Origin: Anaerolineae bacterium
GTDB lineage: Bacteria > Chloroflexota > Anaerolineae > Anaerolineales > Anaerolineaceae
DNA: 64,000 nt
Assembly (NCBI GenBank): GCA_013178295.1
Contig: JABLWW010000019.1
Span: 1-64,000 of the forward strand
Reading direction: 5' to 3'
The notes beneath the pieces are model-generated. The model was not told where the DNA came from. It saw only the letters and a program-made list of their open reading frames with translations, and ran no database searches. Of this stretch, positions 1 through 64,000 are shown piece by piece. How positions within the stretch are numbered: position 1 is the stretch's first letter; the number at the start of each line of letters is the position of its first letter. A program made the translations under genes and the position numbers.

Positions 1-617
1 AGATGAATAGATTCATCAGGTACCAGCTTCAGCACCTCGCGCACGTCTCCTTGCACCACTGTATCCTGCATAAAGGATGGGCTTACTGGATGAGGTATGC
101 TGGTGCGGGTTATTCGTCCATTCAAGAGCTCGCGGCGTATTACACTCTGTACCATCTCGTTGGGATGAGCAGTGAGCTTGAACAGCTCAGCGCGTACGGC
201 AGGGTCTTCCTTGAAAACAAGCAACCCTCGAATAGCTTGCAATACAACCTTGGGGTCATTATCCGACAGCATTTCAAATAAAACAGACTGCGATTGTGGC
301 AGCCGCATTCTTCCGATTGAAGAAACTGCTTCCCGCCGCACCATCGAGTCGTTGTCCTTTTGGGCGATTTCCACTAGCACGTTAAAATATTTGGGCGATT
401 CAAGCTTGCCAAGGTTTTTTACTGCCCAGAAACGCACCCCGGCACTGGGATGGTGGACAAAGGGCAGCAAAACGTCACCGTCAAAAAAAGCAGGCAGGTG
501 TCCAAGGTTCTCCAGAATAAAAAGAAGATCGCGCTGATCGCGATTTGTCCTTAGGAAAGCATATAACCCATCAAGCTTTTTGCTTTTTAGTTCTTCGAGA
601 TGTTGTTTAGTAATCAT
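1..617 (-). CDS. HEAT-repeat protein fused to DNA methyltransferase (partial)
   Basis: Reading the minus strand from an ATG at 617 gives an open frame of about 205 codons that leaves the window at base 1. Residues 1 to about 165 form helical HEAT-like repeats (for example VRFWAVKNLGKLESPKYFNVL and MVRREAVSSIGRM). They are followed by SFMQDTVVQGDVREVLKLVP and DESIH. That last stretch matches the start of the catalytic domain of site-specific N4/N6 DNA methyltransferases, where the next expected motif is a TSPPY-type loop. The N-terminal repeats would act as a protein or DNA docking arm. The catalytic motifs are outside the window, so activity cannot be judged. The ribosome site before 617 is weak, so the start is uncertain. 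No restriction partner is visible next to it. Confidence 0.75.
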   Translation of the reverse strand, partial: MITKQHLEELKSKKLDGLYAFLRTNRDQRDLLFILENLGHLPAFFDGDVLLPFVHHPSAGVRFWAVKNLGKLESPKYFNVLVEIAQKDNDSMVRREAVSSIGRMRLPQSQSVLFEMLSDNDPKVVLQAIRGLLVFKEDPAVRAELFKLTAHPNEMVQSVIRRELLNGRITRTSIPHPVSPSFMQDTVVQGDVREVLKLVPDESIH

Positions 618-809
618 CGGCTTGAGAAGAATTTGGGATTTTGATGGAATTCAGTATACCAGAAAATCTTTACATAGCGGACATATATAGCACACCTTGA
701 CGGGCGTTAACTTAATTGCCCCTTGTCTTATGCTGCTTGACAGAGGTTTATCGCGAGCTCATAATATCGCCGCCGGCAGGCTATTGGCGCGGCGGCACGG
801 CTTATTTCT

Positions 810-1535
810 TCACGGCTTGGGGCGCGGGGTGAGGATTTTGTCAAGCGGGTCGGTGGGCACTTTGGTGCGGCTGTCGAGCACGCCCGAGGTGTCGCAGTAG
901 GGGAGCAAATACTCAGGAGGCAGCTTCAACCGGGTGATGACGTATTCGTAGATGGACGTCCATTCTTCGCCGGGGTTGCCGCTGGCGTGCTCGCGGCTGC
1001 CGATGCGCAGGTCAAAGACGAGCGGTCCGACAATGGAAGTGGTTGCCTCGTTGGTAAAGGAGATGCCGTTATCACAACTGAAGGGAAACGCCTCATACTG
1101 ATTGTGGAACTGCGCCACCAGCTTGCAGTCGCCGAGGATTTTAAGCGGGTTGGGCGGCACGATTACCCCAGAGGTCATCTGGACATTGGCGAAGTAGCTG
1201 CCGTTGCAGGTGATGCCGCTGTCGTGGAGGGTTGCCTCACCCCGCCCCACCCATTTGTCGGATTTTGCCTCCCAGATGGATTTCTGCTCGTTCCAGGTGA
1301 TGTCGAAGACGAGATGTTTGAGCGAGGTCTTGAACACGCCGCTGCTGATGGTGTGCAGATAGTTAAGCTCGATCTCGCCCCAGCCCTTGTTATTGGCGCT
1401 GGGGGTAGCGCTGGGGGCAGGGGTGGCGCTGGGCTGTGGCTGTGCCACGGCGGCGGGGTTGAAGGTCTGTTGGACACATGCCGCGGCTGCCAAACAGACC
1501 AGGATCACCGCCGTGATGGGCAAAAGGTTTTTCAT
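810..1535 (-). CDS. secreted lipoprotein, unknown function
   Basis: Protein of 241 residues. The ATG at 1535 is preceded by GGAGGTG at a good distance, so longer in-frame starts were rejected. The N-terminus MKNLLPITAVILVCLAAAAC is a lipoprotein signal with the lipobox Cys at position 20. A Pro/Ala/Thr/Ser linker (residues about 30-50) follows. The remaining 190 residues contain several Cys (ITCNGSYF, GDCKL, FSCDNG, YCDTSG), suggesting a disulfide-stabilised extracellular beta domain. I do not recognise a family. It is transcribed alone, away from the small membrane ORF at 1702. Confidence 0.75.
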   Translation of the reverse strand: MKNLLPITAVILVCLAAAACVQQTFNPAAVAQPQPSATPAPSATPSANNKGWGEIELNYLHTISSGVFKTSLKHLVFDITWNEQKSIWEAKSDKWVGRGEATLHDSGITCNGSYFANVQMTSGVIVPPNPLKILGDCKLVAQFHNQYEAFPFSCDNGISFTNEATTSIVGPLVFDLRIGSREHASGNPGEEWTSIYEYVITRLKLPPEYLLPYCDTSGVLDSRTKVPTDPLDKILTPRPKP

Positions 1536-1659
1536 CGCGCACCTCCGCTTTGCAGATTGATGTATTGAGTATAGAGGGTTTTGTGGGCGGATACAAGTGG
1601 GGGCGGGGCTGACGGGTGGCTGGGGCATTTTTCTCTTTGGCGGGTGGGCAAAACGGGGG

Positions 1660-1665
1660 TATAAT
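1660..1665 (+). promoter_or_regulatory. probable -10 element TATAAT
   Basis: TATAAT sits in a G-rich context 36 bases before the small ORF at 1702. A weak -35-like TTTGGC lies about 18 bases upstream. Confidence 0.4.
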
Positions 1666-1701
1666 GGGGGCATCATCTTATTGGCAGACGAGGTTGTGGA
1701 T

Positions 1702-1818
1702 ATGCGGCGCAGTGGATTGCTTCAGATTGTGTTGTTATGGCTGGTGTTGCTGCTGGTGGCGCGCCGCAGGCGGCAGCCGCTGCCGCAGGTGCGCGAATAC
1801 GTGATTGACGTGCGCTGA
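1702..1818 (+). CDS. small single-pass membrane protein
   Basis: Short ORF of 38 codons. It encodes MRRSGLLQIVLLWLVLLLVA, one hydrophobic helix, then a basic stretch (RRRRQ) and a short tail ending VREYVIDVR. GAGG about 8 bases before the ATG and a TATAAT at 1660 support expression. It sits between a divergent lipoprotein gene and the end of the methyltransferase gene. The positive-inside rule would put the Arg-rich segment in the cytoplasm. Function unknown. It could be a chance ORF. Confidence 0.4.
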   Translation: MRRSGLLQIVLLWLVLLLVARRRRQPLPQVREYVIDVR

Positions 1819-1936
1819 CAGAGCGGCGGGTGGCTGGCGGGGGGAAACAGGGGGGTGCGGTGCTGCTGTCCTTTTGGGCGCTTTGATTGGCAGAAATACA
1901 CATGGCTTGCAATGATCCACCCTGTCGCGGGCGGTT

Positions 1937-2510
1937 TTAGCGTTTGCGGCAGCGCAGATAGGAGAACGCCCCGCCGAAGATATCCCATTCGGCGTGCACC
2001 TCCAGACCGGCGGCATGGAAGGCTGCGGGCGGGATGGGGTGCATCCCGTCAAACGAAAACGCCAGCAGCCGCCCCCAGTAGAACCCCTTGCGTTTCTCAA
2101 AACTTTCCAGCAAGCGCACCTGACGGCGCGCCACACGTCCCATCTCGGCGATGGCAGCCTGCTGCAGGGCGGGGTTGAACAGGGCGATGGCACCACCGGA
2201 AAGCACACTGTCAAACTGCCCATCGGCAAAGGGCAGATGGGCGACATCCGCCAGAAGGATGCGCTGTGGGTCAAACCCATGCCGCCGCAGCAGCTGCCGG
2301 GCGCGGCGCACCATGCGCGGCGAGCGGTCAATCCCCCATGCGTCCAGTCTGTCGCACAGCATCTCCAACACCAGCTGCCCGCCGCCGCAGCACACCTCAA
2401 GGGCGCTGCCTTCCAGACCGCTCAGGATGCGCTGACGGTGTTTAAGCCAGAAATCCGCCTCGCCGATGGCGGCACAGGTATCTGCCAGACGGGTCCCAGT
2501 ACGAGGGCAT
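1937..2510 (-). CDS. SAM-dependent methyltransferase, probably frameshifted near its start
   Basis: The body of the protein contains a class I Rossmann methyltransferase: motif I LEVCCGGGQLV, the acidic loop WGIDRSP, and motif IV-like LADVAHLPFADGQFDSVLSGG. It is short (about 190 residues) with the usual C-terminal half. The natural start appears to be the ATG at 2510, directly after the stop of the dipeptidase gene. It reads MPSYWD and then goes out of frame. Removing one C from the CCC run near 2494-2497 joins MPSYWD to RLADTCAAIGEADFW and restores one continuous protein. The gene is therefore either broken or carries a homopolymer sequencing error. The in-frame upstream extension to 2614 overlaps the neighbour and looks non-native. 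Confidence 0.7.
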
Positions 2511-2511
2511 G

Positions 2512-3855
2512 TTATCTTTCCCCAGTTGCAGGGGGCATGGCGGCAGCGCGGTTGAAGCCGTCCCAGGCACTGCGGTAGTAGAAACGCGGCGGGGTGCGGA
2601 TGGGCAGGGCGCACACCTGCTCCAGCCAGCGGGCGTAAGCCTGACGGGCGCGGTCAACACAGCGCTGTGAGAGCGCCAGCCGTTGGGCGGCGGGCAGGTC
2701 TTGCGCCGCCTCCGCCTCGGCGATGAATTCCTCCTGTAGCGCCTGCCGTTCAGGCTGGATGGCGGCGGCGCGGGTGGGGTAATCTGCCAGCACAGCGCGG
2801 TGCAGCCGCTCGTGCTGCCAGAAGAAGGACTGCGGGTTGTACCTGCCGCCGGGGGCGGCGCCCATGTTTGGCAGCCCGGCGTCCATCCATACGGGGAAGA
2901 ACAACGCCAGACACGGGGCGGCGCAGCCCGTCAGCCAGTGGGTCTGCCGTTCGGGTGTTAGCTGCGAGACCATGCTGCCGGTGGTCTGTGAGATGCGGAT
3001 CGGTCCAAACCCGGCGTGCATGCAGATATCGGCACCCGTCAGGGCGGCATCTGGGGCAAAACCGCTGGGGTCGGCGCGGTGCGAGCGGAGGATATCCATC
3101 ATCGCCGCGGTGTTTAGCCTGCCGGATATGGCATGCAGGGCTTGTGTGCTGCACTGCTGCCGCCGCACACCGTCGGCAAAGCGGGTGTAGAGGCGGTCGG
3201 AGTAGCAGCGGGCAAAGTCAAAGTCCTCGGCGCGGCGGCACCAGCCGCGCTGGACGGCGAGGCGCACCAGGTCTGACGATGCCCTGTCCCAGCGCCCGCC
3301 AATGGTGATGGCGTTGGAGATCGAGCGCACGGTGTGCACCTGCTCGGCTGCCCATTGACGGTCAACCGTCTCCAGCACCCATGCCTGGTGCGGGTCGGCG
3401 ATGAGAAAGCTGTTGTGATAGTAGATGGGGTGAGAAAACCCGCAGTTGCCCGATTGTCCATAGCTCTCAATGAGCTGGATGATGACCTCCAGCGCCTCAG
3501 CGGCGCTGGCGGCGCGTTCCAGCGCCAGCCGCAGCAAGTCCATCCCGATCAGCCCCGGCTTTTTGCCCGCGGGCAGGCGCGAGAAGAGCGCCTCGTTGCC
3601 GATGACCACGCCATGCTGGTTGGCGCCCATCTCTGCCCCCCATATCCAGAAGGGTTTTGCCAGCAGGACGGCGTGGGTGTGGGCAACCTGCGGGATGGCG
3701 GTGTAGGTGCATTGCACCTGTGCGCCGAGCGGATGGTCGGCGGCGGGGATGAGCAGCAGATGATGGGCTTCATTGGGGTCGCGGTCGCTGTTTTTGGCAA
3801 ACAGGGCTGTGCCGTTGGGAGTGGCGTCAGCCAGGGCAACAAACGTATCGCACAT
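2512..3855 (-). CDS. secernin-like dipeptidase, peptidase family C69
   Basis: Protein of 447 residues starting MCDTFVAL. In this N-terminal-nucleophile family the Cys after the initiator Met becomes the catalytic nucleophile, so a mature protein beginning CDTF fits. Other family landmarks are AKNSDRDPNEAH (residues about 20-31), GAEMGANQHGVVIGNEA (about 74-90) and SISNAITIGG. AGGAGC precedes the ATG. The enzyme is expected to hydrolyse dipeptides or short peptides, and no signal peptide is seen. The following methyltransferase start lies within a few bases of its stop, so the two probably share a transcript. Confidence 0.85.
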   Translation of the reverse strand: MCDTFVALADATPNGTALFAKNSDRDPNEAHHLLLIPAADHPLGAQVQCTYTAIPQVAHTHAVLLAKPFWIWGAEMGANQHGVVIGNEALFSRLPAGKKPGLIGMDLLRLALERAASAAEALEVIIQLIESYGQSGNCGFSHPIYYHNSFLIADPHQAWVLETVDRQWAAEQVHTVRSISNAITIGGRWDRASSDLVRLAVQRGWCRRAEDFDFARCYSDRLYTRFADGVRRQQCSTQALHAISGRLNTAAMMDILRSHRADPSGFAPDAALTGADICMHAGFGPIRISQTTGSMVSQLTPERQTHWLTGCAAPCLALFFPVWMDAGLPNMGAAPGGRYNPQSFFWQHERLHRAVLADYPTRAAAIQPERQALQEEFIAEAEAAQDLPAAQRLALSQRCVDRARQAYARWLEQVCALPIRTPPRFYYRSAWDGFNRAAAMPPATGER

Positions 3856-4048
3856 GGGAAGCTCCTGCGGCGGGGGATGTGGTGTCCCGCCTGAGGCGAT
3901 TATAGCACAGGCGGGCGGGGCTTTGGCAGAGTTCGCAAGGCGCCGCGGCGGTGCGGATTGAGACGGGTGGACGTGGGGCGGGAAAAGCCGCCCTGCCGCT
4001 GGATGTCATGATACCCTGTTACGGAGCGGGATCGCGGGCGCGGGGGTG

Positions 4049-4076
4049 TGGACATTTGCGCCGCGATGGCTATAAT
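4049..4076 (+). promoter_or_regulatory. sigma-70-like promoter for SH3 lipoprotein
   Basis: TGGACA at 4049-4054 and TATAAT at 4071-4076 are separated by 16 bases, about 50 bases before the ATG at 4130. Confidence 0.55.
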
Positions 4077-4129
4077 GAAAGTAAACGGGTATGCTGTTTT
4101 CCGCCGCCGGGCGGTTGAGGAGGTGCGCG

Positions 4130-4879
4130 ATGCGATATCAACCGGTTTTGCTGCTCTTGGTGGTGTTGTTGGTGGTGTCGCTGGGATGCCGTTTTGCGCC
4201 GTTTGTGCTGCAACCGACGGAGACCCCTGCCCCGCCGACCAGCGCGCCGCCGCCCCCTTCACTGCCTACCGTGCCACCGCCGCCCACTGCCACGCCGCAG
4301 CCCACCCTGCCCCCCAGTCCGACGCCGTTTGTGCCTTTTGAGGCGCAGATCACAGCCGACAATGTCAATGTGCGCGCCAACCCCGGACGGTTGTTTGCAG
4401 TGGTGATGAATGTCAAGCGCGACACCACCTTTACCGTGCTGGGCAAGGCACCCGGCGAGGAGTGGATCTACGTCCAGGCGCAGGATGAGACGACCGGCTG
4501 GGTATTTGCCCGCTTTTTGCAAGCCAATGTTGACCTGCGGGCGGCGCCGCTGTTACAGCCAGTGGATGTACAGGTGGTGCGCGGGCAGGTGGTGGATGCG
4601 CTGTTTCAGCCGGTCAGCGGCATCCAGTTTGCGCTGACACAGGGCAGCGGGCGCACGGATGCGATGACCGGCGCTGACGGCATGTTCTATGCCTTTTTGC
4701 CCACCACAGCCTCGGGGACATGGACGGTCTCATACACTGCCATTGACTGCAGCAGCAACCGCATGGATGCCGAGTGCAAGTGCAAGGATGGCGTGTGCGG
4801 GGCGGTTTTCCCACCGCAGCAAACGCTGACCCTGCCGCAAAGCGAAATGCTGGCGTTTGTCTGGCGCGAGATCCAGTGA
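4130..4879 (+). CDS. SH3b-domain lipoprotein
   Basis: Protein of 249 residues. GAGGAGGTG lies just before the ATG at 4130, which fixes the start. The signal sequence MRYQPVLLLLVVLLVVSLGC ends in a lipobox Cys at residue 20. A long Pro/Thr linker leads to a bacterial SH3 domain (about residues 80-140: ITADNVNVRANPG, VLGKAPGEEWIYVQ, TGWVFARFL). The C-terminal 100 residues begin VRGQVVDALFQPVSGIQFAL, a carboxypeptidase-regulatory-like beta sandwich, and carry a Cys cluster (DAECKCKDGVCG). It is probably anchored outside the membrane and may bind cell-surface ligands. No catalytic motif is seen. Confidence 0.8.
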   Translation: MRYQPVLLLLVVLLVVSLGCRFAPFVLQPTETPAPPTSAPPPPSLPTVPPPPTATPQPTLPPSPTPFVPFEAQITADNVNVRANPGRLFAVVMNVKRDTTFTVLGKAPGEEWIYVQAQDETTGWVFARFLQANVDLRAAPLLQPVDVQVVRGQVVDALFQPVSGIQFALTQGSGRTDAMTGADGMFYAFLPTTASGTWTVSYTAIDCSSNRMDAECKCKDGVCGAVFPPQQTLTLPQSEMLAFVWREIQ

Positions 4880-4954
4880 GGCGGCGGGCTGTCGCTTTGG
4901 CTTAGGCGGTGGGGTCGGCGGACACGGCGTGCCCGTCGGCGTGGTGCAGCGCGG

Positions 4955-5161
4955 GTGCAGCGTGAGGGCAGGGGTGGTTGTGCCTGGTGCAGCGTGAGGG
5001 TGGGGGCGTTGTGCCTGGTGCAGCGTGAGGGTGGGGGCGGTGTGCCTGTCGGTGCGGCGTGAGGGCGGGGGGCGATGTGCCTGTCGGTGCAGTGGGAAGG
5101 TGGGGGGGCGGTGTGCCTGGTGCAGTGGGAAGGTGGGGGGCGATGTGCCTGTCGGTGTGGC
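4955..5161. repeat. GC-rich tandem repeat array, about seven units
   Basis: Imperfect units of 31-35 bases start near 4955, 4987, 5018, 5052, 5087, 5120 and 5155. Each begins GTGCAGCG or GTGCAGTG-like, continues through a G-rich core, and ends in a TGTGCCTG-type stretch. The array lies downstream of the small DNA-binding-type gene at 5306 and outside any convincing gene. Open frames across it are low-complexity Pro/His/Arg on one strand and Gly on the other. Iteron-like function is possible but unproven. Confidence 0.65.
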
Positions 5162-5305
5162 GCGGCAAAGATGGAGGATGGTGCGCGGCGGTGCGCGGCA
5201 GGGATGCGGCGAGTGGCGACAGCAGGTGCAGAGCGTGGCTTGGCGGGGGATGAAGACGGGGAGCGGCGGCGGATCGGGTGCATTGCGCCGCAGCCCGACA
5301 GCCGC

Positions 5306-5635
5306 TCAGGAGATGCCCAGATAGGCGCGCAGCAGCTGCTCGGCGATGGCGGAGACCGAACGCCCTTCGGCGGCGGCGCGGGCGGTGATGCCCTGCCACA
5401 GTGTGGTTTCCAGGTGTACCGAGCGGCGGGCGTAGAGGTCAAGCTCGCTGCCGCGCTGGCGGGGGTGGGCGGCGGGTGCAGGCATGGGCTGCTCGAGGTA
5501 GGCTTGCAGCAGACGGTTGAGCAGTTTGCTGGCGGTGGTGGCTTCGAGCACGGCGCGGCGTTTGGCTTCGCCCCAGCTGGCGGCGGAAAGATAAAGAAAG
5601 TGCTGCTGGGTGGCGGGACGGCTCACAGCGGGCAT
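5306..5635 (-). CDS. small ribbon-helix-helix-like DNA-binding protein
   Basis: Protein of 109 residues. The C-terminal 45 residues (ARRSVHLETTLWQGITARAA, then AEGRSVSAIAEQLLRAYLG) have the pattern of a ribbon-helix-helix domain: one beta strand, then two helices with a turn at EGRS. The N-terminal half (SWGEAKRRAVLEATTASKLL) is helical and may be a second, weaker copy. It is the last of four minus-strand genes (ParA, ParB-like, antirepressor-like, this one), so it may be an accessory repressor or centromere binder of the island. AGGA precedes the ATG. Confidence 0.6.
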   Translation of the reverse strand: MPAVSRPATQQHFLYLSAASWGEAKRRAVLEATTASKLLNRLLQAYLEQPMPAPAAHPRQRGSELDLYARRSVHLETTLWQGITARAAAEGRSVSAIAEQLLRAYLGIS

Positions 5636-5687
5636 TCCTGGTGCAGCAGTAGGGCGGGTGCGGACAGTCTTGGGGGCAGCGTGGCGC

Positions 5688-6548
5688 TCATAACAGCCTC
5701 TTCTGCGTTGGGCGGGTAAAGTCCTCCGGCAGCGGGGTGCCCGGCGGGGTCAGCTTGGCGTGCCACTGGGCGCAAAAGGCGAGGATGGCATCAAACTGAT
5801 CGGCGGGGATGAGCTTGTAGGAGGTGAAGGCGAACTGGTCTTTGAGCGTGTTGTGCACGGTGGGGATGTCGCCCTTGTTTTTCTTTTTGAGCAGGTCGCC
5901 GAGGATATTGACGATACGGATAAACTGACGCTGCTGGTCGGGGGTGATAAACTCCTCGAGGCGCGGCGTCAGGCGCGCCTCCAGCCCGTCGAGACGGTCT
6001 TCGAGGGCTGCCATGCGGTCGCTGACGGTCTGCGCCAGGTGTCTTGCCTGGCGTGCCTGCTCGATCCCCGCATAAAAAGCGCGCAGGTCGGGCGGGAGGC
6101 TGCCCTCCTGCTCTGCCAGCACGTCTTTGGGCATCAGTGGGCGGCCGAAGTAGGCATAGACCACATCGGCGAGGTTGTCCTGCATCTTTTCCAGGGCAGC
6201 GCGGGCGTCCTCGTTTTTGACCTCATCGGCGCTGATGTGCGAGAGCCAGGTGTGAAAACGGGTGAGCGAAATGGCGTTGAGCTTCTGGCGGCGGACGGCT
6301 TTTTCACCGTGGCGGACTTCAAACTCGATCTGCGCCAGCCCGCGGCTCAGGTCGCGGCGGCGGCGGATGTGCTGGGATTGGGCATTGGCGTCAATGCCGA
6401 GGATATCGCACACGGCGCTGATCGGGATGTAGATGTTGAGGTCGTCTGCCAGCGCGCAGGGGATGAGGCTGCCCTCAAAGAGGACGGTTTCGTAGCGCAG
6501 GGGTTTGGGGCTGGCGGCGGGGGGCGTGCTGTGCGGGTCGTCGGTCAT
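5688..6548 (-). CDS. P22 antirepressor N-terminal domain protein
   Basis: Protein of 286 residues. Residues about 15-125 (YETVLFEGSLIPCALAD, then IYIPISAVCDILGIDANAQ, SQHIRRRRDLSRGL, RFHTWLSHISADEV) match the P22_AR_N domain found in phage antirepressors and related chromosomal proteins. A helical, partly coiled-coil region follows (VSDRMAALEDRLDGLEARL, residues about 180-200). AGGAGC precedes the ATG at 6548. It sits between the ParB-like gene and the small ribbon-helix-helix gene on the same strand. Its own promoter region carries four CTTAAG-centred palindromes. A regulatory role within the island is likely. It may be a phage- or plasmid-derived gene. Confidence 0.75.
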   Translation of the reverse strand: MTDDPHSTPPAASPKPLRYETVLFEGSLIPCALADDLNIYIPISAVCDILGIDANAQSQHIRRRRDLSRGLAQIEFEVRHGEKAVRRQKLNAISLTRFHTWLSHISADEVKNEDARAALEKMQDNLADVVYAYFGRPLMPKDVLAEQEGSLPPDLRAFYAGIEQARQARHLAQTVSDRMAALEDRLDGLEARLTPRLEEFITPDQQRQFIRIVNILGDLLKKKNKGDIPTVHNTLKDQFAFTSYKLIPADQFDAILAFCAQWHAKLTPPGTPLPEDFTRPTQKRLL

Positions 6549-6580
6549 GCGGACTGCTCCTGAGGGGATAAGATGTCCTG

Positions 6581-6586
6581 ATTATA
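6581..6586 (-). promoter_or_regulatory. -10 element of the antirepressor-like gene
   Basis: TATAAT on the minus strand, 33 bases before the ATG at 6548. The CTTAAG palindrome at 6592-6607 lies directly upstream, in the -35/-10 spacer, where a bound repressor would block polymerase. Confidence 0.55.
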
Positions 6587-6591
6587 CCAGT

Positions 6592-6851
6592 GTACGCTTA
6601 AGTGCAGAAGGGGAACAGCGCGGCGTACGGTGTGGGTGGGCAGATGCAAAAAAGATACATCGGGGAAGATGTCGGAAATGCACTGGACATACAGCGCCCA
6701 CAGAAATATGCACTTAAGGGGATATCAAGTGGGGATTGGGCGTGCAGTCTGCACGGGCAAGAGCGGGAGGTATACCCTTAAGTGTATCAATGACGGGCTG
6801 AGCGTGTGGCATACACGGTCAAGTCGGATAAGAAGATACACTTAAGCGTAT
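6592..6851. repeat. four CTTAAG-centred operator-like palindromes
   Basis: The CTTAAG cores are at 6597, 6713, 6777 and 6841. The best copy is ATACACTTAAGCGTAT, and the third is ATACCCTTAAGTGTAT. Together they suggest a consensus ATACNCTTAAGNGTAT. The last three cores are 64 bases apart, about six helical turns. All lie between the ParB-like and antirepressor-like genes, with no gene in this stretch. They look like binding sites of one dimeric regulator. Confidence 0.7.
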
Positions 6852-6873
6852 AAAAAGGTTGCGCACCCGCGTT

Positions 6874-6909
6874 GCGGCAAATGTGTGCCCGCGGGCACAC
6901 ATTTGCCGC
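6874..6909. repeat. 36-base perfect palindrome (parS-like candidate)
   Basis: A perfect inverted repeat of 18 bases per arm with no spacer. Its centre TGTGCCCGCGGGCACA is the same 16-mer found at the ParB-like promoter (8167-8182). It lies just after the 3-prime end of the ParB-like gene. Confidence 0.75.
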
Positions 6910-7014
6910 TGTTGCAGAGAGTGGGCGGCGCTGGCGGAAGGCGAGGCGGGTTGAAAGGCGGGGGCGGTGGCAGGCTGTGGCGGGCGGTGACAAACATGGC
7001 GCTGAAGGGGGACA

Positions 7015-8145
7015 CTATGCCCGCAGCCGCAGCTGACGGGCGAGGCTTTCCAGCCTCTCCGCCATGCGCAGGATCGGCTCGCGTCCCTTGAGCAGGACAC
7101 ACAGTGCATCCGCCAGCGCGGCGCTGTCAACCCCGCCGGGTGTGTCAACCCCTGCCAGCAGTGTTTTTACACGGCGGGCGGTGCGGGTGGCTGCGTCAGC
7201 CGGGCGCGGCGGTGTGGTGCGGACGCTATCCGCGGGGCGCGGGGCAGGCGGTGCGAGGCTGGGGATGTCCTCGGAGGTCAGCCCCTGCTCGATAGCGGCG
7301 GTCAGCGCCGCCTCCCACTGGTTTTTGGGCAGCTGGCGGATCTCGCGCAGGATGCGCTCGGGGACGTTGTACAGGTCGGCCATCTCCAGCAGATGATCGG
7401 GCAGTTCGAGGATTTGCAGATGACGCACCAGCGCCGGGCGTCCGATGCCCATGATGCGCTCGATCTCCGCCCAGGTGACGCGGGTCAGCCGCTTGTCCAG
7501 CGCGGCGCGGTGGTAATCGTTGCGCCCCTCCACCCCGTGCTGGGGATAGATGTCGTAAAAGTGCAGGATCAGCGCCGCCACTGCCCGGGCGCGGGTGACG
7601 GCGTTGGGGGTCTCGTATTTCTCGTTTTCTACCACCTGGCGGATGCGGTTGGGGGCGGCTACTGAGACAGCTTCCAGCAGCGGTTCATCCGAGAGGGCAT
7701 AGTACACAGTGTTGAGCGCCACCCCCCAAAAGCGCCGCTCGCCGGTTTCGAGGACAAACACGGTGCGCCCGTCGATCGTCTGCCATGATCCGGTGACGGT
7801 TTTCACCTGCCCGTATTCATGCATCGAACTGCCCAGCGAGAGCAGGGAATTGACCCGCTGAGCGATGGCGGGATGCTGGCGGGCAAGCTCCAGCCACTGA
7901 CGGGCGGCGTCATACCAATCAATCTCAAAGCGGAAGAAACGCTCGGCGATCTGCGGCGGAAGCAGCGTACGCGCCTGATAGGCATCCGGCATGATGCGGG
8001 CGATGGGGATCAGCTCCACCCGTTTGGCACTGGGGCGCCGGCCGCTGACAGGGGAGGCGCTGTCCTCCCAGTTGTCCTCCTGGCTGGCTTGCGGTGCGCT
8101 GGGCGAAAGCTGGCGGCTGGAAATTTGAACGCGTGGTTTGGGCAT
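7015..8145 (-). CDS. ParB-like partition protein
   Basis: Protein of 376 residues. AGGAGGTG before the ATG at 8145 fixes the start. After a disordered N-terminus the ParB N-domain begins at VELIPIARIMPDAYQARTL (about residue 50). It contains SMHEYGQVKTVTGS and the ParB-type ETGERRFWGV box (about 130-165), where classic ParB proteins have GERR. A helix-turn-helix region follows (LTRVTWAEIERIMGIGRPAL, about 240-260), then a variable C-terminus that may dimerise. It lies downstream of a ParA gene on the same strand. One copy of a 16-base palindrome lies on its promoter and another lies behind its stop codon. Confidence 0.8.
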   Translation of the reverse strand: MPKPRVQISSRQLSPSAPQASQEDNWEDSASPVSGRRPSAKRVELIPIARIMPDAYQARTLLPPQIAERFFRFEIDWYDAARQWLELARQHPAIAQRVNSLLSLGSSMHEYGQVKTVTGSWQTIDGRTVFVLETGERRFWGVALNTVYYALSDEPLLEAVSVAAPNRIRQVVENEKYETPNAVTRARAVAALILHFYDIYPQHGVEGRNDYHRAALDKRLTRVTWAEIERIMGIGRPALVRHLQILELPDHLLEMADLYNVPERILREIRQLPKNQWEAALTAAIEQGLTSEDIPSLAPPAPRPADSVRTTPPRPADAATRTARRVKTLLAGVDTPGGVDSAALADALCVLLKGREPILRMAERLESLARQLRLRA

Positions 8146-8166
8146 CGGTCTGCACCTCCTGGAAAA

Positions 8167-8192
8167 TGTGCCCGCGGGCACAATTAATTCTA
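8167..8192 (-). promoter_or_regulatory. ParB-like gene promoter with 16-base palindromic operator
   Basis: A minus-strand -10 TAGAAT (8192-8187) is followed at once by the perfect palindrome TGTGCCCGCGGGCACA (8182-8167), then the ribosome site and the ATG at 8145. This placement over the transcription start fits autorepression. Confidence 0.65.
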
Positions 8193-8427
8193 TCGCAGGT
8201 GCACCGCGCGGCGCAAGCCATTTGCGGGGGCAACATTCCTGCAATCTCCCGGTTTCTCACCTGCCGCGCTGCCCCCCGCCGCTGCCTGCTGGCGTCTTAC
8301 CCGATCTGTGTCTATTTGCCGTCCATGCTGCCGCTCTTTTCCCCCTTCTGGGCGCAGCGTGCCGCCGCGTCTCTCCCCCGTCTGCCTGCATTCCTGCCTG
8401 CCCCCTGCTTCCCCCGGCGTGCCCTGT

Positions 8428-9309
8428 CTATCTGCCCGCCCCCAGCCGCCGCAGTACCTCCTCCACCAGCCGCGCAAATTCCTGTGCCGACGGCGAGGTG
8501 AACGCCATTTTCCCCTCAGCCTGCGGACGCGGCGGACGGTAGGAGAAGATGTCCAGCCCCTCGGTGTTGGCGACCGAGACCTCTGCCCGCTCACGGATGG
8601 GGTCAAACAGCAGCCCGCCGTATTCCTGTTGCAGCGCCTCCAGCACCATTTGCGCTTCGCTGCGCTGCAGGTTGCACTTGGAGGGCAGGATGCCCAGCAG
8701 CCGCAGGTTGCGGTTGAGCCGCCGCTGCACACGCTGCAGCGTGGCGTTCATATCCGGCAGGCTCGCCATTCCCAGCCCGCTGACTTCAACCGGGATGATC
8801 AGCACATGGGCGGCGGTCAGGGCGTTGAGCAGCAGCAGGTCATACGCCGGGCGGGTGTCAATCACCACGTAGCGGTAAAGCTGTTCCAGCTGCGTGATAC
8901 ACTCCGCCAGACGGTATTCCCTTGCCTCCGCCGAGACCAGCCGCTGGGCAGCCGCCGCCAGCGCCGGACGGTTGACGGGGATGTAGTCCAGATTGGATTG
9001 CGGCAGCAGGGTCGGGATGCGCGCCTGTTGCCGCAGGTCAACCACCGCCGGGGGGTTGTCGTCAGCCAGCAGATTAGCAATGGAAAGCTCGCTTGCTGTC
9101 TCTTCTCCTCCCCCATTTCCCCCGCCAAAAATGCCGTGTGAAACAATCGCCGCGGCGTTGCCCTGCGGATCCATATCAATCAGCAGCACGCGCTGCGGCT
9201 GACGCGGGTGTAAGCGATATTCATACAGCGCCAGCCCGGCGGCCAGGTTGACGGCGGTGGTTGTCTTGGCGACCCCGCCTTTCTGATTGGCGATAACGAT
9301 ACAATCCAT
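8428..9309 (-). CDS. ParA family partition ATPase
   Basis: Protein of 293 residues with a deviant Walker A box KGGVAKTTTAVNLA (residues about 10-23), Walker A-prime VLLIDMDPQGNA (about 41-52) and Walker B-like YVVIDTRPAYDLL (about 143-155). These define the ParA/MinD/Soj class of dimerising, DNA-surfing ATPases. AGAGGT precedes the ATG. It heads the leftward set with the ParB-like gene and is divergent from a second ParA gene at 9951. It differs clearly from that second copy, so the pair is not a recent duplication. Confidence 0.9.
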   Translation of the reverse strand: MDCIVIANQKGGVAKTTTAVNLAAGLALYEYRLHPRQPQRVLLIDMDPQGNAAAIVSHGIFGGGNGGGEETASELSIANLLADDNPPAVVDLRQQARIPTLLPQSNLDYIPVNRPALAAAAQRLVSAEAREYRLAECITQLEQLYRYVVIDTRPAYDLLLLNALTAAHVLIIPVEVSGLGMASLPDMNATLQRVQRRLNRNLRLLGILPSKCNLQRSEAQMVLEALQQEYGGLLFDPIRERAEVSVANTEGLDIFSYRPPRPQAEGKMAFTSPSAQEFARLVEEVLRRLGAGR

Positions 9310-9569
9310 GCAAACCTCTTTCGCATCCTTGTTGCCCGGTTAGTCCATGCCGTACTCTATTATATCGCTTTGTGCGCATGCCGCAGAAAACCGCAGCCGC
9401 TTTGCGCTGCGGGGATGGAGCGGCGCCAGAGCAGCACGCCGCTGTTTTTTGTCCGCCGCGGCGCGCCCACCCGCTTTTTTGCGTGCAGAGCGGGCTTGTG
9501 GGGTGGCAGGTATCCCCCAAACTCCCGCCATGGCGAAAGAGGCGAGATGGAAGGGGTTTGCAAAAATAA

Positions 9570-9659
9570 GGGTAGACGTTGTGGTACGTCAAGGTCTACC
9601 CTATAGGGATACCCTTTGACTTTTTAGGGTAGACGTTGTATAATTACAAGGGTCTACCT
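9570..9659 (+). promoter_or_regulatory. sigma-70 promoter overlapped by two GTAGAC/GTCTAC operators
   Basis: TTGACT (9616-9621), a 17-base spacer and TATAAT (9639-9644) form a near-consensus rightward promoter. Two inverted repeats with half-sites GGGTAGAC and GTCTACC surround it. One pairs 9570-9577 with 9594-9601, just upstream. The other pairs 9627-9634 with 9652-9658, spanning the -10. The left half-sites continue identically as GGGTAGACGTTGT. A small CCCTATAGGG palindrome (9599-9608) joins them. The arrangement implies tight repression by a dimeric regulator. Confidence 0.75.
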
Positions 9660-9950
9660 TATGAGGATAAACACGATGCTTTGCGAAACGCATTGCGCCA
9701 GCGCTGGTGCAGCCGCAGGACGCCGCCGCCACGCATGGCGCAGCGGGTCTCTGCGCTGTGTCTTATCTACGGCGCACAACCCCTCACCGGCAGCCGGGTA
9801 TCTGTGTTGCACGTGTGGCCTGCCGCAAGCGCAGGCATCTGTGCCGTCTACACATCACCTCCTGTCAGCCGCCGGGAGTCCGTGTTTTTTGTGCCGTCTT
9901 CCATCTCTATGGAGACCCCTTACAAACCAAATCACTGAGGAGCCAATCGT
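9660..9950 (+). other. long untranslated leader before second ParA gene
   Basis: About 290 bases separate the promoter at 9616-9644 from the ParA start. Overlapping short open frames exist here, but none has a ribosome site or protein-like composition. I see no clear riboswitch or hairpin. Confidence 0.4.
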
Positions 9951-10730
9951 ATGATCATTCTGGCAGTTGTCAATCAAAAAGGCGGGGTGGGCAAAACTAC
10001 CACCGCCGTCACGCTGGCGCATGGACTGGCACAGCGCGACTACCACACCCTGTTGATTGACCTTGATGCCCAGGGCAATGTGGCTGATTGTCTTGGGCTG
10101 GAAACAGGCAATGACCTCTACCGTCTGCTCTTTCCCGGCATGGCGCTGCCGCTGGCGCAGGGGGTAACTCCCAGCGGGCGCCCGCGGCTGGATGTCGTCC
10201 GCAGCGATCGCACCACCACCCAGCTCAAGATTGCTCTCGGCGCCGCCGATATGCGTGAGTATGTCCTGGATGACCTGCTCAAAGATGCCAGCTATGATGT
10301 CGTCATTCTCGACTGCGCCCCCTCAATGGATGTGCTCCACACAGCAGCCATGGTGGCGGCGCATTATATCCTCATCCCTACCCGCCTTGACCAGCTGGCG
10401 GTCAAGGGAGTGCGCGATGTGCTCACCACCCTGCAGGGGCTGAGCCGCATCAGTACCTGTCAGCTGGGGGCGATCATCCCCACCTTTTACGACCGCCAGA
10501 CCAATGAGAGCCTGCTGCAGCTCAAACATCTGGCGCGGCATTTCAAAGAACAGGTTTGGCCGCCCATCCCGCAGGATGTTCACTGCCGCGAATCGACCCG
10601 CTATGGTAAAACGCTGTGGGAGTATGCCCCGCAGGCACGGGCGCTGCTCGGGTATACACACACACGCGGGCAGAGTGTGGGCGGGTATATCCAGATGGTG
10701 GACCGTGTGGAGGAGGTACTGCTGCGATGA
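9951..10730 (+). CDS. ParA family partition ATPase (second copy)
   Basis: Protein of 259 residues with the deviant Walker A NQKGGVGKTTTAVTLAHG (residues 8-25), the A-prime box LLIDLDAQGNVADCLG (about 34-49) and Walker B YDVVILDCAPSMDVL (about 105-119). GAGG lies before the ATG. It overlaps the next gene by ATGA, so the two are translationally coupled. Compared with the ParA at 8428 it is shorter and closer to the plasmid/Soj type. Control is probably through the GTAGAC operators upstream. Confidence 0.9.
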   Translation: MIILAVVNQKGGVGKTTTAVTLAHGLAQRDYHTLLIDLDAQGNVADCLGLETGNDLYRLLFPGMALPLAQGVTPSGRPRLDVVRSDRTTTQLKIALGAADMREYVLDDLLKDASYDVVILDCAPSMDVLHTAAMVAAHYILIPTRLDQLAVKGVRDVLTTLQGLSRISTCQLGAIIPTFYDRQTNESLLQLKHLARHFKEQVWPPIPQDVHCRESTRYGKTLWEYAPQARALLGYTHTRGQSVGGYIQMVDRVEEVLLR

Positions 10731-11140
10731 GCCCGGCAAGACGAAAACCCGCTGAAGGCGACAATTTGATTGATTTTGACCCCGCCGCCCTGCGCGCTGA
10801 TCCGGCCGTGCGGGCGCTGATCGGGCAGGAAGAGCGCCTCAAACAGGAGGCGCGCCTCTCGCGCCGCCAGCGCGAAAAGGTGATCAAGGAGCGGCGCAAA
10901 ATCCGCGAGCGCCGCGAGCAGCACACCTGCTACGACATCCCGCCGCAGCTGCGCCAGTATATCAAGACGCTGGCAGAGGAGCTGCGTTTGCCCGCCAGTC
11001 AGATCGCTGCCCTGGCGCTGCTGCGCTTTGCCCGCGACTGGCAGGCAGGGACGATTGACCTCGCCCCCTATAAGCGCCCCTCACGCAGCCCCAAATATGA
11101 CTGGAACCTGGAACTCGATCCGGCCGAGTGGGGCGTCTAG
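10727..11140 (+). CDS. small basic protein coupled to ParA
   Basis: Protein of 137 residues whose ATG overlaps the ParA stop (ATGA). Residues about 35-70 are a highly charged, Arg/Lys/Glu-rich helix (LSRRQREKVIKERRKIRERR). They are followed by YDIPPQLRQYIKTLAEELRL and PASQIAALALLRFARDW, which resembles a ribbon-helix-helix strand-helix-helix unit. The C-terminus is Tyr/Pro/acidic. The position directly after ParA is where plasmids encode the centromere-binding partner (ParB or ParG type). It is also the best local candidate to bind the GTAGAC sites. Function is inferred from context. Confidence 0.65.
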   Translation: MSPARRKPAEGDNLIDFDPAALRADPAVRALIGQEERLKQEARLSRRQREKVIKERRKIRERREQHTCYDIPPQLRQYIKTLAEELRLPASQIAALALLRFARDWQAGTIDLAPYKRPSRSPKYDWNLELDPAEWGV

Positions 11141-11146
11141 CCGCGT

Positions 11147-11419
11147 TCAGGAGGACAGGCGGGCGGAGGACGCTTTTTCCGCCTCCGTCAGCGGCTCGTT
11201 CATCAACTGGCGCACCGCTTTCAGCCCAGCTTCGGCGCGTTCCTTGAGCGGTTGGCAGCCGAGCTTGTGCGGCGAAACTTTCATTCTCCTCACCGCCCGC
11301 GTCAGGGCGTGGGTGGTGATTTTTGTCCCCGGCCAGTTTCCGGCGCACATTCTGCAGCACGGCGCTCCGCCATCGGCAACCGGGCAGCCCTGAACGATGA
11401 TCAGATTGGATATTTCCAT
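11147..11419 (-). CDS. small Cys-containing protein, unknown function
   Basis: Protein of 90 residues, convergent with the ParA-coupled gene and ending seven bases from it. GGAGGT stands six bases or so before the ATG at 11419. The N-terminal part contains GCPVADGGAPCCRMC, a four-Cys cluster that could bind zinc. The rest is basic and helical (RAVRRMKVSPHKLGCQPLKE, then ERAEAGLKAVRQLM). No family recognised. Confidence 0.55.
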   Translation of the reverse strand: MEISNLIIVQGCPVADGGAPCCRMCAGNWPGTKITTHALTRAVRRMKVSPHKLGCQPLKERAEAGLKAVRQLMNEPLTEAEKASSARLSS

Positions 11420-12022
11420 GATACCTCCAAAAAAAACAACCACATCCCGGGCGGGGGTTTATCGTCCGGGGCGGGAAAATTGGGTTTTTAACTTTCCTGG
11501 GGGGCGGACGCCGCGCACTGCACGACGCCGGAAACGGGAGAGAAGCGGGCGGTTTGGCGGGTTGGGGCGCAATATCGCCTGGCTGCACGCTTTACCGCTG
11601 TCGCTCACAGGTATTATATGCCCGCGGTGGCGATGGTGCAAGCGTGGCGCAGGTTTTGCGAGAAATTTTAAGGTTACAATGTGCGGCGGCGCTGAGCGAT
11701 GGGGGGCGGATTGTAGGCGGTGGGTTGCTAGCGGTTTTCTGTAATGCGTATAGCCGAATTTTGTCAAAACACACCTGCACCTCCCAAAACGCGGTGCTGT
11801 ACAACGCTGCTGCCGCTGCTTTGTCTTCCCGCCGCCTGCCGCTGCCACTCCTGCCGCCTGGATGGCGTGTGGCTGGCTGCCGCCGCGTTTGCCTTATCCT
11901 CCCCGCCGCCTGGCCGCTGCCGTCTTCCTGCCGCCGGGGTGGCGTGTGGCTGGCTGCCGCCGCGGGTGGCTTATCCTCCCGCCGCCACCCCCCGTGCTGC
12001 CCCGTCCCCCGCCGCCGCGCTT
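11420..12022. other. gene-free 600-base stretch with an imperfect repeat
   Basis: No convincing gene. The right part holds two copies of a roughly 60-base GC-rich sequence (11851-11910 and 11928-11987, period 77). Both contain GGCGTGTGGCTGGCTGCCGC. The left part shows scattered promoter-like words but no paired -35/-10. Confidence 0.5.
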
Positions 12023-14533
12023 TTACTGCCCTTGCCTGCCCGCTTCCAGGGCACGCCGTACGCTGGATGCCAGCCCATCCAATGTAAAGGGCTTCTGGAT
12101 AAAACTCACCCCCTCTTCCAGCATCCCGTGATTGGCAATGATGTCGGCGGTGTAGCCCGACATAAACAGACAGCGCATCTGCGGCTGCAGGGCGCGCAGC
12201 TGCTCCGCCAGTTCGCGCCCGTTCATCCCCGGCATGATCACATCGGTGATCAACAGGTCAATCGCACTGTCCTCTCCCTGCACCAGCCGCAGGGCGTCGC
12301 CCGGCGAGTTTGCCGTCAGCACCACATACCCCAGCTCGCTGAGCGTGTCGGCTGCCATCTCCAGCAGAGGCAGTTCGTCCTCCACCAGCAGGACGGTCTC
12401 GCTGCCTCCGGGACGCTCTGCCAGCGCAGGATGCAGCCCTTCCTCTTCTTCCTTCGCTGCCTGACCGCTGGCGCGCGGCAGGTAAATGTGAAACGTGGTG
12501 CCCTTTTCCGGCTCGCTATAGACGTGTATCCACCCGCCGTTCTGCCGCACAATGCCGTATACGGTTGCCAGCCCCAGCCCGGTGCCCTTGCCCACTTCTT
12601 TGGTGGTGAAAAAGGGTTCAAACAGATGCGACTGCACCTGCTCGTCCATCCCGCTGCCCGTGTCGCTGACCGTCAGCAGCACATACTCGCCGGGGATAAA
12701 GCTGACATCCGCCGTCTGGTAGCGCGCATCGCATACCACGTTGCGTGTCTCGATCACCACCTGCCCCACGCCGTTGATGGCATCGCGGGCATTGACCAGC
12801 AGGTTTGCCAGCACCTGATCCACCTGTGAGGGATCCATCTCCACCGCCCAAAGCCCATCCCCCGGACGCCAGATGAGTTCGATGTCCTCGCCGATCAGCC
12901 GCCGCAGCATCGTCAGCATGTTGCTAATGGTGGTGTTCAAATCCAGCAGGCGCGGCTGGGCGGTCTGCTGGCGGGCAAATGCCAGCAGCTGGCGCGTCAG
13001 ATTGGCGGCGCGCTCGGCAGCCTTGCGGATTTCCATCAGATCGTTGTAAATGGCATCCTGTGGCGAAAGGCGCGGCAGGACTTTCTCCACCCGCCCCAAA
13101 ATGACCGCCAGCCAGTTGTTGAAATCGTGGGCAACACCGCCTGCCAGCCTGCCGATCGATTCCATCTTCTGCGCCTGGAGCAGCTGTGCGCTCAGACGCT
13201 CTTTTTCTTCCTCTGCCTTGCGCAGGGCGGTGATGTCCAGGTTGACGATCACAGCCGCTTCCACCTTGCCTTCCTCATCCAGCACCGGGGCACAGTAGTT
13301 GAGGATGGCGCGTTTCTGCCCGTCAAAGGCGTCAATCTCCAGCATCTCGCCCAGCACGGTTGCGCCTTCGTTGATCGTATGCACCAGTGCCCAGTCGTCA
13401 GCTGCCACTTCTTCGCCGGAGGGCAGCCGCCGCGCCCGAAAAACGCCGTACTCCTCGCGCCCCACCAGCGGCTCGGCGCCCCAAATCCTTCTGCCCTCCG
13501 GGTTGCTGCGCACCAGCCTGCCCTGCCGGTCAGCCAGCCACAGCCCCACCGGCAGGATGTCCAGGATTTTGTTGAGCAGCTTCTCGCGGGCCGCCAGAGC
13601 GGCTTGCGCCCGCCTGCGCTCGCCCACGTCGCGCACAATCCCCTGCAGCCGCCCGTCCGGCAGCTTGCGCCCGCTGACCTCTACCGCCACCAGAGACCCG
13701 TCGCGGTGCACCAGACGGTGTTCCATGCGTACCGTTTTGCCTTGCTGCATGGCAGCAAAGTGCTGCTCTGTGCCGGGCAGGTCTTCAGCGTAAATCAATT
13801 CGTTGAGGTTGCGCTGGCACAGCTCCTCGCGGCTGTAACCCAGCATGGCACAGCCGCTGGGGTTGACGTCCACCACATTGCGCTGTGCGTCCACCACAAA
13901 GATGCCGTCCGAAGCCTGCTCCACCAGTGTGCGGTAGCGCTCTTCGCTCTCGCGCAGCAGCCAGCTGCTTTGCACGTGCGCTTCCTGATCTTGAAACAGC
14001 AGACACACCAGCATCAGCGCCGGGGGGTAGAGAACCAGCGTAACGACGCCCACCTGGCGCACCACCGCCGTGCCATTTGGCAGGAGCAGAAAAAGCGCCA
14101 CCATGATGACATGCACCAGCAGACCAATTCCCCACAGCTCCCAGCCGCGGTAGGCGCGCCCCAGCCGCTGGCGCAGATAGTAGCTGCCCACCCCCACCAG
14201 CGCCGCTTCGGCAATCACCGCCACCCCCACCGGAGCCCCCACGCCGCCCAGCCACATACGGTAGCTGCCAGCCATCAGCGTCGAGATCAGCGCTGCCAGC
14301 GGACCGCCAAACATCCCGCTGACGCAGATGATGATCGAGCGCCCGTCAAAGATAATGCCCTCCGACCAGCGGAAGGGGGTCATCATGCTCACCACTGCCA
14401 CGCCGCCAAACAACAGCCCCACCAGCAGTTGATAGATCAGCGTGCCGCGCCGGAAGCGCGCCATAAACACCTCGAACCCCGCTGTCAGGGCAATCAGCAG
14501 CGCCACATTTTGAATCAGGGTCAGAATGAGCAT
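12023..14533 (-). CDS. hybrid sensor histidine kinase (5TM-PAS-PAS-HK-REC)
   Basis: Protein of about 836 residues. The ATG at 14533 is chosen because AGGTGG precedes it; a longer start at 14590 lacks one. Residues 1-190 form five or more membrane helices with the pattern of the 5TMR-LYT sensor (GIIFDGRSIIICVSGMFGGP). Two PAS domains follow (YRTLVEQASDGIFVVDAQRN; ILPVGLWLADRQGRLV). The H-box is LAGGVAHDFNNWLAVI with the phospho-His in AHDFN. ATPase boxes are VNARDAI, DTGSGM and GKGTGLGLATVYG. The C-terminal receiver (VLLVEDELPLLE, LLITDVIMPGMNG) supplies the phospho-Asp. It lacks an obvious response regulator neighbour and probably passes its phosphate to a distant phosphotransfer protein. Confidence 0.9.
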   Translation of the reverse strand: MLILTLIQNVALLIALTAGFEVFMARFRRGTLIYQLLVGLLFGGVAVVSMMTPFRWSEGIIFDGRSIIICVSGMFGGPLAALISTLMAGSYRMWLGGVGAPVGVAVIAEAALVGVGSYYLRQRLGRAYRGWELWGIGLLVHVIMVALFLLLPNGTAVVRQVGVVTLVLYPPALMLVCLLFQDQEAHVQSSWLLRESEERYRTLVEQASDGIFVVDAQRNVVDVNPSGCAMLGYSREELCQRNLNELIYAEDLPGTEQHFAAMQQGKTVRMEHRLVHRDGSLVAVEVSGRKLPDGRLQGIVRDVGERRRAQAALAAREKLLNKILDILPVGLWLADRQGRLVRSNPEGRRIWGAEPLVGREEYGVFRARRLPSGEEVAADDWALVHTINEGATVLGEMLEIDAFDGQKRAILNYCAPVLDEEGKVEAAVIVNLDITALRKAEEEKERLSAQLLQAQKMESIGRLAGGVAHDFNNWLAVILGRVEKVLPRLSPQDAIYNDLMEIRKAAERAANLTRQLLAFARQQTAQPRLLDLNTTISNMLTMLRRLIGEDIELIWRPGDGLWAVEMDPSQVDQVLANLLVNARDAINGVGQVVIETRNVVCDARYQTADVSFIPGEYVLLTVSDTGSGMDEQVQSHLFEPFFTTKEVGKGTGLGLATVYGIVRQNGGWIHVYSEPEKGTTFHIYLPRASGQAAKEEEEGLHPALAERPGGSETVLLVEDELPLLEMAADTLSELGYVVLTANSPGDALRLVQGEDSAIDLLITDVIMPGMNGRELAEQLRALQPQMRCLFMSGYTADIIANHGMLEEGVSFIQKPFTLDGLASSVRRALEAGRQGQ

Positions 14534-14702
14534 TGGTTTTACCACCTGGTTCACCCATAATGAAAAACGGATTGCTGTTAGTATACCCAAAACAGAGATT
14601 TATGGCAAATACCACGGGAGGCTTCATTGGAGCTTGTAGCTTTGCCGGGAATGCTCTATAATATCTCTAATCCCATACCCACCCAAAACAGAGGAGACTG
14701 CC

Positions 14703-15536
14703 ATGTGTCGTTCGTGCGGCGAGCATGTCGCTCAAAACCTTTGGTATTTGCAACCCGCTAACCACGTTTCCAGCGGGGTCATTCAGGATTTTGTTGACCG
14801 CATCATGTACAACGGGATCGTTGTGCCGGGTCTCAAATCCATCTCCAAACGCCAGCGTTATGGGACACAGCGCTGGTCGGGCGTGCAGCTTGCTTTGTGG
14901 AATTGGATCACCAAAAGTCTGCATTCCTTCCAGGTGCTGCCGGATGCCGAGTCGGCATTCAAGGCCATTGACCTCTCTAACGAGTTGGGTTTGAGCGTTT
15001 GCTCGTGCGCCGCGCATCTGGACTCGTCGCATCCGCAGATCTTCCGCTGTATTGGGATGAACAATGCCGCAAAGATCACGTTCAAAGACAAGTCGCAGCC
15101 TTTTGAGCCGCTCACCAAACAGCAAGCTAAGGAGGTGGTCGCCGAATGGCGCGCCAAAGGCTGTTATCAGACCATCGGCTGGCGCATGGGGCCCAATGTC
15201 ACCTGGCTGTGTAACTGCGATCAGTGGTGCGGCTGCCATTGGAGCCCCGAACTGGAATGGGGACAGATTCCCAGCTTTTTTGTTGCCCGCGTCGACTTCC
15301 CCGAAAAATGCCAGGGCTGCCGCGAGTGCACAACATGGTGTCATCGTCAGGGTGCGCTGACTTACAATGCTGACGGGGTGGTGCAGATTGATGGCGCGCT
15401 GTGCAAGGGCTGCGGACTGTGCATCGAGCACTGCCCCAACGGCGTGCTGGGCTATGCCCCGCGCCAGGAGTACTACGACGTGCCCACCCTGCGCAAGATG
15501 CGCCTCCCTGACCAAGGGGTGCTGGCAGTCGGTTGA
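14703..15536 (+). CDS. 4Fe-4S ferredoxin-domain protein
   Basis: Protein of 277 residues with AGAGGAGA before the ATG. The C-terminal 80 residues carry two ferredoxin-type clusters, CQGCRECTTWCHRQG and CKGCGLCIEHCPNG (about residues 202-245). The N-terminal 190 residues are unusual: MCRSCGEH at the start, CSCAAHLDSSHP near residue 100 and CNCDQWCGCHW near 180, which could bind another metal centre. A soluble electron carrier or redox-enzyme subunit is likely. No catalytic partner is encoded beside it. The molybdopterin-type lipoprotein at 15793 is the only other redox gene close by. Confidence 0.8.
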   Translation: MCRSCGEHVAQNLWYLQPANHVSSGVIQDFVDRIMYNGIVVPGLKSISKRQRYGTQRWSGVQLALWNWITKSLHSFQVLPDAESAFKAIDLSNELGLSVCSCAAHLDSSHPQIFRCIGMNNAAKITFKDKSQPFEPLTKQQAKEVVAEWRAKGCYQTIGWRMGPNVTWLCNCDQWCGCHWSPELEWGQIPSFFVARVDFPEKCQGCRECTTWCHRQGALTYNADGVVQIDGALCKGCGLCIEHCPNGVLGYAPRQEYYDVPTLRKMRLPDQGVLAVG

Positions 15537-15721
15537 GAGCACAATACGCGGCGCGCTCTCGCACCGCCGCCGCTTGCGCGTCCCATGCAGAGGGGGGAGG
15601 ATAACGACGATGGTATCCTCGCCGCCGCCTGCGCGCCCCATCCAGGCGAGGAGGGGTTGCTGACGCCGGTCGGCAGTAACGCGTTTCGATGACATGTCTG
15701 CCCGCGCCGCGCAAATGGGGG

Positions 15722-15727
15722 TACAAT
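15722..15727 (+). promoter_or_regulatory. probable -10 element TACAAT
   Basis: TACAAT in a G-rich context (GGGGGTACAATGGGA), 66 bases before the lipoprotein ATG at 15793. It resembles the TATAAT context at 1660. Confidence 0.35.
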
Positions 15728-15792
15728 GGGAACGCGTCAGGTGTTCTCTCGCGCTTTGCGCCTGACGGTTTAACGGTAGAAAGGATTTTCCC

Positions 15793-16419
15793 ATGAACAG
15801 GCTGATTTTCTTAATGGTAATGATTCTGCTGGCTGCCGGTTGCGCTGTACCTGCTGCTGCTCCGCCCGCGCCAACCGCCACACCCGCCCCCGCCACTCCC
15901 CAGCCGCCTGCCTGCCCGCTGACAGAAGTCGTTGTCCCCACCCTGCCTGCCCTCACCCCCGGCTACACCGACCTCGACCCAAGCACCGGGCTGCATGTTA
16001 CCGGCGGCGCCCCGCAGGTTGACCTGATCAGCTACCGCCTGACCATCTCCGGTAAGGTGCAGCACCCCTACCAGCTGGCGTATGACGAACTGCGCTGTAT
16101 GCCAAAGGTGAGCGCCTCACCGCCGCTGGTGTGCCCCGGCTTCTTCACCGATGTGGCCCAGTGGTCGGGCGCGCCGCTGGCGCCCATTTTGCAGCGGGCA
16201 GGGATTGCTGCGGATGCCCAGCGCATCACCCTCATCAGCGCCGACGGCTATCAGGCTTCCGTCCCGCTCAACCAGGCGCTTGCCGCAGAGAACTTCCTTG
16301 CTTATGAATGGGAAGGCGAGCCGCTGCCCATCCTGCACGGTTTTCCGCTGCGGGCGGTCTTCCCTGCCCTGGATGGCAACAAATGGGTCAAATGGCTGGT
16401 CGAAATCCGCGTCGAATAA
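15793..16419 (+). CDS. lipoprotein with oxidoreductase molybdopterin-binding domain
   Basis: Protein of 208 residues. MNRLIFLMVMILLAAGC is a lipoprotein signal with its Cys at residue 17, followed by a Pro/Ala/Thr linker. From about residue 75 (YRLTISGKVQHPYQLAYDEL) it follows the sulfite-oxidase/YedY-type molybdopterin fold: the Cys-containing PLVCPGFFTDVAQWSGAPL and then LPILHGFPLRAVFPAL near the C-terminus. The Cys in LVCPG is at the position of the molybdenum ligand. It is shorter than true sulfite oxidases, so it may be a minimal single-domain version. It would act outside the membrane. The partner is unknown. Confidence 0.75.
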   Translation: MNRLIFLMVMILLAAGCAVPAAAPPAPTATPAPATPQPPACPLTEVVVPTLPALTPGYTDLDPSTGLHVTGGAPQVDLISYRLTISGKVQHPYQLAYDELRCMPKVSASPPLVCPGFFTDVAQWSGAPLAPILQRAGIAADAQRITLISADGYQASVPLNQALAAENFLAYEWEGEPLPILHGFPLRAVFPALDGNKWVKWLVEIRVE

Positions 16420-16432
16420 CGCCCCGCCGCGC

Positions 16433-16463
16433 TTGACATTTTTTTGCCCGTCTGCGCTATAAT
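16433..16463 (+). promoter_or_regulatory. sigma-70-like promoter TTGACA/TATAAT
   Basis: TTGACA at 16433-16438 and TATAAT at 16458-16463, spacer 19 (slightly long), 42 bases before the ATG at 16505. Confidence 0.6.
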
Positions 16464-16504
16464 AATTCCAGCGGTTTTCTATCGCCGCCCGTGAACGGAC
16501 AGCC

Positions 16505-17911
16505 ATGGATGCAGACGCGCTTCCCTCCTCTTTCGACCATCTCTGGCAGCTGACCGCCAGCGTGCTGGAGGTGAACGGACTGCACCCCTCCGGGGTGGAG
16601 GATGTGCTGGCTTGGGTGGATGTCGGGCTGGGCGATATGCACGGCGCGATTGCCGTTGTGCGCTGTGATACGCTGTGCTTTGCGGTGGTCAACGTGCCCA
16701 TGCTGCGCCAGGATGAAATCCCCGCCCCCCTTTCAGCCATGGACTTGCTGCTGCTGGCGCCGGGCGTGGACTGGCTGGCGACCGCTCACTATGCCCTTGA
16801 CCCGCGCGGGCTGTATCTCACCGCCTGCCCGCTGGTGGATGCCGGGAGTGAATATGAGCGGGCGGGCGATGTCCTTCACCAGATGGTGGGTGCGGTGAGC
16901 GCTTTGCGCTGGCAGCTTGAGCGGCGGCTGAAGGGCTACGCATCTCCCTCCCGTCCAGTTGGGCAGCCGCAGCGTCCCATCCATCTGCCCAACATCAAAA
17001 TGACCCCGGATGAGTTTGCCGTTGTCGCCGCGGTGCTGCGCGGGGTAAGCGAGCATACCCAGCGCATCTTCTGCGAACTGATGGAACAGTGGCAGCGGCT
17101 TGGCTATACGGTTTCCACCACCCCCAGCACCATTACCCTCAACATCCCCTTTGGCGAGCGGTGTCTGCACCTGGCGCATCTGCTTGTGCCGGACGCCGCC
17201 AAAGAGGACGTCATCATCCTCAATTGGGGCGGGCTGAAGAACCTGTGCGGCTTTGCCCCCGGGGCGCTGGAGAACTACCGCAAGAGCGTTCAACGGCTGG
17301 GCAGCCTGCGCTTTACCCCCGCATCAGCCTATCTGCCGGTCGGCGAGCGCTTCACCCTGCGGCATGCCCGCCGTCTGGTCAAGGCGATGCATCAGCTTGC
17401 CTGCGCTGTGGTGCATGATCAGGTACAGCCTTCACCCCCCTTCCGCCTGACCACCCCCGAAAACAGCGCCCAGACACTGGAAGCCTGCCCGCCGCACGCC
17501 CGCGCCGTCTTCAATCTGCTGATTGCCGGCTGGAAACAGGCGGATGGTGTTGTCCAGTGCCCGCGCCCGGGGCGCATCTACCTCAAACTCAAGACCGCCC
17601 CGCACCGCAGCGGTCGTTTTGCCCGCCTCCCGCACCGCTTCAACCTGCTGGTGCTGTGCGCCCCGCGCGGCAAGGCTGCGGCGCGCATCGAGGTTACCTG
17701 GAACCTTGGCAGGATGGACGGATACGGCTATCTGGACTGCATCCCGCAGGCGGTGGGGCAATTTGAGCGTCAGGTGGCTGCCCTGCCCGGTTTTAGCCCG
17801 CATGGCTATGTGGCGCGCCTGGAGGTGGATGAAACCTTCACCTTCGAGGCGGCAAAGACCCTGCTCGAAGCCGCGGTGCATCTCAAGGAAGCCGAGCAGG
17901 AAGCTCCCTGA
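16505..17911 (+). CDS. conserved-looking protein of unknown function
   Basis: Protein of 468 residues behind a strong promoter. It has no signal peptide and no membrane helix. Residues 1-145 resemble a compact alpha/beta domain (VLAWVDVGLGDMHGAIAVVR, then ALDPRGLYLTACPL). The middle contains HLPNIKMTPDEFAVVAAVLRG and a mixed region of about 90 residues. The C-terminal part (IYLKLKTAPHRSGRFARLPH, LLVLCAPRGKAAARIEVTWN) looks beta-rich. I recognise no family or catalytic motif. It converges with the beta-propeller gene, whose stop is nine bases away. Confidence 0.6.
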   Translation: MDADALPSSFDHLWQLTASVLEVNGLHPSGVEDVLAWVDVGLGDMHGAIAVVRCDTLCFAVVNVPMLRQDEIPAPLSAMDLLLLAPGVDWLATAHYALDPRGLYLTACPLVDAGSEYERAGDVLHQMVGAVSALRWQLERRLKGYASPSRPVGQPQRPIHLPNIKMTPDEFAVVAAVLRGVSEHTQRIFCELMEQWQRLGYTVSTTPSTITLNIPFGERCLHLAHLLVPDAAKEDVIILNWGGLKNLCGFAPGALENYRKSVQRLGSLRFTPASAYLPVGERFTLRHARRLVKAMHQLACAVVHDQVQPSPPFRLTTPENSAQTLEACPPHARAVFNLLIAGWKQADGVVQCPRPGRIYLKLKTAPHRSGRFARLPHRFNLLVLCAPRGKAAARIEVTWNLGRMDGYGYLDCIPQAVGQFERQVAALPGFSPHGYVARLEVDETFTFEAAKTLLEAAVHLKEAEQEAP

Positions 17912-17920
17912 AACGCCCGC

Positions 17921-19276
17921 TCACGGCAGCCAGACGGGGAAAGCCGCCGCGCCAGCCAGCCGCAGCGTCTCGCCTGCCCCGTTGAGATTCCAGACGCGCA
18001 CCTCCCCCTGCGCCGCCCCGCCGGGCAGGGCAAAGACGTGGTACAGCAGCGCGCCGCCGTCGGGTCTCCATGCCAGCCCGCCCGCCACAAGGTCAAACCC
18101 CTCCAGGATGACCGCCTGCCGCCGCCCTTCGGCATCCATCAGCCACAGCTGCGCGCCGGGCACCTGCGGGTCGGGCTGGGCAGCGACGACAAATGCCCCC
18201 TGCGCAAATGGGCGGCAGACGGGGCTTTTGTAGCTAAAGCCGATGCGGTCTGTCGCGTCCCCGGCAACCGTCTCCACCGCCCCGCTGGGCATCTCCAGCC
18301 GCCGAATGACGCCGCGAAAGCTGCTCACCCCGCGCGCCAGGTCGTCAAAGTAGAGATACAGCCGCCCGCCGCTTTCTGCCCAGCAGCCAGCCCCGCCCCC
18401 GGCTGAGGGGACAAAGAACGCCGCTTCCCCGTTGAGCGCCAGCACGCGGATACCCGCCTGGCGTTCATCGCGCACGGCAAGCCAGCCGCCGTCGGGCGAC
18501 CAGGCTGCCCCATAGCCGACGCGCTGCCCGTCGGCAAACAGCGCTGTGCTCTGCCCGCTGGATATATCCAGCAAATACGCCTCACCATCGGCGGCGCCGG
18601 GCGCGGCGCGCAGATAGAGCAGAATATCCCCACGCGGCGACCATGCCAGCGGGGTGCATGTCTCGGCGGCGCACTTCAGCAGCAGGCGCGCCGTATCTTC
18701 CCCGCGCCCTATCCGCCACAGGTCAGCGCCCCCGGCGTCATTTTCCACAGCAAAGACTGCCTCCCCGCCAAACGCCAGCGGCTGCCGCGCTGCCGCCTTA
18801 CCGTCTGTCTGTGTCCAGCGGCGGGCAGAATCGGGCTGGGCGGGGTCTGCAACCCATAACTCACCGTCAGCCGAGCGGTAGAGCGCCAGCGGGGTGCGCG
18901 CCGCCGCCTGCCATGCCGCCGCGGCAAGCGGCTGACCATTTTTGCCCGCCTGCGCCGCCGAAAAACCAAAGCGGTACGTTACCCCGCCTTGCAGCGGCTG
19001 CTGCGCCTGCCAGCGGGCACGGCGTTCATCCAGCCACAGCCAGCGGGCTGGGACGGGCGGCTGCATCCAGAACGCCTGCTCGGCGCGGGGAGCATCCACC
19101 GCTGCCGAAAAAGAGAAAAGCATCTCGCCCAGCAGGGTGATTTGCTCACAGCCGTCCGGCTGCGAACACACAACGCCCAGCGGCAGGGAGCGACTCTGCG
19201 CTAGCGCCAGCGCCGCTGCAGTGAGCAGCAGGGCAGCCAGCAGTATCAGCAGTGCGGTACGGTCGAGGCGTGTCAT
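17921..19276 (-). CDS. membrane-anchored TolB-like beta-propeller protein
   Basis: Protein of 451 residues. The ATG at 19276 overlaps the TGA of the preceding permease fragment (ATGA). Residues 5-27 are one membrane helix or signal anchor. A short Ig-like region follows (EMLFSFSAAVDAPRAEQAF, VTYRFGFSA). From about residue 150 there are blades with TolB/WD40-type signatures: TPLAWSPRGDILLYLR, YGAAWSPDGGWLAVRDE, VAGGLAWRPDGGALLYH. It would sit outside the membrane and act in protein interactions. No enzymatic motif. Confidence 0.75.
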   Translation of the reverse strand: MTRLDRTALLILLAALLLTAAALALAQSRSLPLGVVCSQPDGCEQITLLGEMLFSFSAAVDAPRAEQAFWMQPPVPARWLWLDERRARWQAQQPLQGGVTYRFGFSAAQAGKNGQPLAAAAWQAAARTPLALYRSADGELWVADPAQPDSARRWTQTDGKAAARQPLAFGGEAVFAVENDAGGADLWRIGRGEDTARLLLKCAAETCTPLAWSPRGDILLYLRAAPGAADGEAYLLDISSGQSTALFADGQRVGYGAAWSPDGGWLAVRDERQAGIRVLALNGEAAFFVPSAGGGAGCWAESGGRLYLYFDDLARGVSSFRGVIRRLEMPSGAVETVAGDATDRIGFSYKSPVCRPFAQGAFVVAAQPDPQVPGAQLWLMDAEGRRQAVILEGFDLVAGGLAWRPDGGALLYHVFALPGGAAQGEVRVWNLNGAGETLRLAGAAAFPVWLP

Positions 19277-19668
19277 GGGAATAAGTACGGCTGCTCCGGC
19301 GGGGCAACCCGTTCCACCAAAACAGCGCGCAGCAGCGGTACCACGCCGCACTCGCACACCGGGAAGAGAAACCCCATCAGACTACCCATCAGCGCCGCGG
19401 CAAGCGCCCGGTGCGGAATGAAGCGTTGCAGCGCCTCGGGCGCGACAAACGTTTCCACCAGTCCGGAAGCCAAAGCGCCCATCAGCAGAAACGGCAGCGC
19501 CTCGATAAAGATGCCCAAAAAGACGGTGGTGAACAGCGCAAAGCGCGAGGGCGTCAGCTCGCTCAGCAGGCGCGCGATCAGCGCCGAGAAGGCGGGCGAG
19601 AAAAACAACGCCGCCAGCCCCAGCAGTACAATCAGCACCGTTCTTGGAAAAGGGCGCCCCCGCAGCAT
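19273..19668 (-). pseudogene. truncated ArsP-type permease (N-terminal third to half)
   Basis: Encodes 131 residues of a membrane protein: helices at about 8-25, 45-68 and 88-106, with the family signature FPVCECGVVPLLRAV. Permeases of this type (pfam03773) normally continue for another 170-350 residues with several more helices, as in the 491-residue relative at 50278. Here the frame ends at PPEQPYLFP, directly on the start of the beta-propeller gene. This looks like a deletion junction or a frameshift that removed the rest. A functional short protein cannot be excluded, because the gene overlaps its neighbour neatly. Confidence 0.6.
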
Positions 19669-19811
19669 GACGCCTTCATTCTACCGCAAAACCGCCTGCC
19701 TGCCGCAAATCGTCCGCTTGCCGCAACGCCACCCGCTGCCGCAAGACCGCCTGCTTGCAGAACCACCTGCCAGATTGGGTGATACAGGGTAAGTACGCAG
19801 GGTTTTGCTGC

Positions 19812-21089
19812 TTAATTTCCCAGCGCCTTCTCGCTTGCCTCTTTTTGGTGATAAAACTGCCAGGCGTTGCGCTGCACCTCAATGCGGCGCTGATCAATCT
19901 CCTCGACGTTTTCTTCCAGCAGTTCCATGATCTGCCCGTCCAGCTCGCCGTTTTTGGTCATGATGCGCATCATTTTCAGCGTTTCATCGCGCTCCATTCC
20001 GGGACGGTAGGGGCGGTCTTCCATCAGCGCGGTAAACACGTCCGCCACTGCCATGATGCGCGCTCCCAGCGGCAGGGCATCGCCAGTGTAGTGAAACGGG
20101 TAGCCGTTGCCATCCAAACGTTCGTGGTGACAGGCGGCATAGGCGTTGACGTCTTCCAGGTCTTTGACCGTTGCCAATGTGCGGTAGGTGTGATAGGTGT
20201 GGGTGCGCATCAGATTCCACTCCTGCGGCGAGAGGGGACCAGGTTTTTCCAAAACCTCTTTGGGCACTGCCAGTTTGCCCAGGTCGTGCAGGTAACCCGC
20301 TACGCGCAGCGTTTGGTATCCCCGCCGTGAAAAACCCATCCGCTGTGCCAGAATTTCGGCGGTCGAAGCCACGCCGCAGGAATGCGCCACCGTAAAGCGG
20401 CTGCGGAAGTCAATCAGATGGGCAAAAAGATGTCCCAATTCCAGCAGGGCGTTCATATCCAGCTCCAGAACAGAAAGGCGCGCCTCGCTGCGCAGAATGG
20501 CATCAATATCCTCTGAGACCAGGTCAAGCCAAAAGCTTTCGCGCTGGGCGCAGGACAAAAAAGCCTCCACATGCTGCGGGTGAAACATCCTGCCGCTTTG
20601 GGGGCGAATGGTCTCGCAAATGGTTTTCGCCTGTTCCAAAATAGGAATGTCTTTCTTGATGAGCACCTCAACGCGGTCCGCCAGGTGGAGGATCTGGCTG
20701 CCTTCGGGCACCGCTTGACCCTCGAACATCTCCCCTTTGCCGTTTTCCCAGCGCACGTGGTGAAAGCGGATAAAATGGGCACTCTCGGCAAGCGGGGAAA
20801 AGTCGCGAAAGAGCAGATAGCCCACTTTGGCGTGGCGGTGGGGGTCTTTGACTTCAAAATCGAGCGCCTCCAGCCGTTCGCGCAGCGAAAGAGCGCCGCT
20901 GTCGTGCAGGGCGCCTGCCAGAAGCAGCAGGTTTCGCTCGCGCGGCGCAAAATTCATCTCGCGGGCGACACTGTAGGCAATATGGGCAACCCGCTTTTGA
21001 TGACCGACCACGCGCGGGCTGATCAAGTCAATGGCATTACACAAACTCATCACCAGATCGAACAGCGGAATATGAGTATCGCGAATCAT
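19812..21089 (-). CDS. dual HD domain / HD-GYP phosphodiesterase
   Basis: Protein of 425 residues. The N-terminal HD domain has HQKRVAHIAYSVARE and LAGALHDSGALS (residues 30-68). The second (about 235-400) is a full HD-GYP: AHSCGVASTAEILAQ, AGYLHDLGKLAVP and the diagnostic HHERLDGNGYPF. HD-GYP domains hydrolyse cyclic di-GMP. The LHDLGK pair and HHERLDGNGYP residues are intact, so activity is expected. No membrane segment. AGAGGT precedes the ATG. The promoter is at about 21157-21162, with a hairpin in the leader. Confidence 0.9.
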   Translation of the reverse strand: MIRDTHIPLFDLVMSLCNAIDLISPRVVGHQKRVAHIAYSVAREMNFAPRERNLLLLAGALHDSGALSLRERLEALDFEVKDPHRHAKVGYLLFRDFSPLAESAHFIRFHHVRWENGKGEMFEGQAVPEGSQILHLADRVEVLIKKDIPILEQAKTICETIRPQSGRMFHPQHVEAFLSCAQRESFWLDLVSEDIDAILRSEARLSVLELDMNALLELGHLFAHLIDFRSRFTVAHSCGVASTAEILAQRMGFSRRGYQTLRVAGYLHDLGKLAVPKEVLEKPGPLSPQEWNLMRTHTYHTYRTLATVKDLEDVNAYAACHHERLDGNGYPFHYTGDALPLGARIMAVADVFTALMEDRPYRPGMERDETLKMMRIMTKNGELDGQIMELLEENVEEIDQRRIEVQRNAWQFYHQKEASEKALGN

Positions 21090-21110
21090 CCTAAAACCTC
21101 TAATGGATAC

Positions 21111-21135
21111 AAAAAGCGCACATTGCGCGCTTTTT
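21111..21135 (-). promoter_or_regulatory. leader hairpin of the HD-GYP gene
   Basis: AAAAAGCGC and GCGCTTTTT arms enclose a short loop. The hairpin lies between a minus-strand TATAAT (21162-21157) and the ATG at 21089. It has terminator-like form (GC stem then T-run), so it could attenuate this gene or end transcription from the upstream gene. Confidence 0.5.
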
Positions 21136-21301
21136 GGATGTGATCTTGGTATAGATATTATAACAGAGATTTTAATTTTTTATATAGCAGGCGTCTTCTT
21201 GCTGTGAAGATGCCGTTTCCGTTGTCTGCGTCTTCCGCCTGCCAGTTGGCGGCTGTCTGCCATGCCCGCCGTGCTGCCCAGACAATGCCCGCGCCCTGCC
21301 T

Positions 21302-22501
21302 CTAATGCACCAGCTGCTCGCTGCGGTCAACCAGCGTGCCGTTGAGGTATGCCTGGACGGCTTCGTCAATCGAGGTCAGGTCGGTCAGGATGGGCTTAAT
21401 GTTGAGCGTTTGCAAACTCTGATAGGCGCCCATCCCCATCCCTCCGCCGATGAGCATCTGACAGTCGTGAATGGCGGCAGCCATGCGCTGGTGGCGGCTT
21501 TGCGAGGCGGGGTCGAAGCCGTGCTGCTGCCCGTGCCCATGCTCATGTTCATGTCCGTGGGCTTCTTCGGCGGCAAAGTGTTGATGACCAAGCTTGTCGC
21601 GCATCTCCGTAGCGGTTACCTTGCCGTCTTCAATGGTAACCACTTTATAAAAACGGGCGCGGCCAAAATGACGGCTGATGGTACTGCCGTCGTCGGTGAT
21701 AAAAGCCAGTTTCATCGGATTCTCCTTGTGATAAAGCTGAATAAAGTGCCGTTCGGCGGGCGAGTCGCGCGGGTCGCCGGGCGTCATGACCAGCAGAAAC
21801 CTGGCGGGCAGAGCGCTGGGATTTTCCCAGCGGTGCGGCAGATAGGATTCAAACACCAGGCTGTCGCCAGCATGAAGCAGATAGGGCTTGCCCTCGATGA
21901 AGTAGCGCAGACTGCCCTCAAGACAGTAAATGAGTTCATAGCCGCTATGCACAATCGGCAGTGTGCCGCTGTCTGCGCCGGGCTGCAGGGTGAGGACAAG
22001 CGGCTGGAGCGCGTTTTCTGCCAGCGCGGGGGCAAGGTGTTCCAGCAGGTTGTCCTTGACCCACACGCCGTGCCGCTGCCCAGCGCTGACGTGTGCCACC
22101 CGTACTGCCTCTTGCGGGTTTTCAAAAAGATCACGCAGCGCCACCTCCAGACAGCCTGCCAGCCGCTGCAGCGTGCTCACCGAAGGCGAGGTTTTGCCGT
22201 TTTCGATGCTGCTCAAGGTGTTGATTGCCAGCCCGCTGCGCTGCGCCAATGTGCGCAGGGTGAGACCGCGCTGCATGCGCAGCTGACGCAGCCTTTTTGC
22301 CAGACAGGCGTCAATGTTATCTGCCGTTTCGCAGACGGTGCGGGATGCCTCCAGCGCCGCCTGCAAACTTGGCGCTTTTTGCGGCAGGGGGGCGGGGCGT
22401 CTTTTCAGATTGACCTCCTCGTGCCCGGCTGCCTCACACGGCGATAAACTCCACCGCGGTGGTGTGGTGGATGCTGCCCAAAATGGGGCAGGCAGCGTCA
22501 A
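21302..22501 (-). CDS. XRE-cupin regulator fused to NifX/NifB-like cofactor-binding domain
   Basis: One open frame encodes two proteins that are normally separate. Residues about 60-130 are an XRE helix-turn-helix (LRQLRMQRGLTLRTLAQRSG, LAINTLSSIENGKTSPS). Residues 160-255 are a cupin sensor (YELIYCLEGSLRYFIEGKPY, LLHAGDSLVFESYLPHRW). From Met263 (base 21715) the frame becomes a dinitrogenase iron-molybdenum cofactor-type domain (MKLAFITDDGSTISRHFGRA) with a His-rich loop (HGHEHEHGHGQQHG) and a GGGMGMGAY motif. AAGGAGA lies just before base 21715, so the second half could also be made alone. The true N-terminus is unsure: ATG 22501 has no ribosome site, whereas GAGGAGGT lies before a CTG at 22408. 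Confidence 0.75.
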   Translation of the reverse strand: MTLPAPFWAASTTPPRWSLSPCEAAGHEEVNLKRRPAPLPQKAPSLQAALEASRTVCETADNIDACLAKRLRQLRMQRGLTLRTLAQRSGLAINTLSSIENGKTSPSVSTLQRLAGCLEVALRDLFENPQEAVRVAHVSAGQRHGVWVKDNLLEHLAPALAENALQPLVLTLQPGADSGTLPIVHSGYELIYCLEGSLRYFIEGKPYLLHAGDSLVFESYLPHRWENPSALPARFLLVMTPGDPRDSPAERHFIQLYHKENPMKLAFITDDGSTISRHFGRARFYKVVTIEDGKVTATEMRDKLGHQHFAAEEAHGHEHEHGHGQQHGFDPASQSRHQRMAAAIHDCQMLIGGGMGMGAYQSLQTLNIKPILTDLTSIDEAVQAYLNGTLVDRSEQLVH

Positions 22502-22532
22502 TTTCCTTCTTGACTGTTTTGATGCTTGCCAT
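22434..22532 (-). CDS. possible 32-residue small protein
   Basis: MASIKTVKKEIDAACPILGS followed by IHHTTAVEFIAV, overlapping the start of the regulator fusion in another frame. A minus-strand TATAAT lies at about 22593-22598. It may be a leader peptide or a remnant. Weak evidence. Confidence 0.2.
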   Translation of the reverse strand: MASIKTVKKEIDAACPILGSIHHTTAVEFIAV

Positions 22533-22686
22533 TGTCAACGTCTTCTTGCAGTGATTTCCCATTAAGATGGTTGTTTTATGGGTTATACGGGATATTATAA
22601 CACAATAAACTGCGAAAAATGCAAGAGCTGGCGTTCCCACTGACGACGCGCTGTTTGGTTTTTAGCCTGCCGTAAGACGCGCTCAT

Positions 22687-22723
22687 GCCGCTGCAGCGGG
22701 CTGAACACCCCCGCTGCAGCGGC
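22687..22723 (-). terminator. GC-rich hairpin behind metA
   Basis: Perfect 14-base arms GCCGCTGCAGCGGG (22687-22700) and CCCGCTGCAGCGGC (22710-22723) with a 9-base loop, 37 bases after the metA stop. There is no clear T-run, so it may protect the transcript end or pause polymerase. Confidence 0.45.
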
Positions 22724-22759
22724 GTCTGTGAATGGCGGTGCTGCTTTCCCTTGTGCCTG

Positions 22760-23698
22760 CTAACCGCCGTTGTGCATGCTGCGCGGGATGCGCCGCAGGT
22801 CGTAGGGCGTCTCCTGATAGACGTAGTAGTTCAGCCAGTTGCCGTAGAGCAGGTTGGCATGGCTGCGCCAGCGCACCACCGGCGGCTGGCTGGGGTCGTC
22901 GTTGGGGTAGTAGTTTTTAGGGATGGCAATGGGCAGTCCTTTGTTGACGTCGCGCACATATTCGTTGTGCAGCGTCAGCGGGTCATATTCCGAATGCCCG
23001 GGGACAAAAATCTGATGCCCCTTCTGCGAACTGACGATGTAGATACCGGCTTCCTCCGATTCGGCAAGGATTTCCAGATCGGGACACTTTTCGATGTCCT
23101 CGCGGCGGATTTCGGTGTGGCGCGAGTGCGGGGCGTAAAAGCGGTCGTCAAACCCGCGCAGCAGTTTGATGTTTTTGCGGGTCACATAATGCTCAAACAC
23201 GCCAAACATCTTTTCCGGCAGTGGGTATTTGGGGATGCCGTAGTGATAATACAGCCCGGCTTGTGCTCCCCAGCAGATATGAAAGGTGGAAAAGACGTTC
23301 ACCAGCGACCAGTCCATGATCTCCACCAGTTCATCCCAGTAATCCACCTCCTCAAACGGCATCTGCTCAACCGGCGCGCCGGTGATGACCAGCCCGTCAA
23401 ACTTGCGCTCGCGGATCTCGTCAAAAGTCTGATAAAACGCCAGCAGATGCTCTTCGGGTGTGTTTTTGGATTTGTGCGAATTGGGATAGAACAGGGTGAT
23501 GTTGATCTGCAGCGGGGTGTTGCCCAGCAGCCGCAGCAGCTGGGTTTCGGTGGCAACCTTGGTCGGCATCAGGTTGAGGATGGCAATCTCCAGCGGGCGG
23601 ATGTCCTGATGCAGGGCGCGGTCCTCATCCATAATGAAAATATTTTCATTGGTGAGAATCTCTTTGGCGGGCAGGTCGTTGGGAATTTTTACGGGCAT
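22760..23698 (-). CDS. metA: homoserine O-acyltransferase MetA (acetyl-type)
   Basis: Protein of 312 residues, full length for the MetA family. Catalytic Cys142 is in [13 protein letters not shown]. His235 lies in FVPGHSEYD and Glu lies in the C-terminal part. The substrate-selecting position 111 is Glu ([18 protein letters not shown]). In this family Glu111 goes with acetyl-CoA and Gly111 with succinyl-CoA. The enzyme is therefore expected to make O-acetyl-L-homoserine, which is exactly the substrate of the sulfhydrylase encoded immediately upstream (42 bases). The two genes share the SAM riboswitch-controlled transcript. Confidence 0.92.
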
Positions 23699-23740
23699 AG
23701 CAATACCTCTATTATTCTTTCTGTGTGGTTTGGATGGGTG

Positions 23741-25126
<1,386 letters not shown>

Positions 25127-25136
25127 TCAAAAGCAG

Positions 25137-25246
25137 GGTAGCCTCTCATCTTCCAGAATTTTTCTGCGGGAATTGGCACCATGCCGCAAGCGGCTGGTTG
25201 TCGAGGTTTCACAGGGCCCGTCCCTCCACCTCTCTGGATAAGAGTG
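25137..25246 (-). ncRNA. SAM-I (S-box) riboswitch aptamer
   Basis: The minus strand shows the ordered S-box landmarks: CTTATCCAGAGAGGTGGAGG, then GGGCCCTGTGAAACCTCGAC, CAACC, a GC-rich P3 hairpin, GGTGCCAATTCC, CAGAAA and GATGAGAGG closing P1. Binding of S-adenosylmethionine stabilises the aptamer and lets the terminator at 25095-25124 form, lowering metY-metA expression. The organisation matches standard SAM-I OFF switches. Confidence 0.95.
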
Positions 25247-25279
25247 TTTTCTTGCAGTCGGTTGTTAAGGTTGTGCGGC

Positions 25280-26212
25280 TTAGTCTGCCAGGTTGGCGAA
25301 CAGCGCCGTGCTCAGGTAGCGCTCGCCAAACGAGGGGATAATCACCACGATAAGTTTACCATAGTTTTCGCTGCGCCGGGCAACCTGCAGGGCGGCCCAG
25401 GTGGCGGCGCCGGAGGAGATGCCTACCAGCAGTCCTTCTTCCTTTGCCATACGGCGGGCGGTTTCGATAGCGTCGTCATTGGTCACGCGGATGACCTCGT
25501 CATAGACGGCGGTGTTGAGCACCTGCGGGACAAACCCGGCGCCGATGCCCTGAATCAGGTGCGGCCCCTTTTGCCCGCCGGAGAGCACCGGCGAGGCGTC
25601 CGGCTCGACCGCAACGCATTTAAATGAAGGCTTGCGGGCTTTGAGCACCTCGCCCACACCGGTGATCGTGCCGCCGGTGCCCACGCCCGCCACCAGGATA
25701 TCGGCTTTGCCGTCGGTATCGCGCCAGATTTCCTCGGCGGTGGTGCGGCGGTGGATTTCGGGGTTGGCGGGGTTGTTGAACTGTTGGGGCATAAAGTAGC
25801 GCGGGTCGGAGGCAACCAGTTCTTCGGCTTTTTTGATGGCGCCAGCCATCCCCTCACTGCCGGGGGTGAGCACCAGCTCAGCCCCATAGGCGCGCAGCAG
25901 CATACGCCGCTCTTTGCTGAAGGTATCCGGCATCACCAGCACACAGCGGATGCCGCGCGCCGCACACACCATCGCCAGCGCAATGCCGGTGTTGCCGCTG
26001 GTGGGTTCGACCACAATTGTCTCGGGCGTGATCTTGCCCTCACGCTGGGCTGCATCTAGCATGGCGGCTCCGATGCGGTCTTTGACGCTGTGGGCGGGGT
26101 TGAAGAACTCCAGCTTGGCGACCACCTCAGCCTGCAAACCGGCGGTGATGCGGTTGAGCCGCACCAGCGGGGTGTTGCCGATCAGCTCGGTAACGTTGTT
26201 TGCAATCTTCAT
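25280..26212 (-). CDS. cysK: cysteine synthase (O-acetylserine sulfhydrylase)
   Basis: Protein of 310 residues, typical length. [14 protein letters not shown] contains the PLP Lys (Lys44). [12 protein letters not shown] is the substrate loop. [16 protein letters not shown] binds the cofactor phosphate, and [13 protein letters not shown] is near the C-terminus. It makes cysteine from O-acetylserine and sulfide. GGAGG stands before the ATG. The promoter has a palindromic operator (26233-26247). Its stop lies about 30 bases from the SAM riboswitch, so some readthrough into metY-metA is possible. Confidence 0.93.
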
Positions 26213-26232
26213 CTGCCGCCTCCTGAGAATAT

Positions 26233-26254
26233 AGACTAAATTAGTCTTATTATA
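26233..26254 (-). promoter_or_regulatory. cysK promoter with AGACTAA/TTAGTCT operator
   Basis: A minus-strand TATAAT (26254-26249) is followed two bases later by the 15-base palindrome AGACTAATTTAGTCT (26247-26233), covering the transcription start. Its form resembles sites of Rrf2-family cysteine regulators (CymR-like), but the regulator is not in the window. Confidence 0.65.
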
Positions 26255-26484
26255 GGGGTTTTTGGCGGCTTGTCAAGAGGGTGTCTTTCTCCTCCTCTTC
26301 TTGTCTTTCTCCCGGCTGATTGTGCGCATACGGCAGAACCCATCCTGCGGTTGCCGCATTTCCCGTCAAATGCTCTGTGTCATTTGCGCCGCACCTTGCA
26401 CACGTGCAGGCTTCTGTGGAGAGATCATGCGCAGATCACACAAACTTTGCGGATTGTATCTTTTGCGGTGGTGGAGTAAAACAG

Positions 26485-26510
26485 GCGGCTCACCCATTGG
26501 GGTGAGCCGC
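26485..26510 (-). terminator. hairpin terminating the BmpA-type operon
   Basis: Perfect 11-base stem GCGGCTCACCC/GGGTGAGCCGC with a 4-base loop, 12 bases after the permease stop. In the minus direction it is followed by CTGTTTTACT, a partial T-run. Confidence 0.7.
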
Positions 26511-26521
26511 GGCTGTGTTGC

Positions 26522-27460
26522 TCACAGGACGCGCTTTTCGCGGTCGTAATTCTGCCCCAAAAAGGCGGGCACCCGCGATTTGCGGAAGGTGAACACCATC
26601 ACCAGGATTGTTGCCAGGTAGGGCAGCATGAGCAGAAATTGATAGGGAATGATGCTGCCGATGACCTGCACGCGGTAAGCCAGCACCTCCACTCCGGCAA
26701 AAAACAGCGAGCCGTAAAAGATGGTGTGCGGCGACCAGCCGCCAAAGAATGTCAGCGCAATCGCCAGCCAGCCGCGCCCTTTGACCATGTTCTCGGTGAA
26801 CGTGCCGGTATAGACCATGGGCAGATACGCCCCCGCCAGCCCGATTAGCATCCCGCCGATGATGCTGGCGGCGTAGCGCATGCGCGGCACGCTGATCCCT
26901 AGACTGTCGGCAGCTGCTGAGTTTTCGCCCACTGCCCGCAGCGCAAGCCCCAAACTGGTCTTATACAGCAGGTAGTACAACAACACTGAAAGCCCCACCG
27001 AAGCGTACACCAGCCAGTTTTGGCTGAAGAAGATGGCGCCCAAAATGGGAATTTTGCTCAACAGCGGGATGGGGACATCCTGCAAAGTGGGGATGAGCGG
27101 TGGGGTGAGCGTGACACCGATCACCAGTTTGGGCAGCAGGGTGGAAAGCCCCAATCCGATAAAGAACAGCGCCAGCCCAATTACAAACTGGTTCATCTTC
27201 AGGCTGGTGGTAAAGTACGCCAGCGCCAGCCCAAACAGCCCGCCCGCAGCCATTGCCGCCAGCATGCCTACAAACAGACTGCCGCTCAGCCAGCTGGCCA
27301 GAAAGCCCACCGATGCCCCCACCAGCATAATACCTTCCTGCGCCACGTTGAACACCCCTGTCCGTCCGCCCAGCATGGTGCCCTGCCCTGCCAGAACAAA
27401 CGGTACCATCGTCAGCAAAATCAGCTTGAGAAAGTTGATGATGGTCAAACTTTCGCTCAT
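26522..27460 (-). CDS. BmpA-type ABC transporter permease 2
   Basis: Protein of 312 residues with about eight to nine membrane helices and the family landmarks TMLGGRTGVFNVAQEGIMLV, GLALRAVGENSAAADSLGI and GRGWLAIALTFFGGWSP. This is the shorter permease of the importers that use a BmpA lipoprotein (nucleosides or related purines). It overlaps the preceding permease by ATGA (27457-27460). It is the last gene of a four-gene operon. Confidence 0.88.
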   Translation of the reverse strand: MSESLTIINFLKLILLTMVPFVLAGQGTMLGGRTGVFNVAQEGIMLVGASVGFLASWLSGSLFVGMLAAMAAGGLFGLALAYFTTSLKMNQFVIGLALFFIGLGLSTLLPKLVIGVTLTPPLIPTLQDVPIPLLSKIPILGAIFFSQNWLVYASVGLSVLLYYLLYKTSLGLALRAVGENSAAADSLGISVPRMRYAASIIGGMLIGLAGAYLPMVYTGTFTENMVKGRGWLAIALTFFGGWSPHTIFYGSLFFAGVEVLAYRVQVIGSIIPYQFLLMLPYLATILVMVFTFRKSRVPAFLGQNYDREKRVL

Positions 27461-28518
27461 CGCCGCCTCCTACCAATCACATCCGACATCAAAACAAACA
27501 CAAGCACCAGCGCCTCCACGATGAAGATCATCTGCACCGGGATCATCAGCGTGCGCTGCATGGCGCTGGCACCCACTTCCAGGATGGCAATGAAGAAGGC
27601 GACAAACGGCACTGCCAGGTTGTTGCCTTTTGCCAGCAGACCGATGATCAGCCCCAGGACGAGAAAGTTGGACTGCATGCCCTCGATCAGCCTGTGCTGC
27701 ACCCCGGCGACTTCGATAGCGCCCGAAAGCCCGGCGATTGCCCCTGCCAAAACCAGCGAGAGAATAAACATCCTGCGCACGTTGATTCCATACACCTTTG
27801 CCGCGCGCGGGTTGGCGCCGGTTGCCACCAGATCGTATCCCGCTACGGTGCGGTTGGTGTATACATACACCGCTGCCGCCAGCGCCAGCGCCAGTAGAAT
27901 CCCGGCGTGCAGCGGTGGGCGGTTCACCAGCAATGGCAGCCATCCCCCCTCTCCAATGGCAATGGTGGTTGGGTGCCCGGCGGCGGTATCTGCCCACACT
28001 TTGGTGGCGATGAAATCCACCAGGTTGAACGAGACAAAGTTGAACAGCGTGGTGGTAAGAATTTCGTTGATCGAAAAGCGGTAAAGCAGCCAGCCGGGGA
28101 TCAGCCCCCAAAAGGCGCCCGCCAAAATGCCGCCCAACAGCACCAGCGGCAGCAGTACCAGCGGTGGCAGACTGGCAAAAACAATTCCCACTGCCGTCGC
28201 CCCAATCGCTCCTGCCAGAAACTGACCCTCCGCCCCGATGTTGTACTTGCCGGCGGTCAGCGGCACCGTAAAGGCGTAGGCGTGCAGCATGAGCGGGATG
28301 AGTTTGAGCAGTGTCTGCACAAACCCATTGAGGCTGCGGAAAGAGGTGAAAAAGATCGTCTCATAGGCTTTGAGCACATCAAACCCCATGGCAGCGATAA
28401 AAACGCCCGCCACAAGGAAGGATACAATCACCGCGGCAAGATACGGCACGGCTTTCTGCGCCGCTGTTTGCAACACGGTCTTTTGAGGTAAGGGGGGGTT
28501 AAACGTTTGTTCTGACAC
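27457..28518 (-). CDS. BmpA-type ABC transporter permease 1
   Basis: Protein of 353 residues with about nine helices. Landmarks are LMLHAYAFTVPLTAGKYNIG, GAEGQFLAGAIGATA and GYDLVATGANPRAAKVYGIN. It overlaps the upstream ATPase gene by 20 bases and the downstream permease by four, so all three are coupled. It forms the membrane channel with the partner at 26522. Confidence 0.88.
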   Translation of the reverse strand: MSEQTFNPPLPQKTVLQTAAQKAVPYLAAVIVSFLVAGVFIAAMGFDVLKAYETIFFTSFRSLNGFVQTLLKLIPLMLHAYAFTVPLTAGKYNIGAEGQFLAGAIGATAVGIVFASLPPLVLLPLVLLGGILAGAFWGLIPGWLLYRFSINEILTTTLFNFVSFNLVDFIATKVWADTAAGHPTTIAIGEGGWLPLLVNRPPLHAGILLALALAAAVYVYTNRTVAGYDLVATGANPRAAKVYGINVRRMFILSLVLAGAIAGLSGAIEVAGVQHRLIEGMQSNFLVLGLIIGLLAKGNNLAVPFVAFFIAILEVGASAMQRTLMIPVQMIFIVEALVLVFVLMSDVIGRRRR

Positions 28519-30049
28519 CGCTCATCATCCTGCCAATCTCATATTTTTCGAACCGGCTGCGCGGCAGCACGCCCACAATTTCGCCGCGGTAGAGCACCAC
28601 AATGCGGTTGCACAGCAGCAACAGTTCGTCCAGGTCTTCGGAAAGCAGCAGGGTTGCCATGCCGCCCTTTTTGCCTTCCAGCAGCTTTTGATAGACAAAT
28701 TCCATCGAAGGGATGTCCAACCCGCGCGTGGGGTTGTGCGCCACCAGCAGCTTTGCCGGGCGCGAGAAGGCGCGTGCGATCATCACCCGCTGAATGTTGC
28801 CGCCCGAAAGATTGCCGCCTGCATCCGCCGGGCTTTGCGTTTTGATGTTGTATTCCCGAATCAGCCCGCGTGCCGTTTCAAAGACCTTGTTCCAGTCCAA
28901 AAAAACGCCGCGGCTGTATGGCGGCTGGCGGTGAAAACCCAGTATCAGGTTGGTGGCAACGTTGGCTTTGGGCAAAAAGCCGTCGTGCAGGCGGTCTTCA
29001 GGGATATAAGCGACGCCTTGCCGCAGCAGGTCGCCGCTGGCGCTGCCCTCTGCCACCCCGCGCACGCGGATGCGCCCCCCGCTCGGCGGCTGCACGCCCA
29101 TGATCACTTCCGCCAGCTCGCGCTGTCCATTGCCTGCCACCCCGGCAATCCCCAAAATCTCGCTCTCATATACCGTAAGGGTTATGTCTTTGAGCAGTGC
29201 AATGCCGTCGCTGCGCGTCAGGTGGACATTTTCCATCTCCAATACCGGCGTTTCGCCCACCCGCAGGGCTTCCTCGCCGAGTTTGCCTTTGGAGAAAAAG
29301 ATGCTCTTTTCCACATTCATCTCTTCTCCCACCATAGCGCGCACAAATGCCTCTTCGCTGGCTTCGCCGCGCCCCAAGGTGAGGATGTTCTTGCCGTTGC
29401 GCAGCACGGTGATGCGGTCGCACACGCTCAGCACCTCGCGCAGTTTGTGGGTGATGAAGACAATGCTCAAGCCTTCATTAACCATCACCCGCAGCGATTC
29501 AAAGAGCGTGTCCACCTCCTGCGGGGTCAGGTTGGTGGTAGGTTCGTCCAGAATAAGGATATCCACCCCGCGGTAGAGCGATTTGAGGATTTCCACCTTC
29601 TGACGTGCCCCCATGGTCAACCCTTCCACCGCAGCGTCCAAATCCACCTGCAGCCCAAAGCGCTCTGCCAGTTCACTTACCTTATGCCGTTCCTCTGCCA
29701 GATTCATGGTATAGGGATGTTTGACATCGCTCCCCAAGACGATGTTCTCCATCACGCTGTAGGTTTCCACCTGCAAAAAGTGCTGGTGCACCATGGCAAT
29801 TCCGTGGCGGATGGCATCGCGCGGCGAACGGATATCAATTTCCCTGCCGCCGCGCAGCACGCTGCCGCGGTCCATGCGGTACAGCCCGTAGAGAATATTC
29901 ATCAGGGTCGTCTTGCCTGCGCCGTTGCCGCCCAGCAGTCCGTGAATCTCTCGCTTCCGCAATGCAAAGCTGACGTCATCCAGCGCCTGATTCTGGTCAA
30001 AGGCTTTGTAAATCCCCTTCATTTCCAGAATGATCGTCTCATCGGTCAT
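28499..30049 (-). CDS. BmpA-type ABC transporter ATPase, two ABC modules
   Basis: Protein of about 516 residues with two ATPase cassettes, as in sugar and nucleoside importers. The first has Walker A LLGGNGAGKTTLMNILYG (near residue 40), MGARQKVEILKSLYRG in place of the signature, and Walker B ILILDEPTTNLTP. The second starts near residue 260, with a degenerate Walker A (GIAGVAGNGQRELAEVIMG) and signature LSGGNIQRVMIARAFS. The ATG at 30049 begins at MTDETIILEMKGIYKAFDQ, the usual N-terminus. An upstream in-frame ATG at 30094 is possible. Confidence 0.9.
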   Translation of the reverse strand: MTDETIILEMKGIYKAFDQNQALDDVSFALRKREIHGLLGGNGAGKTTLMNILYGLYRMDRGSVLRGGREIDIRSPRDAIRHGIAMVHQHFLQVETYSVMENIVLGSDVKHPYTMNLAEERHKVSELAERFGLQVDLDAAVEGLTMGARQKVEILKSLYRGVDILILDEPTTNLTPQEVDTLFESLRVMVNEGLSIVFITHKLREVLSVCDRITVLRNGKNILTLGRGEASEEAFVRAMVGEEMNVEKSIFFSKGKLGEEALRVGETPVLEMENVHLTRSDGIALLKDITLTVYESEILGIAGVAGNGQRELAEVIMGVQPPSGGRIRVRGVAEGSASGDLLRQGVAYIPEDRLHDGFLPKANVATNLILGFHRQPPYSRGVFLDWNKVFETARGLIREYNIKTQSPADAGGNLSGGNIQRVMIARAFSRPAKLLVAHNPTRGLDIPSMEFVYQKLLEGKKGGMATLLLSEDLDELLLLCNRIVVLYRGEIVGVLPRSRFEKYEIGRMMSGVRTNV

Positions 30050-30216
30050 GTTCGTGTTTTTCCTTTTTTCTTTTGGGGCATGGAGGGACGCCATGCCCCA
30101 GCGCTTTCACATCCAGAGCCAAACAGACAGCGCCGCCGCGCCCGGCAGACACACTGTTTGTGTTGTACAACAGATGCGCCAGCCGGACGCGGTTTTGCGC
30201 TCCGCAGAGCGCCCGT

Positions 30217-31296
30217 TTATTCGATGGGGGTATTGTCTTTCTTGACCTCGATCTTGCCGGAGATGATATCCGCTACCAGCGCTTCGATCTCGGCATTGAG
30301 GGCTTCATCCACATTCTTGAGCGGCATCTGCACCGCAACGCCCGTGTCAAAGCCCAGCGGATAATAGCCGCCTTTTTCGCCAGCGATGATCTTCTGGGTG
30401 ATGTCCATCATCGGCTTCTCAAAGTCGTAAAGCAGTGAGGTAACGTAATTGGTGGGCGCAAAACTGGTCTTGTCGGTGTATTTGGCGGTAACCAGAATGC
30501 CCTTATCTGGCACGGCTTTGACCGCCTCAAACAGCCCAAACATGCCCAGGTTGAGCGATCCCATAATGACATCTGCCCCGTCGGCAATCATTGCATCGGC
30601 AACCTGGCGCGCCTTGGTCGGGTCATTGAAATCGCCCGCCCATACTGGCTTGAATTCCACCGTCAAACCCTGCTCGGCAATGGCTTGCTCGATGGCATGC
30701 ACTTCAGCATACGAGAAGGGCAGCGTCAACCCGCCGATGTAGCCGATTTTGCCGCTCTTGCTGGCTTTTGCCGCCAGCACACCGATGGCATAGTATCCTA
30801 TGTGGAAGTTGCGGTCAATAAACCACAGATTGGCAGGCGGGTTTTCCACCGCAGCATCGCCCTCGGCGATAAAGACCACATCCGGGAACTGCTTGGCAAG
30901 TTCAACCGTCTGATTGACAAATTGCCCGCCGTGCGTCCACACCACGTTGTAACCGGCGTCAATGTATTCGCGCATGGCGCGGTCAACATCCGGCACCGGC
31001 ACGCTTTCCGAGTAGGCGATCTCTGCGCCCAGATTGGATTTGACTGCGTTGAGACCGACAAACGCCAGGGTGTTATAGTCGGCATCGGTAACCACGCCGG
31101 GGAAGATGGCTGCCATTTTGATATCCGCTCCGGCGGCTTTCTTCTCAACCTCGACGACGACCGTCTTTTCGACCTCCACCTGCTTTTCGACTACTTTCTC
31201 AACCTCGACGGTTTTTTCCACGATCTGCGGCTGACAGGCACCCAGCAGCATGGCAAAAACCATCCACACAGAGAATAGAACGACCAGCTTTTTCAT
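30217..31296 (-). CDS. BmpA family substrate-binding lipoprotein
   Basis: Protein of 359 residues. GGAGGAGTAAGGAA before the ATG at 31296 fixes the start. The lipoprotein signal MKKLVVLFSVWMVFAMLLGAC ends at Cys21. A Val/Glu/Lys-rich linker (VEKTVEVEKVVEKQVEVEKT) follows. The binding domain (KMAAIFPGVVTDADYNTLAF, TVELAKQFPDVVFIAEGDAA, GKIGYIGGLTLPF, KARQVADAMIADGADVIMGS) matches the BMP/PnrA family, which binds purine nucleosides or related ligands. It is the first gene of the importer operon. A strong promoter lies at 31387-31414. Confidence 0.9.
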   Translation of the reverse strand: MKKLVVLFSVWMVFAMLLGACQPQIVEKTVEVEKVVEKQVEVEKTVVVEVEKKAAGADIKMAAIFPGVVTDADYNTLAFVGLNAVKSNLGAEIAYSESVPVPDVDRAMREYIDAGYNVVWTHGGQFVNQTVELAKQFPDVVFIAEGDAAVENPPANLWFIDRNFHIGYYAIGVLAAKASKSGKIGYIGGLTLPFSYAEVHAIEQAIAEQGLTVEFKPVWAGDFNDPTKARQVADAMIADGADVIMGSLNLGMFGLFEAVKAVPDKGILVTAKYTDKTSFAPTNYVTSLLYDFEKPMMDITQKIIAGEKGGYYPLGFDTGVAVQMPLKNVDEALNAEIEALVADIISGKIEVKKDNTPIE

Positions 31297-31330
31297 TTCC
31301 TTACTCCTCCATGACAAAAATAAAATGTTC

Positions 31331-31355
31331 AGGGGTGCCTTATGCACCCCTTTTT
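31331..31355 (-). promoter_or_regulatory. hairpin in the leader of the BmpA operon
   Basis: AGGGGTGC/GCACCCCT arms with a 5-base loop. On the plus strand it ends in TTTTT. On the minus strand it lies in the leader between the promoter and the ribosome site. Possible attenuator or plus-strand terminator. Confidence 0.5.
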
Positions 31356-31386
31356 CTCTCAGCCGACAACGGCGCTGTCTGTTTTC

Positions 31387-31414
31387 ATTATACATTTAAC
31401 CCCCCCGCTGTCAA
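31387..31414 (-). promoter_or_regulatory. consensus sigma-70 promoter of the BmpA operon
   Basis: TTGACA (31414-31409), 16-base spacer, TATAAT (31392-31387), about 90 bases before the BmpA ATG. This is one of the best promoter matches in the window. Confidence 0.8.
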
Positions 31415-31437
31415 TAGGGTCGCGCAGTGCCCAGCGT

Positions 31438-32598
31438 CTACCCGCCGCTGGCGATGTAAGCGTCGTACATCTCCGGCAGTGTCTTCCACTGCACGCTGCC
31501 CTCGGCCACATAGCGCTGAATGCGTTCCAGCCAGTTTTCCAGCAAGTTTTCATCCAGCGCCTTGCCCAGACTCCAGCCCAAGTAATAGGTGTTCACGCGG
31601 CCGGGCTGGGCGAGGGCAATGGCTTGTTCCAGTTCGGCAATGGCGGCGTCCACATCGGCTTGGGTAAATTCCTCGTTTTGCCCCATATAGGCAAGTCCGC
31701 CGCTGGCAGGCAGCATCACCAGCCTGCCGTTGGGGGCATCGTTGAGCCAGTCGCTGCCGCTGTTCATGCGCCACGGGTGCAGACGGTCGGCAAGTTCGGG
31801 CGGGAAGATGTCGTGGCAGGCGCTGGGCGAGGGACAGTTGCGGTACTCGGGCGGGCGCTGGTCGGGCGGCATGGACATGACCGCATAAGCCACCTGCCCG
31901 GTGGTGAAAAGATACCCAGCCTCGGCGGCGGCGGTGACCCAATCGCAGTGCGAGACGATCCCCGAAACATGCCGCACGGTGACCCCCAGCGACTCAAGCT
32001 GTTCTTTTTTGGCGCGCAGGTCGGCGGCAAAGTTTTTGCAGTTGTATGATGCTTGCCCGCCAACATCCGCGTGCACCCCTACGCCGTGCCCGCGCTGTTC
32101 CATCTCCAGCAGCACATTATCCCCCCAGCGTATGATGCCCTCGGTAACCTCTTTGCTTTCCCATGTCAGTTTTGCGCCGTAGCGCTCAAACAGGCTGGCA
32201 TACGCGCGCATTTTCTCCGCATGGCGTTCAAAGCGCTCCTGTTCCTCTCCATCGTTCCAGCCCTCCAGGTGCACCATGATGCCCATATAGAGCACGGCAT
32301 CCTGTTGTGCGGCAGCGGGAGAGGGCGCAGGCATGGAGGGCGCGCTTGAAGGCGCGGTCGGCGGGGGGCAGTCGGCCGGGCAGTTTTTGGGGTTTTCGGG
32401 TCCTTCGCAGATACCGTTGCCGCATGGCGAGGCGGCAGGCGGCTTGGCGGGGGGGGCAGACGTGGCAGGGGGGGCGGAGACGGCAGTTTCCGCAGGCGCG
32501 GCGGTCGGCGCGGCGGTCGGTCCCGCCTGCCCGCTCCACGTGCACGCCAGACTTGCCGCGATCCACAACGAGATGATTTGGAGAAGATGTCTTTTCAT
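31438..32598 (-). CDS. lipoprotein with polysaccharide deacetylase-like domain
   Basis: Protein of 386 residues. The signal MKRHLLQIISLWIAASLAC ends at Cys19. A linker and the Cys motif CGNGICEGPENPKNCPADC (near residue 60) follow. From about residue 100 the domain reads VLYMGIMVHLEGWNDGEE, GHGVGVHADVGGQASYNC, VSGIVSHCDWVTAAAEAGY and NTYYLGWSLGKALDENLLEN. The arrangement of His and Asp residues and the AAEAGY turn recall the NodB/polysaccharide-deacetylase barrel. I cannot confirm all metal ligands. It shares its N-terminal 85 residues with the next protein, which has an unrelated catalytic domain. Confidence 0.65.
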   Translation of the reverse strand: MKRHLLQIISLWIAASLACTWSGQAGPTAAPTAAPAETAVSAPPATSAPPAKPPAASPCGNGICEGPENPKNCPADCPPPTAPSSAPSMPAPSPAAAQQDAVLYMGIMVHLEGWNDGEEQERFERHAEKMRAYASLFERYGAKLTWESKEVTEGIIRWGDNVLLEMEQRGHGVGVHADVGGQASYNCKNFAADLRAKKEQLESLGVTVRHVSGIVSHCDWVTAAAEAGYLFTTGQVAYAVMSMPPDQRPPEYRNCPSPSACHDIFPPELADRLHPWRMNSGSDWLNDAPNGRLVMLPASGGLAYMGQNEEFTQADVDAAIAELEQAIALAQPGRVNTYYLGWSLGKALDENLLENWLERIQRYVAEGSVQWKTLPEMYDAYIASGG

Positions 32599-32637
32599 CT
32601 GAATAAGGCTCCTGTGGCAAAAAAATGTGCAAGTGCT

Positions 32638-33801
32638 CTACTGCGCCATGAGTTGGCTGGCAAAATCAGCGATGATCTGGTCGCGGCTTGGGTCCATGCT
32701 TTCGGGCAGCAGGGCGGGCAGGGTTGCCAGTGTGTACGTTTGGTTGGGCGGCTCGCTGTTCAAGCGCACCCACGGCACACCGCCGTTGATCGCGTTGTTG
32801 ATCATCAGCACAGTGTGCGCCTGATCGGGCTGGACGTGGTCTTTTTCGGATTGGACGCGCTGATAGGGGATGCGAATCTGACCGATGAAGGTGCTGGCTT
32901 CGCGCTGTGCCCAAAAGGCTTCATCAGTGCAGGAAGCGACATCGCTGAGGTGTCCGAGATGAGAGGCATCGCAGCCGCCGGTGTCGTCGCGGTTGGCGGG
33001 ACCTTCCCAGTCAATCAGAAAGCGGATGGGCAAATCGGGGTAGCGCGCTAATGCTCCGCTGCCCATCGTGATTCCATACGAGTAGGTCACCAGAGCCATG
33101 CGGGCGGGGTCAATCCCCTGCCAGCCAGCCGCGGCGCGGATGACTGCTGCCAGCCCGTCCTGCTGGATAAAGCCGTTGTTGTCTTCTTTTCCGCCGCTTC
33201 TGCCGCGCCCGTCGGGGTCAAAGACGATCACGGCAAACCCCGCCTCGGTGAGCAGGGAGGCTGTCGTTGGGCGGGCGGCGGTGGCGGGGTGCGAAGCGTC
33301 CTCGCGCAGGAATGACTGCCCGCTGCCGCTGCCGCCAGGCACCAGCACCAGCGCTGGCAGGCGGCTTTGTCCATCCCAACTGGCAGGATAAACCGCCGTG
33401 GCAAACAGCTTGGCGCCGCTGGCAGGGTTGATTACCTCGTGCGTTTCAAGACGCAGTTCGCCTTGTGCCCCAGGCGCGCCTTGCGGAGTTTTGGCAGGCC
33501 GGTTGGCAGGCGGGGCGGCGGATGGCGCATTTGGAGGCGCTTCGGAGGGTGCTGCGTTCTGCGGGGGGCAGTCGGCGGGGCAGTTTTTGGGGTTTTCGGG
33601 TCCTTCGCAAGTGCCGTTGCCGCATGGCGAGGCGGCAGGCGGCTTTACAACAGGGGGGGCGGATGTGGCAGGCGGTGCGGAGACGGCGGTTTCCACAGGC
33701 GCGGTAGTCGGCGCGGCAGTCTGTCCTGCCCACCCGCTCCACGTACATGCCAGACTCAACACCCCACACGTCAAAATCAAAAGCAAGCCTCTGTTGTGCA
33801 T
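32638..33801 (-). CDS. alpha/beta-hydrolase lipoprotein
   Basis: Protein of 387 residues. Signal MHNRGLLLILTCGVLSLAC ends at Cys19. The linker is followed by CGNGTCEGPENPKNCPADC. The alpha/beta-hydrolase domain starts near residue 120: PALVLVPGGSGSGQSFL (oxyanion loop), AVIVFDPDGRGRSGG, and ALVTYSYGITMGSGAL with the nucleophile Ser in YSYG (about residue 246, a variant of GxSxG). RIPYQRVQSEKDHVQPDQAH holds the likely acid and His. A secreted esterase or peptidase-like hydrolase is expected. Its promoter -10 lies at 33885-33880. Confidence 0.78.
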   Translation of the reverse strand: MHNRGLLLILTCGVLSLACTWSGWAGQTAAPTTAPVETAVSAPPATSAPPVVKPPAASPCGNGTCEGPENPKNCPADCPPQNAAPSEAPPNAPSAAPPANRPAKTPQGAPGAQGELRLETHEVINPASGAKLFATAVYPASWDGQSRLPALVLVPGGSGSGQSFLREDASHPATAARPTTASLLTEAGFAVIVFDPDGRGRSGGKEDNNGFIQQDGLAAVIRAAAGWQGIDPARMALVTYSYGITMGSGALARYPDLPIRFLIDWEGPANRDDTGGCDASHLGHLSDVASCTDEAFWAQREASTFIGQIRIPYQRVQSEKDHVQPDQAHTVLMINNAINGGVPWVRLNSEPPNQTYTLATLPALLPESMDPSRDQIIADFASQLMAQ

Positions 33802-33879
33802 AGCGTTTTCTCCTTATCTCTAGGTATTTTTTAACTCAAGATGCCCACTTGTCCCCGCTTTTGACAAGAGATTTTTGTT

Positions 33880-33958
33880 ATTATACATCCTCCGATTGTA
33901 TTTGCAAGATGCCTGCCGCGGCACGCCTGCGGCGCTTTGGCGCGCGGGAATATCGGTC
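33880..33958. repeat. left copy of promoter-bearing direct repeat
   Basis: About 70-79 bases sharing ATTATACATCCTC, TTTGCAAGATGCC and GCCGCGGC with 34921-34991. It carries the minus-strand -10 (TATAAT, 33885-33880) of the hydrolase lipoprotein gene. The two copies flank the PLD nuclease gene. Confidence 0.65.
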
Positions 33959-34038
33959 AGCCGAAGCGGCACACTGCCGGGGGTATGCCCCGCAGTGAGG
34001 TCTTGGCGGCCTGCCAAATTGTCGCCTCAGGCGGGGGT

Positions 34039-34890
34039 TTACGCCTTTTTCTTCCACACACCTTTTTCAACATGTTCAATCAAATGCAGCTTTTCCAGCA
34101 GTTGTAGCTGCTGTCTGATTTTTGCTCTGATATTCAGATTCTGCGGATAGGATTGTCTAAAAACTTCTTCCTGTTCATAGATTTGCTGGTTGGTAAACTC
34201 TCCTTCTGGGAGGGCTTCGTAAACCAGCTTAAGCCACCCAAACAGGTCTGTTTTGGCGGGTTGAGGACGTTCAAGCTGTTTTGCCTTGTTGATAAAAGTT
34301 TGTTTAAGATTTGCCAGTTTGGCATCCCTGGCTTGTCGCTGCTGGTAGAACCTTTGCCGCTGGCATAGCTCGGCGAACAAATCGAGGAATTCATCATCGG
34401 GGATGACGCGGTCGGGATGATATTTGAGCCGGTAATATGTGTTGTAGATTTCAGCGATAAGCTCCGATTCGGCTGTATCGGTGATCACCACATTGGCTTC
34501 GATGTTGGAACATAATCCCCTGCGTGTCAGGTTGGATGATCCAATGATGGCGGTGGCGGTTTGATCGCTCCTTGCTAGATACATTTTGGGATGATAGATT
34601 GCGGAGGCATGACGGGGTGCAAAGCAAAGCAGACCGCCTCGACGCGAGCGGCGCAGAATGGAATGCAATTGTGTGATCGCCGCGGGGTCTGTTGCGCTGG
34701 GATCCATGCCGACCAGAAATTCCACCAATGAGTCTGCCTCCAGTGCCTGCTCAATGGCGGGCATGATACAGGAGAGACCGTCGCTGGAGATGAATGCTAC
34801 GGCAACACGAATATCGCTGGACGTCTTGACTGCCTCCAGGAGAACAGCGAGGGCTGTTTGCGTTATATTGTCTGCAATTTGGATTTTCAT
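34039..34890 (-). CDS. PLD-family nuclease with C-terminal winged-helix domain
   Basis: Protein of 283 residues. The ATG at 34890 begins MKIQIADNITQTALAVL. Residues 25-160 form a phospholipase-D-type unit: VAVAFISSDG, LVEFLVGMDPSATDP and the HxK box AIYHPKMYLARSDQTATAII followed by GSSNLTRRGL. One HxK motif per chain implies a dimer, as in PLD-type nucleases. The C-terminal 60 residues (VFRQSYPQNLNIRAKIRQQL, then QLLEKLHLIEHVEKGVWKKK) match the winged-helix found at the end of several type II restriction enzymes. A DNA endonuclease is likely. The target and any protecting methylase are unknown. Confidence 0.75.
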   Translation of the reverse strand: MKIQIADNITQTALAVLLEAVKTSSDIRVAVAFISSDGLSCIMPAIEQALEADSLVEFLVGMDPSATDPAAITQLHSILRRSRRGGLLCFAPRHASAIYHPKMYLARSDQTATAIIGSSNLTRRGLCSNIEANVVITDTAESELIAEIYNTYYRLKYHPDRVIPDDEFLDLFAELCQRQRFYQQRQARDAKLANLKQTFINKAKQLERPQPAKTDLFGWLKLVYEALPEGEFTNQQIYEQEEVFRQSYPQNLNIRAKIRQQLQLLEKLHLIEHVEKGVWKKKA

Positions 34891-34920
34891 GAGAGTTTTT
34901 CCAAAGTCAAAAGCTTTTTT

Positions 34921-34991
34921 ATTATACATCCTCTCATTTGCAAGATGCCCGCCGCGGCGCGCTTGGGGCGGTTTGGCGTGGGATATTTGGT
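34921..34991. repeat. right copy of promoter-bearing direct repeat
   Basis: See 33880-33958. This copy supplies the minus-strand TATAAT (34926-34921) about 30 bases before the nuclease ATG. Confidence 0.65.
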
Positions 34992-35051
34992 TTCCATGTT
35001 GCAATCTTGCCAACAGCCTCTCCCGCCGCCGCACTGGCTGGCAAAGCATGG

Positions 35052-35057
35052 TAGAAT
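35052..35057 (+). promoter_or_regulatory. possible -10 element TAGAAT
   Basis: TAGAAT, 63 bases before the DUF368 start. No clear -35. Confidence 0.3.
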
Positions 35058-35119
35058 ATGCGCTCACGCTGCCGCCGCCCGCGGACGGCGGGGAGCACAT
35101 TGCAACTACTGGGAGAAAG

Positions 35120-36067
35120 ATGGCCAACATGGATGGCAAAACAACCGCCGCACGGCGCGGCTGGAAGGACGATTTACTCATCACCCTGCGCGGCTTCTGC
35201 ATGGGAGCGGCGGATGTGGTGCCGGGCGTTTCTGGTGGGACGATGGCGTTTATTCTGGGGATTTACGACGAACTGCTGCACGCCATCCACGCTGTTGATC
35301 TGACGTTTGTGCGCCGTCTGGCAGCCCTGCGCTGGCGCGAGGCGTTTGCCGGGTTTCCGTGGCGCTTTTTGCTGGCACTGGGGACGGGGATTCTGCTGGC
35401 GGTCTTCACCCTGGCGGAGGGGTTGAGCTGGCTGCTGCACCATCACCCTGCGCTGGTGTGGGCGTTTTTCTTTGGGCTGGTGCTGGCTTCGATCTTCGTT
35501 GTGCGCCGCAAGGTGCAGCGCTGGCGTCCGGCGCTGGTGGCGCTGATGCTGGCAGCCGCCGTGGGAATGTTTGCGCTGATCGGCGCCGCCCCGCTGCAAA
35601 CCCCCGAGGCGCTGTGGTTTTACTTTCTCAGCGGGTTTGTGGCAGTGTGCGCCATGATCCTGCCGGGCATTTCGGGGGCGTTTATTCTGGTGCTGATGGG
35701 CAAATATACCGCTGTGCTGGATGCGGTGGTGCGTCTTGACGTGATCAGGCTGGCGGTGGTGGCGGCTGGCTGTGTGGCTGGGCTGATGAGCTTTGTGCGT
35801 CTGCTGCGCTATCTGCTGCGGCGCTGGCACGATGCCGTCATTGCCGCGCTGATGGGCATCATGCTCGGTTCGCTGCGCAAGGTGTGGCCATGGAAAGCCG
35901 CCCACCCCGCCGCGAGCGATGGCTGGGGGCACGAGACGCTGCTCCTGCCTGAGATGAGCGTCGAGGCAGGCGCTTCCATTGTGCTGATGCTGCTGGGGGC
36001 GCTGCTGGTGCTGACGATAGACCGCCTGGCAGCCCGCCGTGCCGCCCGCGGGCTTGGCGAGGTTTGA
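35120..36067 (+). CDS. DUF368 family membrane protein
   Basis: Protein of 315 residues with about eight membrane helices. The family hallmark lies at the N-terminus, GFCMGAADVVPGVSGGTMAF (residues 24-43), and is echoed at CAMILPGISGAFILVLMGKY (about 180-200), a two-fold internal repeat. LLGALLVLTIDRL closes the protein. Members of this family are linked to undecaprenyl-phosphate lipid carrier translocation. GGGAGA lies a few bases before the ATG. A second ATG nine bases on is also possible. Confidence 0.85.
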   Translation: MANMDGKTTAARRGWKDDLLITLRGFCMGAADVVPGVSGGTMAFILGIYDELLHAIHAVDLTFVRRLAALRWREAFAGFPWRFLLALGTGILLAVFTLAEGLSWLLHHHPALVWAFFFGLVLASIFVVRRKVQRWRPALVALMLAAAVGMFALIGAAPLQTPEALWFYFLSGFVAVCAMILPGISGAFILVLMGKYTAVLDAVVRLDVIRLAVVAAGCVAGLMSFVRLLRYLLRRWHDAVIAALMGIMLGSLRKVWPWKAAHPAASDGWGHETLLLPEMSVEAGASIVLMLLGALLVLTIDRLAARRAARGLGEV

Positions 36068-36262
36068 CCCCGCCCTGCGTGCCGCCCCTGCGGGCGTAGG
36101 ATTGTTTTCACCCATCTGACAAACCCCTCTCCAGCATTGGCCGGGGTTTAGGTTGTTTTGTCGTTTTTTAACCCCAGTGGCGGACCCATGTGTATGCCCA
36201 TACGGGGGTGCGTTGGGTTTCGCGCACGCAGTGGCGCAGAGCGAAGAGCGCTCAACCCAACC

Positions 36263-36345
36263 TACTTTGGGAGGGGGTATTGCCCTCCCCCGTCCCCTCC
36301 CTCTGGGAGAGGAGCATCTTGCGATGGGGCAAGCCCATCCTACGG
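36263..36345. repeat. GC-rich dispersed intergenic repeat, copy 1
   Basis: Contains GGGAGGGGGTATTGCCCTCC, then CCTCCCTCTGGGAGAGG and GATGGGGCAAGCCCATCC. These words recur at about 40.3, 52.6 and 59.8 kb. They form small hairpins. The surrounding 36068-36433 has no gene. Confidence 0.6.
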
Positions 36346-36388
36346 GTGATGGGAGTGGGCGCAATGCCTCAAAATTTCCTGGCGGATG

Positions 36389-36394
36389 TATAAT
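36389..36394 (+). promoter_or_regulatory. -10 element TATAAT
   Basis: TATAAT 40 bases before the lipoprotein ATG at 36434. Confidence 0.45.
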
Positions 36395-36433
36395 GATATT
36401 GTTTCCAACTTTTCAGGAGGGAGGCACATTCTT

Positions 36434-37471
36434 ATGCGCCCGCAACCATTTTTTGCCGTGTTTGTCCTTATTCTGGCTGCTCTGGCTTGCAGCCTGCCTT
36501 TTAGCGCGCCGCTCTCTTCCCCAAGCGCGTCTCCGCCGCCCGCCACAGACGCCGCGCCGACCAACCCACCCCCAGCCTTTCCCACCCCGACTGTCACCAC
36601 GCAAAGCCCGCCGCTGCTCAGCGAGACCGACGCCTGCAAGCTGTTCAGCGTAATGAAAGCCTGCAGTGTGCTTGGCGAGATGCCCAACCCGCCCGTGTCA
36701 AGCGCCTCGTCCGAGTATTCGGTCTGCCCCTTCTTCGCCAACAGCGGCAAAGGCATCTACGTGGCGGTTACCATCGGCGACCAGGCAAAAAAGAACTTTC
36801 TCAACGAGATCGCCCAGTACCAAAAGGGCTGCAGCGTGGGCTATTCAGGCGGCACGAACACCGCCACGCCCTTCCCGCCCGAAATTGAGGCGTTGATGAG
36901 CAAGCCGCTGCTGGAACTCTATCAGATGGACATCGCGCTTCAGCAAAAATGCGGGATGCAGATCGAACCCGTCCCCGAATTTGGACCAAACGCGTATGCC
37001 AGCGTCTCAAGCGGGATGTTCAACATGGGCACGGTGGTGATCATCGCAAATGAGAACGCCTATGCGTTCTCCTACGCCGACCCGGCGATGGATACAGCCC
37101 AGATGGTGGAGAAAGCCAAACAGGTGGTGCGGGCGGTCTTCCTGCCGGAGCCAGCCGCGTGCTCCGCCGCCCCGCAGGGCAGCCCGACTCAGCCCGCCGC
37201 TCCCACCTCTGCCAGCAGTGCCCCCACGTCCGTTCCCGCTGCGCCTACGCTGGTGCCGGGTGTTCCTACCACGGTGCCGGGTGCGCCTACGCCTGTCCCC
37301 GGCATCCCCACCCTGGTGCCTGGCGCTCCCACCCTGGTGCCTGGCGCGCCCACTCCGGTGCCGGGTGCGCCTACGCCTGTCCCCGGCATCCCCACCCCAG
37401 TGCCTGGCGCTCCCACCCTGGTGCCAGGTGCGCCCACTCCGGTGCCGGGCGTTCCCACGCCGGTTGGCTGA
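36434..37471 (+). CDS. lipoprotein with Pro-rich heptad tail
   Basis: Protein of 345 residues. Signal MRPQPFFAVFVLILAALAC ends at Cys19. After a Pro/Thr linker the globular part (residues about 60-245) has paired Cys (DACKLFSVMKACSVLG, EYSVCPFF, KGCSVGYSGG). The last 85 residues are repeats of a seven-residue unit, (G)APTPVPG/IPTLVPG, in 21-base DNA units from about 37240 to 37465. This gives an extended stalk at the C-terminus in addition to the N-terminal lipid anchor. GGAGGG lies about 11 bases before the ATG. Function unknown. Confidence 0.7.
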   Translation: MRPQPFFAVFVLILAALACSLPFSAPLSSPSASPPPATDAAPTNPPPAFPTPTVTTQSPPLLSETDACKLFSVMKACSVLGEMPNPPVSSASSEYSVCPFFANSGKGIYVAVTIGDQAKKNFLNEIAQYQKGCSVGYSGGTNTATPFPPEIEALMSKPLLELYQMDIALQQKCGMQIEPVPEFGPNAYASVSSGMFNMGTVVIIANENAYAFSYADPAMDTAQMVEKAKQVVRAVFLPEPAACSAAPQGSPTQPAAPTSASSAPTSVPAAPTLVPGVPTTVPGAPTPVPGIPTLVPGAPTLVPGAPTPVPGAPTPVPGIPTPVPGAPTLVPGAPTPVPGVPTPVG

Positions 37472-37570
37472 GGGGGAACGATCCTCACCCCATCGGCATT
37501 GGCGGGGTGAACCCCGCACAGAGTTTGTAGCTGGGGCTTGCCCCATCGGCTTTCTGTGGCGCAAAGGGAG

Positions 37571-37576
37571 TATAAT
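37571..37576 (+). promoter_or_regulatory. -10 of a leaderless promoter
   Basis: TATAAT followed by six bases and then the ATG at 37583, so transcription should start at or next to the start codon. Confidence 0.6.
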
Positions 37577-37582
37577 GAAACT

Positions 37583-37804
37583 ATGCTGAATGCGGATGAG
37601 GTCAAAGCCTGGCGGCGGCGCTGGCAGGCGCTGGAGGAACACCGCGCCGAGGAAGAGCGCGCTGCAGATGTGGAACTGCTCTGGCGGCGCTTGAACGCTG
37701 CCCGCGCTCTGGGTGTGTGGCTGGGTCTGGCGCAGCGCGATGCGGGCGAAAGCGGGGTGTTTGTGCGGTGGGCGCAGTTGAAGGACAAAGCCAGCCAGGG
37801 GTAG
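37583..37804 (+). CDS. small protein paired with nucleotidyltransferase
   Basis: Protein of 73 residues, charged and helical (MLNADEVKAWRRRWQALEEH, RAEEERAADVELLWRRLNAA). It begins seven bases after a TATAAT, with no ribosome site, so it is probably translated from a leaderless mRNA. It overlaps the downstream nucleotidyltransferase-like gene. Size, order and overlap suggest an antitoxin-type or partner protein, but this is inferred from arrangement only. Confidence 0.6.
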   Translation: MLNADEVKAWRRRWQALEEHRAEEERAADVELLWRRLNAARALGVWLGLAQRDAGESGVFVRWAQLKDKASQG

Positions 37805-38361
37805 AACCGTTTGCTGCCCCCCTGCAAGCGCTGAATGGGCTGATCGAGGCGCTGGGCGGGCGCGGGGTGATTGTGGGCGGCGTGGCTGCCAGTTTGCTGG
37901 GTGCGCCGCGCTTCACCGCCGATTTGGATGCCGTCGTTCTTCTGCAGGTGGAGGAGATCCCCCGCCTGATGCGCGTTGCTGCCCAGCACGGGCTGCAGGC
38001 GCGCATCCCTGACGCCGAGGAGTTTGCCCGTCAATACCGCATGGTGCTGCTGCGGCATGCCGCCAGCGGTGTGGACGTGGATGTTGCCCTTGGGATGCTG
38101 CCATTTGAGGAGGAGATGATCGCCCGCAGCCAGGAGGTGGCAGTGGGCGGGCTGCGGCTGCGTCTGCCCACGCCCGAAGACTTGGTGGTGATGAAAGCCG
38201 TGGCGCACCGCCCCAAAGACCTGACGGACATCCGCACTGTGGTTGCCAGATATCCCCATCTCGACCGGCGGCGGGTGGAATATTGGGTGCGGCAGTTTGC
38301 CGATGCGCTCGATCAGCCGCAGCTTTGGGAGGAGATTGCCCCGCTGATCAACGCCGATTGA
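37768..38361 (+). CDS. nucleotidyltransferase (AbiEii/DUF6036-like)
   Basis: About 197 residues from a GTG at 37768; an alternative GTG exists at 37717. The core RGVIVGGVAASLLGAPRFTA, then DLDAVVLL, holds the GG...S and D-x-D elements of minimal nucleotidyltransferases, with a third acidic residue in SGVDVDVAL. LRLPTPEDLVVMKAVAHRPK and DLTDIRTVVARYP are typical of the AbiEii/DUF6036 toxin-like group. It follows a small overlapping gene, so the pair resembles a type II or type IV toxin-antitoxin unit. The exact start is uncertain. Confidence 0.7.
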   Translation: MGAVEGQSQPGVEPFAAPLQALNGLIEALGGRGVIVGGVAASLLGAPRFTADLDAVVLLQVEEIPRLMRVAAQHGLQARIPDAEEFARQYRMVLLRHAASGVDVDVALGMLPFEEEMIARSQEVAVGGLRLRLPTPEDLVVMKAVAHRPKDLTDIRTVVARYPHLDRRRVEYWVRQFADALDQPQLWEEIAPLINAD

Positions 38362-38455
38362 CGTCTGGGCGCGGGCAGGGCTTATCCGTGCATGTGCAGA
38401 CATCGGCATCAGCGGATGTCCTCTGCCTCGTCTGTGCTCTGTGGATCATCCCCCG

Positions 38456-38476
38456 TTTCTTAAGCTTTCCTTAAGC
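38456..38476 (+). promoter_or_regulatory. 11-base direct repeat, response-regulator-like box
   Basis: TTTCTTAAGC and TTCCTTAAGC repeat with an 11-base period, about 100 bases before the HtrA ATG. The spacing is typical of OmpR-family regulators binding head-to-tail. Confidence 0.5.
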
Positions 38477-38573
38477 ATGACATGAGGCGCGCATAAGGAC
38501 AGACCACCCGCGCTTGTGCTATCCTATTCAGCGAGAGAAAAAGACCATTTCACCACATCAAAGGAGGTGTGCA

Positions 38574-40250
38574 ATGAAAAAGAAATTGTTTTTGCTGCAT
38601 GGTGTTCTTATCCTCTCGCTGATTTTGAGCGGCTGCGGTGTGCTGCCGCAGGCGCTGGGGATAGCGAAGAGCTATTTGGGACAGCAGAACGCGCTCCCCG
38701 GCGGACCGACACCGCTGGCACAGCAGCCAACCCCCGCTGCCACGCAGTCGCCGCCGCTGCTGCCGCCCGCCTCTTCTGGCAGCGCTCTGGCAGCCCTGCA
38801 GGGCACGCTGGAGAGCATCTACGAAGTGGTCAGCCCGTCGGTGGTCAACATTCAGGTGATCATCCGTCAGGAGACGCCCGCCATCCAGCTGCCGCAGATG
38901 CCCTTTGGCTTTGGCTTCCCCTTCTTTGAGGAGACGCCATCCCAGCCGCGCCAGCAGATGGCAGAGGGTTCGGGGTTTGTATGGGATACGGATGGGCACA
39001 TTGTAACCAACAACCACGTGGTCGAAGGCGCCGACAGCATCCAGGTGACCTTTGCCGATGGGCGCATCTATGACGCCGAACTGGTGGGCAACGACCCGGA
39101 TGCCGACCTGGCGGTGATCAAGATTGACGCCCCCGCCGACAGCCTTCAGCCGCTGGCGCTTGCCGATTCGGATACGGTCAAGGTGGGGCAGCTGGCAGTC
39201 GCCATTGGTAACCCGTTTGGGCTTTCGGGGACGATGACGGTGGGCTTTATCAGCGCGCTGGGGCGCTCGCTGGAGGTGGGCGACCGCACGGGCAGCGGGG
39301 TCAGCTATACCATCCCCGACATCATCCAGACCGATGCCCCCATCAACCCCGGCAACTCCGGCGGTGTGCTGGTGAATGAGCGCGGGCAGGTGATCGGCGT
39401 GCCCACGGCAATCGAATCGCCGGTGCGCGCCAACGCTGGCATCGGTTTTGCCATCCCTTCCAACATTGTCCAGCGTGTGGTGCCGGTGCTGATCGAGAAA
39501 GGTTTCTTTGAGCACGCCTGGCTGGGCATCAGCGGCACCACCCTGACCCCGACCCTGGCAAAAGCCATGGATCTGGATGAAAACCAGCGCGGTGTGCTGG
39601 TAATTGAAGTGACCCCCAACAGCCCAGCCGATAAAGCCGGTTTGCGCGGCAGCGACCGCCAGAAGACCATCAACGGGCAGGAGGTGCGCATCGGCGGGGA
39701 TGTCATCCTTGCCATCGAGGGTGAACCGCTGCAGCGCTTTGACGATCTGGTCAGCTACCTGTTCCGCAAGGGTGAAGCCGGGCAAAGCGTTGCGCTCAAG
39801 ATTCTGCGCGACGGCAGGGAAAAAACCGTGCAGGTGGAACTGGCTGCCCGTCCGGGCACACAGCAGAAAGAACCCAATCAGAGCCGTGTCAGTGGGCGGG
39901 TGTGGATTGGCTTTCAGGGCGTTGACCTGACACCCGAACTGGCACAGGCGATGGGACTGGAGAAAGATCAGCGCGGTGTGCTGGTGCAGCGTGTGATGCA
40001 GGACAGCCCAGCCGATAAAGCCGGTTTGCGCGGCAGCTTCAAGCCGCTGACGGTGGACGGTAGGGAGGTGCTCATTGGCGGAGATGTGATTGTCGCTGTC
40101 AATGGCGAGGATGTTGCCTCAATGAAAGACCTGAAAGCTGCCATCGGTGAGGCGCAGGCGGGGGATGTGGTCAAGCTCAGCCTGCTGCGTGAAGGCGAAA
40201 GGCTGGAGATAGAGATCACGCTGGAAGAAACGCCGACGGCACAGCCGTAA
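38574..40250 (+). CDS. HtrA/DegP-like serine protease lipoprotein with two PDZ domains
   Basis: Protein of 558 residues with AAGGAGGT before the ATG. Signal MKKKLFLLHGVLILSLILSGC ends at Cys21, so it is probably lipid-anchored outside the membrane. The protease domain (residues about 85-320) has His in TNNHVVEGAD, Asp in DPDADLAVIKID and Ser in NPGNSGGVLVNERG. Two PDZ domains follow (starting near 325 and 455). They share the near-identical segment RGVLV...SPADKAGLRGS and bind exposed C-termini of substrates. The catalytic triad is intact. It is expected to handle misfolded envelope proteins. Confidence 0.93.
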   Translation: MKKKLFLLHGVLILSLILSGCGVLPQALGIAKSYLGQQNALPGGPTPLAQQPTPAATQSPPLLPPASSGSALAALQGTLESIYEVVSPSVVNIQVIIRQETPAIQLPQMPFGFGFPFFEETPSQPRQQMAEGSGFVWDTDGHIVTNNHVVEGADSIQVTFADGRIYDAELVGNDPDADLAVIKIDAPADSLQPLALADSDTVKVGQLAVAIGNPFGLSGTMTVGFISALGRSLEVGDRTGSGVSYTIPDIIQTDAPINPGNSGGVLVNERGQVIGVPTAIESPVRANAGIGFAIPSNIVQRVVPVLIEKGFFEHAWLGISGTTLTPTLAKAMDLDENQRGVLVIEVTPNSPADKAGLRGSDRQKTINGQEVRIGGDVILAIEGEPLQRFDDLVSYLFRKGEAGQSVALKILRDGREKTVQVELAARPGTQQKEPNQSRVSGRVWIGFQGVDLTPELAQAMGLEKDQRGVLVQRVMQDSPADKAGLRGSFKPLTVDGREVLIGGDVIVAVNGEDVASMKDLKAAIGEAQAGDVVKLSLLREGERLEIEITLEETPTAQP

Positions 40251-40298
40251 CTGCGTATAGATAGAGATAAAGTGAGACCCTCCCCTGATTCTCCCCTC

Positions 40299-40391
40299 CC
40301 TCTGGGAGGGGTTGGGGGAGGGCAGTTTCCCTCTGGGAGGGGTTGGGGGAGGGCAGTTTCCCTCTGGGAGGGGTTAGGGGAGGGTGAACCC
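40299..40391. repeat. 31-base tandem repeat, three copies (dispersed repeat copy 2)
   Basis: TCTGGGAGGGGTTGGGGGAG plus GGCAGTTTCCC, starting at 40301, 40332 and 40363. The rest of 40251-40520 has GGGGCAAGCCCC-type hairpin words shared with the other intergenic repeats. No gene here. Confidence 0.65.
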
Positions 40392-40520
40392 CGCCCGAAA
40401 CCCAACACCATGCCGACATGCCGGGGTGGGGTCAGCCCCCACCCCTTTTAGCTCCCTGCGGGTGTGCTGCGCGAGGGGAGGGGGGTGTCTTGCAATGGGG
40501 CAAGCCCCATCCTATCTGCA

Positions 40521-41990
40521 TCAGCGCCGCATCTGCTCGAGCACGCGGCGCACAATCTCCTGAATGGCTTGCTCTTCGGGGATGCCCATCCGCGGCTGGC
40601 TGTCGGTGCTGCCGGGCATGGCGGCTTCGGGGGGCGGGGGCGTGGTGGGATACGCCAGCCGTTTGACGCTGTACATGTGGTGGACGGTGATGTTGTCGCC
40701 AGTGATGGAACCGCCCACCCCGCCTGCGCCCAGTGTCATCGAGGGCATCAGCCCGGTGGTCATGCCGGTTGCCCCCAGCGTGCCCCAGGTGTTGACCAAA
40801 ATGCGGTGGACGGGTTTCTCCAGCCCAAATTGCAGGATCACACCTTCATCCTGGGCGTGGATGACCAGCGAGTGCCCGCGCCCGCCGTATTGGATCAGTT
40901 CGATGCAGCGCTCGCAGCCTGCCTGCCAGCCGTCGGCTTCATACCAGCCCAGCACGGTAGTCAGCTTTTCGCCGGAGAGCGGCTCGCTGCGCCCCACGCT
41001 GTTGAGCTTTGCCACCAGGATGCGCGCCGTTTCGGGCACCTGGATATTTGCCATCTGTGCCAGCTGCTGCGGGCTTTTGCCCACTGTTTTGGGGTTGATC
41101 AGCGGACCGGGGGTGAACAGCAGACGGGCAATCGCCTGCTTCTGTGCTTCGTCCAGAAAATATGCCCCGCGCGCCTGCATCAGTTCCTGCAGACGGGCGG
41201 CAATTGGGCGGTCGGCAACCACCGCCTGCTCGGTGGCGCAGATCACCGAATGGTCAAAGGCTTTGGAGGCGACAATATCGCTGGCGGCTTGCTCCAGGTT
41301 TGCCGAGCGGTCAACATACACCGGCACATTGCCCGGCCCGACGCCGTAAGCGGGCTTGCCCACCGAGTGCGCCGCCCGCACCATTTCCTCGCCGCCGGTT
41401 GCCAGAATGAGGGCGGTGTACTTGTGGCGCATCAGTTCGTTGGTGCCTGACAGATGGATGTTGGACATACATGCCACCAGCCCGGCGGGCATTCCGGCTT
41501 TTTGCCCGGCTTCCGCCATCACCCGCGCCGCTTCGAGCGAGCATTTTGCCGCCGCCGGGTGTGGGGCAATGACGATGGCGTTGCGCGCCTTGACCGAGAT
41601 CAGCACCTTGAAGAACACGGTGGAGGTGGGGTTGGTGCTGGGGGTCAGCGCCGCTACCACGCCCATTGGCCAGGCGATATCCACCAGCTGGCGCTGCGGG
41701 TCGCGGTGGATGACGCCCACGCTGGGCACGTCTTTGATCGAATCCCACAGCACCTGTGTTGCCAGCAGGTTTTTCAGCCGTTTGTGCTCGGGAACGCCGT
41801 AACCGGTCTCTTCGCACGCCATCCTGCCCAGCCGTTCGGCAGCTGCGGCGCCCGCTTCGGCCATGGCGGCGCAGATGCGGTCAACTTCGGCTTGCGTGGC
41901 GTGCATAAACTGCTGCTGCGCCTCGCGTGCCGCGCACACCAGGCGGCGCGCTTCCTGCATGGATTGAAGATCAAGGTCAAAATCGCTCAT
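40521..41990 (-). CDS. eutE: acetylating aldehyde dehydrogenase, EutE/PduP-like
   Basis: Protein of 489 residues with AGGAGG before the ATG. Catalytic Cys is in FDHSVICATEQAVV (about residue 253). NAIVIAPHPAAAKC and AYGVGPGNVPVYVD are CoA- and NAD-binding landmarks. It converts acetaldehyde (or propionaldehyde) and CoA to acyl-CoA. The C-terminus has a Pro-rich linker (PTTPPPPEAAMPG) and then a short amphipathic helix, IPEEQAIQEIVRRVLEQMRR. This is the form of an encapsulation peptide that targets enzymes to bacterial microcompartments. It overlaps eutJ by ATGA. No shell protein is seen in the window. Confidence 0.85.
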   Translation of the reverse strand: MSDFDLDLQSMQEARRLVCAAREAQQQFMHATQAEVDRICAAMAEAGAAAAERLGRMACEETGYGVPEHKRLKNLLATQVLWDSIKDVPSVGVIHRDPQRQLVDIAWPMGVVAALTPSTNPTSTVFFKVLISVKARNAIVIAPHPAAAKCSLEAARVMAEAGQKAGMPAGLVACMSNIHLSGTNELMRHKYTALILATGGEEMVRAAHSVGKPAYGVGPGNVPVYVDRSANLEQAASDIVASKAFDHSVICATEQAVVADRPIAARLQELMQARGAYFLDEAQKQAIARLLFTPGPLINPKTVGKSPQQLAQMANIQVPETARILVAKLNSVGRSEPLSGEKLTTVLGWYEADGWQAGCERCIELIQYGGRGHSLVIHAQDEGVILQFGLEKPVHRILVNTWGTLGATGMTTGLMPSMTLGAGGVGGSITGDNITVHHMYSVKRLAYPTTPPPPEAAMPGSTDSQPRMGIPEEQAIQEIVRRVLEQMRR

Positions 41991-42820
41991 TGTGCCTCCT
42001 GTGCGGCGTGCATGGCAATCCCCAAGGGGGTGATGAACAGCGGCTTGCCGGGCACACACGCCGCAATACCGGTATATTCCTCCACCACCTGCGCCATGCC
42101 GGGGTAGGCGCAGGCGCCGCCCACCAGGTAGATGCGCTGCACCTCTTTGCCCTGCACATGACGGCGGATGATTTCTGCCACCTTTTCCATCACTGGGCGC
42201 ACCAGCGGGAAGAGTTCCTTTTGCCGCGCCGGGTCGGTTTTCAGCCGCTCGGCTTCTTCAAAGGGGATGTTCTTTGCCCCGGCGATGACCAGCGAAAAGT
42301 GCGTCCCGCCGGTGGGTTCATCGGCAGTGTATACCACCCTGCCGTTGTGGATGACGGCGATGCCGGTGGTGCCGCCGCCCACATCGGCAATGGCGCCCTC
42401 CTTCACCTGGAGGACGTTGTTGGCGGCGCTGGGTTCGTCCACATAGCCCACACACTCCAGCCCGGCGGCTTCGAGCACATAGCCGGTGGCGCGCACCTCT
42501 GCCAGCGGGACGCCGGGCGGGTAGGCGGTGGCGGCCCGCGTCAGTTCATGCCCCAGCTGCTGCTCGACCTGTGCCTTGAGCGTTTTGACCAGCTCCACCG
42601 CTCCGCCAAAATCCACCACCAGCCCGTCGCGCACCACCTGTGCAAAGCGGTAAGCCGCGCCGATGGGGGTTTGTGTGCTGTCCAGCGCAATCAGCACGGT
42701 GTAGGCGGTGCCCAGGTCAACGCCGACATGCACGCCGCCGTCCCCGCGCCCGTTGGCAGGCGCGTTGGGCGCCATGACGGCATCCAAACGGGCAAGCAGT
42801 TGGTCAAGCTGTGGGTTCAT
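41987..42820 (-). CDS. eutJ: EutJ-like actin-fold chaperone protein
   Basis: Protein of 277 residues. The actin/HSP70-type nucleotide-binding motifs are HVGVDLGTAYTVLIALD (residues 30-46), GAIADVGGGTTGIAVI (about 143-158) and RIYLVGGACAYPGMAQVVEE (about 230-249). These match EutJ from ethanolamine utilisation loci, a putative chaperone or reactivase. It is translationally coupled to eutE. The rest of an ethanolamine or propanediol pathway is absent here. Confidence 0.85.
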   Translation of the reverse strand: MNPQLDQLLARLDAVMAPNAPANGRGDGGVHVGVDLGTAYTVLIALDSTQTPIGAAYRFAQVVRDGLVVDFGGAVELVKTLKAQVEQQLGHELTRAATAYPPGVPLAEVRATGYVLEAAGLECVGYVDEPSAANNVLQVKEGAIADVGGGTTGIAVIHNGRVVYTADEPTGGTHFSLVIAGAKNIPFEEAERLKTDPARQKELFPLVRPVMEKVAEIIRRHVQGKEVQRIYLVGGACAYPGMAQVVEEYTGIAACVPGKPLFITPLGIAMHAAQEAQ

Positions 42821-42873
42821 TGGCAGACTTCACCTGCGGGTGAATTATAGCAGAAGAATCCCTGCCGCGCCGT

Positions 42874-44373
42874 TCAGCGCACGCGCAGCGGGACATAGGC
42901 AAAGGTGAGGTTGCCGTCCAGGTCTTCGACCGCAAAACCAACGATGTAATCGCCGCTTGGCGCAGGCTGGCGCTGCCAGCGGAACGGCTCGCCCTGATAG
43001 CGCAGGATGCCGCCCTCGTAGAGGATAAACTTGCCCTTGCCATAACCGGGGGTGCCGCTCTGGTCAAAAAACTGCCCAAACGGCAGAGCCGTGAGCTGTC
43101 CGATCCAATCGGGCAGACCTTCGGGCAGCTGCGGGGTTTCCCCGCTGCCCTCCAGCTCGATCTCCTGCAGCAGGATGGTGAAGATATCGCCCTCTTGGGG
43201 GAGAATCTCAAACGGCACGCCGCGAAATCCGCTGGCTTCCTTATAGCCGTAGAGATGGGTCATTCTGCCGTCGCCGTCAAAGATGATGCGCGCCGCCACC
43301 TGATTGCCGCTGGCGTAGGTGTACCTGCCGTTGACGGCGTATTGGGCGGCTTCGGGGTCGGCGACCGAGGCGTATTTGACCGGATAGACCAGGGCGCGCT
43401 CCCACTGCTCGCCGTTGCCCACCAGGGCGATTTCGGGTTTCCATTGAAAACCGATTGGGATTTCGCCCTCGCCCCACACGGGCACCAGCACGCCCTCCAC
43501 CAGACGGTTTTCCTTGGCGCCCAGATATTGCAGCTGGATGGCTTGATATGCCGGGCTGCCGTCGGGACGGCTGCCTTTCATCCCCACGTAGCCGTAGGCA
43601 AAGCCGATGTTGTTGCCGCTGATCACCGTGTTGAGGTCAATCGGCTGACCGGCGGCGATGGTGAGCAGCGTCTGCCAGGCGTTGGTGATGGTTTGCCCGT
43701 TGGCGAGGATTTGGATGGGGTCAATCTGTATCTCACCGATGCCGGGCGGGGAGAGGGTGAGTTGGGCGGCGCTCTGCGTGGGGGCAATGGCGGTGAGGGC
43801 AAACGGGGCGGGGGTGGCGGTGGCAGAGGGGGCAGGGATGGCGGTGGCAGTGGCAGGCAGAGGGGTGGGCGGGGGCGCGGGGGGGGCAGCAGGCTGACGC
43901 GGCTGCAGCAGCCACACTGCCAGCAGGATGATCAGCGCCGCCAAAAAGAGCAGCCCGCCCAGCAGGGGGGCGCGCTCCAGCGCCCAGCGCAGCCATGCCG
44001 GTTGGGGGGATGGGACTTTCGCGGCGGGTTGTTCCGTCGCGGGGGTCTCTTCGCTTTCTTTGAACTCCAGCAGGGTGAAGCTGTAAGCGCCAATGATGAA
44101 GCTGTGGTTGGGCGTCAGCCGCGTGGGTGTTTGCGGCGGCAGCGGCTGACCCTGCAGGATGACCTCCGTGCCCGTCTCTGCCAGACGGGTGAGGTGCACG
44201 CCCTCTTTTTCCACCGTCAAACGGACATGCTGCGCGGCAACCCCCTCTTCGCGCAGCTGCAGGTGTGCTGGCGGCGCGCTGCCGATGACCAGCTCACCCG
44301 TCAGGGGAATCTCAACCCAGGTGTTTTCTCCCTTGCGGTAGCACAGGGTGTATTGGACATGGTCAGGTATCAT
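42874..44373 (-). CDS. FHA-like membrane protein with large extracytoplasmic domain
   Basis: Protein of 499 residues. The N-terminal 105 residues have FHA layout (GELVIGSAPPAHLQLREEGV, AAQHVRLTVEKEG, HSFIIGAYSFTLLEF). The phosphothreonine-binding residues are degenerate: an ETGTE stretch stands where SRNGT is usual. One membrane helix (residues about 135-160, LLGGLLFLAALIILLAVWLL) leads to a Pro/Ala/Thr linker and a beta-rich outer domain of about 300 residues that I cannot assign. It starts 12 bases after the stop of the FHA-protease gene, so the two are probably co-expressed and act together. Confidence 0.7.
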   Translation of the reverse strand: MIPDHVQYTLCYRKGENTWVEIPLTGELVIGSAPPAHLQLREEGVAAQHVRLTVEKEGVHLTRLAETGTEVILQGQPLPPQTPTRLTPNHSFIIGAYSFTLLEFKESEETPATEQPAAKVPSPQPAWLRWALERAPLLGGLLFLAALIILLAVWLLQPRQPAAPPAPPPTPLPATATAIPAPSATATPAPFALTAIAPTQSAAQLTLSPPGIGEIQIDPIQILANGQTITNAWQTLLTIAAGQPIDLNTVISGNNIGFAYGYVGMKGSRPDGSPAYQAIQLQYLGAKENRLVEGVLVPVWGEGEIPIGFQWKPEIALVGNGEQWERALVYPVKYASVADPEAAQYAVNGRYTYASGNQVAARIIFDGDGRMTHLYGYKEASGFRGVPFEILPQEGDIFTILLQEIELEGSGETPQLPEGLPDWIGQLTALPFGQFFDQSGTPGYGKGKFILYEGGILRYQGEPFRWQRQPAPSGDYIVGFAVEDLDGNLTFAYVPLRVR

Positions 44374-44385
44374 GGCTTGCCTCCA

Positions 44386-46599
44386 TTAGCGGGTGTAATA
44401 GGCTTCCAAAAATGCCGGCCACTGCGATCGGTCGGCAAAGGTGTGGGCGATGCAGGTGTAGCACAGATCGTAACGGTCGTCGTACGTGGCGGCATAGATT
44501 TTAGAAAGCGGAAAATAAATGGAAATACCCACCGATCCGGGCGTCTCTTTGCCGTGTTTTTCGGCAATCACCGCCTGGCGGATAGCGGCAATCAGGTCGT
44601 CGGCAGCCGCAGCCAGCTGCGGGTCGCCGCTTTTGTCTTTCATCAGGGCGGCAAAGTGCGCCAGGTCAATGGTGGAAGATTCGTGCAGCGGGGTGTCTTC
44701 CAGCATAAACGAATCCTCATAGTGCTGGGCGTTGGTGCGCGCCCAGGCGATGATCTCGGGATCGGCGCGGTTGAGATGGGCGATAAAGCCATCCAGATTC
44801 TGCAGCACAGCTTCTACCTCTGTGCTCTGCACCACCGAGAGGGTGCTGTTTTTGCCCTTGTCGTAGGCGGCTTCTTCGGCGCTGGCGCCTTTGAAGATGA
44901 CCTCGCGCAGCTCGTCATGCACAATGAGGATGTCCTGGTCAATGTAGCCTTCCACGACGGCGGCTGTCAGCGCTTCGGCGGACATATCCGGGTTTTCGAC
45001 CAGACGGCTGAAAAGATCGCCATACGACCAGCCGAGCATGGGTTCGGTCTCTTCGGAGGCGACGATGTAGTCGGCGTAGGGCGCCAGCGCGGCAAAGACC
45101 TCGATCTGCCCCATCAGACAGGCGTCAAACCCGATCACGTCAAATTTGCCGATGCCGCTGTGGTAGGCGGCGTAGGCGATTGCCTGCTCGATCTCGTTAA
45201 GCTCCATCACGGCTTCTTTACGCGGGGTGTCATCCACCAGCCCGCCAACCCATCCCATGCCGTGGTCCCACAGGACGAGCACGTGGCGGTCGGCGGGGTA
45301 GGTTTCTGCCGCCCAGAGGATAAAATCCACCAGCTGGTTGGCATCTGCCGAGTTGATCTCATCCAGGTCGTCCACCTGCGGCGAGGTGATGCGATCGAGG
45401 TCGTTATCGCTGGCGATTTCCAGGCGTTTGGCGCTCGTCCAACCGCCGGGTTCGTCCAGCCCGCCGTCGAAGCGGTCGAGCTGGGTGACGATGTGCACGC
45501 GCGCACTGCTGCCGATCAGCTCGCTCTCGCTGATATCGAAGAATGCCCCATATTCCAGCTGCTGATCCTCGGCGACCTGGTAAATCATGATCAGCCAGGT
45601 CTGGTCGGGCTTGGGGGTGGGCGGCAGGGCGGGGGTGGGGGTGGGCGGCGGGGTGGTGGGTGTGGGCGGGGCGATGACGATCTCGGTGGCGAGCTGGGGC
45701 GGGGGCGCGGCGGGCTGGTGCGGGCGCAGCAGCAAGATGCCCGCGGCAAATGCCAGCGCGCACACACAGGCAAGCATCCCGCCGCCGAGCAGCACGGCTG
45801 CCAGCCATCCGATGCCGCCTTTGCGCGCCTGGGCGCCTGGTTTGGGCGGCGGGGCGGCGGGGCGGGGTCTTTCCTGCGCTTCTGGCGGCTTTTCCCCGCT
45901 GGCGGTGTAAACAACTTCGGTCGAGCGCCCCAGCCGCAGACGCTGCCCGTATTTGAGCGGCTGGGGTGTGTTGGGCGGCAGACGTCTGTCTCCTGCAAAA
46001 CTGCCGTTGCGCGACCCCAAGTCGGTTACCCACAGCACGCCCTTGCCTTTGACTTCCAGCGCGATGTGGCGGCGCGAGATGTCTTCCTGCGGGATGACCA
46101 GGTCGCTTTCCGATCCGCGTCCGAGGGTCAATGGGCGGTCGAGGGCAACTTTGCTCCACTCCCCGCCGCCGCAGCGGTACCACAGCACGTCAGTTGTGTG
46201 CCCACCTGCGGCGGGCGGCGGGACGGGGGCGGCTGCCGGAAGGTCTGCGGTGGGCGTCTGCGCGGCGTCATCAGCGGGCGGGGCGTCGCCGCGCGTCGAG
46301 ACGCAAAACTCCATTGGGCCGATGTAGAAACGCTGCCCGGGCTGCACCAGCTGCGGCGTGTTGGGCGGGATGCGCCTGCCTTCCAGCAGGGTGCCATTGC
46401 GCGACCCCAGGTCGGTTACCCACACGCCCTGCGGGGCGGGGTCAATGCGCGCATGCTGGCGCGAGATGATGCTGCTGTCAATGCGGATGTCGGCATCCTC
46501 GCCGCGCCCAATGATCAGCGGACGGTCAATTGGCTGCTGCGCCCACGGCACACTGCTTGCCCGCCACCAGAGGAAAAAAGGGGGGGAGTTGGGGAACAT
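44386..46599 (-). CDS. FHA-FHA-membrane-clostripain-like protease
   Basis: Protein of 737 residues with GAGGTG before the ATG. Two intact FHA domains lie at the N-terminus. The first (about 25-85) has IGRGEDADIRI, SRQHARI and DLGSRNGTLLEG. The second (about 150-210) has LGRGSESDLVI, SRRHIAL and DLGSRNGSF. These bind phosphothreonine peptides in the cytoplasm. A membrane helix (about 265-290) and Pro/Thr linker lead to a peptidase C11 domain (about 330-737), with His in LVLWDHGMGWVGG and Cys in IGFDACLMGQIEV. C11 enzymes cleave after Arg or Lys. The design suggests an outside protease tied to an inside phospho-signal. Confidence 0.85.
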   Translation of the reverse strand: MFPNSPPFFLWWRASSVPWAQQPIDRPLIIGRGEDADIRIDSSIISRQHARIDPAPQGVWVTDLGSRNGTLLEGRRIPPNTPQLVQPGQRFYIGPMEFCVSTRGDAPPADDAAQTPTADLPAAAPVPPPAAGGHTTDVLWYRCGGGEWSKVALDRPLTLGRGSESDLVIPQEDISRRHIALEVKGKGVLWVTDLGSRNGSFAGDRRLPPNTPQPLKYGQRLRLGRSTEVVYTASGEKPPEAQERPRPAAPPPKPGAQARKGGIGWLAAVLLGGGMLACVCALAFAAGILLLRPHQPAAPPPQLATEIVIAPPTPTTPPPTPTPALPPTPKPDQTWLIMIYQVAEDQQLEYGAFFDISESELIGSSARVHIVTQLDRFDGGLDEPGGWTSAKRLEIASDNDLDRITSPQVDDLDEINSADANQLVDFILWAAETYPADRHVLVLWDHGMGWVGGLVDDTPRKEAVMELNEIEQAIAYAAYHSGIGKFDVIGFDACLMGQIEVFAALAPYADYIVASEETEPMLGWSYGDLFSRLVENPDMSAEALTAAVVEGYIDQDILIVHDELREVIFKGASAEEAAYDKGKNSTLSVVQSTEVEAVLQNLDGFIAHLNRADPEIIAWARTNAQHYEDSFMLEDTPLHESSTIDLAHFAALMKDKSGDPQLAAAADDLIAAIRQAVIAEKHGKETPGSVGISIYFPLSKIYAATYDDRYDLCYTCIAHTFADRSQWPAFLEAYYTR

Positions 46600-46622
46600 A
46601 CGGCACCTCGCTTGTGTTTTGG

Positions 46623-47537
46623 TCAGCGCGACGTGGGATAGATCGAGCGGGGGTCGAGGGCGTCGCGCAGCCCATCGCCGATAAAGTTGATGCACATCAC
46701 GGCGATGAAGATCATCAACCCCGGGAAGATGCCCAGCCAGGGGGCAAAAAAGACGTGCGTCTGCCCGCTGGCAAGGATATTGCCCCAACTGGGGGTGGGC
46801 GGTTGAACGCCAAATCCAAGATAGGAAAGACCCGATTCGGTGATGATGGCGTAGGCCGTTTCCAGGGTAGCGCTGACCAGAATGGGGCCGACACAGTTGG
46901 GAAGGATGTGCACCAGCACCGTGCGTGTGCTCCCGGCGCCCAGGGCGCGCGCCGCACAGATGAACTCGCGCTCGCGCAGGGTGAGCACCAGCCCGCGCAC
47001 CAGACGGGCAGGCCACATCCAGGAGAGGATGGCAAGAATGAAGATGACCACATACACGCTGTTGCCCAGCCACACCAGGTTGTATTCGCGCAGCAGTGCC
47101 CCCAGCAGGATGAGGACAAACAGCGTGGGAAAGGCAAGAAAGGCATCCGTCAGACGCATCAGCAGGTTATCCAGCCAGCCGCCGCTGAAACCCGCCGCCG
47201 CCCCAATCAGCGTCCCCAGCAGGGTTGCCAGCACAGTCGAGGTCACCCCCACCGCCAGCGAGATGCGCCCGCCGTACAGAATGCGGGTGAAAATATCGCG
47301 CCCCAGCTCATCCGTGCCAAACCAGTGCTGTGCCGAGGGCGGCTGGAGTTTGTTTTTTGGCGACTGCTGGGTGGGGCTGTAGCGGCTGAGCGGGGCAAGC
47401 AGGGTTGCCAGCGTCAGCAGCAGCAGGATGACGATGGAGACCAGCGCCAGCCTGTGGCGCAGAAAACGGCGCAGCGCCAGACGCCCCAAACTTTCGGGGA
47501 CGGGGGGAGCAGGGGAAGCGGCAGGGGCATCACTCAT
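46623..47537 (-). CDS. oligopeptide-type ABC transporter permease (DppC-like)
   Basis: Protein of 304 residues with about six helices. Landmarks are HWFGTDELGRDIFTRILYGG (residues about 70-90) and the EAA loop REREFICAARALGAGSTRTV. The ATG at 47537 overlaps the end of the partner gene by eight bases. It forms the channel with the DppB-like protein. No binding protein or ATPase lies next to the pair, so those subunits must be elsewhere. Confidence 0.9.
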   Translation of the reverse strand: MSDAPAASPAPPVPESLGRLALRRFLRHRLALVSIVILLLLTLATLLAPLSRYSPTQQSPKNKLQPPSAQHWFGTDELGRDIFTRILYGGRISLAVGVTSTVLATLLGTLIGAAAGFSGGWLDNLLMRLTDAFLAFPTLFVLILLGALLREYNLVWLGNSVYVVIFILAILSWMWPARLVRGLVLTLREREFICAARALGAGSTRTVLVHILPNCVGPILVSATLETAYAIITESGLSYLGFGVQPPTPSWGNILASGQTHVFFAPWLGIFPGLMIFIAVMCINFIGDGLRDALDPRSIYPTSR

Positions 47538-48504
47538 AGCGCACACGCGGGTCAAGACGGGCATAGAGCAGGTCGGCAAGGATGTTGAAGGCCACAATCA
47601 GCACGGCGTTGATCACCACAATCCCCAGCAGAACGGGGTAGTCGCGCGTGCGGGCGGCATCCCAAAACAGCCGCCCCATGCCAGGCCAGGAGAAGATGGT
47701 CTCGATATACAGCCCGCCGCTGAACAGACTGGGCAGGTCGAGCGCCATCATGGTAACCAGTGGGATGACGGCGTTGCGCAGGGCGTGTTTGTAGATCACC
47801 AGCCGCTCTACCAGCCCTTTGGCGCGCGCCGTGCGGATGTAATCTTCGTGGAGCACATCCAGCATGCTGGCGCGCAAAAAGCGCGAATACCACGCCGCCC
47901 ATGCCAGGCTGAGGGTAACCACCGGCAGCACCAGATGCCACAGCAGATCGAGCAGGTTCTTCTCGCCGCCCAGCGAATACATCCCCCCCGAAGGCATCAG
48001 CGGCGCGCCGCTGAAGGGGTTGTTGAGCCACACGTAGAAGATGAGAATCATCACCAGCCCCAGCCAGTAGATGGGCACTGACTGCCCCATAAACGAGAGC
48101 GAGGTGAAGAGATAATCGAGAAACGAATAGGGTTTGCGCGCCGAAAGCACCCCCACCGGCAGGGCAATCAGCAGGGTGAGGATGAACGCAGCCCCCACCA
48201 GCAGCGCCGTGTTGGGGACGCGCTCGAGGATCATCTCTGCCACCGGGCGGCGGAACTTGATGGACATCCCCAGATCGCCCTGCAGCACGCCCCCCAGCCA
48301 GCGCACATACTGCACCGGCAGCGGGTCATCCAGCCCCAGTTTTTGGCGCATCAGCTCCAGCTGCTGGCGCGAGATGTTGGGGTTGCGCTCGTAAGCCGCC
48401 AGCGGGCCGCCGGGTGTGAGACGGATGAGAAAAAACAAACAGGCACTGAGGATGAGGATGACCGGGATGGCTTGCAGGATGCGGCGGATGGCGTAGGTGG
48501 TCAT
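47530..48504 (-). CDS. oligopeptide-type ABC transporter permease (DppB-like)
   Basis: Protein of 324 residues with six helices. MTTYAIRRILQAIPVILILS is the standard start. RLTPGGPLAAYERNP, GDLGMSIKFRRPV and DYIRTARAKGLVERLVIYKH are family landmarks. A TATAAT (48516-48511) lies six bases before the ATG, so the mRNA is probably leaderless. The substrates could be peptides or other solutes handled by Dpp/Opp-type systems. Confidence 0.9.
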   Translation of the reverse strand: MTTYAIRRILQAIPVILILSACLFFLIRLTPGGPLAAYERNPNISRQQLELMRQKLGLDDPLPVQYVRWLGGVLQGDLGMSIKFRRPVAEMILERVPNTALLVGAAFILTLLIALPVGVLSARKPYSFLDYLFTSLSFMGQSVPIYWLGLVMILIFYVWLNNPFSGAPLMPSGGMYSLGGEKNLLDLLWHLVLPVVTLSLAWAAWYSRFLRASMLDVLHEDYIRTARAKGLVERLVIYKHALRNAVIPLVTMMALDLPSLFSGGLYIETIFSWPGMGRLFWDAARTRDYPVLLGIVVINAVLIVAFNILADLLYARLDPRVRYE

Positions 48505-48510
48505 GCCTTT

Positions 48511-48516
48511 ATTATA
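48511..48516 (-). promoter_or_regulatory. -10 of a leaderless promoter
   Basis: Minus-strand TATAAT, then AAAGGC, then ATG at 48504. Same six-base spacing as at 37571. Confidence 0.6.
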
Positions 48517-48632
48517 CAGGATTTGCCCGCACCGCAAGCGCCAGGGCGTGGGGGAGGGAAAAACCTCTCTTGCCGAAGGGGCAGGTTTGAGGGATAATTT
48601 ATCTAACCCGATTGTTGTTCAAGGAGGATGTG

Positions 48633-48803
48633 ATGCGGCTCTCAAAACCCAAAACCATTACCTGGTGGATTGCGGTGATTGTCGGCGTGGTGGGGATTGT
48701 GGCAAAGCTGGTTGCCATCCCCGTGCTCAGCGGGATTGCCTTCTGGCTGGTGGCGGCGGCGTTTGTGCTGCTGGCGCTGGCAAACCTGCTCAAAGGTCTC
48801 TGA
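48633..48803 (+). CDS. small two-helix membrane protein
   Basis: Protein of 56 residues with AAGGAGG before the ATG at 48633. MRLSKPKTITWWIAVIVGVV and GIAFWLVAAAFVLLALANLL are two hydrophobic helices joined by a short loop (IPVLS). Codon use and ribosome site support a real gene. Function unknown. Confidence 0.65.
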   Translation: MRLSKPKTITWWIAVIVGVVGIVAKLVAIPVLSGIAFWLVAAAFVLLALANLLKGL

Positions 48804-48946
48804 CGTAACCTCTGCCGCCAGTACAGCGCGGCAAGAGGGTGACATCTATTATTACAGTTTGAAGCACACTGCCGCACGCGGCGGCGCGGCAGTTGTGGCG
48901 CGGCTGCAGACCGCCCGCAAACCATGCACTTTGCCCGCCGCCAGCT

Positions 48947-50095
48947 TTAGCGCAGCCCGGTGTCCACAAAATCCTTCCACGCACCGTGCGGGTCGTCAAG
49001 CTGCTTCCACATCTCCTCTGCTGGTGATGGAGAAGCCTCCGCCGCGGGGACGGTCTCTTTGGGCGGCGGGGATAGAATCTCGCGCAGACGGCGCAAAAAA
49101 TCCTCCCCCAGCGGCATGGTGCGGTCGAAGGGCGTCTTGCGCAGACGGTGCGGCAGAGCAAGCTGAGCGGCTTGAAAAATATCCTCAACGGTGATGTGCG
49201 TCCGTCCTTCCCAGGCGGCGTTTGCGCGTGCCGCCTTCAGCATGACCAGGTCAGAACGATGCCCCTCCACTGCAAAGGCGGTTGAGACCTCGGCGATTTG
49301 CAGCAGATTTTCGTCGGTGTATGTTACTTCCTCCAGTCTGCGGCGCGCCGCTTCAATTTTGCGGGTCAGCGCCTCACTTTCTGCCTGCCATTTCTGGTAG
49401 AAAGCCTGCGGAGAGGTTTCGAATTCCAGGCGGCGCTGGATGATGCTCATGCGCTCGAGGACACCCGGCAGACTGTGCACCTGCACCGAAAGGGCAAAAC
49501 GGTCGAGCAGCTGCGGGCGCAGTTCGCCTTCCTCAGGGTTCATCGTTCCAACCAGGATAAAGCGCGCCGGATGCGAAAACGAAATCCCCTCGCGTTCGAC
49601 AATGTTAATGCCCATTGCCGCCGAGTCGAGAAGCACGTCCACCACATGGTCATCCAGCAAATTGACCTCATCGATGTAGAGCAGTCCTCGATTGGCAGCC
49701 GCAAGAATACCAGGCTCAAAACGCCGTGTGCCGTGTTGGATCGCCGCTTCGATATCCAGCGTTCCCACCACGCGGTCTTCGGTGGCGGATACCGGCAGGT
49801 TGATAAATGCCGTGCGCCGCGTGATGGTAGGCACATCGCTGGTGTTAGCAAAACGCTCGCGGCATTCTGTGCACCAGCTGGAGGGCGCGTTTGGGTCACA
49901 TCCAAAACGGCAATCTTTGATCACGGCAACATCGGGCAATAATGCCGCAATGCCGCGCGCGGCCGTGGATTTTGCCGTGCCGCGCTGCCCGCGAATCAGC
50001 ACTCCCCCGATGCGCGAATCTACCGCGTTGAGAATCAGGGCGCGGCACATTGTGTCCTGCCCCACAAGCGCTGCAAAGGGATAGATATTCTTCAA
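48947..50095 (-). CDS. magnesium chelatase ChlI/BchI-type AAA+ ATPase
   Basis: About 382 residues from a TTG at 50095, which has AAAGG upstream and begins the family-typical (M)KNIYPFAALVGQD. In-frame ATGs at 50176 and 50191 are alternatives. Walker A is LIRGQRGTAKSTAARGIAAL. A Cys group (CRFGCDPNAPSSWCTECRERF is split by the usual spacing) follows. Walker B is LLYIDEVNLLDDHVVDVLLD, and GTMNPEEGELRPQLLDRF is the sensor region. Such ATPases insert Mg or Co into tetrapyrroles together with a ChlD or CobN-type partner. None is in the window, so the metal and pigment are unknown. Confidence 0.82.
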   Translation of the reverse strand: MKNIYPFAALVGQDTMCRALILNAVDSRIGGVLIRGQRGTAKSTAARGIAALLPDVAVIKDCRFGCDPNAPSSWCTECRERFANTSDVPTITRRTAFINLPVSATEDRVVGTLDIEAAIQHGTRRFEPGILAAANRGLLYIDEVNLLDDHVVDVLLDSAAMGINIVEREGISFSHPARFILVGTMNPEEGELRPQLLDRFALSVQVHSLPGVLERMSIIQRRLEFETSPQAFYQKWQAESEALTRKIEAARRRLEEVTYTDENLLQIAEVSTAFAVEGHRSDLVMLKAARANAAWEGRTHITVEDIFQAAQLALPHRLRKTPFDRTMPLGEDFLRRLREILSPPPKETVPAAEASPSPAEEMWKQLDDPHGAWKDFVDTGLR

Positions 50096-50277
50096 GGTAG
50101 AAAAGCCTTTCTTTATCCGTGAAGTGTTTTCAGTGTTATCACGCGCCGCGCAGCCAAAAGCGCTGTCAGCCGTCATGGGGAGTCCATCCATGGCCACATG
50201 CGCGCCTTGGGGCTTTGGGGGTAGCGTTGGCAGATCTCCCGCATCGTCTCGCGAAACACACTCTTCTCTTGGTGCCT

Positions 50278-51753
50278 CTAGTCGCTTTCTGCCGCGCGGT
50301 GGGCGTGCGCCAGCGGTTTGCTGCGTCCGACCAGCCACAGCGCGCCTGCCAGAATTCCCAGCACCAGCACAATATACACCGCAATCAATCCCAGACTGGC
50401 GCCGTCTACCCACGCGCCGTAGATCAAGCCTGCCAGCGTGCTGAACAGCGCCACCCAGCCGACATACACCCATGTCTTGAGACGTCCAATAATCGCCGAG
50501 ACGATGAGGATGCTCTGCAGCGAAAGCTCGGGGTCAGCTATCAGATATGCCAGCAGCGGCCCGCGGTGCATGCCCAATGAGAGGAACATGTTGGCGATGG
50601 GCACTTCCACCAGCGTGGGGAAGTACATAAAGACGCCAAACACCACACCCGCCAGGTTGCCGAGCAGCGTGTTTTGCCCTGCCAGCGTCTCAATCCATTG
50701 CGGCTGGATCAGCTGGCGGATGACGCCCACCGCAAACACACCCACAATCAACAGCGGGAAAATCTGCTTGATAAAACGCCACGATTCCCACAGCCAGTCG
50801 CGCAGGTCATCGGGGGTGAAGCGCAGACGCACCACCAGCGCCACTGCCAGCAGCATCAGCGCCACAGCCAAAAAGCGTCCGGTGAATTCAATCTGCAAGC
50901 CAGCTGTATGCGGGTTTATGCGCACCGCCGCCACCAGCAGGGTCAGGACGACCAGCCCCAGCGTGCCCCACAGCCAGGCGTTGAACCCCTCATAGACCTT
51001 CTCAAGCCCGCGCCAGGCGGAGATGCCGATCAGCGCCAGCAGAACGATCAGAACGGCGCCCTGTGCGGTGACGCCCTCTTCGCCTTTGGCGGCATCATAG
51101 GGCACCAGGCGGAAGAGCCAATCCTGAAAGCGGTCCATCCCCGCCAGCGGCAGGTCAATTTGCCCGTAAGAGGCGGTGAGCAGGTTGACCTTGAGCGTCC
51201 CGGCGATCAGCAGGGCTGCCATGAGCAGCAAGAAGAGGGTCATACTGCGGCGCATGGCGCGTTTGCCGCCAAACGTCGCGTCGGTCTCCTCGTCGTGCTG
51301 CGCGTCCGAGCGGCGGAAGATGAGCGCCATAATCATGCCGATGCCGATGCCAAACGCCAGCGAGAGAAAGAGGCGCGCAAACGCCAGGTCGGCGCCGATG
51401 GCAACGCCGGTGTACGCCAGCGCCAGGATGTTTGCCGCCGGGGCAAAAAAGAGAAACGTGATGGCAGGACCAAGCCCGGCGCCTTTTTTGTGGATGCCGG
51501 CAAACAGCGGCACAATGGTGCACGAGCACACCGCCAGCAGCGAGCCAGCCGCGGCTGCCATGGGGTAAGAGATGTATTTGGGTGTCCTGCGTCCCAAAAA
51601 GCGCGTGATGGCTTCCTTGGGAATGAGGGCTGCCATGCCCCCGGCGATGAAAAAGGCAGGCAGCAGGCAGAGCAGCACATGTGCCGCCAGGTAGGCAGCC
51701 AGGTTGCCCAGCCCGCCGTAGAGAAGCTTCAACAAAAACGCGGTGATTTCCAT
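50278..51753 (-). CDS. ArsP/DUF318-type permease
   Basis: Protein of 491 residues with about ten to twelve helices in two halves. The family signature is AVCSCTIVPLFAGIHKKGAG near residue 75. A related motif is FPTLVEVPIANMFLSLG in the second half. Relatives export organic or trivalent arsenicals or other metalloids. A promoter-proximal ArsR-type box (51770-51785) lies 17 bases before the ATG. A thioredoxin-like gene and an ArsR gene are just upstream. Confidence 0.82.
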   Translation of the reverse strand: MEITAFLLKLLYGGLGNLAAYLAAHVLLCLLPAFFIAGGMAALIPKEAITRFLGRRTPKYISYPMAAAAGSLLAVCSCTIVPLFAGIHKKGAGLGPAITFLFFAPAANILALAYTGVAIGADLAFARLFLSLAFGIGIGMIMALIFRRSDAQHDEETDATFGGKRAMRRSMTLFLLLMAALLIAGTLKVNLLTASYGQIDLPLAGMDRFQDWLFRLVPYDAAKGEEGVTAQGAVLIVLLALIGISAWRGLEKVYEGFNAWLWGTLGLVVLTLLVAAVRINPHTAGLQIEFTGRFLAVALMLLAVALVVRLRFTPDDLRDWLWESWRFIKQIFPLLIVGVFAVGVIRQLIQPQWIETLAGQNTLLGNLAGVVFGVFMYFPTLVEVPIANMFLSLGMHRGPLLAYLIADPELSLQSILIVSAIIGRLKTWVYVGWVALFSTLAGLIYGAWVDGASLGLIAVYIVLVLGILAGALWLVGRSKPLAHAHRAAESD

Positions 51754-51769
51754 ACAATGCCTCAAGTAT

Positions 51770-51785
51770 ATTCAAAATATCGAAT
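51770..51785 (-). promoter_or_regulatory. ArsR-type box upstream of permease
   Basis: Plus-strand ATTCAAAATATCGAAT, 14 of 16 bases identical to the box at the ArsR promoter (52542-52557). Confidence 0.65.
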
Positions 51786-51835
51786 GAGATATGCCGGTTT
51801 TTAAGCGGCACAAAGCGCCGCTTATCAAGGTATGT

Positions 51836-52069
51836 CTATTGCAGCCAGCCTTCGATTTCGGTTTCGTGCGGGATGCGCCCCGAGCACACCAGTTCGCCGT
51901 TGACCACCAGCCCCGGCGTGGAAAGGATGGGGTATTCCATGATCTTTTTCATGTCGGTGACCTTTTCAAACTCGGCTTGCAAGCCAAGCCGGTTCACCAC
52001 CTTGCGGGTAACCTCTTCCAGTTTTTTGCAGTTGGGGCAGCCGCCGCCCAAGATTTTGATGTTTAACAT
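51836..52069 (-). CDS. thioredoxin-like small redox protein (MTH895 type)
   Basis: Protein of 77 residues: MLNIKILGGGCPNCKKLEEV with the redox pair CPNC, then ILSTPGLVVNGELVCSGRIP containing the cis-Pro (TPGLVV). Such small disulfide proteins commonly accompany ArsP-type permeases, where they may reduce a substrate or load it. It lies between the permease and ArsR genes, with a degenerate box of its own at 52125-52140. Confidence 0.85.
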   Translation of the reverse strand: MLNIKILGGGCPNCKKLEEVTRKVVNRLGLQAEFEKVTDMKKIMEYPILSTPGLVVNGELVCSGRIPHETEIEGWLQ

Positions 52070-52124
52070 ACGCTGTTCTCCTGTATTGGTTTGATTTTGA
52101 AGGTATCATTAAGAATAAAACCAT

Positions 52125-52140
52125 ATACAATTTTTTGAAT
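52125..52140 (-). promoter_or_regulatory. degenerate ArsR-type box
   Basis: ATACAATTTTTTGAAT keeps one GAAT half-site and AT spacing of the boxes at 51770 and 52542, 56 bases before the thioredoxin ATG. Confidence 0.35.
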
Positions 52141-52166
52141 ATCTGTGCGGCAAAAAAAATACCGCC

Positions 52167-52547
52167 TCACAGAGGGTAAATCACACCGTTGCATTTTGGA
52201 CACGGACATTTGCGCTTGTCGTAGCGCACCTCGGGCATGCCTTCAGGGGCGGCAACGCTGGCGGTCATGTCCATGAGGTCAAAAACACGCCGGTTGCTGA
52301 CGCGGTAATAGACGTTCCAGCCCTCGCGCCGGTCTTCGATCAGCCCGCCCTCGCGCAGCAGAGCCAGCTGCTGCGAAATATACGCCTGCCGCAGCCCCAG
52401 CACCGCTTCGAGATGACAAACGCACGCTTCTTCGCGGCGCAGCACATCCAGGATCGCCAGACGCGCCGGGTGCGCCAGCAGCTTGAGCAGCCGCGCCGCT
52501 GGCTCAAAGTGTTCCAGAATCACAGGTTCAGAAGCTGTCATATTCAT
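52167..52547 (-). CDS. ArsR family repressor (permease cluster)
   Basis: Protein of 126 residues from ATG 52547 (or 52541). Winged helix: LLKLLAHPARLAILDVLRRE, EACVCHLEAVLGLRQAYISQ and EGWNVYYRVSNRRVFDLMDM. CVCH in the recognition region is the position of the As(III)-binding Cys pair of ArsR. The C-terminus KRKCPCPKCNG adds a second Cys group. Binding of metalloid should release it from its boxes at 52542 and 51770. It is a paralogue of the ArsR at 60091. Confidence 0.88.
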   Translation of the reverse strand: MNMTASEPVILEHFEPAARLLKLLAHPARLAILDVLRREEACVCHLEAVLGLRQAYISQQLALLREGGLIEDRREGWNVYYRVSNRRVFDLMDMTASVAAPEGMPEVRYDKRKCPCPKCNGVIYPL

Positions 52548-52566
52548 AATATTGAATGTGATTATA
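52542..52566 (-). promoter_or_regulatory. ArsR promoter with autoregulatory box
   Basis: Minus-strand TATAAT (52566-52561) is followed by ATTCAATATTATGAAT (52557-52542) spanning the likely start of transcription and the ATG. Confidence 0.65.
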
Positions 52567-52589
52567 GCCCGCTTGCGTCCGTCTGTCAA

Positions 52590-52651
52590 GGGGGTTGCCC
52601 TCCCCCGGTCCCTCCCGGAGGGAGGGGAGGTAGGCTGGGGCTTGCCCCTCA
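52590..52651. repeat. dispersed GC-rich repeat, copy 3
   Basis: About 54 bases nearly identical to 59802-59857 (CCCTCCCCCGGTCCCTCCCG, GAGGGAGGGGAGGTAGGCTG). It abuts the stop codon of the GH3 gene and the upstream region of the ArsR gene. Confidence 0.7.
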
Positions 52652-54967
52652 CGCAACGCTTACCGCACAGCCAAAAAGCCTTTCTGCCACCACAGCCGGT
52701 GTGTGTCCGCAGATTTCAAATGTGCCGCGCAGACGGATATCTTCGCTGGAGCTGCCAACCATCACCTGGATTGTCCCAGGTTCGACGACCAGATCCAGGT
52801 TGCGGTCATAAAACGCCAGCAGGTTCACCGGCAGGTGAAAGGTGATGCGGCGAGTCTCACCGGGCTGCAACCGCAGTCGGCAAAAACCTTTGAGTTCCTT
52901 TACCGGGCGCGGGATGCTGGCATATTCATCGCAAGTGTAGAGCTGCACCACTTCGTCGCCTGCCAGGGCACCGCTGTTGGTGAGCGAGAGGCTGATTTGC
53001 ACCTCTCCGCCTGGGCTGGCTGTGGCAGGCGTGATGTTCATCTCTGCATAGGTAAAGCTTGTGTAGCTCAACCCATGTCCAAAGGGGAACAGTGCAGTGG
53101 CAGGGGCATCGGCATAGTCGCCGTAAAAGTACGAGTGACCGGCGGAGGGCAGGTGGTTGTAAAACGTCGGCAGCTGCCCGGCGCAGCGCGGGAAGGTAAT
53201 GGCAAGCTTCCCGCCTGGGTTGACAGCGCCGGTGAGCACCTCAGCAATTGCCGCAGCGCCCTCCTCACCCGGCAGCCAGGCTTCCAGCACTGCTGCAGCT
53301 TTTTCGACCACCTCTGGGATTGCCAAAGGGCGTCCGTTGACCAGCACCACCACCACAGGTTTGCCGGTGGAGAAGATGGCATCTGCCAGCTGCGCTTGCA
53401 GTCCGGGTAATTTGAGCTCGGCACTGTCGTGAAATTCGCCGCAGGTGCATTCGGGCGCCTGTCCGGAGCGGCTGCCAAGCACCAGAATCACCATCTCGGC
53501 GCTTTGGGCAGCCCGCACAGCTTCATCAAACCCGGACGTATCGCCGCCGGTGTGCGCGCATCCTCGGGCGTATACCAGCCGTACATCGGGCAGTTTTTCG
53601 CGCAGTGCTTCCAGGATGGAGGGGATTCTCACCTGGTGCCTCTCCAGCGTTGCCATGTCCGGCACGTCAAATGCGGAGCCTTGTGGGCGGGTGTGCATCA
53701 GCAGTTCAGAGACGGAAGCGTAAGAATAATCGCCAAGCAGGTCGCGCCCGCTTTCAGCGGCAGGTCCGATAACTGCCAGGCTTTGTATACCCTTGGGCAG
53801 CGGCAGGGCGGCGTGGTTTGAAAGCAGTACCATGCTGCGGCGGGCAATTTCGCGTGCCAGAGCGCGCTGCGCCCGTGTTTCAAAAACTTCTGCAACGCGC
53901 CCCTCATCAACAAATGGGTTTTCAAACAGCCCAAGCTCGTATTTTTTGCGCAGATGGCTGCTCACTGCCGAATCGATCAATTCCATGCCGATCTCGCCTC
54001 TTTGCAGGGCGGTTTTCAGGTCGGCACCGTAACATTGTGTGGTGGGAGTCTCCACTTCGATTCCTGCCCTGAGCGCCATGGCTGCGGCGGATGCCCGATC
54101 GGGTGCGGCGCGATGGTAGGTATGGATCATCTGGATGGCTTCGTAATCCGAAACCAACAGCCCGTCAAACCCAAGCGTTTGGCGGAGCAGTTCGGTGAGA
54201 ATGCGCTGTGAGGCAGCCACAACCTCGCCGTCCAGCGAGGGGTAGGCGTTCATCACCGCGGCCAGACCGGCGCAGCGGATCGCAGCCTGAAAAGGCATCA
54301 GATGCACGTCCCACAGGTCGTGCCACCCGATGCGCACCGGACTGCAATTCAGCCCGCCTTCCGAAAGGCTGTGCCCGATAAAATGTTTGCCGGTTGCCAT
54401 AATACCATCCCGCAGACTGTTGCCCTGCAGACCGCGGATATAGCGTATACCAAACTGGCTGGCAAGCAGGGCATCCTCGCCAAAGGATTCCTCCACCCGC
54501 CCCCAACGCGGATCGCGGCATATATCCAGCATGGGCGCCAGCCCCTGATGGGCGCCGATGGCGCGCAGCTGGCGGCGGATTTCGCCGCTCATCTCTTCTG
54601 CCAGCTCTGGCTGAAAGCTGCAGGCAAGCCCGATGATCTGAGGGAACATGCTCCCGCCCAGCACCATCGCCCCCGAACAGCATTCCTCGTGCAATATGGC
54701 TGGGATGGAGAGCCGCGTCCTTTCGACAAGGAATTTTTGAATCTCATTGGCTGCTTTTGCGGCAGCGGCGGGGTGTAATGTGGATGCGCCTCCCACGCGC
54801 GAAATCTGCCCGATGCCGTGTTGCAGCTTCACCGCAACCTTTTGCGCATCCAGTTTTCCCCCGCACTGCAGTTCATAGACCCAGCAGGAGCCCATTTGGG
54901 CAAGTTTTTCATCCAGCGTCATCTGCGCCAGCAGAGATTTTATATTGCGTTGCATGTGGGATGTCAT
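52649..54967 (-). CDS. glycoside hydrolase family 3 (beta-glucosidase type)
   Basis: Protein of 772 residues with AGGAGA before the ATG. The N-terminal barrel has DEKLAQMGSCWVYEL, APMLDICRDPRWGRVEESFG and ATGKHFIGHSLSEGG. The nucleophile Asp is in GFDGLLVSDYEAIQM (about residue 273). The second alpha/beta domain (ARRSMVLLSNHAALPLPKGI, then LVLGSRSGQAPECTCGEF) and a C-terminal fibronectin-like domain (GDEVVQLYTCDEYASIPRPV) complete the usual three-domain layout. No signal peptide, so it acts on imported oligosaccharides. It is the last gene of a LacI-linked importer operon. Confidence 0.92.
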   Translation of the reverse strand: MTSHMQRNIKSLLAQMTLDEKLAQMGSCWVYELQCGGKLDAQKVAVKLQHGIGQISRVGGASTLHPAAAAKAANEIQKFLVERTRLSIPAILHEECCSGAMVLGGSMFPQIIGLACSFQPELAEEMSGEIRRQLRAIGAHQGLAPMLDICRDPRWGRVEESFGEDALLASQFGIRYIRGLQGNSLRDGIMATGKHFIGHSLSEGGLNCSPVRIGWHDLWDVHLMPFQAAIRCAGLAAVMNAYPSLDGEVVAASQRILTELLRQTLGFDGLLVSDYEAIQMIHTYHRAAPDRASAAAMALRAGIEVETPTTQCYGADLKTALQRGEIGMELIDSAVSSHLRKKYELGLFENPFVDEGRVAEVFETRAQRALAREIARRSMVLLSNHAALPLPKGIQSLAVIGPAAESGRDLLGDYSYASVSELLMHTRPQGSAFDVPDMATLERHQVRIPSILEALREKLPDVRLVYARGCAHTGGDTSGFDEAVRAAQSAEMVILVLGSRSGQAPECTCGEFHDSAELKLPGLQAQLADAIFSTGKPVVVVLVNGRPLAIPEVVEKAAAVLEAWLPGEEGAAAIAEVLTGAVNPGGKLAITFPRCAGQLPTFYNHLPSAGHSYFYGDYADAPATALFPFGHGLSYTSFTYAEMNITPATASPGGEVQISLSLTNSGALAGDEVVQLYTCDEYASIPRPVKELKGFCRLRLQPGETRRITFHLPVNLLAFYDRNLDLVVEPGTIQVMVGSSSEDIRLRGTFEICGHTPAVVAERLFGCAVSVA

Positions 54968-54981
54968 GGATTGTCTCCTGC

Positions 54982-55824
54982 CTAGCCTTTAATTGCTCCA
55001 GCGGTCAACCCGGAGATGATCTGGCGCTCGGCGAACAGATAGAAAATCACTGTCGGCACCGCAGAGAGTGTTACAAACGCCGCAATCAGCGCCAAGTCCT
55101 GCCCGTACTGCCCCTGAAACTGCATGGTGCCCAGCGGCAGGGTCCACAAGTTTTCCTTATCCAGCGCCACCAGTGGAACGAGGAGGTCGTTCCAGCTGAC
55201 GATCATCGTCAGCGCTGCCACCGCCGAAAGCGAGGGGCGCGCCAGCGGCAGAAGAATGCGCCAGTAGAAACCAAACGGCGTGCAGCCATCCATATATGCC
55301 GCATCCTGGAGTTCGGCGGGGATGTTGGCAAAAAAGCCGCGCAGGATGAGAATATTGCCAGATAGTTGAAAAGCCGTCTGCACAACAATGACCCCGATCA
55401 GTGTGTTGGTCAGCTCGGTCTGGCGCAGTACAAGATATACCGGCAGGATGGCGATGTTGATGGGAAACATCAGCCCTAGGGTGAAGAGGTTGTAGAACAG
55501 CTCCTTGCCGCGGAATTTCAGCCGCGCAAAGACAAAAGCTGCCAGCGAGCAAAAGAACACCACCCCGCTGGTAGTAGCTGCCATGACGATCAGACTGTTG
55601 CGCAGCATCAGCCAGAAAGAGGACATTTTGAGAATGCTGCCGTAGTTTTCCCAGCGCGGCGGGATGGGAAGGGCGTATGGGCGAGTCATGAACTCGCCGC
55701 GCGTTTTCAGCCCGCCGAAAACGATCATCACCACCGGCGTCAGAACGAGAACCACCGCAATTGCCAGCAGGAGGTACTGTATCACTTGGGGGAGGTGCTT
55801 GCGTAAGGAAGATGTGTTGATCAT
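54982..55824 (-). CDS. sugar ABC transporter permease (MalG-like)
   Basis: Protein of 280 residues with six helices. The EAA motif is ANIPAELQDAAYMDGCTPFG (about residue 185-205). MTRPYALPIPPRWENYGSIL precedes the second helix, as usual. Start at 55824 after AGGAAC. The stop is 15 bases from the GH3 start. Confidence 0.9.
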   Translation of the reverse strand: MINTSSLRKHLPQVIQYLLLAIAVVLVLTPVVMIVFGGLKTRGEFMTRPYALPIPPRWENYGSILKMSSFWLMLRNSLIVMAATTSGVVFFCSLAAFVFARLKFRGKELFYNLFTLGLMFPINIAILPVYLVLRQTELTNTLIGVIVVQTAFQLSGNILILRGFFANIPAELQDAAYMDGCTPFGFYWRILLPLARPSLSAVAALTMIVSWNDLLVPLVALDKENLWTLPLGTMQFQGQYGQDLALIAAFVTLSAVPTVIFYLFAERQIISGLTAGAIKG

Positions 55825-55835
55825 TGCCGCAGTTC

Positions 55836-56783
55836 CTAGTAAGCACCCAGATAATCTGCCTGGGGTGCCAGGCGTTGATAGACGAGTGAAAAGATGAGAC
55901 AGATAAGAAACATAACAATTGCGACCGCAGAGCCATACCCAAGCTGAAAGCGCACAAAGCCAAAGCGGTACATATAGGTTGCCATCACTTCGCTGGCGTT
56001 GACCGGTCCGCCGTGTGTCATCACCCACACCAGAATAAATTGTTGCAGCGAACCCAGAACCGACATGTAAGCCGAAATGCGGATGGTGCTGCCCAGCAGG
56101 GGGAGGGTGATGTATTGGAACAACTGGCGGCGGTTGGCGCCGTCAATGCGGGCGGCTTCTTCCAGCTCGGCTGGGATGTTCTGCAGCCCGGTCATAAACA
56201 GCAGCATGTAAAAACCAAAGTATTTCCAGGTAAGTACAACAAAGATGCACGGCATGACCAGCCTGGTATCCCCCAGCCATGCCTGAGGCTTTGCGCCCGG
56301 GATCAGCACCAGCAGGGCGTTGATCAAACCGCGCTGCGGGTCGGCGTTATACAGCCCCAGCCACATGATTGCCGCCATCACCTCGGAAAAGACATAGGGC
56401 ATAAAAAAGATGGTGCGGAAGAAGGCGCGCCCGGGCAGGTCACGCCGTACCATCAGCGCTATCCCCAGTGCCAGCGGAAGCTGAATCCCCAGAGAAAGCG
56501 CGATGATGATCAGCCCATTTTTCAGGGCAATCAGAAACACGCGGTCGGTCAGAATGCGCCGGTAATTGTTCAGGGCAACAAAATCAACCGCCGGTCCAAA
56601 GCCTTTCCAGTTGAAAAAACTATAATAGACAGATTGGAGAATAGGATACACCACAAAAATCAGGAAAAGTGCCAGTGAGGGCAATAGAAACAGGATAACG
56701 GTCAGGAGACTGTCGCTGCGCCGCGCCGAATCGGCAGCCCCTCCACCTCTGGATGTTCTGATGCTGGCGGGATGTATCCCCAT
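55836..56783 (-). CDS. sugar ABC transporter permease (MalF-like)
   Basis: Protein of 315 residues with six helices. Landmarks are LYPAL-like FLIFVVYPILQSVYYSFFNW and the EAA loop NIPAELEEAARIDGANRRQL. AAGGAAC precedes the ATG. It pairs with the MalG-like permease 11 bases downstream. Confidence 0.9.
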   Translation of the reverse strand: MGIHPASIRTSRGGGAADSARRSDSLLTVILFLLPSLALFLIFVVYPILQSVYYSFFNWKGFGPAVDFVALNNYRRILTDRVFLIALKNGLIIIALSLGIQLPLALGIALMVRRDLPGRAFFRTIFFMPYVFSEVMAAIMWLGLYNADPQRGLINALLVLIPGAKPQAWLGDTRLVMPCIFVVLTWKYFGFYMLLFMTGLQNIPAELEEAARIDGANRRQLFQYITLPLLGSTIRISAYMSVLGSLQQFILVWVMTHGGPVNASEVMATYMYRFGFVRFQLGYGSAVAIVMFLICLIFSLVYQRLAPQADYLGAY

Positions 56784-56875
56784 AAAAAAGTTCCTTTCGT
56801 GTTCTAGATGGGTGTGCGGGGATTGAAATCTTACCCAATCCCCGCACGACTGTCTGTACCGTCCGCCAGTGCGGG

Positions 56876-58258
56876 TTATTGCATCTCTGCGGCGACGGCA
56901 TCCTCAATTGCCTGAGCTGCCTGCTGCGGGGTCAGCGTACCAGCAAAAAGACCCTGGACGCTGTCATTCACCACCGAGCCGACCGCCGGAGGGAGCGCCT
57001 GGTCATAGTAGAGCTGGAAGTATTTGGCAGCTGCTGCGCCCTTCTGCACTGCGATGAGCGAGGGATCGGTCAGACCAACCTCGGCGCCCTTGACCACCGG
57101 CACCGAAAGACCAATCTTTGCCTGAGCGATCTGCGACTCGACGCTGCTGATGTATTTCAGGAAGTCTACCGCCTCAGGGGGAGCGTTCTTGCCAATGACG
57201 AACCCGTTGCCGCCGCCGAGCGCGTCGGCCGGGTCACCGGCGCCGCCTTCCACCATCGGGAAGGGGAACCAGCCCAATTTGTCGCCCAGCCCTTTTTTGT
57301 CCACGCTGGCATCTTTGAAGGCTCCGGGTGCCCACTGTCCCATCAAATCCATGGCAGCCTTTTCGCTTGCCATCTCAACCTGCTCATCCGGCCAGGTGGC
57401 GCCCAGAAAACCATTCTGGAAAGGCTGGAGGGCGACAAGCTCCTGGAGCTTTGTACCCGCTTCGACGAAGGGCGCATCGGTGAAGGCGCCTTTGCGGCTG
57501 TATGCAGCGTCAAATGCTGCCTGACCGCCGATGCGCACCGCCAGATACTCCCAATAGAAAGCGCCAGGCCACTTATCCCCTTCACCCAGGGCGATGGGGG
57601 TGATTCCGGCGCTCTTCAGCTTTTGGATATCTTCCAGGAACTCTGTCCAGGTGGTAGGCGGGGTTTCGATGCCAGCCTTCTTGAACAGGTCTTTGTTATA
57701 CCAGAAGCCGACCATGCCCATATCGCGCGGCACGCCGTAATTGACGCCATTATAGCTGTACACACCCAGTGCGCCGGGTGAGAAAGTATCCCGCCAGCCG
57801 TCCTTATCCAGCTCGGCGGTGATATCCTTGAGCAAACCTGCCTTGGCGTATTCGTTCATTGTCCCGCCGCCCCAGCTCTGAAAGATATCGGGGGGGTTGC
57901 CGGACTGCATGACGGTGGTCAGCTTGGTTTTGAAAGCTTCGTTTTCCAGCACGGTGATCTCGATATTGACATTGGGATGGGCAGCCATGTATTCATCTGC
58001 CATGCCCTGCCACAGCGCCTTTTGGTCATCGGCAACCTGAATGTGCCACCAGGTGATGGTAACCTTTTCGGCTTGCGGTTGTGTTGGGGCTGGCGGTGGC
58101 TGTGTGGGTGCAGGCGCTTCCGCTGGTGGCGGAGCAGCCGGTGGCTGCGTGGCTGGCGGTTCAGATGGGGGTGCTTGTGTTGGCGGAGCGCCGCAGGCGG
58201 TCAGCATCAAGACGCCAACTACGATAAGGCTCAACAGCGTAAATATCTTGCGAGACAT
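56876..58258 (-). CDS. sugar-binding lipoprotein of ABC transporter
   Basis: Protein of 460 residues. Signal MSRKIFTLLSLIVVGVLMLT, then AC, with the lipobox Cys at residue 22, and a Pro/Ala linker to about residue 65. The family 1 solute-binding fold follows: KVTITWWHIQVADDQKALWQ, NPPDIFQSWGGGTMNEYAKA, NYGVPRDMGMVGFWYNKDLF and GGNGFVIGKNAPPEAVDFLK. It captures a sugar, probably a beta-linked oligosaccharide given the GH3 gene. No transport ATPase is encoded in the operon. Confidence 0.9.
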   Translation of the reverse strand: MSRKIFTLLSLIVVGVLMLTACGAPPTQAPPSEPPATQPPAAPPPAEAPAPTQPPPAPTQPQAEKVTITWWHIQVADDQKALWQGMADEYMAAHPNVNIEITVLENEAFKTKLTTVMQSGNPPDIFQSWGGGTMNEYAKAGLLKDITAELDKDGWRDTFSPGALGVYSYNGVNYGVPRDMGMVGFWYNKDLFKKAGIETPPTTWTEFLEDIQKLKSAGITPIALGEGDKWPGAFYWEYLAVRIGGQAAFDAAYSRKGAFTDAPFVEAGTKLQELVALQPFQNGFLGATWPDEQVEMASEKAAMDLMGQWAPGAFKDASVDKKGLGDKLGWFPFPMVEGGAGDPADALGGGNGFVIGKNAPPEAVDFLKYISSVESQIAQAKIGLSVPVVKGAEVGLTDPSLIAVQKGAAAAKYFQLYYDQALPPAVGSVVNDSVQGLFAGTLTPQQAAQAIEDAVAAEMQ

Positions 58259-58416
58259 ATTCTTCTCCTTTACTAAGGTATTGAGAAAACAGGTTTTGAT
58301 TCTCTGATTCCAGACTGGAAATGGGGGGGATTTTTCGCGTATAATAGACTTATGAGGTACTCCTTTCTACTCGGGGGTCCTCCTACGTACGGGCAGGGCT
58401 GGTGAGACCTGGGCAT

Positions 58417-59445
58417 TCATCCAGCCCTGTCCTTTGGAGGTGCGGTTGAACCACGAACAATCAATTCGGTAGGTAACTCGATTCTGCCAGCTTCCTTTTC
58501 GGGGTCTTTTAAGATCCCCAGCAACATTTGTGTCGCCACACGTCCCATCTGTTCCAGTGGCTGCTGGACGGTGGTTAACGGCGGGTATACCATAGCGGAT
58601 TGGGCAATATTATCAAACCCAACCACCGAGATGTCATCCGGGATGCGCAGCCCGCGGTTGCGCACTGCGTCCATGACTCCCATTGCCATCACGTCGTTGG
58701 AGGCGAAAATAGCCGTTGGCGGGTTGGGCAGGTCGAGCAGAGCAGAAGCCCCGGCGTAACCGTCTGGCTGGGAGAAGGTGCCTTCATACACTAGGTCGGG
58801 AGCTTCAGGGATGTGGTATGTGCGCAGCGCCGAACGATACCCCTTGAGCCGGTCCTGAGCACAGCCAAGGTCCATCCAGCCGGTGATAAAGCCAATGCGT
58901 TGATGCCCCAGCTTGATCAGATATTCAGTGGCGGTGTAGGCGCCCTGCCAGTTGGTTGCGCCGACTGCCGGGCAGTTCTCGCCAGTTCCCTGGTGGTCAA
59001 TGAGGACAAAGGGGAAGCCGCGTTGCGTAAGGGTTTCGATGTAATCGGCGGGGTGGCGGGGCAGGACGAGCAGCAAGCCGTCTACCATGCCGCGTGCCAG
59101 GTTGGCGACGTAATTTGCTTCCTTGCTGGCAGTGCGGTGCGTGGTGTAGGTAATCAGGTCAAGCCCCATCAAACCCAGTTCGGCGTCAATCCCGCGGATG
59201 ATCTCGCCGATATAGCCGGTGCCGAGGTCGGGAACCAGCAGCCCGATGAGATTGGTCTTCCCTCCTGCCAGGCTCTGCGCCTGGCGGTTGGCGACAAACC
59301 CCAGCCGCCGCATGGCATCCAACACGCGCTGGCGCGTCTCCGGTTTGACGTGGATGTCGTTGTTGATTACCCGCGAAACGGTGCCGAAAGAGACGCCGCT
59401 TGCATTGGCGACATCCAGAATGGTGATTTTGGCAGCAGATTTCAA
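58417..59445 (-). CDS. LacI family transcriptional regulator
   Basis: About 342 residues from a TTG at 59445 that has AGGACGGGAAGA upstream and begins (M)KSAAKITILDVANASGVSFG. The headpiece continues TVSRVINNDIHVKPETRQRV and the hinge is RRLGFVANRQAQSLAGG. The effector domain (IGLLVPDLGTGYIGEIIRGI, AIFASNDVMAMGVMDAV, SVVGFDNIAQSAM) binds a sugar. An in-frame ATG at 59502 is possible but would put an operator inside the gene. It precedes the importer-GH3 operon on the same strand and is likely its regulator. Confidence 0.9.
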   Translation of the reverse strand: MKSAAKITILDVANASGVSFGTVSRVINNDIHVKPETRQRVLDAMRRLGFVANRQAQSLAGGKTNLIGLLVPDLGTGYIGEIIRGIDAELGLMGLDLITYTTHRTASKEANYVANLARGMVDGLLLVLPRHPADYIETLTQRGFPFVLIDHQGTGENCPAVGATNWQGAYTATEYLIKLGHQRIGFITGWMDLGCAQDRLKGYRSALRTYHIPEAPDLVYEGTFSQPDGYAGASALLDLPNPPTAIFASNDVMAMGVMDAVRNRGLRIPDDISVVGFDNIAQSAMVYPPLTTVQQPLEQMGRVATQMLLGILKDPEKEAGRIELPTELIVRGSTAPPKDRAG

Positions 59446-59456
59446 TCTTCCCGTCC

Positions 59457-59470
59457 TGTAAGCGCTTCCA
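59457..59470 (-). promoter_or_regulatory. LacI-type operator 2
   Basis: TGTAAGCGCTTCCA, with the AAGCGCTT core typical of LacI/CcpA-like regulators, just before the TTG start. Confidence 0.7.
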
Positions 59471-59614
59471 TTTCGTTTGACTTCTTTCCCGTTTAGTGGC
59501 ATTGTTAACCAGGTTTTTGGGCGGAATGCGGTCGTTTTTTTGCGTATTTCTCGGTTTTTCCTCCCTGAGCACATGAAAACTGTCTATTATGTTAGATGAT
59601 GTACTTTTACGTTA

Positions 59615-59662
59615 TGGAAGCGCTTACATTCATATTGTAGCACGAACAAAAAACAAAGTCAA
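59615..59662 (-). promoter_or_regulatory. LacI gene promoter with operator 1
   Basis: Minus-strand TTGACT (59662-59657), 17-base spacer, TACAAT (59639-59634), then the operator (plus strand TGGAAGCGCTTACA, 59615-59628) just downstream. The two operators are 158 bases apart, centre to centre, which would allow looping. Confidence 0.75.
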
Positions 59663-59753
59663 GATTTTTTGCGTTTGACACATTCGCCGCATGGATTGCC
59701 CCGCGCAACCGCTTGCGCTCTGCCGTGTTGCTTGCTGCGCGCCGCCGTCGGAT

Positions 59754-59928
59754 GGGGCTTGCCCCATCGTCCCCGCACCGGCATGGCGTTGGGTTTTGGG
59801 GGCTTGCCCTCCCCCGGCCCCTCCCGGAGGGAGGGGAGGTAGGCTGGGGCTTGCCCCATCGTCCCCGCACCGGCATGGCGTTGGGTTTTGGGGGCTTGCC
59901 CTCCCCCGGCCCCTCCCGGAGGGAGGGG
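59754..59928. repeat. exact 83-base tandem repeat (dispersed repeat copy 4)
   Basis: Bases 59754-59836 are repeated at 59846-59928 with a 9-base gap. Each copy starts GGGGCTTGCCCCATCGTCCC, a small hairpin, and ends CCCTCCCGGAGGGAGGGG. Further related words run to 60050. No gene here. Confidence 0.8.
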
Positions 59929-60075
59929 GGTCTACGGGCTGAAGGCAAAACCCTCCCCTTGCAAAGGGAGGGCAGGGTGGGGTCAAGCCGCGCCCTGCCC
60001 CCTCTCTCGCACAGCACCCCCGCAGGGAGCTAAAAGGAGAGGGGGATGCCCCTTGTCAGAACGCGGCACGGCGGA

Positions 60076-60103
60076 TATAATATATTCGTGATGACGAATA
60101 TAT
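60076..60103 (+). promoter_or_regulatory. leaderless ArsR promoter with operator
   Basis: TATAAT (60076-60081) lies six bases before GTG 60088 and nine before ATG 60091. The inverted repeat ATATATTCGT/ACGAATATAT (60080-60089, 60094-60103) spans the -10 and the start codon, as expected for ArsR autorepression. Confidence 0.75.
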
Positions 60104-60507
60104 CCGCACAGACCTGTCAAAGCATTGCCGAGCTGCTGGAAATTATCGGACAGCCAGCGCGCATGCAGATTTTGGTTGTCCTCTCGGCGCAGGATTCCTG
60201 CGTCTGCCATCTGGAAGCCGCCCTGGGATTGCGCCAGGCGGCTATCTCGCAGCATCTTGCCCTGCTGCGCCGCTGCGGGCTGGCAAGTGCCCGCCGCGAC
60301 GGGCGGCATGTCTATTACCGCCTGGCGGATGCGCGTGCCCTGGACGTGCTGCGCTGTGCAGCCGAAATGCTGCACCTGCCGCCCGAGACGCTTGCCCCCC
60401 CGCCCATGCCCATCCCCGGCTGTCCCTGCCCGTTCTGCCGCCCAGACCTGGCGGCAGACCAGGCCTGCAAAAAATCCATTCCCCAAACGGAGAAACTTCA
60501 TGTCTGA
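60091..60507 (+). CDS. arsR: ArsR family arsenic repressor
   Basis: Protein of 138 residues from ATG 60091 (GTG 60088 is equally possible and lies at the predicted transcription start). Winged helix: ELLEIIGQPARMQILVVLSA, DSCVCHLEAALGLRQAAISQ, QHLALLRRCGLASARRDGRH and VYYRLADARALDVL. CVCH carries the expected As(III)-binding Cys pair. The tail PIPGCPCPFCRPD parallels the CPCPKC tail of the ArsR at 52167. It heads the arsenic operon and overlaps the next gene by eight bases. Confidence 0.9.
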   Translation: MTNISAQTCQSIAELLEIIGQPARMQILVVLSAQDSCVCHLEAALGLRQAAISQHLALLRRCGLASARRDGRHVYYRLADARALDVLRCAAEMLHLPPETLAPPPMPIPGCPCPFCRPDLAADQACKKSIPQTEKLHV

Positions 60508-60907
60508 CTGCTGTTCTTCTACCCCCGCAGGCAATCCCTGCGCATGCAGTGCTTCACAGCGCCGTTTTCTGGTGCTCCCCTGCGCTGGCGGATCCAACGT
60601 TGGGCAGATTTCCAACGCCGCCGCTGTCGAGCTGGACAAACAGGGCAAAGCCCAAATCTACTGCCTGATTGGGGTGGCGGCGCACATCCCCGGCATGGTG
60701 GATGCCGCCCGCAATGCCCCGGGTGTGATTGCCATTGACGGCTGCCGCGTGGCTTGTGCCCGGCGGGCGCTGGAACACATTGGAATTCCCATCTCACAGC
60801 ATCTGGTTGTTACCGACCTGGGAATTGAGAAGAACCATGTCTTCGCATGGAGCGAAGAGCAGATCCAAACCGTACTTTCGGCGCTGGAATCCCCCGCCAG
60901 CCGCTAA
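60500..60907 (+). CDS. putative zinc-binding DGC-domain protein
   Basis: Protein of 135 residues: MSDCCSSTPAGNPCACSASQ (Cys-rich start), RRFLVLPCAGGSNVGQISNA, KAQIYCLIGVAAHIPGMVDA and GVIAIDGCRVACARRALEHI. The IDGC motif and the conserved CAGGSNVG give the DGC family. It is found beside redox and arsenic genes; its role is not established. It lies between arsR and the ACR3 pump. Confidence 0.85.
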   Translation: MSDCCSSTPAGNPCACSASQRRFLVLPCAGGSNVGQISNAAAVELDKQGKAQIYCLIGVAAHIPGMVDAARNAPGVIAIDGCRVACARRALEHIGIPISQHLVVTDLGIEKNHVFAWSEEQIQTVLSALESPASR

Positions 60908-60935
60908 ATTCCTTTCCCCATAGGAGCTTTTTGAT

Positions 60936-62021
60936 ATGAGCGAAACCAGTGTAACCAAACGGCTATCCTTTCTTGACCGCTTTCTGACGCTGTGGATTTT
61001 TCTGGCGATGGCGGTCGGCGTCGGGCTGGGCTATTTTTTGCCCGGCGTGGAAAACTTTATCAACCGCTTTGCGGTGGGCACCACCAACATCCCCATCGCC
61101 ATTGGTCTGATTTTGATGATGTACCCCCCGCTGGCAAAGGTGCATTACGACGAACTAAAGGACGTCTTCCGCAACTGGCGCGTGCTGGGGCTTTCGCTGC
61201 TGCAAAACTGGGTCATCGGTCCGATTCTGATGTTTCTGTTGGCGATTATCTTTCTGCGCGGCTACCCGCACTACATGGTCGGCTTGATCCTCATCGGGCT
61301 GGCGCGCTGTATTGCTATGGTGATTGTGTGGAACGAGCTGGCAAAGGGCGATACCGAATACGCCGCCGGGCTGGTGGCGTTCAACAGCATCTTTCAGGTG
61401 CTGTTTTACAGCGTCTATGCCTACATCTTCATCACCGTTTTGCCCACATGGTTTGGCTTGCAGGGCAGCATTGTGGAGATCACCATCGGCGAAATTGCCA
61501 AGTCAGTGTTCATCTATCTGGGCATCCCCTTCATTGCCGGGTTCATCACCAACATGGTGCTGACGCGCCTCAAAGGCAAACAGTGGTACTACACCCGCTT
61601 CATCCCCAAAATCAGCCCCATCACGCTGGCGGCACTGCTCTTCACCATCGTGGTCATGTTCAGCCTCAAGGGCAACCTGATTGTGACCATCCCGCTGGAT
61701 GTACTGCGCATTGCCGTTCCGCTGCTGCTCTACTTTGTGCTCATGTTTCTGGTCAGCTTCTTTTTGGGCAAAGCCATCGGCGCCGATTACAGCCAAACCG
61801 CCACGCTGGCATTCACGGCTGCCAGCAACAACTTTGAACTGGCGATTGCCGTGGCGGTGGCCGTCTTTGGGCTGAACTCTGGCGAGGCGTTCACCGCCGT
61901 CATCGGGCCGCTGGTGGAGGTGCCGGTGATGATTGGGCTGGTGAACGTGGCTTTCTGGCTGCAAAAGCGCATCTACCGCGGCAAAGTGAGCGAAGGACCG
62001 GCTGCACCGCAAATCTGTTAG
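60936..62021 (+). CDS. acr3: ACR3 family arsenite efflux permease
   Basis: Protein of 361 residues with ten helices. [20 protein letters not shown] at the start, the key [19 protein letters not shown] with the conserved arsenite-pathway Cys (about residue 129), and [20 protein letters not shown] with the conserved Glu. It expels As(OH)3 using the proton gradient. AGGAG lies before the ATG. It is 28 bases downstream of the DGC gene. Confidence 0.95.
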
Positions 62022-62061
62022 CGCTGACGGGCTTGCCGCCCCCGCCGCGTTGGGATACAAC

Positions 62062-63312
62062 ATGAAGCGACGCCCCATTCTCATCGAAGTGGACGAACAC
62101 GGGCGGCTGGTCTTGCCGCCCGAGGTGGCGCGGCGTTTTGGGCTGCAAAAGGGCGCCCGTCTGCGGCTGGAAGAGGACGAGAACGTCCTGCGTCTGTCGC
62201 GCTCCAGCGCCAGCCTGGCGCGCGTCAACATCGAGCCAACCAACATCTGCAACCTCGACTGCCGCACCTGTATGCGCAATGTGTGGGACGAGCCGCCGGG
62301 CAACATGAGCAGCGAGACCTTTGCGCGCATCCTGGAGGGTGTGCGCCAGTGCGACCCATTGCCGCGCCTCTTCTTTGGCGGGTTTGGCGAGCCGCTTTCG
62401 CACCCGCGCATCCTTGAGATGCTCGCCGCCGCCAAAGCGCTGGGCGTGACGGTGGAACTGATCACCAACGGTATTTTGCTGGATGAACGCCTTTGCCGCG
62501 AACTGATCGCTCTGCGCCTTGACCGGCTGTGGGTCTCGCTGGATGGCGCCACGCCCGAATCCTATGCCGATGTGCGTCTGGGCGCCGCCCTGCCGCAGGT
62601 GCTTGCCAACCTGGCGCGCCTGCGCGACCTCAAACGCCAAACCTACAGCCGCGAACCGCGCCTGGCAATCGCCTTTGTTGCCATGCGCCGCAACATCGCC
62701 CAACTGCCCGAAATCCTGCGCATCGGGCGCTCGCTGGGGGCTGAGGGGTACTCTATCAGCAATGTTCTGCCGCACACCCCCGAACTGCAGGAGGAAATCC
62801 TCTACCGCCGCGCCCTGTATATCGCCGATATGACCGTCTCAGAGTATCAGCCGCTGGTCTCGCTGCCGCGCGTGGATATCAATGATCAGACCACCGAGGG
62901 ACTGATCAACCTGCTCAAGGGCTATGGCGTCTTTCAGCTTGCCGGGCAGGAGGTTTCACCTGGTTATGACCGCTGCCCGTTTATCGAGAAGGGCAGCCTC
63001 TCCATCCGCTGGGACGGCAGCGTAGCGCCCTGTCTGCCGCTGCTGCACGACCATGAATCCTATCTGGATGACCGTCTGCGCCGGTCGCACGCCTTTTTTA
63101 TCGGCAACATCAACCAGCGTGGACTGCTGGAGATTTGGAACGACCCTGCCTACGTTGCCCTGCGTGAGCGTCTGCTGGGGTTTGATTTTTCGCCCTGCAC
63201 GGGGTGCAACTCGTGCGAGATGGCAGACGCCAACCTGGAGGACTGCTTTGGCAATGTGCAGCCTGCCTGCGGGGGCTGTCTGTGGGCGCAGGGGTTCATC
63301 CAGTGTCCGTAA
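62062..63312 (+). CDS. AbrB-radical SAM-SPASM fusion protein
   Basis: Protein of 416 residues. Residues 1-48 (RRPILIEVDEHGRLVLPPEV, then GLQKGARLRLEEDENVLRL) are a SpoVT/AbrB-like swapped-hairpin unit. The radical SAM core starts NIEPTNICNLDCRTCMRNVW, with CxxxCxxC ligands for the 4Fe-4S cluster, and LFFGGFGEPLSHPRIL is the SAM-binding GGE-like region. The C-terminal SPASM-like domain has many Cys (RCPFIEKG, SVAPCLPLL, CTGCNSCEMADANLEDCFGN, CGGCLWAQG). The layout resembles maturases described with tungsten aldehyde oxidoreductases, but none is seen here. It follows acr3 by 40 bases and may belong to the arsenic operon. A TTG at 62050 is an alternative start. Confidence 0.8.
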   Translation: MKRRPILIEVDEHGRLVLPPEVARRFGLQKGARLRLEEDENVLRLSRSSASLARVNIEPTNICNLDCRTCMRNVWDEPPGNMSSETFARILEGVRQCDPLPRLFFGGFGEPLSHPRILEMLAAAKALGVTVELITNGILLDERLCRELIALRLDRLWVSLDGATPESYADVRLGAALPQVLANLARLRDLKRQTYSREPRLAIAFVAMRRNIAQLPEILRIGRSLGAEGYSISNVLPHTPELQEEILYRRALYIADMTVSEYQPLVSLPRVDINDQTTEGLINLLKGYGVFQLAGQEVSPGYDRCPFIEKGSLSIRWDGSVAPCLPLLHDHESYLDDRLRRSHAFFIGNINQRGLLEIWNDPAYVALRERLLGFDFSPCTGCNSCEMADANLEDCFGNVQPACGGCLWAQGFIQCP

Positions 63313-63323
63313 GCGGGCAGTGA

Positions 63324-63854
63324 TCACCCCTCTGCGGGCGGGGCTTCGGCTTTGAACGCGGCGTGAAACACAGCTTGCCCGCGCGGGATGCTCCCATTGA
63401 ATGAGAGGACGAAGAAGAATTGCTGTGGAACGCCCTCATGCGACAGCCCTTCCACATTCTCGAACCCAAACTGGCGGTAGTACTGCGGATGCCCGACCAG
63501 ACAGCAGCCGCTGGCGTTGAGGGCTTTCAGGCGCGACAGCCCTTCCCGGATCAGCGCTTTGCCGATGCCGCACTGCTGAAAGTCGGGGTGCACCGAAACT
63601 GGCCCAAGCCCGTACCAGCCCTGCGTCCCGTCCGTCATTGTCACAGGGGAGAAGGCAATATGCCCCACCACGCGCCCCTCGACCTCAGCCACCAGCGAAA
63701 TCGTCAGGGCATTGGCGGCTCTCAGCGCCTGGATGACAAACTGCTCGGTGTGGCTGCTGATTTCCATATCTGCAAATGCCGCCGCCGTGACATCGTGGAT
63801 GGCGGCAATGTCTGTCTCTCTCTCGTCTCTGATGCGAATGTTGTATGTGTTCAT
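63324..63854 (-). CDS. GNAT family N-acetyltransferase
   Basis: Protein of 176 residues from ATG 63854 with AAGG upstream. GNAT core: IRIRDERETDIAAIHDVTAA, VAEVEGRVVGHIAFSPV, the acetyl-CoA loop VSVHPDFQQCGIGKALIREG, and CCLVGHPQYYRQFGFE. The substrate is unknown. The same frame stays open upstream to the window edge (HYKPPDEFIEAILAGEPDSE, then EQTRLLSKYRGRHIQTRSS). That stretch looks protein-like and could be an N-terminal extension or the end of another gene lacking its stop. Confidence 0.85.
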   Translation of the reverse strand: MNTYNIRIRDERETDIAAIHDVTAAAFADMEISSHTEQFVIQALRAANALTISLVAEVEGRVVGHIAFSPVTMTDGTQGWYGLGPVSVHPDFQQCGIGKALIREGLSRLKALNASGCCLVGHPQYYRQFGFENVEGLSHEGVPQQFFFVLSFNGSIPRGQAVFHAAFKAEAPPAEG

Positions 63855-64000
63855 GGATGACCTTGTTTGAATATGTCGTCCTCTATATTTGCTCAGCAGG
63901 CGCGTTTGCTCCTCTGAGTCCGGTTCTCCCGCGAGGATGGCTTCGATAAATTCATCCGGCGGTTTGTAGTGATGTTCGACCACATAGTGATAAATAAGCG

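Follow-up and report, generated by a model that had tools for sequence, protein, structure and literature searches.

A rare 16-bp palindrome flanking a divergent parB gene as the putative parS of a replicon-specific partition system in Anaerolineae

The perfect 16-bp palindrome TGTGCCCGCGGGCACA, found on both sides of a divergent parB gene of an Anaerolineae bacterium, is most likely to be the cognate parS of the protein encoded at 8145-7015 (we put the probability at about 0.87), and parA1, parB and this putative parS would together form a partition system specific to its replicon and distinct from that of the chromosome. It would belong to a diversified family of protein-site pairs that probably serve the inheritance of large additional DNA molecules. 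This reading is based on sequence comparison, and we infer the centromere role of the palindromes from homology and layout. The DNA analysed, hereafter the window, is the initial 64 kb of contig C11 (109,793 bp) of the source genome and contains the following features:

6874-6909, no strand: 36-bp perfect palindrome with copy 2 of TGTGCCCGCGGGCACA as its core (6884-6899), 105 bp past the parB stop; putative parS
7015-8145, minus strand: parB, divergent HTH-type ParB homologue of 376 aa, ATG at 8145 and stop at 7015
8167-8182, no strand: copy 1 of TGTGCCCGCGGGCACA, in the parA1-parB gap, 21 bp 5′ of the parB ATG; putative parS and parB operator
8428-9309, minus strand: parA1, ParA ATPase of 293 aa, directly upstream of parB on the same strand
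9951-10730, plus strand: parA2, second ParA ATPase, divergent in the window
10616-11140, plus strand: orf174, probable ribbon-helix-helix partner of ParA2

Both 16-base perfect palindromes, described in an earlier note on this DNA, are read directly in the sequence at 8167-8182 and 6884-6899, the latter forming the core of GCGGCAAATGTGTGCCCGCGGGCACACATTTGCCGC, a perfect palindrome of 18+18 bp. The window holds these two exact copies, with two further sequences appearing only at three mismatches, and the whole genome (3,953,309 bases in 21 contigs) has no other exact copy, its reversed control being found 0 times. Copy 1 is flanked, as judged by eye, by a -10-like TAGAAT and an AGGAGG ribosome-binding site; its earlier placement on the promoter of the ParB-like gene is fair by position, although the promoter scan (threshold 9 of 12) called no sigma-70-like promoter there. 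Other repeats are seen in the same region: four near-palindromes with a CTTAAG core (for example, ATACACTTAAGCGTAT), iteron- or operator-like in appearance, occupy 6591-6606, 6708-6723, 6772-6787 and 6836-6851, in the stretch separating the 36-bp palindrome from an Ant-like gene (P22_AR_N, 6548-5688), and degenerate GGTGCAGCGTGAGGG-like units were noticed by eye in the intergenic stretch at approximately 4950-5180.

Taken alone, the window ParB gives in Pfam a sub-threshold match to HTH_ParB only (E 0.032) and no model at E ≤ 0.001, and searches in NCBIfam and PHROGs returned nothing relevant. Among 46 family members, ParB_N and HTH_ParB are recognized at E ≤ 0.001 in 14 and 12, respectively, and the profile of 46 relatives matches solved Noc, Spo0J, ParB and KorB chains with a best E of 1.7e-14. 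The nucleotide motifs GERR (135-138) and EN (173-174) are invariant in all 46 members, and the organization characteristic of the HTH-type ParB family, i.e., an N-domain with GERR and EN followed by HTH, is found by both profile and fold. The AlphaFold2 model of the window protein (mean pLDDT 88.6) places the HTH helices at 222-232 and 236-245, the recognition helix thus spanning approximately residues 236-245 and including Arg241; helices 64-71 and 77-90 occupy an N-domain insertion of about 35 residues relative to Noc (profile positions 61-99 against Noc 47-51 in the profile alignment). The top structural matches of the model in VIA-align, namely KorB (Z 12.6), Noc (12.3) and ParB (12.0), are tied, the best Foldseek matches are likewise Noc, ParB/Spo0J and KorB, and the SopB structure row 3mkz scores Z 5.6. 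Judged by profile and predicted fold, the window protein is a divergent ParB.

Its partner ParA1 matches AAA_31 in Pfam (E 1.1e-34) with the domain beginning at residue 2, and has no N-terminal HTH extension. Two hallmarks of ParABS are present, a parA gene adjoining parB and a small number of palindromic sites grouped around the par locus. Of 80 related loci, 78 show a ParA match beside ParB, while L103 and L112 are cut at the parB 5′ end. The row ParA1-ParB-ParA2-orf174 recurs in 21/80 related loci and also in L112, which is cut before parA1; the ParB system and the ParA/RHH-like pair thus travel together, the second pair being divergent in the window. Comparison with relatives suggests that the true start of orf174 is likely the ATG at 10727, overlapping the parA2 stop. 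In the orf174 family RHH_3 is matched at E ≤ 0.1 in five of 22 members (best 1.5e-4); orf174 of the window gives no RHH_3 match at E ≤ 0.1, and its fold search ended without a significant match. Upstream of parA2, the repeats GGGTAGAC and GTCTACCC (9569-9660) are possible sites of orf174, and a promoter-like TTGACT-17-TATAAT lies at 9616-9644.

Across the same taxonomic family, TGTGCCCNNGGGCACA was detected in 27 of 147 genomes, giving 69 sites, and its reversed control in none. The ParB profile produces some match in 121 of these 147, mostly weak matches to canonical ParB, and a strong one (E < 1e-50) in 59. In 26 of the 27 site-bearing genomes all copies (68 sites) reside on the contig with a strong ParB match, no farther than 4,817 bp from it and never within it, the widest cluster spanning 6.1 kb; in 25 of these 26 the distance from the match to its nearest copy is at most 150 bp. 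The few and clustered copies predicted for a parS are therefore what was found, with two in the own genome and proximity to a ParB homologue in almost all site-bearing genomes of the family. Within genus g16 the sites are present in 24 of 29 genomes and strong ParB in the same 24, the other five having neither; the exact probability of such a split, calculated by hand and ignoring relatedness, is 1 in 118,755. Strong ParB without this 16-mer is observed in 33 of the 59 genomes, as expected if other sites are used there, and the loci read among them mostly carry other palindromes. Counted as chance were the sole site of G164, located on a different contig from its ParB, and the single TGTGCCC site of G057, with no ParB in the 18 kb read there.

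For comparison at the level of loci, the best 80 of 166 confirmed relatives (79 labelled as Chloroflexota or its subgroups, one as Desulfobacteraceae) were combined with the window, a paralogue from contig C5 of the same genome and the plasmid plas-ZRK, making 83 in total. The same perfect palindromic half-site appears at least twice per locus in 33 of them, against 0-1 in each of 20 dinucleotide-shuffle sets. When perfect 7+2+7 palindromes outside parB are considered, a half-site common to at least two loci is found in 56/83 (0-2 in shuffles), or in 54/83 if L076 and L081, which share only the incidental-looking AAAACCC, are dropped. The most frequent half-sites are TGTGCCC (28 loci) and TGTAACC (14), followed by CGTAACC (4), TGTTACC (3), GTTGCCC (3), CGGAACA (2) and TTTGCCA (2); GGAAATT and AAAACCC, also with two loci each, look incidental. 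In none of the 83 loci does a perfect site belonging to the five main families fall within parB. The five main families are absent from 19/83 loci, several of which have other palindromes; in L082, L116, L132 and L133 no convincing palindrome was found, and two loci, L115 and L125, are truncated where their contigs end. At the thresholds used, no relative was detected in viral contigs or phage records.

Separate lineages add sites of their own. Plasmid plas-ZRK (CP069395, circular, 179,736 bp) carries three perfect copies of TTTGCCACGTGGCAAA, with the TTTGCCA half-site, at +11, +91 and +311 behind parB. Among the nine rows of a distant clade, eight possess their own palindrome 4-11 bp past the parB stop, three of these with one mismatch, and their half-sites include GTTACCC, GTTACCG, GTAACCA, ATTGCCA, GTTGACA and others; in L120 the palindrome overlaps the parB stop. 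Also in the distant clade, several of the loci L128, L130, L131 and L134-L138 show by eye, directly past the palindrome downstream of parB, a purine-rich stretch resembling a ribosome-binding site and a very short ORF, a layout that looks as if the palindrome were the operator of a small gene. L124, from a metagenome-assembled genome labelled Desulfobacteraceae, has two perfect copies of TGAAAACGCGTTTTCA, which precede the parB reading frame by 106 and 28 bp; by its label it is a related parB outside Chloroflexota, and it may be a mis-binned contig. The own genome encodes a second ParB, the 41%-identical paralogue on C5, with TGTAACCGCGGTTACA right after its stop. In a set of 61 genomes ParB homologues were detected in 16 (own genome included), and TGTWACCGCGGTWACA is present in six, one copy each, always within 2 kb of a ParB homologue. 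GTWACCNNGGTWAC was found in all 12 fetched loci of the C5-paralogue lineage showing the 3′ part of parB; being short and common genome-wide (33/61 genomes, the reversed control being equally common in many), its genome-wide counts are not taken as evidence.

Variation of the sites is accompanied by variation in the recognition helix, which was aligned for 77 of the 83 loci (proteins of at least 300 aa), with 75 entering the tree. In window numbering, residue 241 is Arg in 25/25 countable TGTGCCC rows and Gln in 27/27 YGTWACC rows, one row of each family being omitted because of X or gaps; it is Arg also in both TTTGCCA and all three GTTGCCC rows, and Tyr in both CGGAACA rows. Residue 236 is Arg across these site families except for TTTGCCA (Gln in 2/2). 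Of the more divergent representatives, L128 from the distant clade combines Gln241 with GTCWACC, having one mismatch between the halves, its sister L120 has Arg with ATTACCT, and L078 has Gln241 with an imperfect RCGAACC. Worded post hoc, these data suggest the hypothesis that Arg241 is associated with G:C at base 4 or 5 of the half-site, and Gln241 with W4 A5; the narrower rule that Arg means C5 is broken by L131 and L135 (Arg241, G4 A5). Because the tree shows only a handful of correlated changes, chiefly a single one in the YGTWACC clade together with L128, the helix code is treated here as a hypothesis. The window ParB itself sits on a long branch and pairs with L059, with weak support (93/85), at a distance from the remaining TGTGCCC clade; their common TGTGCCC site must accordingly be either ancestral or convergent. 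Aligned by eye with the Caulobacter helix, residue 236 presumably corresponds to Caulobacter position 173 and residue 241 to the conserved N178. In Caulobacter ParB/Noc, Arg173 contacts G at base 1 and Gln173 prefers A (PMC7383237). The recognition helix of the Noc/NBS and ParB/parS specificity pair thus shows an Arg/Gln alternation of the same kind as our family; the varying position differs, being 241 (presumably equivalent to N178) here and 173 there (PMC7383237). Taken together, the similar placement of the palindromes of homologues and the base changes that track changes in the recognition helix lend strong comparative support to the earlier suggestion that the palindrome is a ParB recognition site.

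The same body of data bears on other explanations. The palindromes might be autoregulatory operators of parB or parAB only, with no centromere role, and ParB a KorB/VirB-like regulator. In favour of this, 22 of the 28 TGTGCCC loci have a copy no more than 150 bp upstream of parB (eight have one at most 150 bp behind it); KorB is the first in the VIA-align list, though tied with Noc and ParB, and ParA1 is deprived of the N-terminal HTH it would need to act as the repressor. However, 26 of the 29 YGTWACC loci have the site within 150 bp behind parB, where a parB operator is impossible, and just two within 150 bp upstream, while the adjoining parA, the plasmid case and multiple copies suit partition better, which renders a purely operator function improbable. 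It may also be supposed that the palindromes bind not ParB but the Ant-like P22_AR_N protein, the RHH protein encoded at 5635-5309 or orf174, since further DNA-binding genes and repeats do exist in the region. Against this, in the related loci, which were fetched by ParB, an Ant match is seen in 2/80 and RHH in 0/80, orf174 is found in one TGTGCCC locus, the scan starting from the site encounters strong ParB beside it in 26/27 genomes, and it is the ParB helix that tracks the site sequence; we regard binding by any of these proteins as very unlikely.

Least probable of all appears a coincidental sharing of the 16-mer, with the 36-bp palindrome being a transcription terminator or a REP-like element. 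As RNA this palindrome does form a strong fold (-38.6 kcal/mol, z -4.9), and the terminator scan flagged the copy at 8167-8182 as terminator-like on the plus strand; still, on the parB strand no T run directly follows the 36-bp stem, five T being situated about 16 bases further, the genome has only two copies, and relatives conserve the half-site sequence, beyond mere pairing. The terminator reading was rejected.

Returning to TGTGCCCGCGGGCACA as a putative parS, the following course of events may be proposed. Through its HTH, a dimer of ParB would recognize both half-sites, Arg236 lying near the outer G and Arg241 at the G4/C5 step. If it behaves like its relatives, it would then take up CTP, form a closed clamp and spread outwards from both sites, and the DNA marked in this way would be moved by ParA1. 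ParB bound at copy 1 should also damp its own expression, since this copy lies between the -10-like TAGAAT and the ribosome-binding site, and the lack of a DNA-binding extension in ParA1 is in line with a placement suited for ParB self-repression. Judging from its position, this copy probably serves autoregulation of parB by its product.

The chromosome probably has a partition system of its own, as two perfect copies of chromosomal parS TGTTTCACGTGAAACA are present in the genome (C18:33994 and C18:34030), and contig C12 encodes a ParB_N protein (E 6.0e-30) with an adjoining ParA match; a weaker ParB_N match is found on C21. The palindrome of the window does differ from the chromosomal parS, as claimed before, with no match within two mismatches. 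C11 contains none of the genome's 44 tRNAs, and neither does C5, though tRNA density alone is not decisive; no end overlap indicative of circularity was detected for C11, C5 or contig C2 of genome G029. Pfam analysis of 18 larger C11 proteins gave matches for nine, comprising sensor/signalling and transport components, a glycosidase and a glycosyltransferase, the other nine matching nothing and no replication gene being seen among the 18. The GC content is 0.615 in C11, 0.628 in C4 and 0.616 in C7, and 10-kb samples of 17 of the 19 other contigs fall in the range of 0.475-0.572. C11 may accordingly belong to a second replicon. Alternatively, binning may have wrongly included C11, C4 and C7 (the reported contamination is 4.95), and the two ParBs would then not necessarily come from one cell. 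Both two-contig genomes with strong ParB, G029 and G083, have the match on contig C2, and G083 appears to be plas-ZRK by matching coordinates.

Among well-known systems, SopB/sopC of the F plasmid resembles the one described here in that a palindrome whose halves are separated by two bases lies downstream of the par operon; sopC is a tandem array of about a dozen sites, whereas here 2-4 copies are dispersed. Palindromic parS sites specific to one replicon have been described in Burkholderiales (PMC5450999), Thermus (PMC4409726) and Streptomyces SCP1 (PMC13245405). Bsr systems of Burkholderiales secondary chromosomes and plasmids likewise have a 16-bp palindromic parS that varies between replicons, each with a cognate ParB, the main chromosome keeping TGTTTCACGTGAAACA; the differences are that here another phylum is concerned, the half-sites are unlike the T-rich Bsr sites, and the divergent ParB has about 35 extra N-domain residues (PMC5450999). 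In the dual ParABS of Streptomyces SCP1, each parAB operon is surrounded by three identical inverted repeats, with strict specificity and less conserved CTPase domains as further common traits, the repeats being of 13 and 19 bp versus 16 bp here and the second system here consisting of ParA and an RHH-like protein (PMC13245405). In parABSm of the Thermus thermophilus megaplasmid, a megaplasmid-specific palindromic parS exists beside the 16-bp chromosomal parS, as in our case, but this 14-bp site is inside parB (PMC4409726), where the 83 loci have no perfect site of the five main families. A literature text search with six palindromes returned a single paper containing one of them, to judge from its abstract in a microRNA assay, and among the matches listed by title in the open literature there was no study of a ParB/parS system for Chloroflexi, Chloroflexota or Anaerolineaceae. 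Thus ParABS as a kind is already known, and what is new is the unusually rich family of sites and its one-residue covariation, formulated post hoc and relying on few independent events.

In a wider and tentative perspective, to which we give somewhat less than even chances, secondary replicons of Chloroflexota would have undergone a radiation of mutually orthogonal ParB-parS pairs with at least 10 half-site types (several in one locus only), where residue 241 (Arg, Gln or Tyr) would set half-site bases 4-5 and compatibility would evolve by paired single changes in protein and centromere, the same site doubling as the parB operator and the system being joined in one lineage to a ParA and RHH pair. 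The window and dozens of related loci, including those of the named species Ornatilinea apprima and Longilinea arvoryzae, supply predicted centromeres for a phylum with little-studied plasmid biology. They also offer new candidate ParB-parS pairs of the kind reportedly used in DNA labelling (PMC11109969, PMC11798528), and a natural series of putative cognate pairs for studying switches of partition specificity, and the palindromes may flag second replicons in draft genomes.
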